A stretch of 34,071 nt of DNA, taken from Sphingobacteriia bacterium. GTDB lineage: Bacteria > Bacteroidota > Bacteroidia > UBA7662. The position numbers were made by a program, and so were the translations under genes. Position 1 is the stretch's first letter. Each line of letters begins with the position of its first letter. This document shows, in pieces, positions 1-34,071 of the stretch. Below the pieces are notes generated by a model. The model had not been told where the DNA came from, did no database searches, and saw only the letters and a program-made list of their open reading frames with translations. The DNA lies in NCBI GenBank assembly GCA_009927485.1, contig RFMW01000189.1, forward strand, positions 1-34,071. The letters are read 5' to 3'.

Positions 1-192
1 GAAGGAATTGTAAAGTTCTTCAACCAAACCAAGGGTTTTGGTTTCATCCGGGAGGAGAACAGCGGCACGGAATATTTCGTGCACGCAACCGGGCTTATCG
101 ACAAGGTCAACGAAAACGACCGAGTTAGTTTCGAGCTCAAAGAGGGCCGCAAGGGCCTCAACGCCGTGAATGTCAAATTGGTTGATAATTAA
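1..192 (+). CDS. Cold-shock protein, 5'-truncated by window edge
   Basis: The reading frame is open from base 1 and ends at TAA 190-192, giving 63 visible residues. They form a single cold-shock (OB-fold) domain. The RNP1 motif KGFGFI is at about residues 10-15 and an RNP2-like YFVHAT at about 25-30, and the C-terminus has the usual NAVNVK strand. Csp proteins are about 65-70 aa, so only a few N-terminal residues are missing. Members of the family bind single-stranded RNA or DNA and act as RNA chaperones or antiterminators. The gene appears to be monocistronic because an intrinsic terminator follows 28 bases later. Family identity is certain; the paralogue type (cold-induced or constitutive) cannot be judged. 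Confidence 0.93.
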   Translation, partial: EGIVKFFNQTKGFGFIREENSGTEYFVHATGLIDKVNENDRVSFELKEGRKGLNAVNVKLVDN

Positions 193-220
193 TTCTATCC
201 GTTGCATACACCGCTCACAG

Positions 221-245
221 CCGCCCTTCGGGGCGGTTTTTTTTT
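221..245 (+). terminator. Intrinsic terminator after the cold-shock gene
   Basis: A perfect 6-bp GC stem, CCGCCC / GGGCGG with a TTCG tetraloop (221-236), is followed directly by nine T (237-245). This is the textbook rho-independent layout and it lies 28 bases past the cold-shock stop codon. It is the only convincing intrinsic terminator in the window. Confidence 0.93.
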
Positions 246-335
246 GAGCATCAGCTAGGATACATCGCGTCCGAAAAGGCATCAAAGACTTAAAAATTAG
301 TCCCTTGAATGCCCAAAATACCCCTTCTCAAGACC

Positions 336-343
336 TATATTTG
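336..343 (+). promoter_or_regulatory. Candidate -7 element for prs
   Basis: TATATTTG matches the Bacteroidota -7 consensus TAnnTTTG and lies 50 bases before the ATG at 394. I see no good TTTG or TTG at the expected -33 distance, so this is a candidate only. The rest of 246-393 shows no gene. Confidence 0.4.
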
Positions 344-393
344 CCCTCCTTTTGGGAAATTTCTAACCCAGAAGGCCAAGAAAACGTCTATCC

Positions 394-1377
394 ATGACCC
401 TTTCGGCCCAGGCCAACCCAGCACAGACCGCTCACGGCATGAAGATTTTTGCCGGTCAGGCCACCCAGGATCTGGGCGGTCGCATTGCTTTGGCCTACGG
501 GGACCCTTTGGGGGATTCATCGCTTTTGCGCTTTTCGGATGGGGAATTTCAGCCAATCATCAACGAATCGGTGCGCGGTTGTGATGTGTTTTTGGTTCAG
601 AGCACCTATGCCCCGGCCGATAATCTGATGGAGCTCCTCCTGATGATTGACGCCTGCAAGCGGGCTTCGGCGCATTACATCACCGCGGTGATCCCCTACT
701 TTGGGTTGGCACGCCAAGACCGCAAGGACAAGCCCAGGGTGCCGATAGGGGCCCGTTTGGTTGCCGATATGTTGGGAGCTGCTGGGGTAACCCGGGTCAT
801 GACCATGGACCTCCATGCCCCGCAGATTCAGGGTTTCTTCAATGTGCCCTTTGACCACCTGGACGCCAGCACCATTTTTGTGCCTTATGTCAAGTCCTTG
901 CAATTGGACCAGGTTGCCATTGCCGCACCGGACATGGGAGCTGCCGCCCGCGCCAAGTTTTTTGCCTCCCATTTGGATTGCCCCATCATCGTTTGTGACA
1001 AAACGCGGGCCAGGGCCAACGTCGTCGCCAAAATTCAAGTCATTGGGGAGGTCAAAGGCAAGAACGTGGTAATTGTCGATGATTTGGTGGATACCGCAGG
1101 GACCATCGCCATGGTTGCTGATCAGTTAATGCGCAAAGGGGCCGCCTCGGTCCGCGCCGTATGTACCCACGGGGTCTTGTCCGGCGAAGCGATTGAGCGC
1201 ATTGCCAACTCGGCGCTTACGGAATTGGTGGTAACGGATACCATTCCCCTTCGTCGGGAGTCCACCCCCAAAATCAAGGTTTTGTCGGTGGCCGAACTCT
1301 TTGCCCAATCAATCCGCAGTGTTCGGGAATTTTCTTCGATTAGCCACCTTTTTGAAGTAAAAGTCAAGTCCAACTAA
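394..1377 (+). CDS. prs: Ribose-phosphate pyrophosphokinase (PRPP synthetase)
   Basis: Makes 5-phosphoribosyl-1-pyrophosphate from ribose-5-phosphate and ATP, the precursor of purine, pyrimidine, histidine, tryptophan and NAD synthesis; cytoplasmic. Visible motifs are the N-terminal KIFAG strand, FSDGE of the ATP site, the YFGLARQDRK flexible loop followed by KPR, DLHAPQIQGFF, and the PRPP-binding loop VVIVDDLVDTAGT near the C-terminal third. The 327 aa are slightly longer than the usual 310-315. An internal ATG at 439 (MKIFAGQATQ) gives 312 aa that align with the family N-terminus and may be the true start. The first 15 residues from 394 look like low-constraint extension. It is followed at 75 bases by rplY, a common neighbour. 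Confidence 0.97.
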   Translation: MTLSAQANPAQTAHGMKIFAGQATQDLGGRIALAYGDPLGDSSLLRFSDGEFQPIINESVRGCDVFLVQSTYAPADNLMELLLMIDACKRASAHYITAVIPYFGLARQDRKDKPRVPIGARLVADMLGAAGVTRVMTMDLHAPQIQGFFNVPFDHLDASTIFVPYVKSLQLDQVAIAAPDMGAAARAKFFASHLDCPIIVCDKTRARANVVAKIQVIGEVKGKNVVIVDDLVDTAGTIAMVADQLMRKGAASVRAVCTHGVLSGEAIERIANSALTELVVTDTIPLRRESTPKIKVLSVAELFAQSIRSVREFSSISHLFEVKVKSN

Positions 1378-1452
1378 ACCGAATTCAATCATCCGTCTTA
1401 GAATACATCTTAATTTTCATTCATTTAAACCAAAACATCCAAACCAAACGCT

Positions 1453-2031
1453 ATGAAATCGATCAATTTGAGCGGTTCTCTTCGGGAGAACGTAGGGAAG
1501 TCTGATTCGAATCTATTGCGTGCAGAAGGCAAGATCCCTTGCGTATTGTACGGCAATGCAGCTTCTCAATCCCATTTCTGGGCCCATGCCTACGATTTGA
1601 AGTCTGTCTTGTTTACGCCGGAGACTTTCAAAATCACCTTGGACTTGGACGGGACAAAGCATACCTGCGTGGTCAAAGATGCGCAGTACCATCCCCTCAA
1701 CGGCGCGATGCTCCATGTTGACTTTATGTTATTGGATCCCACGAAGCCCGTGAAATTGAATTTGCCTTTGGAATTTGTGGGGACATCCCCCGGGGTCCGT
1801 GCCGGTGGAAAATTTGCATCGCGTATGCGTTCCATTACCGTGAAGGGTTTACCCAATCAATTGCCAGCCTCGGTCAAGGTGGATATTTCCAAGATGGAAT
1901 TGGGTGGTGTCGTTCGTGTTAAGGATATTGTTGCTGAAGGCTTCACCTTGGTGGCCGCTCCCAACAATCCGGTAGCTGCTGTTACCATACCGCGTGCCAT
2001 GAAGGGCGCTGTGGCCGAGGCTTCTAAGTAA
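1453..2031 (+). CDS. rplY: Ribosomal protein L25 (CTC form)
   Basis: This 192-aa protein has the two-domain L25/TL5/CTC architecture. The N-terminal part (about 1-95) is the 5S-rRNA-binding beta barrel, with the typical RAEGKIPCVLYG and HPLNGAMLHVDF stretches. The C-terminal part (about 96-185) is the CTC extension, with PKLNLPLEFVGTSPGVR-type sequence. It binds 5S rRNA in the large subunit. It lies 75 bases after prs and 81 bases before pth, the prs-rplY-pth order found in many bacteria. The short Ala/Lys-rich end (GAVAEASK) is normal for the family. I saw no promoter of its own in the AT-rich gap 1378-1452. Confidence 0.96.
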   Translation: MKSINLSGSLRENVGKSDSNLLRAEGKIPCVLYGNAASQSHFWAHAYDLKSVLFTPETFKITLDLDGTKHTCVVKDAQYHPLNGAMLHVDFMLLDPTKPVKLNLPLEFVGTSPGVRAGGKFASRMRSITVKGLPNQLPASVKVDISKMELGGVVRVKDIVAEGFTLVAAPNNPVAAVTIPRAMKGAVAEASK

Positions 2032-2112
2032 AATTCCCTTCCCTGAGGGCGCCTCTCCTCTAAAAAGGTCTTCCTACTCGGAAAGGGTATTTGAAACCAT
2101 GGGGTTGTTGTC

Positions 2113-2685
2113 ATGAAGTTTCTCGTTTTTGGCTTGGGTAATCCCGGCGCCGAATACGCCGATACACGCCATAACATTGGATTTATGGTGCTGGATCGTT
2201 TGCGCCAAGCACTCAGCTCTTCGGAGCCCTATGTGACCGGCCGGTACGCCTCAACGGCGAGCGGGAAGCATGCCGGCAAGCAATTTCTTTTGGTCAAGCC
2301 CCAAACCTACATGAACCTTTCGGGTCAGGCCCTTCGGTATTGGATGCAAAACGAAAAGGTGGACGACGCCGAGCGCATTTTGGTGATCACGGATGATCTC
2401 AGTCTACCGTTCGGTCAAATCAGGTTACGGGGATCCGGATCCGCCGGGGGTCATAACGGCCTGGGTCATATCGAAACGGTTCTGGGCCATAACCGTTACC
2501 CCCGATTACGTGTTGGGATAGGGCGTGACTTTGCTCCAGGTCGGCAATCCGATTATGTTTTGTCCCCTTTTGCGAGGGCGGAACAAGAGGAACTACCGTC
2601 CTTGTTGGATCGATGTGCTCAAGCCGCCATGGCCTGGGCCTTGCGGGGACTTGCTCCCGCTATGAACGAATTCAACCGCGGTTAG
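2113..2685 (+). CDS. pth: Peptidyl-tRNA hydrolase
   Basis: Releases tRNA from peptidyl-tRNA that has dropped off ribosomes; cytoplasmic and essential in most bacteria. The 190-aa protein has family length and the expected residues: N10 in GLGNPG, catalytic H20 in TRHNIGF, N68 in QTYMNLSG, the Asp of the ITDDLSLPFG strand (D95) and the GGHNGL motif. It is the third gene of the prs-rplY-pth set. Its TAG stop (2683-2685) overlaps the stop of the convergent FAH-family gene, so the two genes share four bases. Confidence 0.97.
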   Translation: MKFLVFGLGNPGAEYADTRHNIGFMVLDRLRQALSSSEPYVTGRYASTASGKHAGKQFLLVKPQTYMNLSGQALRYWMQNEKVDDAERILVITDDLSLPFGQIRLRGSGSAGGHNGLGHIETVLGHNRYPRLRVGIGRDFAPGRQSDYVLSPFARAEQEELPSLLDRCAQAAMAWALRGLAPAMNEFNRG

Positions 2686-3293
2686 CAGACCTTGCAATGC
2701 AGGTTGGGTCGCCCATTCAGGTGGCCAACGAGATGGTCGCCGATTTGGACCGGTCCAACCCCAGCAGGGGTACCCGTATAGATGATATCCCCCATTTTGA
2801 GGGTAAAGTAGCGGGATACAAAAGCGATGAGCTCTGCGAAGCCAAAAAGCATATCGGAGCTGTGACCGCTTTGCCGAAGTTCATCCCTGATTTTAAGGGT
2901 AAAAGCAAAGCCCTGCTCCAATCCGGCAGGGTCAATTTCTTGCCATTCCCCCAGGATTGCGGAGCCGTCAAATCCCTTGGCTAATTCCCAGGGAAGTCCT
3001 TTGGATTTCAATTGCTCTTGGAGGTTTCTGGCCGTAAAATCGATGCCCAAAGCCACGCGGTCCACATAGGACAAGGCGAATTTGGGCTGAATATGACGTC
3101 CGTTCCTTCCAATTCGCAACACAATTTCAATTTCGTGATGCACCTCGCCCAAATGGTCCGGCAGGAAGAAGGGCTTACCATCCTTGACGAGCGCTGTTTC
3201 GGGTTTCATAAACACTACCGGCTCGCTGGGCCTGGGGTTGTTGAGCTCCCGGGCGTGTTCGTCGTAGTTACGACCTATGCAAATGATTTTCAT
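2682..3293 (-). CDS. Fumarylacetoacetate hydrolase family protein
   Basis: The 203-aa protein starts at the conserved MKIICIGRNY; a longer in-frame extension up to 3578 only reads through the upstream gene and is rejected. Seen are the metal-site acidic pair E54/E56 in HHEIEIVLRIG, D85 in GIDFTARN, KGFDGSAILG, and the closing GDIIYTGTPAGVGPV motif. It is a short single-domain member like bacterial YcgM-type proteins. The family includes acylpyruvases, 2-oxo acid hydratases and decarboxylases acting on Mg-chelated diketo acids; the actual substrate cannot be read from sequence. It is the last gene of the minus-strand run and overlaps the M3 peptidase by 26 bases, implying translational coupling. 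Confidence 0.92.
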   Translation of the reverse strand: MKIICIGRNYDEHARELNNPRPSEPVVFMKPETALVKDGKPFFLPDHLGEVHHEIEIVLRIGRNGRHIQPKFALSYVDRVALGIDFTARNLQEQLKSKGLPWELAKGFDGSAILGEWQEIDPAGLEQGFAFTLKIRDELRQSGHSSDMLFGFAELIAFVSRYFTLKMGDIIYTGTPAGVGPVQIGDHLVGHLNGRPNLHCKVC

Positions 3294-5004
3294 GGTATTG
3301 CATTTGAGTAAGGGTCCACGTGGTGAGGTCTTTGAGGTAGGCGTCCTCCGGATCAAAGGGAACGCCGGCCGTTCGGTAGACTTCTTGAATCGAAACGGTG
3401 TTACCCAGGGCAAGGGCATCTCGGTAGGCATCCAGGGCCATGGCGGCATTTGAGGCGCTGTTTCTCCAAACCCCCAGGGCACCGATTTGGGCAAAGCCGT
3501 ATTCGATATAATAAAAGGGCATTTCAAAAAGATGCAATTGACCCTGCCATGCATAATCCATCCAACCTTCCAATCCATGCCAATCCACTACCGAACTGTG
3601 GTAATCGTGCATAAGATTTTGCCAAGCTTGGCAACGCTCTGCGCGGCTGTGGCCCGGATGGGTGTACAGCCAATGCTGAAAGGCGTCAATGCAGGCTATC
3701 CAAGGAAGCACCCCGACGGCGCGTTGGATTTGTTCCAAGCAGGCCCGGTGTCGATCTTCTTCCCGGTCAAAAAAATGATGGTAAGCCTTCATGCTTAGCA
3801 GTTCCATACTCATCGATGCCAATTCCGCGGTCTCCGATGGGGTTTGCCGAAAGACATTGAGGCGCAAGGGATGCACCAAAAAGGAATGCACCGCATGCCC
3901 GCCTTCGTGCATCATGGTTTCCAAATCTTCCATGGAACCGGTGGCATTCATAAAGACAAAGGGCGCCCCACTTTCCATCATGGGATAATTGTATCCACCG
4001 GGGGCTTTGCCTTTCCGGGAATCGAGATCAAAGCGTCCCATGCGCTCCATGGTGGCCAAGCAATCCCCAAAAAAGGGATGCAATTCGCCAAAGGCCGCCA
4101 TGCTCTTTTGGATCAAATCCGAGGCTCCCTCAAAGGGTTTCAAGGGAGGTGTGCCTGCGGGGAGGGCTTTGAGATCCCAAGGGCGCAAATGATCCAGGCC
4201 GTTGATTTGGGCTTGTTGACGATCCAAGTGCTCTTTGAGAGGAACCAGATAATCGCGGACCAAGCGATGAAAAGAAAGGCATTCCTGAACCCCGTATTCA
4301 AAGCGTTGAAGTTCCCGAAAGCGGTAATCCCGGTAATTGGTAAATCCAGCGTTGAGGGCTACTTGATGACGCAATTCCAACATGCGATCCATAAGGGCCT
4401 GCAGTTTCTCGCTAATCCCGGCACGCTGCTCCATGATTAAACGGTAAACCATCTCTCGCTGGCTGCGGTCATGGGACTTTAGAAATTTCTGGGCTTGGGG
4501 TAGGGTGTATTCCTGCCCATCGTAGAGGATGCACAGGCTCCCGGTGAGGGCTGCGTATTGGCTTTCCAAGCCTTTGAGCTCCGTTTGAAGGGGGATGTTC
4601 TCTTCCCGGTAGAGTTCAAGTGCGTTTTGAACACTGCGAAGCAGGCGATCAAAGCCGGGTTCTTGGTAAGTGGTCAGCCCTGGATACGATAACATTTTAC
4701 GATTCAAGGCGTCATCGAGCGGGGCGATTTGGGGATAGATTTCTTGGACAAAAAAATCATAGGCCGCTCGTTTGTCTGCGTTTTCGGTATCGCAGCTTAG
4801 GGCCACGTAGAGCCAGGCTTGGTGTTCATCCAAGCACGATTCCAGTTCCGAACGGTTAGCGAGCCAAGTTCCAAAGAAGGTGTTCGGATCATCGCTGGGC
4901 CAAACGGCGTTGAGCAAGGCCGCGTAATACGGCTCAATAACCTCAAAGGAACTGGGACGAAAATCCTCGCTAACGAAGGTGCGCTGCCGGATAAGATTAT
5001 GCAT
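3268..5004 (-). CDS. M3-family oligoendopeptidase (PepF-like)
   Basis: A zinc metallopeptidase of 578 aa, the usual length for bacterial M3B enzymes, which cleave short peptides in the cytoplasm. The HExxH zinc motif is H366-E367-G-G-H370 in ETMMHEGGHAVHSF, and the third ligand is probably E394 in ETAELASM. The C-terminal FYYIEYGFAQIGALGVW is the family's Tyr/His-rich substrate wall. No signal peptide is visible. It begins 18 bases after the RND pump gene stops and overlaps the FAH-family gene by 26 bases, so it is probably co-transcribed with the efflux genes. A role linked to efflux is not established. Confidence 0.95.
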   Translation of the reverse strand: MHNLIRQRTFVSEDFRPSSFEVIEPYYAALLNAVWPSDDPNTFFGTWLANRSELESCLDEHQAWLYVALSCDTENADKRAAYDFFVQEIYPQIAPLDDALNRKMLSYPGLTTYQEPGFDRLLRSVQNALELYREENIPLQTELKGLESQYAALTGSLCILYDGQEYTLPQAQKFLKSHDRSQREMVYRLIMEQRAGISEKLQALMDRMLELRHQVALNAGFTNYRDYRFRELQRFEYGVQECLSFHRLVRDYLVPLKEHLDRQQAQINGLDHLRPWDLKALPAGTPPLKPFEGASDLIQKSMAAFGELHPFFGDCLATMERMGRFDLDSRKGKAPGGYNYPMMESGAPFVFMNATGSMEDLETMMHEGGHAVHSFLVHPLRLNVFRQTPSETAELASMSMELLSMKAYHHFFDREEDRHRACLEQIQRAVGVLPWIACIDAFQHWLYTHPGHSRAERCQAWQNLMHDYHSSVVDWHGLEGWMDYAWQGQLHLFEMPFYYIEYGFAQIGALGVWRNSASNAAMALDAYRDALALGNTVSIQEVYRTAGVPFDPEDAYLKDLTTWTLTQMQYHENHLHRS

Positions 5005-5022
5005 GAAGGGGATCTGTACGCT

Positions 5023-8000
5023 TTAGGATGCGCGGTAGGCAAGTCTGGAAAGGCGACGGATGAACCAACGACGACGGATCGAATTGCGCTCGGCGGTATA
5101 ATACATGGCCGGTAACAAAATCAACGTAATCAAGGTGGAGAATGTCAACCCAAAGATGATGGTCCAACTCAGGGGGCCAAAGAAGGCGACCTGATCACCT
5201 CCCAAATACAGGTGGGGCTCAAAGCGCGCAAAGAGTCCAGGAAAATCAATGTTAAGACCCATGGCCAAAGGAACCAACCCCAAGACGGTGGATGCTGCGG
5301 TCAAGAATACAGGAGCCAAGCGGATTTTACCCGCCTGAACAATGGCCTCGCGCAGGGGGAGGTTTTGTTCCTTGCGAATGAGGTCGATAAATTCCACAAT
5401 CAAGATACCGTTTTTGACCACAATACCCGCTAAAGCCACAATTCCGATTCCGGTCATGATGATGGACATGGTCATACCGGTGATGACATAACCCAAAAGG
5501 ACCCCAATCACCGAAAGAAGGATTTCGGAAAGAATCATCAGGGTACGGTTCATGGAATTGAATTGAAACATCAAAATCATGAAAATCAAACCAATGGAAA
5601 TCATCAGAGCGTTGGACAAGAAATTTCCGGCTTCGGCTTGTTCTTCCTGCTCCCCGGTCATGCGGATGTCGGTTCCTTCGCTGGCGTCAAACCCGTTAAG
5701 GGACTCCTTGATCGAGGCCACTACCTGATTGGGGGTATATCCACTCAAGACGTTGGACGATAAGGTGATTACGCGTTTTTCGTTTTTGCGTTTGATGCTG
5801 CCAAGGGATGAAGTGTATTCAATGTTCGCAACGGCCGATACCGGCAGCTGGCGAACGGCTCCCCCGGCATTCATGTCCCGGAAGGTGATTTTGGCGTTGA
5901 GCAACCGGTTAAGATCTTCGCGGTCCACCCGGGAATACCGCAGCTGTATCGGGATTTCATCGTTGTTGCTTCTGAATTTACTGGCTTCCTTGCCGAAGAC
6001 AGCGGCCCTTATCTCGGAGCCAATCTGTGCGGTACTGACCCCTTCGCGTTGGGCTCTCTCGCGGTCAATGCGCACCAGCAATTCGGGTTTACTTCTTTCC
6101 AAGTCGATTTTGAGTTCCTCGACCCCGGCAATATTGATGGAATCCAGGTAAGTTTTGAGCGCTTGCGCTGTCCGTCCCAAAATCGCAAAGTCCTGCCCGC
6201 TGACTTCGATGTTAATTGGCTTACCGGTGGGTGGGCCGCCTCGTTCTTGATCCACCGCGATTTCGACCCCGGGGATTCCTTTGATGCGTGCCCGGATCGA
6301 GTCCAGCAAGGGTAGGGTTCGCAGCCCATCCCGCTCGCCAAAAGCGATAAAAGCGACGGTGACCTTGCCTTTGTGCGGGGCAACAGATTGATCCCTTTCC
6401 ATGGGATCCCCGGCCCCGATCGCAACGTTGGTGACGACAGACTCCACCAAAGGATTGCGCGGTCCAAGAACTTCCATCACCTTGGTTTCCACGACTTGGG
6501 TCAACGAATCGGTAACCTCAGCCCGTGTTCCGATGGGGGTATTCAAATAGACATAAACAAAATTAGGTTCACCGGTTGGAAAGAAGGCGATTTTGACGCG
6601 ACCGCTGCTAACCGATAATCCGGTGAGGACAAAGCTCACCAAAAGCAAGACCACCGTACCGCCCATGAGCAAAGCGGGCCGACGACCTTGTAGGCACCAA
6701 CGAAGCAATTGTTCATAGCGTTTTTGGACCGAAGGCCAGGTATGGTTTTGGAAGCGTTCAATCATCGGGCTTAATACCACGCGATTAATCCATAACAACG
6801 GAATTACAAAGTACACAAAATTCGCCAGGCCCGTGGAACCTGCCAGATGCAAAAGGGTTCCCAATACGCCCAAAACCGTGGAGGCGATCACCAAGGTACG
6901 GCGAGACCGAATCCTATCTTTTTGAATTTCCTCGGGGGTTTCGGGTTCCGGTTTCATAAACTGAACGGCAAAAACCGGGTTGATGATGTAGGCGACCAAC
7001 AGCGATGAGAGTAGGGTCAAAATCAGCGTTACCGGCAAAAAGTACATGAACTTCCCGACAATCCCGTCCCAAAAGGCCAGCGGCATGAAGGGCGCTACGG
7101 TCGTCAAGGTCCCGGCCAACACCGGCATAAAGACCTCACCGGCAGCCATCTTTGCTGCGGTAACAATATTTCGACGACCACGGTCAAAGAGGCGGTGGGT
7201 GTTCTCAATGACCACAATCGCATCATCCACGATGACCCCCAGGGCCATCAGCAAGGCAAACAAAACAATCATGTTCATCGTAAAGCCCAGACTGGGCATG
7301 AACATAAAAGCCAGGAAGGATGACACCGGCACCGATAGTCCAACGAACATGGCGTTGGTGGTTCCCATGAAAAACATCAGGACCAGGGTCACCAATACAA
7401 AACCAATGATGATGGAATTCGTTAAGTCGTTGACGGTGGTCCGCGTAACCCGGCTTTGGTCGCCCGATACGGTGATTTTGAGGTTGCTGGGCAGGGCGGC
7501 TTTGGTTTCGGCAATCAAGGCATTGATATCGTCCGAGGCTTGAATCAAATTCTCGCCGGATCGCTTAATGACGTTTAGGGTGATGACCTTTTGGCCATTG
7601 AGGCGCGCATAGCTTTGCTTGTCCTTGTAACCGTCGGTGACCGTTGCGATATCCTTCAGAAAAACCGAGGAGCCGTTCATGGAGGTAACCACCAGATTAC
7701 CCAATTCGCTCACGGATTGGAATTCGCCGAGGATACGGATGCTCCTTTGTTTGTCGCCGGTGTTGATGTTACCGCCGGACATGGTCATGTTCTCAAAGCG
7801 TACGGTGCGCTCGATATCGTCCATGGTCATCTTGGCGGCTTGTAACTTGAACATGTCCACGTCCACTTGGATTTCCCTATCCAAAGCCCCCACCATATCG
7901 ACCCGGTTAATTCCACGGACATCTTCTATTTGGTCCTTGAGGTCGGTCGCGTATTTTTTGAGGCGGTCCAGGTCAAAAGGCCCCGAAATATTCACAAAAA

Positions 8001-8436
8001 GAATGGGAATTTCCGAAATATCCAGTTCCATGACCCGGGGATCCTGCGGCAGGTCTTTGGGTAAATCGGTCCTGGCCTTATCAACCGCGTCCTTGACTTT
8101 CTGTTTGGCTGCGGCGACCGAAACTTCGGTTCCAAACTCCACCACCACGTTGGCAAAGTCTTGTTGGGAATTGCTGGTCATTTTTTTGACCCCGGACAGG
8201 GTACCCAGCTGTTTTTCGAGGGGCTTGGTGACCAGATTCTCCATATCGGCGGGAGAAGTTCCTGGATAAACGGTGGTTACAAAAAAGGTTGGGACCACAA
8301 CCTCCGGAAATTGTTCCTTGGGAATCGAGTTATAAACCGACAATCCAGCCAGTGTTATAATAACGGTCAGGATAAAAACCGTAATTCGGTTATCGATGGC
8401 CCAGCTCGTGGGCTTGAATTCTCTGAATGGGTTCAT
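5023..8436 (-). CDS. RND-family efflux pump inner-membrane subunit (AcrB/MexB-like)
   Basis: An 1137-aa proton-driven transporter of the hydrophobe/amphiphile RND class, forming the pump of a tripartite efflux system. TM1 follows the cytoplasmic start (NRITVFILTVIITLAG). The TM4 proton-relay pair is in GVIVDDAIVVIEN, and the TM10 lysine is in VVKNGILIVEF. The two large periplasmic loops have porter-domain sequence. It is about 90 residues longer than E. coli AcrB. Part of the excess is an additional hydrophobic pair between TM6 and TM7 (roughly 6750-6900). It overlaps the adaptor gene by 4 bases (ATGA), so the two are co-translated. The substrate is unknown; aromatic or lipophilic compounds are usual. 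Confidence 0.97.
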   Translation of the reverse strand: MNPFREFKPTSWAIDNRITVFILTVIITLAGLSVYNSIPKEQFPEVVVPTFFVTTVYPGTSPADMENLVTKPLEKQLGTLSGVKKMTSNSQQDFANVVVEFGTEVSVAAAKQKVKDAVDKARTDLPKDLPQDPRVMELDISEIPILFVNISGPFDLDRLKKYATDLKDQIEDVRGINRVDMVGALDREIQVDVDMFKLQAAKMTMDDIERTVRFENMTMSGGNINTGDKQRSIRILGEFQSVSELGNLVVTSMNGSSVFLKDIATVTDGYKDKQSYARLNGQKVITLNVIKRSGENLIQASDDINALIAETKAALPSNLKITVSGDQSRVTRTTVNDLTNSIIIGFVLVTLVLMFFMGTTNAMFVGLSVPVSSFLAFMFMPSLGFTMNMIVLFALLMALGVIVDDAIVVIENTHRLFDRGRRNIVTAAKMAAGEVFMPVLAGTLTTVAPFMPLAFWDGIVGKFMYFLPVTLILTLLSSLLVAYIINPVFAVQFMKPEPETPEEIQKDRIRSRRTLVIASTVLGVLGTLLHLAGSTGLANFVYFVIPLLWINRVVLSPMIERFQNHTWPSVQKRYEQLLRWCLQGRRPALLMGGTVVLLLVSFVLTGLSVSSGRVKIAFFPTGEPNFVYVYLNTPIGTRAEVTDSLTQVVETKVMEVLGPRNPLVESVVTNVAIGAGDPMERDQSVAPHKGKVTVAFIAFGERDGLRTLPLLDSIRARIKGIPGVEIAVDQERGGPPTGKPINIEVSGQDFAILGRTAQALKTYLDSINIAGVEELKIDLERSKPELLVRIDRERAQREGVSTAQIGSEIRAAVFGKEASKFRSNNDEIPIQLRYSRVDREDLNRLLNAKITFRDMNAGGAVRQLPVSAVANIEYTSSLGSIKRKNEKRVITLSSNVLSGYTPNQVVASIKESLNGFDASEGTDIRMTGEQEEQAEAGNFLSNALMISIGLIFMILMFQFNSMNRTLMILSEILLSVIGVLLGYVITGMTMSIIMTGIGIVALAGIVVKNGILIVEFIDLIRKEQNLPLREAIVQAGKIRLAPVFLTAASTVLGLVPLAMGLNIDFPGLFARFEPHLYLGGDQVAFFGPLSWTIIFGLTFSTLITLILLPAMYYTAERNSIRRRWFIRRLSRLAYRAS

Positions 8437-9605
8437 GGTAGGGTAATGGCTTGTCCGTCGTTGAGATCGTTATAACCGGTCGTAATGATGCGGTCTCCGG
8501 CTTTCAGGCCTTGGAGGATTTCGGTTTCTATTCCGTTGGAGCGACCCACTGTTACCGAAACACGGGTTGCCTTGAGGCTAGCGCCTTCTCCTTGGGCAAT
8601 CATCACAAAAGGACCTTCTTCGGAGTTTTGCAAAAGGTTAACGGGGACTTTGATGGCCTTGTTGCTGTTGTAATCGTTGATTTTCATTCCGACGATCATG
8701 TTGGGGCGGTACAAGCCGTTGCGGTTGTTCAAGGGAACCTCGGCTCGGAACGTACGGTTCAGGGCACTAATCGAACGCGCAACGTACGCTATTCGGCCCT
8801 GGGTGCTCGTGTTGAGGTCTTTGAACTCGAGGTCCACGTTAGCCCCTTCGCGTACCCGGCTTACATAGCTCTCGGACAAATCGGTGATCACGCGCAGGTC
8901 GTCAAAATTAACAACCCGAACGGCCGGCATGCCCATGGCCGTTGATTGGCCTAGTTTGAGATAAACCTGGTCCACCGTCCCGCTGACAGGTGCTTTGATG
9001 CGGGTCATATCCAGTTGGGATTGCACCGTGGCCAAACGCCTTTCCAGGCTTTCCTTCTGGTTTTTGGCACTAAGGTATTGGACTTCGGAGCCGATATTCT
9101 GTTTCCAAAGATTGGCTTGTTTGGTGTACAACTGTTGAGCAAAATCCAATTGCCCTTTGATTTCTTCGATGCTTTGGAGGAGCACTGTTTGATCCAATTC
9201 GGCCAGAACTTGGCCTTTGGTGACTTTTTGCCCTTCTTTTACTTTGATGTTACGAACAACACCCATGCCTTCGGCCGTGACCTCGATGCTTTGACGGGCG
9301 TCCACGGTTCCCTGAATTTCAACCCAGGTGCGGAATGGGCCCTCTTCGAGGGTTAGGGCTTGAACCAATTTGGTTTTGACGTTCGCCGCCGCCGATTCAG
9401 GAGATTTGGAACCGCCTATGCGGAGTTCTTGCTGAAGCTTTTGAATTTCAGCGCCAATCCGGACTTGTTCGGCTTGGAGTTCTTGGAGGCGGGTAGCAGG
9501 GTCCTTGGTTTCTTGGCCACCGCAAGCGATGATTAAGGCGGACGTGAGTCCCAGGAATAAGCCCAGGAAGGGACGTTGGTTGCAAGTTGGAAACATAAAT
9601 TTCAT
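8433..9605 (-). CDS. Efflux adaptor lipoprotein (HlyD/AcrA family)
   Basis: The 390-aa periplasmic membrane-fusion subunit bridges the RND pump and outer-membrane channel. The N-terminus is a lipoprotein signal with lipobox LIIAC, Cys at about residue 28. A short coiled-coil (RLQELQAEQVRIGAEIQKLQ) follows the signal. Next come the lipoyl half-motif VRNIKVKEGQKVTKGQVLAEL, an alpha-hairpin (about 135-200), the second lipoyl half RIKAPVSGTVDQVYLKLGQ, and beta-barrel and membrane-proximal domains. Position 19 bases after the TolC-like gene, with a 4-base overlap with the pump gene, makes its partner assignment firm. Confidence 0.96.
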   Translation of the reverse strand: MKFMFPTCNQRPFLGLFLGLTSALIIACGGQETKDPATRLQELQAEQVRIGAEIQKLQQELRIGGSKSPESAAANVKTKLVQALTLEEGPFRTWVEIQGTVDARQSIEVTAEGMGVVRNIKVKEGQKVTKGQVLAELDQTVLLQSIEEIKGQLDFAQQLYTKQANLWKQNIGSEVQYLSAKNQKESLERRLATVQSQLDMTRIKAPVSGTVDQVYLKLGQSTAMGMPAVRVVNFDDLRVITDLSESYVSRVREGANVDLEFKDLNTSTQGRIAYVARSISALNRTFRAEVPLNNRNGLYRPNMIVGMKINDYNSNKAIKVPVNLLQNSEEGPFVMIAQGEGASLKATRVSVTVGRSNGIETEILQGLKAGDRIITTGYNDLNDGQAITLP

Positions 9606-9624
9606 AAGGGTTGGGAGTAGGGTT

Positions 9625-11034
9625 TTATTCGTTGATGCCGGTTAGTTTGCCGCTGGCTTTGAGGTAATCAACCTTGGCGATATAGTATTCGTAAAGACTG
9701 TTGAAATAGGCGGCCTGCGCTTCGCGGTAGCCGGCCTCGGCTTGGATAACCTCCAGGTTGGAGCCAACCCCTTCGCGGTATTTGATGCGGGTGGTCTCCA
9801 AAATATCGCGGCTCAAATCCTGATTCTTTACCTGTTGCTTGAGCGAAGCGATTGCGTTTTGAACGCCCATCAAGGCCTGGTCTTGTTGCAACTTTGAGCT
9901 CTGCAAGAATTGGAAAAGCAGACGTTCGTTCTTGATTTTTTCGATACGCTTTTGTTGAATTTTGTATCTTTTGTTGAAAGAATCAAAGAGACTCCAATTG
10001 ATTCCCAAACCAACTGATCCGTAAGCGAACCAATTACCGCCCGGATCAAGAACTTGGTTGAACTGACTCGCCCCTGCCAAGGCGCCTCGTTGCACCTGCA
10101 ATCCGACGGAAGGTAGGTAACCAGCTTGTAAATTTTTGATTTCCAAGTCGTTGCCCTTTATTTGCAATTCCAGAAGCGAGGCCTCTGGCCTGGCTTTGAA
10201 GGATTCGAGATCGCGGTAAGACGGGGGGATGGCTTCGTTGGTGATGAGGGGGATGTCCACCAAACGTTCACTGAGCAGCAGGGTATCGCCTAAGGGATAG
10301 CCCATTTGGAATTTGAGCAATTGCAGAGCAAGGACTCTGAGCTGTGCGATTTTGGCAGTTTCGGTGAGCAATTGATTGCGTTGCAATTCAACACGCTGCA
10401 CGTCCAATCGCTCAATGATTCCATTCTCCAACATGATTTTCATCTCCAACAACGCCGAGTCCAATCGAACCAGACTTGCTTCCAACAGGTCCTCCCGATG
10501 TTGACCAACCAAGACTCCATAATAGGCTTTTTGGATGTTTTCGGAGATTTGGGCATGGGTCATTTCTCGGCTCTTGATGGCGATTTGCGCAAAGGTTTGC
10601 GCTGCTTTGAGGCCGACCAGGTAAGAACCATCAAAGAGCAATTGACTCAAGGTAACATTCGTATTACCACCGTATTGGGGTTGAAACTCCAGGGCAAGGG
10701 GTCCCGGTGGGGCATTGGGGTTGAATAAGCGCCCGTCAGGAATGATTACCTTTTGGATGATGAAATTGTCAGTGACGCCGTATGAGCCGCGGACTTGGGG
10801 TAATCCAATGGAGGTGATTTCCCGAATGCGGGCTTTGGAGGACAGGATATCTTCGCTGGCGTTGAGCGAGGCCGTGTGATGATCGATCCCGTACTGGATG
10901 GCTTCGGAAAGCGTAAATGGTTTGGAACTTGGGGATTGTGCCCGGACTTCCATGCTGAGGAATCCAAGATGTACAATTATCCCTGCGATGCCCATCACCA
11001 TGGGTGTAAAACTGCGTTTGGAGAAAAGTTGCAT
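9625..11034 (-). CDS. TolC-family outer-membrane efflux channel
   Basis: The start chosen at 11034 (MQLFSKRSFT) gives 469 aa with a signal peptide whose hydrophobic core is followed by the AxA-like site VRA before QSPSSKPFTL. The longer in-frame start at 11100 would overlap tetR and prefix non-signal residues. Two OEP repeats are visible: FTLSEAIQYGIDHHTASLNA near the N-terminus, and a second half with long amphipathic helices, QNQDLSRDILETTRIKYREGVG and VIQAEAGYREAQAAYFNSLYEY, which is the TolC C-terminal signature. It forms the trimeric outer-membrane exit duct for the pump. It lies 26 bases after tetR and 19 bases before the adaptor. Confidence 0.95.
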   Translation of the reverse strand: MQLFSKRSFTPMVMGIAGIIVHLGFLSMEVRAQSPSSKPFTLSEAIQYGIDHHTASLNASEDILSSKARIREITSIGLPQVRGSYGVTDNFIIQKVIIPDGRLFNPNAPPGPLALEFQPQYGGNTNVTLSQLLFDGSYLVGLKAAQTFAQIAIKSREMTHAQISENIQKAYYGVLVGQHREDLLEASLVRLDSALLEMKIMLENGIIERLDVQRVELQRNQLLTETAKIAQLRVLALQLLKFQMGYPLGDTLLLSERLVDIPLITNEAIPPSYRDLESFKARPEASLLELQIKGNDLEIKNLQAGYLPSVGLQVQRGALAGASQFNQVLDPGGNWFAYGSVGLGINWSLFDSFNKRYKIQQKRIEKIKNERLLFQFLQSSKLQQDQALMGVQNAIASLKQQVKNQDLSRDILETTRIKYREGVGSNLEVIQAEAGYREAQAAYFNSLYEYYIAKVDYLKASGKLTGINE

Positions 11035-11060
11035 AGGGTAAGATTGCGTTGTGGGCAGAT

Positions 11061-11678
11061 TTAAGGTTGCAGATTCATTTGAGCCTTGGTGTTGTTCCAT
11101 ACTTCCAGGCCTTGGGAAGTGGTAATGCCACCGACGAAAACTTCCATGATGTTGTGGAATACGGTCGCAAGAGGACGATCGAGGTGACTGAAAACCACAG
11201 GATCCAAGAGCAAGTTGGTATGCTGAAGGTGCATGATGCTGACCACGGAAGGGTCAATTTCTTGTCGAATCAGACCTTCGTGCTGACCCCTTTCGATAAG
11301 GCGTTTGAAAATCTCAACGATTTCCTCCTTCCGGTAACGTTCCAGCTCCATCCACAGTTCGGGATAGGATTTCTGGAGGTCGAACAAGATGGTTGGGGTA
11401 AGGTTACGCATTTTCTGAAAGCCAATGGCTGCCATTCGGATAAGCTTCGCGATGGCATTTTCGTGATTTCGATCCAAGGCCGCCATTTCGCTCCGATGCT
11501 CATCCAGGAACCCTCCCAGGACGGAGTGGACCAGGACCTTCTTGTCCGCATAATTCTCGTAGATGGTTTTCTTGGAGCAGCCTAATTGCTTGGCCAATTC
11601 GTCCATGGTCATGCTCTTGAGCCCGTATCGGAAAAACAATTCCCGGACGGTGTGGATGTGGGTAGGAGCTAAGGACAT
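11061..11678 (-). CDS. TetR-family transcriptional regulator
   Basis: A 205-aa DNA-binding repressor. The N-terminal helix-turn-helix (about residues 8-52) has the family pattern FFRYGLKSMTMDELAKQLGCSKKTIYENYADKK in overlapping short blocks (SMTMDELA, KKTIYENY). The C-terminal ligand-binding part is all-helical and unique to each member. It is the first gene of the efflux operon, as is typical for autoregulated RND systems. A perfect inverted repeat sits upstream at 11703-11725. The inducer cannot be deduced. Confidence 0.95.
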   Translation of the reverse strand: MSLAPTHIHTVRELFFRYGLKSMTMDELAKQLGCSKKTIYENYADKKVLVHSVLGGFLDEHRSEMAALDRNHENAIAKLIRMAAIGFQKMRNLTPTILFDLQKSYPELWMELERYRKEEIVEIFKRLIERGQHEGLIRQEIDPSVVSIMHLQHTNLLLDPVVFSHLDRPLATVFHNIMEVFVGGITTSQGLEVWNNTKAQMNLQP

Positions 11679-11686
11679 TGGTGGCG

Positions 11687-11694
11687 CGAAAGTA
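11687..11694 (-). promoter_or_regulatory. Candidate -7 element of the tetR-efflux operon
   Basis: Read on the minus strand this is TACTTTCG, one mismatch from TAnnTTTG, and it ends 8 bases before the tetR ATG. This predicts a very short or absent leader. The inverted repeat at 11703-11725 falls where the -33 contact would lie, as expected for a repressor operator. Confidence 0.4.
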
Positions 11695-11702
11695 TAGAAA
11701 CT

Positions 11703-11725
11703 TTGAAAACAAAAAAAGTTTTCAA
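11703..11725. promoter_or_regulatory. Perfect inverted repeat, probable TetR operator
   Basis: TTGAAAAC - seven A - GTTTTCAA: two perfect 8-bp arms around a 7-bp A tract, 23 bp overall. It lies in the 81-base gap between divergent tetR and mnmH. It covers the probable -33 zones of both the tetR promoter and the mnmH promoter. The size and position fit a TetR-dimer operator. It could alternatively form a weak transcript hairpin, but it has no U-run beyond it. Confidence 0.62.
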
Positions 11726-11745
11726 GATTAAATTTTTATAGCCCT

Positions 11746-11753
11746 TAAATTTG
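11746..11753 (+). promoter_or_regulatory. Candidate -7 element of the mnmH-selD-helicase operon
   Basis: TAAATTTG is a perfect TAnnTTTG match ending 6 bases before the ATG at 11760. Transcription would start at or next to the start codon. No clear TTTG is present 19-20 bases upstream; the inverted repeat occupies that place. Confidence 0.45.
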
Positions 11754-11759
11754 ACCACT

Positions 11760-12860
11760 ATGCGCAGCACTATCGAGGAAACCGCGCCAATTGGGGTGTG
11801 GCTGGACGTCCGTTCGCCTGCTGAATTTGCGCAAGGCCATATTCCGGGTGCCCTGTCCTTGCCCCTTTTTACCGATGCAGAAAGGCATCAGGTTGGCCTA
11901 TGTTTCAAAGAAAAGGGTCCCCGTGAAGCGGTGGACCTTGCTTGGCTTTATGTCGGCCCCAAGGTTCCTGAATTGCTGAAAGCCATTCATGTCCTGTCGT
12001 CCAAGGTAGGTATCGAGCCTATCACCAAGGGAGATAACCTCGGAAAGGTTGCTCCAATCTGGAAGGTGTATTGCTGGCGTGGGGGTCAACGGTCGATGGG
12101 CATGGAGATGCTCCTCAAACAAGCCGGTTATCCGGTCTTTCGATACCCAGGGGGGTACAAGGCCTGGCGTCAACGCATGGAAACCCTTTGGGCCTTGCCT
12201 TGGCAATGGAGGGTGGTTGGTGGCAGCACGGGTTCCGGCAAAACGACGTTGTTGAAGGAGCTCAAGGAGGCCGGTGAACAGGTCTTGGATTTGGAAAATT
12301 TGGCATCGCATTTGGGCTCTGCCTTTGGCGAACTCGGGCAAAAGCCACAGCCCAGCCAGGAACATTTTATGAATCTTTTGGCGGAATCTTTGAGCCTACT
12401 GGACCTGAAGCGCCCGGTTTGGGTCGAAAGCGAAAGCCGACAAATCGGCAAGGTTCATATCCCTTCCGCACTTTATGAATCGCTGCACAAGGCGCCGTAC
12501 TTTCGCCTTCAACGCAGCATGGACCTTCGAATGCAGAATTTGTTAAATTCCTATGGCCTTGAAGATAAAAATGCTTTACGATCTGCCTTTCTCAAAATCG
12601 AGCGTAAGATGGGCCCGCAGTATTGCCAACAGGCCTTGGCTTTCCTTGAGCAGGGTGACTTGAAATCTGCTGCGGAATTAGCGTTGAAGTATTATGACCG
12701 CACCTACCAGCATGCATTCATGCAAAGACCTTGTCCACAATGTGTTGCAAATTTGCAAACGGATGCCAAGGGCAGGCGTCTGCTTGATTTGCTTCTTCGA
12801 ACCTCGGCCAGGCTGTTCCCATTGCCCTCAACTCCGCCCCCTGAAAATCGTATTTCATGA
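11760..12860 (+). CDS. mnmH: tRNA 2-selenouridine synthase
   Basis: Also called SelU/YbbB. It replaces the sulfur of wobble 2-thiouridine in tRNAs for Lys, Glu and Gln with selenium, using selenophosphate. The 366-aa protein has an N-terminal rhodanese domain (about 1-140) with the catalytic Cys105 in YCWRGGQRS. It is followed by a P-loop domain with GGSTGSGKTT (about 154-163). Both are diagnostic for the family. The ATG at 11760 is preferred over the TTG at 11751, which lies inside the probable promoter box. It overlaps selD by 4 bases, so the enzyme and its substrate supplier are co-translated. Confidence 0.96.
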   Translation: MRSTIEETAPIGVWLDVRSPAEFAQGHIPGALSLPLFTDAERHQVGLCFKEKGPREAVDLAWLYVGPKVPELLKAIHVLSSKVGIEPITKGDNLGKVAPIWKVYCWRGGQRSMGMEMLLKQAGYPVFRYPGGYKAWRQRMETLWALPWQWRVVGGSTGSGKTTLLKELKEAGEQVLDLENLASHLGSAFGELGQKPQPSQEHFMNLLAESLSLLDLKRPVWVESESRQIGKVHIPSALYESLHKAPYFRLQRSMDLRMQNLLNSYGLEDKNALRSAFLKIERKMGPQYCQQALAFLEQGDLKSAAELALKYYDRTYQHAFMQRPCPQCVANLQTDAKGRRLLDLLLRTSARLFPLPSTPPPENRIS

Positions 12861-13918
12861 ACCAAACCCCTAAGGATAAGGCTCGTTTGACCCAATGGGC
12901 TAAGGCATCGGGCTGCGGTTGCAAAATGCCTCCTGCTCAACTCAAGGCGTTGTTATCCGGCCTTGAACGAAGTCAATATTCGGAGTTAAGGGTGGGATTT
13001 GAGCATTCCGACGATGCTGCAGCTCTCAGAATTCCCGGCACCAATCAATTGTTGTTATCTACCGCAGATTTTTTCAGTCCTATCGTGGACAATCCCTATG
13101 ATTTTGGTAGGGTGGCCGCTGCGAATGCCTTGAGTGACATTTATGCCATGGGCGGAAGGCCGTGCTTGGCCCTGGGATTGTTGGCATGGCCGGTACAGGA
13201 ATTGGGCTTGGATTCCGCAGCCGAGGTGATGCGTGGTGCACAAGATCTTTGCAACGAGGAGCGTGTGCCGTTGGCAGGGGGGCATAGCATTGTCTCCGAA
13301 GAGCCGTTTTTTGGTTTGTCGGTCCAAGGTTTAGTGGCCGAGGAGCACCTCAAAACCAACCAAGGCGCAAGACCCGGGGACCTCTTGTACCTCACCAAGC
13401 CGTTGGGATCGGGGATTATGGCCGCCGCCTTGCGCAAAGGGCTTTTGGAGACCCCGGATTATTACGGTTTGTTGGAACAATTGTCGGTGGTCAATCGGTC
13501 CGGAGCCAGCTTGGCATGCTTGGAGGAGGTCCATGCGATGACAGATCTTACCGGTTTTGGGCTCTTGGGTCACGGGTTGGAAATGCTGGGACCTGCCAGC
13601 GGCTTGGATTTATGGACCGATCATGTACCCCTTTTGGTGGGGTTGGAGCATTATTTGGAACAAAATATTTTGCCGGATCAATGTTATCGCAACTGGAACC
13701 ACGTGGAATCCCGGGTTTTTGGCATGGAAGGTCCTGATTTTGCTTGGCTCTGCGATCCCCAAACCAACGGAGGCCTGTTGATTGCCGTTCATCCTTCCGC
13801 CTCCCTTCGGGTGGAGATGGTTTTGGAGCAAGCAGGGGTTAAGGCCTATGCCATTGGAAGTTTTCAGAATGAAACGGAAGGTATTCGTTGCACACGGTCC
13901 GTACCTTCGGCCCCGTAA
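12857..13918 (+). CDS. selD: Selenophosphate synthase (selenide, water dikinase)
   Basis: Makes monoselenophosphate from selenide and ATP. The 353-aa protein has the active-site motif SGCGCK, with Cys20 (the position that is Sec in some species) and Lys23. It also has ANALSDIYAMGG, LAGGHSI and the C-terminal CDPQTNGGLL signature. Its overlap with mnmH (ATGA at 12857-12860) indicates selenium is used for tRNA selenouridine. No selA, selB or selC is in this window, so use for selenocysteine cannot be judged. The stop at 13916-13918 shares one base with the next start (TAATG). Confidence 0.97.
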   Translation: MNQTPKDKARLTQWAKASGCGCKMPPAQLKALLSGLERSQYSELRVGFEHSDDAAALRIPGTNQLLLSTADFFSPIVDNPYDFGRVAAANALSDIYAMGGRPCLALGLLAWPVQELGLDSAAEVMRGAQDLCNEERVPLAGGHSIVSEEPFFGLSVQGLVAEEHLKTNQGARPGDLLYLTKPLGSGIMAAALRKGLLETPDYYGLLEQLSVVNRSGASLACLEEVHAMTDLTGFGLLGHGLEMLGPASGLDLWTDHVPLLVGLEHYLEQNILPDQCYRNWNHVESRVFGMEGPDFAWLCDPQTNGGLLIAVHPSASLRVEMVLEQAGVKAYAIGSFQNETEGIRCTRSVPSAP

Positions 13919-15114
13919 TGAACGATGAAATTGGTTTTGACCGCTTTGGCCTGCATCCGGATGTGCTGGACGGCTTGGTAGCTATGGGTTTTCGAAAGCC
14001 CAGTCCTGTGCAGGAGCAGGCGATCCCCTTAATCCTGGACGGTCGTGACCTCATCGCCTGCGCTCAGACCGGGACGGGGAAAACGGCGGCCTTTGTCTTG
14101 CCGCTGATTGATCATCTCATCGATTTGGACGATAGGCATTTGAGCGCTCTGATTTTGACCCCAACCAGGGAATTGGCCTTGCAGATTGACCAGCAAATTG
14201 AAGGTTTATCGTATTACAGTCCGATTTCTTCCATTCCCATATACGGAGGCGGTGACGGAGCCTTATGGGATCAACAGCACAAAGCCCTTCGTCAAGGGGC
14301 GGATCTGGTCGTCGCTACCCCTGGCCGCTTGTGGTCCTTTATGGCTACCGGGAATTTTCAATTTGATCGCCTCCGTTACCTCATTTTGGACGAAGCGGAT
14401 CGTATGCTCGATATGGGTTTTCTCGAAGATATCATGCGTATTGTGGCCAGGCTTCCCAAAGAACGTCAAACCCTGATGTTCTCGGCGACGATGCCGGATC
14501 GGATCCGGCAATTGGCCGGTTCAATCTTAAAGGATCCAGCGCAGGTGAGCATCGCGGTGTCCAGACCCGCGGATAAGATTGAACAAATGGCATTGCAGGT
14601 GATGGATGATCGCAAACTGGAGGTTTTGTTGGCGTTGCTGGCTGAATTCCCTTTTCGTTCAGCGCTCATCTTTTGTTCGTCCAAAGACAAAGTCAAACAG
14701 CTGCATCAAACGCTGCGCAAATCAGGAGTCGTGAACGAGGCTTTCCATTCCGATCTGGAGCAGCAGGTGAGAGAGGAGATCATGAGGGGATTCAAGGCGG
14801 GGAGGCTTCCCGTTCTGGTCGGTACCGATGTGTTATCCAGGGGAATCGACGTGGACAATATAGATTTGGTCATTAATTACGATGTGCCACCGGATCCAGA
14901 AGATTATGTTCATCGGATTGGTCGTACCGGGAGGGCAGAACGCAACGGACGTTCCATTACCATGGTCAATCCCATGGATCTTCGCCGATGGAAGCGTATC
15001 GAAGAGCTTGTGGGACGCGCTCTCCCTTGGACCGAAAGACCCTTGTCCGGGTGGATTGGTCCTCCACAACAGAAATCAAGCCGGCAACGCGCTCCAAAAA
15101 GAAAGAAAAAATAG
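13918..15114 (+). CDS. DEAD-box ATP-dependent RNA helicase (RhlE-like)
   Basis: A 398-aa protein starting at the ATG that overlaps the selD stop by one base; an upstream start at 13888 would lie inside selD. Motifs in order are the Q motif (GFRKPSPVQEQAIP), I AQTGTGKT (about 49-56), Ia PTRELALQ, II DEAD in LILDEADRMLDMGF, III SAT, V GTDVLSRGIDV and VI HRIGRTGR, then a short basic tail ending PKRKKK. It unwinds short RNA duplexes, usually in ribosome assembly or mRNA decay. Being the third gene of a selenium-tRNA operon is unusual and may only reflect co-transcription. Confidence 0.96.
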   Translation: MNDEIGFDRFGLHPDVLDGLVAMGFRKPSPVQEQAIPLILDGRDLIACAQTGTGKTAAFVLPLIDHLIDLDDRHLSALILTPTRELALQIDQQIEGLSYYSPISSIPIYGGGDGALWDQQHKALRQGADLVVATPGRLWSFMATGNFQFDRLRYLILDEADRMLDMGFLEDIMRIVARLPKERQTLMFSATMPDRIRQLAGSILKDPAQVSIAVSRPADKIEQMALQVMDDRKLEVLLALLAEFPFRSALIFCSSKDKVKQLHQTLRKSGVVNEAFHSDLEQQVREEIMRGFKAGRLPVLVGTDVLSRGIDVDNIDLVINYDVPPDPEDYVHRIGRTGRAERNGRSITMVNPMDLRRWKRIEELVGRALPWTERPLSGWIGPPQQKSSRQRAPKRKKK

Positions 15115-15178
15115 GGGTTCCATTTCGAATAGCCATTATTTATAATAGCTGTTTGGCCTGCAGAAACTCTCCATGATT

Positions 15179-15210
15179 TTTGTTCAATTTGGGCAATGAA
15201 TTTATATTTG
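15179..15210 (+). promoter_or_regulatory. Bacteroidota-type promoter of the caspase locus
   Basis: TTTG (15179-15182), a 20-base spacer, then TATATTTG (15203-15210) match the TTTG / TAnnTTTG consensus exactly. The start site should fall near 15216, leaving a 12-base leader to the ATG at 15229. This is the best promoter match in the window. Confidence 0.72.
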
Positions 15211-15228
15211 TAACGTAACTTAGAACGG

Positions 15229-17403
15229 ATGACGCACTGTTTCAATTACTTTGACAAATACCCTCTCAAAGGCATGGGTTTAGTTCATTCCAAGTTTTTG
15301 GTATTATGGGCATTTGGCTTTTTTTTGCAGCCTTGGAATTTATGGGTTTGGGCTAGTAAACCCGATCAATGTTCCATAAATACTTTTTCGGTTTCGCCAA
15401 GCGATTCAAGCATGGGTAATTCGAAATTTCGCTCATCGGCCGTTTTTATTCAAAAAACAAATCCAAACCTCCCATTACCAAAGGGTGAGCCTCAGATTAG
15501 CACCCAATCGACCCCATCATTGGGGGTAAAGGGAGAACAGGCTATGGAGGGTCAGAAGAAAGGTAAGGTTGAATGTCCGGATAATTTAGAAGAAAAGTCC
15601 ACACCATCAGGACTTAAAAGAACCCCAGGGTCACCTTCATTAAAGATAATTAGTGTTATTCTCAAAGATGAAAATGACGATGGTATTTTAAGTGCTTTGG
15701 AAAAAGCGGAAATTGTTTTTGAGATTCAAAACAAGGGCAATGAAAACGCCTACCGGGTTTATCCAAAGGTTATTCCGACAGGGATTGTAAAATATTTGAA
15801 CATCGAAAATGTGGATGATTCAAGACACCAAATCGGAATAAACTATATTCCTTCTCTTGCGCCTGATGCCAAGGCCCAACTTAGAATCAGTATTGTAGGC
15901 CTTAACACCCTTGGTGTATTTAAGGCGAATATGGCCTTTGTGATTGTAGAATGTAACGAGAAAAACAATTCAAGCCCATTTTTAATTGAATTCTCAACAG
16001 ACACCCTTCGTGAACCACTTTTGGTTTATGATTCCTTGGTTTTGGCGAAAACCAGTGATAATTTCATTTACCGAGAAAAACCAGTTACAGTCTCATCCAA
16101 GATAAGTAATAAAAATAACGGGCAAGCATGGGGCATCAACCCCCATTTGCTTTTCAACGAAAAGGAAAAACAATACATTTCTCTGCTAATTGATAGCACT
16201 GCAAATGCAGGTTTTCAATTCCTTGGCCCCCAAGAAAGCAGGATTTTCACCAAAATGTTTTTGGTTTCGGAGGCCTATCCTTTTGACTCTTTGACTTTTG
16301 ATTTTTGTATTTCGCACAACTCCTCAGATGCGCCGTTGTGTCGAAGCTTGACCATAAATGTCAAGTCTGTCGAGGTAGTCAAGCCCAGTTCAACGATGAC
16401 AGCTGACGACCTTGAACAACCAATGAATTTGGCGGATAGTGTTTGGATAACAGATAGCCTGCAATTGCCTTCCCGCACGATTAACGCGCAATCTATTGTT
16501 TCAAATTCGTTAAATGATCAGAGTTCTTCAACGCCTCCAAGCAGTTTATCAGACCCGGCTTTGACACTTAGACCCCTTCAGAGCCAACTTCGATATTCGG
16601 ATGTTGATACCGGAATTCCATTTCGTGTTGGTGAGGGTAGGCCCTATAATTATGCTTTAATTATTGGAAATGAAGATTATGCTTCTTTTCAATCGGATGT
16701 TAGTGCCGAATCAAATGTACATTTTGCTATCCATGACGCCGAAGTATTTAAAGAATATTGCCATCGTACTTTCCAAGTCCCTGCGGAAAACATTTTTTAC
16801 TATACCAATGCGACTGCTGGAATCATGAGACAAGCCGTCAATAAAATAAGCCGTCTTATCGAAGCAGAGAAAGGTCAGGCCAATGTATTTGTTTATTACT
16901 CAGGTCATGGCTTGCCTTCAGAAACCACCAAAAAGCCATATTTGATGCCTGTTGACATATCAGGGTCTAATGTTGAAGAGGGGTTAGCGTTGGATTGGTT
17001 CTACGAGAAACTCACCAAATTCCCCACTCAAAGGGTATTAGTCTTTTTGGACGCTTGCTTCAGCGGGGGATCACGAAGTGATCAATTGTTAGCCTTGAGG
17101 GGTGTAAGAATAGTGCCTGAAGAGACAAATCTACAGGGCAATCTGGTTGTCTTGAGTTCCAGTAGCGCGGAACAATCTTCTTTGGTTTGGAAGGATAAAC
17201 AACATGGGTTGTTCACCTACTACCTACTCAAAAAGTTAAAAGCAACCGAGGGAGATGTGAAGATTCCTGAATTACTTGATTATTTAGAGCGAGAGGTGAA
17301 TCTCCAAGCCATTAAAAAATTCAACAAAGTTCAAACCCCCAAAATGAGTTTCTCTCCTTCGATTAGTACAGAGAAATTATACCAATGGAAAGTATATGAA
17401 TAA
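15229..17403 (+). CDS. Exported caspase-like (peptidase C14) protein with beta-rich N-terminal region
   Basis: The frame gives 724 aa. An internal ATG at 15274 gives 709 aa and a cleaner signal peptide (MGLVHSKFLVLW..., site after VWA), so export is likely. Residues are numbered here from 15229. Residues 45-136 are Ser/Pro-rich linker. Residues 137-370 look like tandem beta-sandwich (CARDB/NEW3-like) sequence, beginning with an EF-hand-like loop D147-E158 (DENDDGILSALE). Residues 380-470 are a second Ser/Asn-rich linker. Residues 473 to about 700 are the caspase fold: YALIIGNEDY strand, His560 in YYSGHGLP and Cys610 in FLDACFSGGS form the catalytic dyad. Proteases of this fold usually cleave after Arg, Lys or Asp. 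It overlaps the next gene by 8 bases. The DNA is AT-rich compared with its neighbours. Confidence 0.9.
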   Translation: MTHCFNYFDKYPLKGMGLVHSKFLVLWAFGFFLQPWNLWVWASKPDQCSINTFSVSPSDSSMGNSKFRSSAVFIQKTNPNLPLPKGEPQISTQSTPSLGVKGEQAMEGQKKGKVECPDNLEEKSTPSGLKRTPGSPSLKIISVILKDENDDGILSALEKAEIVFEIQNKGNENAYRVYPKVIPTGIVKYLNIENVDDSRHQIGINYIPSLAPDAKAQLRISIVGLNTLGVFKANMAFVIVECNEKNNSSPFLIEFSTDTLREPLLVYDSLVLAKTSDNFIYREKPVTVSSKISNKNNGQAWGINPHLLFNEKEKQYISLLIDSTANAGFQFLGPQESRIFTKMFLVSEAYPFDSLTFDFCISHNSSDAPLCRSLTINVKSVEVVKPSSTMTADDLEQPMNLADSVWITDSLQLPSRTINAQSIVSNSLNDQSSSTPPSSLSDPALTLRPLQSQLRYSDVDTGIPFRVGEGRPYNYALIIGNEDYASFQSDVSAESNVHFAIHDAEVFKEYCHRTFQVPAENIFYYTNATAGIMRQAVNKISRLIEAEKGQANVFVYYSGHGLPSETTKKPYLMPVDISGSNVEEGLALDWFYEKLTKFPTQRVLVFLDACFSGGSRSDQLLALRGVRIVPEETNLQGNLVVLSSSSAEQSSLVWKDKQHGLFTYYLLKKLKATEGDVKIPELLDYLEREVNLQAIKKFNKVQTPKMSFSPSISTEKLYQWKVYE

Positions 17404-18154
17404 GATCAGGTTTGTTTTATTGCTAATTTGCTTTGTTGGGTTTTGTGGAAATTCTGCATTAGCCCAATCTTTCAAGAATGTCTCTCTGGTTGTTGAAAAC
17501 TCCAAGGTTATTGTGTATTATGACCTAGTGGATACAGGCTCACCTTTGGAGGGTAGTTTCTACACCATCAAAGCCACTTTTATCAGTGATAACAAAGGAG
17601 CAATGAGTCCGTCAGCTTTGACTGGCGATTTGACCAATGTTTCAGCGGGTGTCAATAAAACAATCGTTTGGAGTGATTCTGCCCTAATTGCACAGTTACA
17701 AGGCAATCTTTCTGTTGAACTGGAGTACACCCTCTTTAGAAAAAATTTATTAACATCAACGAAGATTGATAAACCCAAAAAGAAACCCTCAAAAAATAAT
17801 ACGATACATTATTTTAAGAACTTTCCCATTCAAGGTACCTCTTTGCAAGACACTGTTTTTAGTGGTATTTCAGTTGACGGCTTCACCTCATCCTATTTTT
17901 CCTTAGGTATTAGATTTTTGCCCGAATCTGATAATGCTGTTTTGCTAGGCGGAAAATTATACCTTTTGGGCAAAAAAGAGACCGCCCTGAAGTGTTATTT
18001 AGGGGGCGGTTTTGGGTCTGGGATTTTAACTTGGAAGACAGTCTCTTATGTGAATACCGGGTTAAATATTTCTATCGGCCCAATCTCTTTGCTAGGGGAG
18101 TATTTTCTTCTACCAACACAATTTGTGGTGGTTGGTGCTGGTTTTAATTTTTAA
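17396..18154 (+). CDS. Secreted beta-rich protein, probably outer membrane, partner of the caspase-like protein
   Basis: I do not recognise a named family for the whole 252-aa protein. A clear signal peptide (hydrophobic VLLLICFVGF, site after ALA) precedes SFKNVSLVVENSKVIVYY. Residues about 24-115 resemble a repeat-like beta domain frequent in Bacteroidota secreted proteins, ending in LTGDLTNVSAG-NKTIVW. A Lys-rich hinge (about 122-135) follows. The last 110 residues alternate Gly and aromatic or aliphatic positions and end in aromatic F-N-F, as outer-membrane barrels do. It overlaps the protease by 8 bases and shares its AT-rich composition, so it is a co-translated partner. It ends 2 bases before the nrdA stop. 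Confidence 0.8.
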   Translation: MNKIRFVLLLICFVGFCGNSALAQSFKNVSLVVENSKVIVYYDLVDTGSPLEGSFYTIKATFISDNKGAMSPSALTGDLTNVSAGVNKTIVWSDSALIAQLQGNLSVELEYTLFRKNLLTSTKIDKPKKKPSKNNTIHYFKNFPIQGTSLQDTVFSGISVDGFTSSYFSLGIRFLPESDNAVLLGGKLYLLGKKETALKCYLGGGFGSGILTWKTVSYVNTGLNISIGPISLLGEYFLLPTQFVVVGAGFNF

Positions 18155-18156
18155 AC

Positions 18157-20592
18157 TTACGAACCGCAGGCCTCGCATGCATCCGGGTTATCCAGGGAGC
18201 AGGCTACTTGGGCAAGGGCTTCGTCTTTGCTGAGGATGGCTTGGGTGATCGGAGTGGATGCCGGTGCAGCAGGCGATTGCATGGCAAAAGTCGCCGGAGT
18301 TGAGGCCGCGATGCCTTGGTTGGTGGCATTTTGATCCAAGGTGAATTTCACGGCATTCACTGCCGCCTTGGTCCTTAGGTAATACATCCCTGTTTTGAGT
18401 CCCGCCTTCCAGGCATAAAAATGCATGGAGGTTAACTTGGCGAAATTCGCATTGGGCATGAAAATGTTCATGGACTGGCTTTGGCAAATGTAGGCTCCAC
18501 GATCTGCGGCCATGTCGATGATGGCCTTCTGGCTTATTTCCCAGGCAGTTTTGTACAGGGATTTCAAGCCATCAGGGATTTCAGGGATATTCTGAATGGA
18601 CCCGTTCTGGGCAATGATTTTGTTCTTGAGTTCCAAGGACCAAATTCCGGCCTCGATAAGATCCCGTAACAAATGCTTGTTAACAACTACGAATTCACCG
18701 CTCAAAACCCTGCGGCTGTAGAGGTTGGAAGTGTAGGGCTCAAAACATTCGTTGTTGCCGAGAATTTGACTGGTGGACGCCGTAGGCATTGGAGCAAGCA
18801 GGAGGCTGTTTCGAACGCCATGCTGTGCTACTTTGGCTTTGAGTTCAGTCCAATTCCAACGTGGACCGGGTTGCACATTCCACATGTCGAATTGAAAGAT
18901 CCCTTGGGATACCGGCGAGCCCGGGTAGGTTTCGTAAGGACCAAGTTCGCTCGCCAATTCCATGGAGGCCGTCATGGCCCCGAAATAAATGGTCTCAAAA
19001 ATTTCCTTGTTGAGTTGGGCGGCCTGCGGTGAATCAAAGGGGTAACGCATCAAAATAAAGGCATCGGCCAAACCCTGAATTCCGATCCCGATAGGCCTAT
19101 GCCGGAAATTGGACTTTTGGGCCTCGGGAACCGGATAATAGTTCACGTCAATAATTCGGTTCAGATTTCGGGTGATGGTTTTGGTGATTTCGAAGAGCCT
19201 TTGGTGATCGAATGTCAAGTCTGCTTGGACAAACCTGGGGAGGGCAATGGAGGCCAAGTTGCACACTGCGATTTCATCAGGCGAGGTGTATTCCACGATT
19301 TCGGTGCAGAGGTTACTGGACCGAATGGTACCCAAGTTTTGTTGGTTGCTCTTGCGATTGCATGCGTCTTTGTAGAGCATGTACGGGGTTCCGGTTTCGA
19401 TTTGGGATTCCAAAATGGCAAACCAGAGGTCTTGGGCTTTGATGGTTTTGCGGGCTCTTTCTTCTTGTTCGTAACGGAGGTAGAGTTTCTCAAAGTCATC
19501 ACCCCAGGTATCGTGCAATCCGGGAGCTTCGTTCGGGCAGAACAAGGACCATTCCGCGTTTTCTTCTACGCGTTTCATGAACAAATCCGGAATCCACAGG
19601 GCATAGAACAAATCCCTGGCCCTTAGTTCTTCTTTGCCATGGTTTTTCTTGAGTTCAAGGAAATCGAAAATATCCGCATGCCATGGCTCGAGGTAGATGG
19701 CAAAAGAACCTTTGCGCTTTCCGCCCCCTTGGTCCACATAGCGTGCGGTATCGTTGAAGACCCGAAGCATAGGCACAATCCCGTTGGAGGTTCCGTTGGT
19801 TCCTTTGATGTAGGAACCGGTGGCCCGAAGGTTATGGATGCTTAAACCGATTCCGCCTGCACTCTGGGAGATTTTGGCGGTTTGTTTGAGGGTATTGTAG
19901 ATACCGTCAATGGAATCTTCCTGCAGTGTGAGGAGGAAGCAGCTTGAAAGCTGAGGTTTGGGCGTTCCTGCATTGAAGAGGGTGGGCGTTGCGTGGGTGA
20001 ACCAACGTTCGCTGAGCAATTCGTAGGTTTCCAGAACCGAGGCAATATTCTCTTTGTGGATCCCTACGGAAACCCTCATCAACATATGCTGCGGTCTTTC
20101 GACGACTTTGCCATCGATTTTGAGGAGGTAAGAGCGCTCCAAAGTCTTGAAGCCAAAATAATCGTATTCAAAATCACGTGAATAGATGATGGCAGAATCC
20201 AAAGCCTCGGCATGGTTTTCAATGACTTCCATGACATCGTCGGCAATCAAGGCGGCCGGTGCTGAGGTGACGGGATCGATATAACGGTGAAGATCCCGCA
20301 TGGTTTCGCTAAAGGACTTCTTGGTCTCCTTGTGCAAATTGGAAATGGCAATCCTCGCGGCCAGTACCGCATAATCCGGATGGGCAGCGGTTAAGGCCGC
20401 CGCAGTTTCGGCCGCCAAGTCGTCCAATTGCACGGTACTGACTCCGTCGTACAAACCGTTAATGACCTTTTTGGCCACTTCAACAGGCTGAACGTGCCGA
20501 GGATCCAATCCGTAGCAAAGTCGTTCAATACGGGTCGTGATTTTGTCGAATTTGACTTCTTCGCTGCGACCGTCGCGTTTGATGACTTGCAT
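18157..20592 (-). CDS. nrdA: Ribonucleoside-diphosphate reductase alpha subunit (class Ia)
   Basis: Reduces ribonucleotides to deoxyribonucleotides with NrdB. The 811-aa protein has an N-terminal ATP-cone (about 1-95, [18 protein letters not shown]) for dATP/ATP allosteric control. The redox cysteines are C218 (SSCFLL) and C444 (IAVCNLAS). The thiyl-site residues N427, C429 and E431 sit in [12 protein letters not shown] Pro/Ala/Ser-rich tail ends in the shuttle pair CEACGS. The long [17 protein letters not shown] and [11 protein letters not shown] stretches are those of the eukaryote-like subgroup (RRM1). It lies 87 bases after nrdB on the same strand and is presumably co-transcribed with it. 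Confidence 0.97.
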
Positions 20593-20679
20593 GGGCTGAT
20601 GATTTGGTGGTGAAGTGGGTAATCGGTAAGGGTAAGGAAAATAGCGTGGGGTAGCCTGTTGGTAGGGCGTTCGTTGCTC

Positions 20680-21648
20680 CTAGAAATCGGCATCCGTGAT
20701 GAATCCGCTTTGACCGCGGTCTCCGGAGACCCCTGCTTTCTGGTATTCACCGACGCGTTTTTCGAAAAAGTTGGTTTTGCCTTCCATCGAAATAAGCTCC
20801 ATGAAGTCAAAAGGATTGGTGGCGTTGTAAAGTTTGGGCAATTCCAAGGCTCCCAGGAGGTGATCAGCCACGTATTCGATGTATTGGCACATCAGATCGG
20901 CATTCATGCCAATAAGCCGAACGGGCAAGGCATCGGTGACAAATTCCTTCTCGATGGCGACCGCATCCGCGATGATTTGGTGAACATGGGCCGCATCCAG
21001 TCGGTTGTCCAGATGTTTGGTGTAGAGCAACGCGGCAAAATCACGGTGCAACCCCTCGTCCCGGCTAATGAGCTCGTTCGAAAAGCTAAGACCGGGCATG
21101 AGTCCCCGCTTTTTGAGCCAAAAAATGCTGCAAAATGAGCCCGAGAAGAAAATTCCTTCCACCGCCGCAAAGGCGATGAGGCGCTCGGCGAAACTGCCTT
21201 GGCTGATCCATCGCAGGGCCCAATCCGCTTTCTTGCGCACACAGTCCATATGGTCAATGGCGTGAAAGAGGTAGTTTTTTTCGGCGGCATCCTTGATATA
21301 GGTATCAATGAGCAGGGAATAGGTCTCGGAGTGGATGTTCTCGATCATGATCTGGTACCCGTAGAAGCACCTGGCTTCGGGATACTGGACTTCGTTCAGG
21401 AAATTGATGGCCAAATTCTCGTTGACAATCCCGTCACTGGCCGCGAAGAAGGCGAGAACATGCTTGATGAAATGCTTTTCGTCGGCGTTAAGCTTGTGCT
21501 CCCAGTCAGTCAGGTCCTGGGCCAAGTCAATTTCTTCGGCAGTCCAGAAGCTGGCCTCGGATTTCTTGTAAAAGGACCAGATATCGCTATGCTGGATAGG
21601 GAAAAGGACAAAGCGGTCTTTGTTCTCAACGAGAATGGGTTCGGTCAT
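20680..21648 (-). CDS. nrdB: Ribonucleoside-diphosphate reductase beta subunit (class Ia)
   Basis: Houses the di-iron tyrosyl radical. In the 322-aa protein the metal ligands are visible as D45, E76/E103/H106 ([16 protein letters not shown]), E164 (AVEGIFF) and E198/H201 (SRDEGLH). The radical tyrosine is Y110 in IHSETYSLL, so it is a classical Tyr-radical enzyme and not the Phe form. The sequence [16 protein letters not shown] and [12 protein letters not shown] are eukaryotic RRM2-like. It lacks the RRM2 N-terminal regulatory extension. It is first in the nrdB-nrdA transcript. The long upstream region holds a leader hairpin and DnaA-box-like sites. Confidence 0.97.
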
Positions 21649-21676
21649 GAGCTGAAATTAGGTCGTTTAAGCCAAC

Positions 21677-21702
21677 AAAACCGGACCACAGGGACCGGTT
21701 TT
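21677..21702 (-). promoter_or_regulatory. Leader hairpin upstream of nrdB
   Basis: AAAACCGG and CCGGTTTT form a perfect 8-bp stem around a 10-base loop. The hairpin ends 28 bases before the nrdB start codon. On the minus strand the stem runs into TTTTGTT, giving a terminator-like or attenuator-like shape. On the plus strand it is followed by more T, but no plus-strand gene precedes it. Confidence 0.45.
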
Positions 21703-21737
21703 TTGACTACCCAAAAATTGAGAATTTTTGGCCGCAA

Positions 21738-21767
21738 TTATTCACAAAGTGCGTGAGTTTTTACACA
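21738..21767 (+). promoter_or_regulatory. Pair of DnaA-box-like nonamers upstream of nrdB
   Basis: TTATTCACA (21738-21746) and TTTTACACA (21759-21767) both fit TTWTNCACA and are 21 bases apart, about two helix turns, in the same orientation. A third copy, TTGTTCACA (21892-21900), has one mismatch. In E. coli, DnaA binds boxes upstream of nrdAB and controls its expression. A similar role here is inference. Confidence 0.4.
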
Positions 21768-22036
21768 AAGTTCAAGAAAGCTGAGAACGCTTCCCAAAGG
21801 GCAAGTCCTGAAATTTTCCAGGAAATATCTTGCCTCAAAAGTCCAAACTTGGAGCGCAAGGAGGCCTCATGCTTTGTATTTTGAGGTCGTTTTGTTCACA
21901 AAACTATACAAAGAAAACACGCTCAACGGAACCCTCCCCTAGAACCCGCTAATTTTAAGGCATGAAGTTCTCCAAACTCCAGGATAGATCCTTCGACAAC
22001 GAAGGTACAAGCCCATCCCCTTTTCGATACGAACGC

Positions 22037-22963
22037 ATGCGTCTGCTTTGGATACCATGCCTGCTTATGCTGTGGCTTGCTGGATACCAAGCCCAGGCCA
22101 TTTCGTCGCACAACGCAACGCTCAAAAACCCACCAAGCGCAGGCAAGGCTGCCAAGCCTCGTTATTCCAAGGATTTGTTATTGCTCACCCAGTGGTTCGT
22201 CGGGGATTTTGATAACACCAAACAATGCAGGGTCGATACCGGAGCCCAACCCGTGGAAAGCCATGTGGTGAAAATTTGGGACAATTATTTCACCGACGCA
22301 GTTTGGATTTACGAAGAATTCCAATCCCCACCCGGCCAGGTAACCTCCCAGCGAATCTACAAGTTTATGGATTACACGAGTGGGCGCTTTGAGTCCAAGG
22401 TCTACACGTTGGAGAATTTCTCTGAATTGGCGGGTGAATACAAGAATCTCAGACCCTTCGAGCAATTTACCCCGGAGAATTTGGAAGACCATCCCTACTG
22501 TGTCGTGTATTGGACTCGCAAAGGCGAAACCAGGTTTACCGGCTCCACGGTAGGCACGGATTGCCATTTGTTACGCGGGCGTCACCAATACGTCACCAAC
22601 CAAATCGATGTCTATCCCACCAGGGTTTCCAGAATCCACAAGGTTTTTGGTTGGGAAAATGAACAAGTCAGCGGACCGAAGGCTGATGAGAAAGGTTCGG
22701 AACTGCGTCGCATCGTTCCTCCCAAACCCAAAAAAGTCAAGCCCGTCAAAAAGCCTACCGCCAAAAAGGGTGTAAAATCAAGTTCTTCCAAAAAGTCCTC
22801 CGCCAAGAAAGGCAGCAACGTCAAAGGCAAAGGCAAGAAGAGCAAGACCCAAGCAACAACACCCGAGGAGAATCCAGAGACGCTGAATCCCGCAGTGGAA
22901 GAAACGGGTGATGCCCCAGCGCCCCCCAAGAAAAGTTTCTGGGACCGATTCAGGCGCCCATAA
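22037..22963 (+). CDS. Exported CpcT/CpeT-like protein with lysine-rich tail
   Basis: The start at 22037 gives 308 aa with a normal signal peptide (MRLLWIPCLLMLWLAG, site after AQA). The frame is also open from ATG 21962, but that adds 25 polar residues before the signal. The middle (about 40-205) has the CpeT pattern: LTQWFVGDFDN, VKIWDNYFTDAVWIYEE, SQRIYKF, CVVYWTRKGETRFTGST, DCHLLRGRHQYV and a closing HKVFGWENEQVSGP. CpeT proteins are bilin lyases in cyanobacteria, but homologues occur widely in non-photosynthetic bacteria with unknown function. The tail (22721-22860) is packed with Lys, Ala and Ser, then an acidic/Pro stretch and KKSFWDRFRRP. It converges on the next gene with a 2-base gap. 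Confidence 0.8.
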   Translation: MRLLWIPCLLMLWLAGYQAQAISSHNATLKNPPSAGKAAKPRYSKDLLLLTQWFVGDFDNTKQCRVDTGAQPVESHVVKIWDNYFTDAVWIYEEFQSPPGQVTSQRIYKFMDYTSGRFESKVYTLENFSELAGEYKNLRPFEQFTPENLEDHPYCVVYWTRKGETRFTGSTVGTDCHLLRGRHQYVTNQIDVYPTRVSRIHKVFGWENEQVSGPKADEKGSELRRIVPPKPKKVKPVKKPTAKKGVKSSSSKKSSAKKGSNVKGKGKKSKTQATTPEENPETLNPAVEETGDAPAPPKKSFWDRFRRP

Positions 22964-22965
22964 CG

Positions 22966-23688
22966 TCAAGAAGCGGAAACGCCAGGGGAGACCGAGGATG
23001 GAGCGTATCGTTGCCCCAGCATGCGGTGAATGCCGTAAAATAACACAAAGTGCAGCAGGGCTGCAAATTCGAGGCCCACAATGTACCAGGGCCATTCCCC
23101 AATCAGGAAGGGATTGTCGATAAGGGGACGGCTTGCGATGTACATGTAATTGGAACCAAGGGCATAGTTCACCAGACCGATAACGGGGAGGACGAGTTGG
23201 GTAATTCCAAGAACGCGGAGCCAGCTCCAAGGTCTCGGCACCATGCCCATGCGCATGGTCGCGTAAAGGCCGGATACCAAAATGCCGGCGTGACTCACCG
23301 TATATTCCACATGGTTATAAAGGGAATTGCCATCGTCCAATTCAGGGGTCAAGAAGGAGTGCAAAGCCCCGGCCCCCCAGAACAACAGGAGTTCGTAAGT
23401 CAGTTGATGCCCTTTCCACAGGGTAATGGCGGCCCAAATGACCGAGAAGGAACACATTTGCAAAGGCAGGCTGTAAGCTGCTGACCACTCGCCGCTCAGC
23501 AGGAGGACAACTTGTCGAAGCAACATGTTGAGGATCAGCAGGATGGCCATCCCTTTGCCGAAACGATGGACCCTGTCCTTCTCCCAACGACGACTGATCC
23601 ATACGATGCCGGATACAATGAACAGCATGCCAAGGTTGAGGCCTATCCATGAAGGGGATCCCAGGGGGACTGCATAATGAGGGTTCAT
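22966..23688 (-). CDS. YwaF-like integral membrane protein (TIGR02206 type)
   Basis: A 240-aa protein with about six to seven membrane helices. The start at 23688 forms an ATGA overlap with the stop of the upstream MFS gene; the longer start at 23724 lies inside that gene. Conserved-looking features are LPLQMCSFSVIWAAI, GAGALHSFLTPEL and YNHVEYTVSHAGILVSGLY, the pattern of YwaF-type proteins. Their function is unknown. It is the last gene of the minus-strand membrane run and is translationally coupled to the transporter, so the two may work together. Confidence 0.82.
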   Translation of the reverse strand: MNPHYAVPLGSPSWIGLNLGMLFIVSGIVWISRRWEKDRVHRFGKGMAILLILNMLLRQVVLLLSGEWSAAYSLPLQMCSFSVIWAAITLWKGHQLTYELLLFWGAGALHSFLTPELDDGNSLYNHVEYTVSHAGILVSGLYATMRMGMVPRPWSWLRVLGITQLVLPVIGLVNYALGSNYMYIASRPLIDNPFLIGEWPWYIVGLEFAALLHFVLFYGIHRMLGQRYAPSSVSPGVSAS

Positions 23689-24908
23689 GACCTGTAGGAA
23701 CGATTGGTTACGAAAGTTAACCATGCGAGGACGATAAATGACCCTGACACCAGCAAGGGCGCTCGAATATCCATGGCCACAATGAAGCCTCCGATCAGCG
23801 GTGGCAGCAACTGTGCAAAAGAATTTACCGATTGATTGATGCCCAAAATTTCTCCTTGCATCGATGAATCCGCTTTGTTGGATATCAAAGAAAGCAAATT
23901 GGGGGAACTAAAGCCCTGTCCAAGGCTAACCAAGGGCAAGACCGCGTAGAGCAAACCCGATTGGTCAGGCAACAAAATCCCCATGACCGCCAAGCCCATC
24001 AACAACAGGCTCACCTTGAGAATGGGAGCGGGGGAAATCCTCGCCGAAACCGGTCTAAGCAGCAATCCTTGCGTCAAAGCAATCCACAGGCCCAGGTATC
24101 CGAACAGGGTTCCAATTTCGCCCTGACCATAATCGAATCGCTTGATCAAATAAACCTGTATGAACTGCGTGAAAAAATTAAAACCGAAGACCATCAGGAA
24201 AGAAACCGCAAACAGCCCCCTAAGCTCCGGTCTGCCAAATGCCTTGGCAATCTGTCGTACACCGCTTGCAGGATGCAAGGGACTCATGCGGGGGGTGACC
24301 AGGGTTTCGGTGAAATACCGTTGCAGAACCCACAGGTTAACAGCACTCAGCAGAGCAGCCGCCCAAAACGGGGTATCGTAACCCAAGGCAGGATGCCATG
24401 ATGAGTCGGATAGCAGCCCTCCCAAAAAGGGCCCTAACACAAAACCAATCCCAAAGGCAGCCCCCACCATTCCGAAATTCCGACTTTTGTGTTCAGCGCT
24501 GCTCAAGTCCGCAATCGCAGAGAAGGTGACCGCCAGATTCCCCGAACAAAAGCCCAGCATCAACCTCCCCAAAAAGAGCAAGGGCAACGATGCTTGAACA
24601 ATGCCCATGCCAAAAATTAAGTAGGACAACAAAGTCCCGGCCACGGTGTACCGAAGGATGGGTTTGCGGCCATGCCGATCCGAAAGAGCGCCCAACAAAC
24701 TGGAACCCACAAATTGAGCCAGACTAAAGGAGGCCAACAGAAAACCAATCATCATGGTTCGGTCCGCAAAGGTGGACTCTGCGCTCATGAAGGGCAATTT
24801 TGGATCGAGGAGCAAAGGGGTCACCACCGGGATAATTAACCCAATCCCCAGCATGTCAATCAGGGTAGTCAAGAAGATGACCCTGAGGAGAGATTTGTTG
24901 TTATTCAT
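23685..24908 (-). CDS. MFS transporter (TetA-like drug/H+ antiporter group)
   Basis: A 407-aa protein with 12 predicted membrane helices. MFS motif A GALSDRHGRKP lies between TM2 and TM3. The first helix has DMLGIGLIIPVVTPLL, and an antiporter-type GFVLGPFLGGLL (motif C-like) lies in TM5. This resembles the TCR/Tet subfamily of drug and metabolite exporters. The substrate is not deducible. Its start overlaps the psd stop by 8 bases, and its stop overlaps the YwaF-like start by 4, giving a tightly coupled trio. Confidence 0.93.
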   Translation of the reverse strand: MNNNKSLLRVIFLTTLIDMLGIGLIIPVVTPLLLDPKLPFMSAESTFADRTMMIGFLLASFSLAQFVGSSLLGALSDRHGRKPILRYTVAGTLLSYLIFGMGIVQASLPLLFLGRLMLGFCSGNLAVTFSAIADLSSAEHKSRNFGMVGAAFGIGFVLGPFLGGLLSDSSWHPALGYDTPFWAAALLSAVNLWVLQRYFTETLVTPRMSPLHPASGVRQIAKAFGRPELRGLFAVSFLMVFGFNFFTQFIQVYLIKRFDYGQGEIGTLFGYLGLWIALTQGLLLRPVSARISPAPILKVSLLLMGLAVMGILLPDQSGLLYAVLPLVSLGQGFSSPNLLSLISNKADSSMQGEILGINQSVNSFAQLLPPLIGGFIVAMDIRAPLLVSGSFIVLAWLTFVTNRSYRS

Positions 24909-25563
24909 TCAGGAGTTTGGCGATGCAGGTCTCGCCGCCCCGTACGTTCTGTCCAATTTGAACACGGGGTACTGCATTGAGGGGGAGGTACAAGTCCACC
25001 CGACTACCGAATTTAATAAATCCAAATTCCTCGCCTTGTCGCACCTTGTCGCCCTTGCCGATATACCAACGAATTCTGCGAGCCAATGCCCCGGCAATTT
25101 GCCGGAACAAAACCTCATGACCCTCAGGAGTCCGCACAACGACGGTAGTCCTTTCGTTCAAGGTGGAAGATTTGGGGTGCCAGGCCACCAAATAATCCCC
25201 GGGATGGTATTTGAAAAATGCAACCTCACCGCTCACCGGATTTCGATTGACATGCACGTTGAAGGGGGACATGAAAATGGAAATCTGTAAGCGCTCTCCT
25301 TGGAAATATTCCGGTTCGAAGACCTTTTCGATGATCACGACTTTGCCATCGGCGGGCGCAATTACACCGTCTTCTTGAAGGACGGTATGCCGAGAGGGAT
25401 TTCGAAAAAATTGCAGCACCAGGGCCACAAGGACCATCAGTATACCGTAGGCGAGCCAGGCACCCCAAGAGGCTGATCCCAACCATCGATACACCGCCCA
25501 TGCGGCAAGGCCGGAACCGACCAGCGTCCCTGCAATAATGGTGTAGCCCTCGCGGTGAAACAT
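24901..25563 (-). CDS. psd: Phosphatidylserine decarboxylase, short pyruvoyl form
   Basis: Converts phosphatidylserine to phosphatidylethanolamine at the inner membrane. The 220-aa protein has two N-terminal membrane segments (about 8-50), then IAPADGKV (D72), MSPFNVHVNRNP (H104) and the self-cleavage site FIKFG186-S187RVD, where Ser becomes the pyruvoyl cofactor. The length fits the short class. It follows gdhA by 13 bases and overlaps the MFS gene by 8. CdsA, which makes the CDP-diacylglycerol used earlier in this pathway, is encoded three genes upstream on the same strand. A phosphatidylserine synthase is not in the window. Confidence 0.96.
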   Translation of the reverse strand: MFHREGYTIIAGTLVGSGLAAWAVYRWLGSASWGAWLAYGILMVLVALVLQFFRNPSRHTVLQEDGVIAPADGKVVIIEKVFEPEYFQGERLQISIFMSPFNVHVNRNPVSGEVAFFKYHPGDYLVAWHPKSSTLNERTTVVVRTPEGHEVLFRQIAGALARRIRWYIGKGDKVRQGEEFGFIKFGSRVDLYLPLNAVPRVQIGQNVRGGETCIAKLLNE

Positions 25564-25576
25564 TATGTTGCGGGAA

Positions 25577-26848
25577 TTAAATGCCCCCTCTGAGCTGGGT
25601 TACCTGAGCCACTTTGTCGATGGCCACGACGTAAGCCGCAATCCGCATGGAGCATCCGTGATGCAGGCTGGTTTGGTACACTTGCTCGAATGCTTCTTTC
25701 ATGTTCCGGTCTGCCCTGCGGTTGACCCGCTCCTCGGTCCAGAAATACCCCATCCTGTTCTGCACCCACTCAAAATAGGAAACCGTTACACCGCCCGCAT
25801 TGGCCAGAATATCCGGGACGACCATGACCCCTTTGTCGTTCAGGGTTTGATCCGCGCTGGCTGCGATGGGACCGTTGGCCCCTTCGACAATCAATTTCGC
25901 TTGGATATTGGCTGCGTTGTGTGCGGTGATTTGGTCTTCCATGGCCGCGGGAATCAAAACATCCACCGGAAGTTCCAACAAGGCCTCGTTCGTGATCGGC
26001 TCGGCACCGGTGAATCCCGTAAGTTGATTTCCGTGCGCGGCACTGTAGGCCAGGGCCTCTTTGATATTGATTCCATCGGCATTGTAATAGCCCCCGGTGA
26101 TGTCCGAAATGGCCAGGACTTTGAGACCTTGCTGTTCCATCAATTTGGCCGAAATAGATCCCACATTGCCGAAGCCTTGCACGGCACAAGTGGATTTGAA
26201 CGGATTCAATCCCATCTTGAGCATGGCAGAGCGGGCTGCCACCATCACGCCACGACCTGTGGCTTCGACACGGCCCTTGGAGCCCCCCATGACCAGGGGT
26301 TTACCGGTGACCACCGATGGGGAAGAATAGCCGACCAACCGGGAATACTGGTCCATAATCCAGGCCATTTCGCGTGGTCCTGTACCCATGTCCGGAGCAG
26401 GGATATCCTTTTCAGGACCAAAAACATCGATCATAGCCCGGGTATAGGCTCGCGTGAGGCGCTCCAATTCACCGGCGGACATGGAACGAGGGTCGCATTT
26501 AATGCCCCCTTTGCCGCCGCCAAACGGAATATTCGAAACCGCACATTTCCAAGTCATCCAAGCCGCAAGGGCCTTGACCTCATCCAAATTGACATCCAAG
26601 GAATAACGTATCCCACCTTTGGCAGGGCCGAGGTTGATGTTATGAACCACCCGAATTCCCTCAAAAATCTGAATGCTGCCGTCGTCCATCGAAACGGGGA
26701 GATTCACAATGACCTGCTTGGCAGGGGATTTGAGCACGTTATAGAGGCCTTGGTCCAAATTGAGAATTTTTGCCGCCACATCAAAGCGGGACATCATGGA
26801 CTCGAATGGATTCTCGTGGGCAGGGATGAGGGTGGATTCGGGGTTCAT
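25577..26848 (-). CDS. gdhA: Glu/Leu/Phe/Val dehydrogenase family, probable glutamate dehydrogenase
   Basis: Interconverts glutamate and 2-oxoglutarate plus ammonia. The 423-aa protein matches the hexameric NAD-type GDH length. Substrate and catalytic lysines are in GPAKGGIRY (K77) and PFGGGKGGI (K113), and the catalytic Asp is D153 in APDMGTG. The Rossmann loop is AVQGFGNVGS (about 222-231), and the C-terminal LANAGGVTVSYFEWVQN is the family signature. It lies between cdsA (88 bases upstream) and psd (13 bases downstream). A 431-aa open frame on the opposite strand is a coding shadow. Coenzyme choice is not certain. Confidence 0.95.
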   Translation of the reverse strand: MNPESTLIPAHENPFESMMSRFDVAAKILNLDQGLYNVLKSPAKQVIVNLPVSMDDGSIQIFEGIRVVHNINLGPAKGGIRYSLDVNLDEVKALAAWMTWKCAVSNIPFGGGKGGIKCDPRSMSAGELERLTRAYTRAMIDVFGPEKDIPAPDMGTGPREMAWIMDQYSRLVGYSSPSVVTGKPLVMGGSKGRVEATGRGVMVAARSAMLKMGLNPFKSTCAVQGFGNVGSISAKLMEQQGLKVLAISDITGGYYNADGINIKEALAYSAAHGNQLTGFTGAEPITNEALLELPVDVLIPAAMEDQITAHNAANIQAKLIVEGANGPIAASADQTLNDKGVMVVPDILANAGGVTVSYFEWVQNRMGYFWTEERVNRRADRNMKEAFEQVYQTSLHHGCSMRIAAYVVAIDKVAQVTQLRGGI

Positions 26849-26936
26849 AAAAGGATTTAAAGATGAAGGGACAAAGTCGCAAAGAGAAGGCCAAAAATAA
26901 GAACCGAAATCCCGAATGGAGGCCAGGACAGGAGAA

Positions 26937-27785
26937 TCATCGCCCTAAACCGACCCACAAGCCCAGGAGGGCGGCAAGGGCCAACAGCGAATCAAAGCGA
27001 TCCAGCCAGCCTCCGTGCCCAGGGATCCATGAACCGCTGTCTTTAACCCCGGCATTGCGCTTGAGGGCAGATTGCATCAGATCACCAGCTATGCCAACAG
27101 GCCCAGCCAACAAAGAGAACCAACCCCATCCCTGGGTAGGTTCGATCCCAAAAATCAGGGGGTACAGGATCCAGCCGGCCAGGATGCACAATGCCCAGCC
27201 ACCCAGGCTGCCCTCCAGGGTCTTGGAAGGAGAAATTCTGGAATGCAGGGGATGCCTCCCCCAGCGTTTGCCAACCAGAAGGGCCCCACTATCCAACAAC
27301 CACAAGAGCCCAAAGGTGGCCATGAAGACCTCCGGTCCTTCCATCCCGCCCAGCAAACTCGTCTCTTGGGTCACCAAGTCGCGGAAGATGACCATGGGGA
27401 ACACCGCATAAAAGAGCAGCGCGATCGCCAAGGCAAGTTCACGTCCCCATTGGCGGGGTCCTTGGTGCATGAGGAGGGCATGCAGGACCCGCCATCCCGG
27501 CACAAAGGCCACGCTTGCCCAGACCCACCCGCAAGGCATCGTGGGAAACAGCGCCACCATTCCCAAACCCGCGAAGCCTGCGATTCCGGCCCCGCTGTGC
27601 CATGCCCCTAAGTTGCCCGGCCAGCGAAGTCGCAAATAAACCTCCCAACAGGCACCTCCAGCCACCAGGGCCATCAAGGCCTGCATAGCCCAAGGTCCGA
27701 GCCACCAAATCCCTAGGATGGCGACTCCAATACCCAAGGCACTCCAAGTTCTGGCTTTGGATCGGGCAGGTCGAGTGGCCATCAT
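26937..27785 (-). CDS. cdsA: Phosphatidate cytidylyltransferase (CDP-diacylglycerol synthase)
   Basis: Makes CDP-diacylglycerol from phosphatidic acid and CTP, the branch point of phospholipid synthesis, in the inner membrane. The start at 27785 (ATGATG, ATGA overlap with the CPBP gene stop) gives 282 aa; the longer start at 27875 lies inside that gene. Seven or so membrane segments are visible. The C-terminal CDS signature is intact: SALKRNAGVKDSGSWIPGHG followed by GWLDRFDSL. LLDSGALLVGKRWGRHPL and ISPSKTLEGSLGG are the other family blocks. It is coupled to a CPBP protease upstream. Confidence 0.95.
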   Translation of the reverse strand: MMATRPARSKARTWSALGIGVAILGIWWLGPWAMQALMALVAGGACWEVYLRLRWPGNLGAWHSGAGIAGFAGLGMVALFPTMPCGWVWASVAFVPGWRVLHALLMHQGPRQWGRELALAIALLFYAVFPMVIFRDLVTQETSLLGGMEGPEVFMATFGLLWLLDSGALLVGKRWGRHPLHSRISPSKTLEGSLGGWALCILAGWILYPLIFGIEPTQGWGWFSLLAGPVGIAGDLMQSALKRNAGVKDSGSWIPGHGGWLDRFDSLLALAALLGLWVGLGR

Positions 27786-28744
27786 GCTTGATCCTTGTTG
27801 CTCCGGGAGAACGTTTTGCGGTAAAAGAATAGGCCTGTGGCTGCTAATCCCATCAAAATCAAGGCGATATACCAAGGAAAGGGGTTATCCTCCCATCGAA
27901 AGGTGGCTTCGGATAACGCCGGGACGTCACGCAAATCCCACCAATTCAACTTGTAGGCCAAGAAAGACAGCAAATTGTTACAGAAATGCGCCATCATTGC
28001 TGGCCACACAGACCCTGACCATAACACCAGGTATCCAAAGAGCGCCCCCAGTAAACAACGCGGTACGAAACCAAGCCATTGCCCGTGGATCGCTGAGAAC
28101 AAGAGGGCCGAAACCCAAACCCCTGCATGCGGATTGCGAAGCTGCTGCTGCAAGATTGGCTGCAGCGACCCTCTGAACACCAGCTCTTCGCCGAAGGCGG
28201 GTAACAATGCCAACACCACCACGCCAAGCAGCCCGTAAAGAACCCCATCGGGTTTCATCAACACCGTCAAGAGCTGTTGAGAACTTTGCTCGGCGGCTTG
28301 CCAATCCAGGGTGACCCTCTTGATCGCGGGGTAGGCCTCTGCAAGCCCAGAATAGGGTAAACCTTGGTTAAGGTGAAAGAGGTTGTACACCAAGGGCAGG
28401 CAGAGAATTGTGAGGACCACCCCTCCCAACCCAGCATAAACGCTCAATCCGAAACGATCCTGCCTAGGTTCCTTGTGTTTTTCCTCCAAAAGTTCCCTGT
28501 GGTTTTGGAAAAACCACCAACCGGGCAACACAAAAAAGCCCAAAGTGCTCAACCCCTGAACCAGCAAAAGAGCCATCGCTTGGCGAGTGGATTCGGTGAC
28601 AGGGCTACCTGCTTCAACTTGGTCCAACAATTCGGCCAGATTTACATCAAACCAAGCAGGAAGCAAGGCCATGGCCAGGTAACTGAAGACCAGCCCGGTC
28701 ATCAGACATACCATCACCAGGGTCAACAGGGGTCTCATTGTCAT
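27782..28744 (-). CDS. CPBP intramembrane glutamic protease family protein
   Basis: A 320-aa multi-pass membrane protein of the CaaX/CPBP (Abi) family. The motifs are E186-E187xxxR191 in FGEELVFRG, H220 in LLFSAIHGQWLGF and HFCNN at 253-257, so the catalytic set is complete. The members' roles range from prenyl-protein processing to bacteriocin immunity and regulated proteolysis; the substrate here is unknown. It is first in the minus-strand run, with its own probable promoter at 28759-28752, and overlaps cdsA by 4 bases. Confidence 0.92.
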   Translation of the reverse strand: MTMRPLLTLVMVCLMTGLVFSYLAMALLPAWFDVNLAELLDQVEAGSPVTESTRQAMALLLVQGLSTLGFFVLPGWWFFQNHRELLEEKHKEPRQDRFGLSVYAGLGGVVLTILCLPLVYNLFHLNQGLPYSGLAEAYPAIKRVTLDWQAAEQSSQQLLTVLMKPDGVLYGLLGVVVLALLPAFGEELVFRGSLQPILQQQLRNPHAGVWVSALLFSAIHGQWLGFVPRCLLGALFGYLVLWSGSVWPAMMAHFCNNLLSFLAYKLNWWDLRDVPALSEATFRWEDNPFPWYIALILMGLAATGLFFYRKTFSRSNKDQA

Positions 28745-28751
28745 CCTTCCT

Positions 28752-28759
28752 CAAATGTA
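28752..28759 (-). promoter_or_regulatory. Candidate -7 element of the CPBP-cdsA run
   Basis: Read on the minus strand this is TACATTTG, a perfect TAnnTTTG match ending 7 bases before the CPBP ATG. A TTG lies 17 bases upstream (28779-28777). It predicts an almost leaderless transcript. Confidence 0.5.
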
Positions 28760-28786
28760 GAATCAAGAGGCGTCTTCAAGGCTTCT

Positions 28787-28794
28787 TACCTTTG
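28787..28794 (+). promoter_or_regulatory. Candidate -7 element of dusB
   Basis: TACCTTTG is a perfect TAnnTTTG match ending 7 bases before the dusB ATG at 28802. It sits back to back with the CPBP box in a 57-base divergent gap. No clear -33 TTTG was seen. Confidence 0.45.
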
Positions 28795-28801
28795 CGCCGT
28801 C

Positions 28802-29836
28802 ATGGAGATCCCCGCAGCCCCATCCAAAACGTCCGGTGTTCGCATTGGCACCTTGGATTTAGGAGAATTTCCCTTGTTGCTGGCTCCGATGGAGGATGTC
28901 AGCGATCCCCCATTCCGGGCGGTCTGTAAACAAGGAGGAGCCGACTTGATGTACACCGAATTCATTTCTTCGGAGGGCTTGGTCCGGGATGCTGTCAAGA
29001 GCCGGCAGAAGTTGGACATCTACCAGCATGAGCGTCCCATGGGGATACAGATTTTTGGAGGAGAATTGGAGCCCATGTTGGGCGCAGTGGACAAGGTTTC
29101 GGAGGTGTCCCCCGATATCATTGACCTCAACTTTGGCTGCCCTGTCAAAAATGTGGTTTGCAAAGATGCGGGCTCAGGAATGTTACGGAACCTGCCCAAG
29201 CTTATCCAGATTACCGCCGAGCTTGTCAAGCGAAGCCCCATGCCCTTGACGGTCAAAACCCGTCTGGGTTGGGACGAACAGTCCAAACATATCGTTTACC
29301 TTGCCGAAGCTCTTCAGGATGTGGGCGTTGCAGCCATCGCCGTGCATGGCCGCACCAGGGTCCAGATGTACAAGGGCTCTGCAGATTGGACCCTGATCGG
29401 TGAGGTCAAGAACAACCCGCGCATGCACATTCCCGTTTTTGGGAACGGGGATATTGACAGCCCCATCAAGGCAGCGGAATACCGTGAGCGCTACGGGGTG
29501 GATGGTATCATGATCGGCAGAGCAGCGATAGGGTACCCCTGGATTTTTAGGGAAATCAAAGCGTACCTGCGTAGCGGTGATGTCCATGCACCACCTACGG
29601 TCGAAGAGCGCTTAGCTGCATGCAGCGAGCACCTGGAGCGATCCCTTGAATGGAAGGGCCCCAAACTAGGCCTCCTGGAAATGAGAAGGCATTATGCCCC
29701 TTATTTCAAAGGCTTCGAAAACATCAAAGAAATCCGCAGTCGCCTGGTTCAATCCATGGAGCCCGATGAAGTTCGGGGCCTCTTGGAACAAATCAGGTTG
29801 CAATACGCGACAGGCGCGTCCCGCCCTAGTGCTTGA
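28802..29836 (+). CDS. dusB: tRNA-dihydrouridine synthase (DusB-like)
   Basis: An FMN enzyme that reduces uridines in the tRNA D-loop. The ATG at 28802 gives 344 aa beginning just before the FPLLLAPMEDVSD barrel strand. A 146-residue in-frame extension upstream runs through the divergent CPBP gene and is rejected. Seen are YTEFISSEGL, the catalytic Cys113 in DLNFGCPVKNV, VKTRLGWDE, VHGRTRVQMYKG and GNGDI / GIMIGRAAIGYPW of the phosphate site, then the helical C-terminal domain. It converges on the T9SS protein gene, overlapping it by 11 bases. Confidence 0.95.
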   Translation: MEIPAAPSKTSGVRIGTLDLGEFPLLLAPMEDVSDPPFRAVCKQGGADLMYTEFISSEGLVRDAVKSRQKLDIYQHERPMGIQIFGGELEPMLGAVDKVSEVSPDIIDLNFGCPVKNVVCKDAGSGMLRNLPKLIQITAELVKRSPMPLTVKTRLGWDEQSKHIVYLAEALQDVGVAAIAVHGRTRVQMYKGSADWTLIGEVKNNPRMHIPVFGNGDIDSPIKAAEYRERYGVDGIMIGRAAIGYPWIFREIKAYLRSGDVHAPPTVEERLAACSEHLERSLEWKGPKLGLLEMRRHYAPYFKGFENIKEIRSRLVQSMEPDEVRGLLEQIRLQYATGASRPSA

Positions 29837-31610
29837 TGAAGCGCAGCGTCCGGCTGAAACGACCGTCGTTCACCTGGAGGTGATACATGCCGGGCTCCAA
29901 GCCTGCCACACCAATCTGCAACGGCGCAATACCGTCCAAAACTTCGTGGCCCTGCGTTATCAAACGGCCGGACAGATCCACAATGCTGTAACGCACGTTG
30001 CCAACACGGTAGGCAGCCCTGACCAAAACATGGAGGCGGTCTGAAACCGGATTGGGGAAGGCCCTTAATTCCAAGGTATTTTGTTCGAGAGAACGCACCG
30101 AAGAGGACGGGCTGCTGGTCACTGCGGAAACCGCTGCGACGCTGTTGGCCCCGAAACCATTGGGGTTCCATGTGCCGCTGTAAACCGGGCTGATGTACTG
30201 CTCGTAAATATCGCTGGTCAAGGTATAGTCCACATTTGGGTCCACGTTCGTGAAAACGGTGGTTTGAGCGCCGGAATAATAGGCGGAGAACAAATACACC
30301 GTGGAGTCACGCAAGACCACCCCCGGGGTGTTGTTGATGATGTCGGTAATCTGGACCGAGCGCTGGGAATTGCTGCCCAACGTATCCCCGTAGGTGTAGA
30401 TTCCGTCACCAAGGTCCACGATTTCACCGGCATCAATCAAGCCGTCTGAATTCAAATCCTGCCATTCGCTTACCTTCCCGATGATGGATTCTCCGAAGAG
30501 ATTGGACCCGGGATTGGTCACAAAGGAGAAACGAATGGAATCCACCTTGAGGCGCGATCCCTTGTTGGCATAATACCAAATCCCGAAATCGTAGGAACCG
30601 GAAGTGGCCGCCGATGGTCGGACACCGCCCGAATACACCATGTTGCGAAGGGAGTCCAATCGAACTTTGGAGATGATGTTCGAATTAATCACAAATCCTT
30701 GATTGACAGTATTGTCTGCAGGAAATTGGTCCGTCGTTCCGGAGGGCATGGAGATTGTGTACGCAATGTTATATTTACCCGTACCGTAAGCCGAAGGATC
30801 AAAATCCGGAGTGCGCAAGGTGTCTGTCGAATCGCTGGGTAAGGCTGCAATGGATGCATTTTGGTTGTAAACGGTGTTGGTTAATCCTGCAGGATTGGTG
30901 AAATCAATTTTCACGTTGAGCCCAACATTGCTCTGTGCATTTTGGCCATAATTCTTGACCGCCGCCCCAAGTTTGAAAATGTACTCGCCTGCATTCAAGG
31001 CCTGGCTGCTGGGGATGCTGAATTCGGTAGGGCGAAGCACCGAGCCGTTACCAATGCCCAGGTCATTTTGGAAAAACCCTGTTTTGTCCCCCATGAACAC
31101 CACCACTGAATCTCCACCGTTCATCCTGGCGCGGATAAGTGCGCCGTCCGAATTGGAAACCAACATGACCGGAATACGGACATTGGCCCCCGCACCTCCC
31201 GCACCCATGTTGATTACGCCTGCGCTATGGTTAATGATGATGCATCCCACGGCACCTGCCCTTTGGGCAGCCAGGGCCTTGACCCCAAACTCACAAGAGC
31301 CTCGGTACAAGACGCAGATTTTGCCTGCCACGGCCGAGGCATTGATCAGGGTGGTGTCGCAAGCCAAGGAGTCCCCGCCTGCATTGGACGAGAAACCCCG
31401 CACCAACGGGGCCTGTACTTGAATTGTATCGTAGCTGTAGCCCCAACCTTGGGCCGCATCCCCGGGACCGTAGTTGTACGAACCCGCAATGGACGATGGT
31501 TGCGATACAAAAAGGATGACCTGGCCCATGGCCACCGAAGAAATGGCCGAAACGGAGAAAACAAGGAGGGCTGTCACCAGCAGGCGATGGAAAGTCTTGG
31601 GTAAGTTCAT
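29826..31610 (-). CDS. T9SS-secreted PA-domain protein
   Basis: A 594-aa surface or secreted protein. A signal peptide (site after AMG, about residue 29) is followed by a protease-associated (PA) domain at about 60-165, with GKICVLYRGSCEFGVKA and AQRAGAVGCIIIN. Beta-rich sequence covers 190-500. It includes an EF-hand-like Ca2+ loop D385-E396 (DLNSDGLIDAGE). The last 79 residues (from 516, RAFPNPVSD to LRFIKH) are a type-A T9SS sorting domain, which is removed on export across the outer membrane. No peptidase domain accompanies the PA domain. The function is unknown; adhesion or substrate presentation is possible. The upstream gap 31611-31667 holds no clear promoter. Confidence 0.92.
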   Translation of the reverse strand: MNLPKTFHRLLVTALLVFSVSAISSVAMGQVILFVSQPSSIAGSYNYGPGDAAQGWGYSYDTIQVQAPLVRGFSSNAGGDSLACDTTLINASAVAGKICVLYRGSCEFGVKALAAQRAGAVGCIIINHSAGVINMGAGGAGANVRIPVMLVSNSDGALIRARMNGGDSVVVFMGDKTGFFQNDLGIGNGSVLRPTEFSIPSSQALNAGEYIFKLGAAVKNYGQNAQSNVGLNVKIDFTNPAGLTNTVYNQNASIAALPSDSTDTLRTPDFDPSAYGTGKYNIAYTISMPSGTTDQFPADNTVNQGFVINSNIISKVRLDSLRNMVYSGGVRPSAATSGSYDFGIWYYANKGSRLKVDSIRFSFVTNPGSNLFGESIIGKVSEWQDLNSDGLIDAGEIVDLGDGIYTYGDTLGSNSQRSVQITDIINNTPGVVLRDSTVYLFSAYYSGAQTTVFTNVDPNVDYTLTSDIYEQYISPVYSGTWNPNGFGANSVAAVSAVTSSPSSSVRSLEQNTLELRAFPNPVSDRLHVLVRAAYRVGNVRYSIVDLSGRLITQGHEVLDGIAPLQIGVAGLEPGMYHLQVNDGRFSRTLRFIKH

Positions 31611-31667
31611 AGGGTAACGGATTAAATTTTTGTTTCCACGAATTTAGGTATGGAAATGGGGAATGAG

Positions 31668-32585
31668 TCAGCCCTTGTGGCGCTTATTGACCAAGGTTAT
31701 TCCCCCAACGATGGCAAGCAAACCGGTCAGGTGATAGGCATTCAAGGTTTCTCCGTCCCAATAAGCCCATAACAAGGCGACCACCGGCATCATGTAGGTG
31801 GTGGTGGAGGCAAAGAGGGGACCTGCCAACTGGATCAAGTAATTGAAAGCCACCAAGCTGAACGCCGAATTCACCAAGGAGAGAAAAAAAAGCAGGTAGA
31901 GGGCATTCCATGCCCCCTCTTGTTGCATCGGCGTAACCGGATCACCCCACCACCACAGGGCCAAAAGCGCGGGAATGGAGGCGATAACCAAAGGGAGGGA
32001 GGCGGTGAGCCATGGAGTTATTCCCTTAAGCCGATGTCCTACAGTGTTCACCGATATGCCGTAAAAAAAAGTCGCCAAAACAAGCAACAATGCCAGGTTG
32101 GGATTCGAGGCGCTTTGAATACGATGCTGGGAGAGAATGAGCAGGACAGCCCCCACAAGGCCCAGGCACAATCCCAACAACTGGCTCTTTTGGGTATTTT
32201 TTCCAAAAAAAGCCCAGCCCACTACCAGCGTGAACATCGGGGTAAGGGCATTGAGTACCCCCGCGGCTCCGCTGTCGATCCCTGTTTGTGCAGTCGCAAA
32301 GAGCAGGGCAGGTATGCCGTTCCCCACCAGACCAACTACCGCAAACCAGGGCAGTAACCGCCAATGCTCGCGCTTCATGTGCCAGAGCCAAAGGGGGATC
32401 ATGGCCAAACCGGCCATGCCAATGCGCAGGGTGGCCAATTCCAAAGGGGGGAAAACCGGCAGAATTCGCTTCATCAAAATGAACGAAGAACCCCAGAGCA
32501 GGGACAAGATGCCCAAGATCAAAAAGGCCAATGGCCCGGCGGCTACCTCGGAATGGTTGGGATGTGGGGTTTTCGGTACGCTCAT
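31668..32585 (-). CDS. EamA/DMT-family transporter
   Basis: A 305-aa protein with ten predicted membrane helices in two EamA repeats. The first begins LGILSLLWGSSFILMKRILP with the family's WGSSF motif, and the second includes SLVNSAFSLVAFNYLIQLAGP with ASTTTYMMPVVALLWAY. Members export amino acids and other metabolites. It lies 57 bases downstream of the T9SS protein start and is divergent from gltX. Substrate unknown. Confidence 0.93.
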   Translation of the reverse strand: MSVPKTPHPNHSEVAAGPLAFLILGILSLLWGSSFILMKRILPVFPPLELATLRIGMAGLAMIPLWLWHMKREHWRLLPWFAVVGLVGNGIPALLFATAQTGIDSGAAGVLNALTPMFTLVVGWAFFGKNTQKSQLLGLCLGLVGAVLLILSQHRIQSASNPNLALLLVLATFFYGISVNTVGHRLKGITPWLTASLPLVIASIPALLALWWWGDPVTPMQQEGAWNALYLLFFLSLVNSAFSLVAFNYLIQLAGPLFASTTTYMMPVVALLWAYWDGETLNAYHLTGLLAIVGGITLVNKRHKG

Positions 32586-32633
32586 GTGGCCACAAAAGTC
32601 GCTACAGACCCGCCTCCCATGGTGAACGCCTTG

Positions 32634-32641
32634 TAAGTTTG
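32634..32641 (+). promoter_or_regulatory. Candidate -7 element of gltX
   Basis: TAAGTTTG is a perfect TAnnTTTG match 23 bases before the gltX ATG. No clear -33 TTTG was found, so it is tentative. Confidence 0.4.
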
Positions 32642-32664
32642 TCCTTTAAATTTTTGCTAAACCT

Positions 32665-34071
32665 ATGCGCGTTCGCTTTGCTCCCAGTCCCACCGGCCCA
32701 CTCCATCCCGGAGGGGTTCGTACCGCTTTGTTCAATTATCTCCTGGTCCGCAAAATGGGCGGGCAGATGGTGTTACGGATCGAAGACACCGACCAAACCC
32801 GTTTTGTGCCCGGTGCCGAAGAATTTATTATCGAATCGTTGAGCTGGTGCGGGATTGAATTTGACGAAGGTGTACACAAAGGTGGGCCCTACGGTCCGTA
32901 CCGTCAAAGCGAACGCAAAGCCATGTACCGTCAATACGCGATGCAATTGGTGGAATCGGGCCATGCCTACTACGCTTTTGATACCGAAGAGGAGCTGGAT
33001 ACCATGCGGGAGCAATTCAAGGCTTCCGGGGTTGCCTCACCGCAATACAATGCGATCAGCAGGGTCCGGATGAAAAATTCGTTGAGTCTTCCTTCGGACG
33101 AGGTGGCCCGACGCCTGGAGGCTGGCGAACCCTACGTCATTCGTTTCAAAATGCCCCGGGGTCGCGAGGTCCGGGTGCAGGACCGAATCCGGGGTTTGGT
33201 TGTGGTGCAGACCGCCCAATTGGATGACAAGGTTTTGTTCAAAAGCGACGGCATGCCAACCTACCATTTGGCGAACGTAGTGGATGATCGTTTGATGCAA
33301 ATAACTCATGTTATACGGGGCGAAGAGTGGTTGCCAAGCACTCCACTTCATGTATTGTTATACGAGGCCTTTGGTTGGTTGGATAAGATGCCGGAATTTG
33401 CTCATCTTCCGTTGTTATTGAAGCCTGACGGTGACGGCAAATTATCCAAGAGGGACGGTGATCGATTGGGCTTGCCCTTTTATGCCACCGAGTGGACCAA
33501 TCCCGAAACGGGGGAGAAAACACCCGGCTACCGGGAGGCCGGATATTTCCCTGAGGCTTATGTTAATTTTTTGGCACTCTTGGGCTGGAATCCCGGGGAT
33601 AACCGAGAAATTTTTGGGATGGAAGAATTGATTCAAGCCTTTGGTTTGGAAAGGGTTAATAAGCATGGAGCTCGATACGATTTTACCAAGTTGCAGTGGT
33701 TCAACCAACAATACCTGCGCAGCCAATCGGTGGATTCGTTGGTGGGGCCTTGCCGAAAATTGTTGGCCCAACAAGGCTGGGAACTGGACGATGCAACCCT
33801 TCACGCCTTGATTCCTTTGGTCATGGAGCGGATGGTCTTGGTGTCGGATTTTGTAACGGAGGTAAAGTCTTTTTTTGAGGACCCTGTATCCTACGATGAA
33901 GGCGTTGTGGCCAAAAAATGGGGGGGTGCATTTCCCGCTGTTTTGGGTGATTTGATAGATTGTTACGAATCCGGTCAGGACGAGTGGGGGGCGGCGGCCG
34001 CGGAGGCCTTGTTCAAGGAGGTGGCCGCCAAGCACGGGGTTGCTCCGGGCAGCCTGCTCCAAGGCCTGCGA
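32665..34071 (+). CDS. gltX: Glutamyl-tRNA synthetase, 3'-truncated by window edge
   Basis: Charges tRNA-Glu, cytoplasmic. The frame is open from ATG 32665 to the window end, 469 codons, so only the last few tens of residues of an approximately 500-aa protein are missing. The class I signature is RFAPSPTGPLHPGGVRTALF, with H14-P-G-G in place of the usual H(I/V)GG. LRIEDTDQTR follows, then the tRNA-binding Rossmann region, and the second signature KLSKR at 259-263 (in GKLSKRDGDR). The helical anticodon-binding domain begins at about 330. It is discriminating or non-discriminating; I cannot tell which. Confidence 0.96.
   Translation, partial: MRVRFAPSPTGPLHPGGVRTALFNYLLVRKMGGQMVLRIEDTDQTRFVPGAEEFIIESLSWCGIEFDEGVHKGGPYGPYRQSERKAMYRQYAMQLVESGHAYYAFDTEEELDTMREQFKASGVASPQYNAISRVRMKNSLSLPSDEVARRLEAGEPYVIRFKMPRGREVRVQDRIRGLVVVQTAQLDDKVLFKSDGMPTYHLANVVDDRLMQITHVIRGEEWLPSTPLHVLLYEAFGWLDKMPEFAHLPLLLKPDGDGKLSKRDGDRLGLPFYATEWTNPETGEKTPGYREAGYFPEAYVNFLALLGWNPGDNREIFGMEELIQAFGLERVNKHGARYDFTKLQWFNQQYLRSQSVDSLVGPCRKLLAQQGWELDDATLHALIPLVMERMVLVSDFVTEVKSFFEDPVSYDEGVVAKKWGGAFPAVLGDLIDCYESGQDEWGAAAAEALFKEVAAKHGVAPGSLLQGLR

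What the first reader, a model, noticed from the sequence alone, without database searches (positions are those of the whole stretch)
15179..18154. Two-gene exported caspase-like protease module with its own promoter
A C14 protease with an intact His-Cys dyad, a probable signal peptide and a long beta-rich stalk is translationally coupled (8-base overlap) to a secreted protein that looks like an outer-membrane beta protein. It has the best Bacteroidota promoter in the window. Known bacterial caspase-like systems in defence are mostly cytoplasmic with sensor partners; this one appears envelope-located. A surface proteolytic or self-processing device, or a cell-death or antagonism effector, is possible. 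Function is inference.
Basis: partly seen in the sequence, partly recalled or inferred. Interest (0 to 1): 0.72.

Follow-up and report, generated by a model that had tools for sequence, protein, structure and literature searches.

The report
Acquired envelope caspase-and-adaptor gene pair
A bacterium has picked up a two-gene cassette that probably puts a caspase-like protein-cutting enzyme into its cell envelope together with a dedicated adaptor protein; the same enzyme-adaptor pairing recurs across the Bacteroidota, and I found no published description of it.

Summary
Window 15229-17403 encodes a C14 caspase with an intact His-Cys dyad, a probable signal peptide and two Ig-like (CARDB-type) stalk domains. 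It overlaps by 8 bases a secreted protein at 17396-18154.

(1) The pair is a horizontally acquired cassette. In all 8 same-genus genomes the flanking DEAD-box helicase and nrdA are direct neighbours, and 15064-18155 is 39.8% GC against 52-53% in the flanks.

(2) The pairing is conserved. The conserved part of the partner is not its barrel-like end but an N-terminal FN3-like domain (here 'YDL domain'). It is adjacent to or fused with 27 of 38 related caspases. In a 247-genome sample, 11 of 19 copies (large M28-type ORFs set aside) are next to or fused with a caspase.

(3) The partner's C-terminus is variable: FISUMP, FGE, DUF5683, TonB_C or OM-beta-like.

Both S1-type aspartates are invariant (43/43), and a basic inter-subunit loop is nearly so. 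This predicts an Arg/Lys-specific, self-processing protease.

Best explanation: an envelope protease docked by a constant adaptor onto variable anchors, sensors or substrates. Its layout resembles EACC1 two-gene systems, but it is not a member. Whether the role is conflict, cell death or envelope processing is not shown.

The parts
15064..18155 (.). Acquired cassette: low-GC segment that replaces the 3' tail of the helicase gene and the helicase-nrdA spacer found in same-genus genomes
   Evidence: Empty sites in G001-G008; boundaries by blastn against L159/L160 with flanks 95.8% and 93.4% identical; GC 0.398 against 0.517/0.527, GC3 0.37-0.39 against 0.45-0.68 in other genes
15179..15210 (+). 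Bacteroidota-type promoter match TTTG-N20-TATATTTG
   Evidence: only exact match in the window; 0.9 expected by chance; 18 bases upstream of ATG 15229
15229..17403 (+). Exported CARDB-type caspase (C14); alternative start at 15274
15274..15360 (+). Probable signal peptide or N-terminal hydrophobic segment of the caspase
   Evidence: Hydropathy peak; homologues carry signal peptides; no SignalP run
15637..16365 (+). Two Ig-like (CARDB-type) stalk domains
   Evidence: AlphaFold2 model, block pLDDT mostly 80-94; CARDB in 27/43 relatives but below threshold in the window protein itself
16597..17400 (+). SDVDxxIP motif and caspase p20/p10 catalytic domain
   Evidence: Pfam C14; Foldseek best match MALT1 paracaspase E 1.8e-10, then metacaspase-9
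16906..16908 (+). Catalytic His (H545 from M15274; H560 from M15229)
   Evidence: Invariant 43/43
17056..17058 (+). Catalytic Cys (C595; C610 from M15229)
   Evidence: Invariant 43/43
17098..17109 (+). Inter-subunit loop with conserved basic residues R609 and R612, candidate self-processing site (inference)
   Evidence: K/R in 42/43 and 41/43 relatives; residues 605-609 are the low-confidence stretch within the catalytic domain
17396..18154 (+). Secreted partner protein; start overlaps the caspase stop by 8 bases
   Evidence: no Pfam, NCBIfam or PADLOC match
17396..17464 (+). Partner signal peptide, Q-rule cleavage ALA|Q24
   Evidence: Sequence; Q24 invariant in A2; Q-rule PMC5837995
17465..17740 (+). 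Partner N-terminal FN3/Ig-like 'YDL' domain, the conserved partner module
   Evidence: Model pLDDT mostly 79-97; family alignment A2; caspase-linked
17741..17809 (+). Basic, disordered linker, possible cleavage region (inference)
   Evidence: 31% K/R against 8.8% in the mature protein; low pLDDT; linkers are mildly enriched across relatives, P 0.009
17810..18151 (+). C-terminal beta-rich region, OM-protein-like ending GAGFNF
   Evidence: Six predicted strands at low confidence; no convincing homologue in 395 genomes

Best explanation
The cassette is a self-contained envelope protease module. The caspase is exported (strong by homology, plausible by its own sequence) and carries an Ig-like stalk with a C14 catalytic domain predicted to cut after Arg/Lys. 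It is predicted to be made as a single chain and activated by cutting itself in the conserved basic loop between its two subunits (inferred). The partner's constant FN3-like 'YDL' domain docks to the caspase (inferred from recurrent adjacency, tight coupling and natural fusions). The partner's variable C-terminus, here OM-beta-like, anchors the protease at a membrane or binds a cue (inferred). When triggered, the protease would cut the partner's basic linker and/or neighbouring envelope proteins (inferred). Shown computationally: both genes, catalytic residues, Ig-like domains, the partner's signal peptide, the conserved pairing, the fusions and the horizontal acquisition. Not shown: location in the cell, activity, binding, trigger, substrates and biological role. 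Among roles I favour an inducible conflict or cell-death function over routine processing, because the module is patchy, mobile and has a constant-plus-variable design, but only weakly.
For: Dyad H545/C595 and the two S1-type aspartates D488 and D593 are invariant in 43/43, with basic loop residues in 42/43 and 41/43. D488 falls in the block aligned to the 'NDA' of yeast metacaspase-1. The fold is nearest to MALT1 and metacaspase-9, Foldseek E 1e-10 to 1e-9. Q-rule signal motifs are found in 37/43 caspases and 28/31 partners, chance about 20%. The YDL domain is adjacent to or fused with 27/38 CARDB-caspases against 8/58 other caspases in the same loci. In a 247-genome class sample, 11 of 19 YDL proteins (526-600-aa M28-type ORFs set aside) are next to or fused with a caspase and 3 more have one nearby. 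Fusions are seen in L069, L189 and L038. Gaps are short or overlapping, and the same 8-base overlap recurs in L062 and L097. The cassette is an insertion relative to 8 of 8 sister genomes with foreign composition.
Against: The A2 profile was built from caspase neighbours, so the association count is somewhat favoured, although the class sample tests it genome-wide. Five of 19 YDL proteins have no caspase nearby. Closest kin G009 has a caspase without a YDL neighbour, but its contig ends 217 bases beyond the match. The caspase's own signal peptide lacks the Q-rule residue. A conserved basic loop may be structural. No complex could be modelled. The partner's C-terminus has no homologue and a low-confidence model.
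Confidence: 0.5

Rival explanations
1. A secreted scavenging or envelope-maintenance protease (nutrition or processing of secreted proteins) whose partner is only a carrier or anchor; no death or conflict role.
For: Many Bacteroidota export Arg/Lys proteases; authors of PMC4933709 suggested extracellular degradation for metacaspases; YDL domains also sit on M28-type peptidases with a T9SS-like tail.
Against: Neither protein has a T9SS CTD although this genome encodes at least 25 above cut-off; patchy presence (3 of 21 genomes in the order); one C14 gene in the genome.
Confidence: 0.25
2. The two genes were inherited together but do not act together; the YDL protein is a generic secreted protein.
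For: Some YDL proteins lie away from caspases (L177-L181); the M28-linked YDL family is independent of caspases.
Against: Repeated adjacency across distant families and both strand arrangements, plus single-chain fusions.
Confidence: 0.12
3. A known-type antiphage caspase effector (as with CRISPR/CHAT, bacterial gasdermin or NLR-like systems) that happens to carry an N-terminal hydrophobic segment.
For: PADLOC 'caspase' profile hits the catalytic domain at 1.7e-12.
Against: No gasdermin, STAND, CRISPR or nucleotidyltransferase partner seen; partners and relatives are predicted exported; the neighbouring genes scanned are housekeeping genes.
Confidence: 0.08
4. The caspase is anchored in the inner membrane by an uncleaved N-terminal helix rather than released; the partner is periplasmic or OM-bound and bridges the envelope.
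For: Window caspase has a hydrophobic N-terminus but no Q-rule cleavage site.
Against: A V-W-A|S site fits the -3/-1 rule; most homologues have clear cleavable or lipoprotein-like signals.
Confidence: 0.05

Closest known systems
EACC1-caspase two-gene conflict systems (Kaur et al. 2020, PMC7159879; NCBIfam NF047832)
   Same: Two adjacent genes, a caspase plus a constant partner domain, membrane-associated, with a highly variable C-terminal module and proposed auto-proteolytic activation
   Different: There the constant partner is a TM-helix domain and the variable part is fused to the caspase; mainly actinobacteria. Here the constant partner is a secreted FN3-like domain and the variable part is on the partner. 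NF047832 scores 59 bits, cut-off 140
Bacterial orthocaspases/metacaspases (Asplund-Samuelsson 2012, PMC3501461), including caspase-FGE fusions
   Same: C14 catalytic core with dyad and basic P1 preference predicted; FGE-type domains linked to caspases
   Different: Here FGE/FISUMP sits on a separate secreted protein joined through the YDL domain; CARDB stalk; exported
MALT1 paracaspase
   Same: Ig-like domains preceding a caspase core; best fold match; Arg specificity predicted here too
   Different: Cytosolic signalling scaffold protease of animals, death-domain partnered (from knowledge); sequence similarity barely detectable
Gingipains and PorU (C25) of Bacteroidota
   Same: Caspase-fold proteases acting outside the cytoplasm, Arg/Lys-specific or sortase-like (from knowledge)
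   Different: Different family (C25) and T9SS export with CTD, which this protein lacks; no C25 profile hit

Membership tests
Peptidase C14 (caspase) family | Pfam PF00656 above cut-off and His-Cys dyad | tested here: met
   70.6 bits against cut-off 21.4; dyad invariant 43/43
Orthocaspase/metacaspase type (basic P1) | Two acidic S1 residues (the Asp of the NDA block, and Asp two before the catalytic Cys) | tested here: met
   D488 and D593 invariant; D488 block aligned to metacaspase-1; their S1 role is taken from knowledge of metacaspase structures
Orthocaspase/metacaspase type (basic P1) | Proteolysis after Arg/Lys | not testable with these tools
   Needs enzyme assay
EACC1-caspase system | NCBIfam NF047832 caspase above cut-off | tested here: not met
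   59.1 bits, cut-off 140
EACC1-caspase system | Partner with EACC1 TM domain | tested here: not met
   Partner is signal peptide plus FN3-like domain; no EACC1 match
Known antiphage caspase systems (PADLOC) | Caspase together with a known system partner | tested here: not met
   Caspase profile only; the partner has no PADLOC hit
T9SS cargo | C-terminal sorting domain (PF18962 or similar) | tested here: not met
   No hit in either protein although the genome has many
Outer-membrane beta-barrel protein (partner) | Membrane beta-barrel with OM beta-signal | tested here: inconclusive
   Ends VVGAGFNF, which fits xxGxxFxF except for the polar first residue; low-confidence strands; alternation P about 0.08

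The most novel reading that the evidence does not exclude
A widespread Bacteroidota envelope conflict or cell-death system: an exported, self-activating caspase, a constant FN3-like adaptor domain and interchangeable sensor/anchor tails (C-type-lectin-fold FGE/FISUMP, TM or OM modules), i.e. an extracytoplasmic counterpart of cytoplasmic bacterial caspase systems, spreading as small cassettes.
Probability: 0.25. Interest if true: 0.82.

Novelty: new variant of a known kind. Interest (0 to 1): 0.58.

Why it matters
Bacterial caspase-like enzymes have been studied mostly as cytoplasmic effectors. A conserved, mobile, exported caspase with a dedicated adaptor and swappable tails would extend caspase-type control to the bacterial envelope. 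It also offers a compact two-gene case in which the adaptor, zymogen loop and substrate ideas can each be tested with single mutants. The YDL domain gives a handle for finding and sorting these systems, since no Pfam or NCBIfam model covers it.

Tried and rejected
Known defence system: the PADLOC hit covers only the catalytic domain and there are no partner genes. EACC1 family: below cut-off. T9SS cargo: no CTD. Phage origin: no match in phage records; plasmid hits are weak and catalytic-domain only. DUF4384 partner elsewhere in this genome: none found. Homologues of the partner's C-terminus: only chance-level hits in 395 genomes. Partner fold search with the full model: no significant match, only weak FN3/PapD-like hits. 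Cleavage at SDVDxxIP: position 446 is basic in 30/43 relatives but Thr in the window, so it is not proposed as a processing site here. YDL-M28 secreted peptidases: a separate YDL family unlinked to caspases. Internal repeats or insertion-sequence ends at the cassette edges: nothing convincing.

Full report
WHAT IS THERE. The window contains two overlapping plus-strand genes: 15229-17403 (724 aa, or 709 aa from ATG 15274) and 17396-18154 (252 aa), overlapping by 8 bases. The first matches Peptidase_C14 at 2e-19 over residues 475-708. The second matches no Pfam, NCBIfam or PADLOC family. The genome is a 1.94 Mb draft assembly with one C14 gene.

CASPASE ANATOMY. An alignment of 43 relatives (A5) shows His545, Cys595, Asp488 and Asp593 (numbering from M15274) invariant. 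The loop after the catalytic Cys carries Arg/Lys at 609 (42/43) and at 612 (41/43). AlphaFold2 gives two Ig-like domains (about 122-243 and 250-364), a disordered linker and a caspase core. 27 of 43 relatives match CARDB. Foldseek finds MALT1 paracaspase and metacaspase-9 as the nearest solved folds. From knowledge of metacaspase and paracaspase S1 pockets, the two aspartates predict cutting after Arg/Lys. The position of the basic loop matches the inter-subunit processing site of caspases. Both are inferences.

EXPORT. The partner has a signal peptide ending ALA|Q, as expected under the Bacteroidetes Q-rule (PMC5837995). The caspase has a hydrophobic N-terminus without a Q-rule site. Among relatives, 37/43 caspases and 28/31 partners carry the motif, against about 20% by chance, and some others look like lipoproteins. 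Neither protein has a T9SS sorting domain, although the genome encodes at least 25 such domains above cut-off. The proteins are therefore predicted periplasmic or membrane-attached rather than T9SS cargo.

THE PARTNER. Its conserved part is an N-terminal domain with invariant Tyr, Gly, Gly and Trp (A2), called 'YDL' here after its YYDL-like strand. It models as an Ig/FN3 sandwich at high confidence. A basic, low-confidence linker follows (31% K/R against 8.8% overall). The C-terminal part is beta-rich at low confidence, ends in GAGFNF, and has no convincing homologue in 395 genomes. Relatives place quite different modules here: Fib_succ_major in 9 of 31, DUF5683 in 6, FGE-sulfatase in 5, TonB_C in 1. 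By eye, G047, G122, L043 and L062 also have beta-rich, OM-like tails.

CONSERVED PAIRING. Among 80 named Bacteroidota loci plus the related whole genomes, 27 of 38 caspases that cover the CARDB region have a YDL gene within two genes or fused, against 8 of 58 other caspases. Three fusions are robust (L069, L189, L038). In a class-wide sample of 247 genomes there were 42 YDL hits. Setting aside 23 in ORFs of 526-600 aa (M28-peptidase type in the two that I read), 11 of 19 are adjacent to or fused with a caspase, 3 more have one within several genes, and 5 have none nearby. The A2 profile was built from caspase neighbours, which favours the count, but by my estimate (about one or two caspases among some 3000 genes per genome) random adjacency would be near 0.1%. 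Other recurrent neighbours are DUF4384/FlgT_N-like proteins and a family with the motif WYVAPGALPMDKQ.

HORIZONTAL ACQUISITION. In all eight same-genus genomes the DEAD-box helicase and nrdA are direct neighbours. Against the two closest, window 15064-18155 replaces the helicase 3' tail and the spacer, with flanks 95.8% and about 93.4% identical. GC is 39.8% inside against 51.7% and 52.7% outside. The catalytic-domain tree does not group the window with its same-family or same-order homologues, though support is weak. Only 3 of 21 genomes in the order have this caspase.

PROMOTER. TTTG-N20-TATATTTG at 15179-15210 is unique in the window but 0.9 are expected by chance. It is suggestive only by position.

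MECHANISM. I propose that the YDL domain docks the caspase, that the caspase self-activates in its basic loop, and that it then cuts the partner linker or envelope proteins, with the variable tail giving anchoring or sensing. Docking, activation, substrates and trigger are all inferred.

COMPARISON. The closest described layout is the EACC1-caspase two-gene conflict system (PMC7159879), which also pairs a constant component, a caspase and a variable module near the membrane. Membership was tested and not met. Caspase-FGE fusions are known (PMC3501461). I found no paper describing the YDL-caspase pairing in the searched library, which omits most subscription journals.

VERDICT. A real, conserved and mobile gene pair, best read as an envelope caspase module: a new variant of a known kind, with biological role open.

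Noticed in passing
window 15064-15114: The DEAD-box helicase ORF takes its last codons from the acquired segment, yet the tail stays basic (KRKKK) as in sister genomes. This may point to recombination inside the helicase gene.
   Followed up: partly
window 15440-15560: The caspase N-terminal region carries an extra disordered stretch of about 70 aa (NPNLPLPKGEP...TPSLGVKGEQ) absent from relatives. It resembles translated short interspersed repeats.
   Followed up: partly
L145 220-1782; L143 214-1830: A separate family has the same YDL domain fused to an M28-like secreted peptidase with a T9SS-type tail, in many genomes and unlinked to caspases.
   Followed up: partly
L083 6927-8567, L096 6979-8620, L116 6453-8071: Recurrent upstream pair in caspase operons: a WYVAPGALPMDKQ-motif protein followed by a FlgT_N/DUF4384-like protein. 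A larger envelope system is possible.
   Followed up: partly
window 16597-16620 (residues 442-449 from M15274): A motif S-D-V-D-x-x-I-P just before the caspase core is nearly invariant in relatives (D445 and P449 43/43). Its role is unknown.
   Followed up: no
L178 4866-5870 and L185 4490-5395: One genome (G122) holds two YDL proteins, one OM-like next to a caspase and one FGE-type with no caspase nearby.
   Followed up: no
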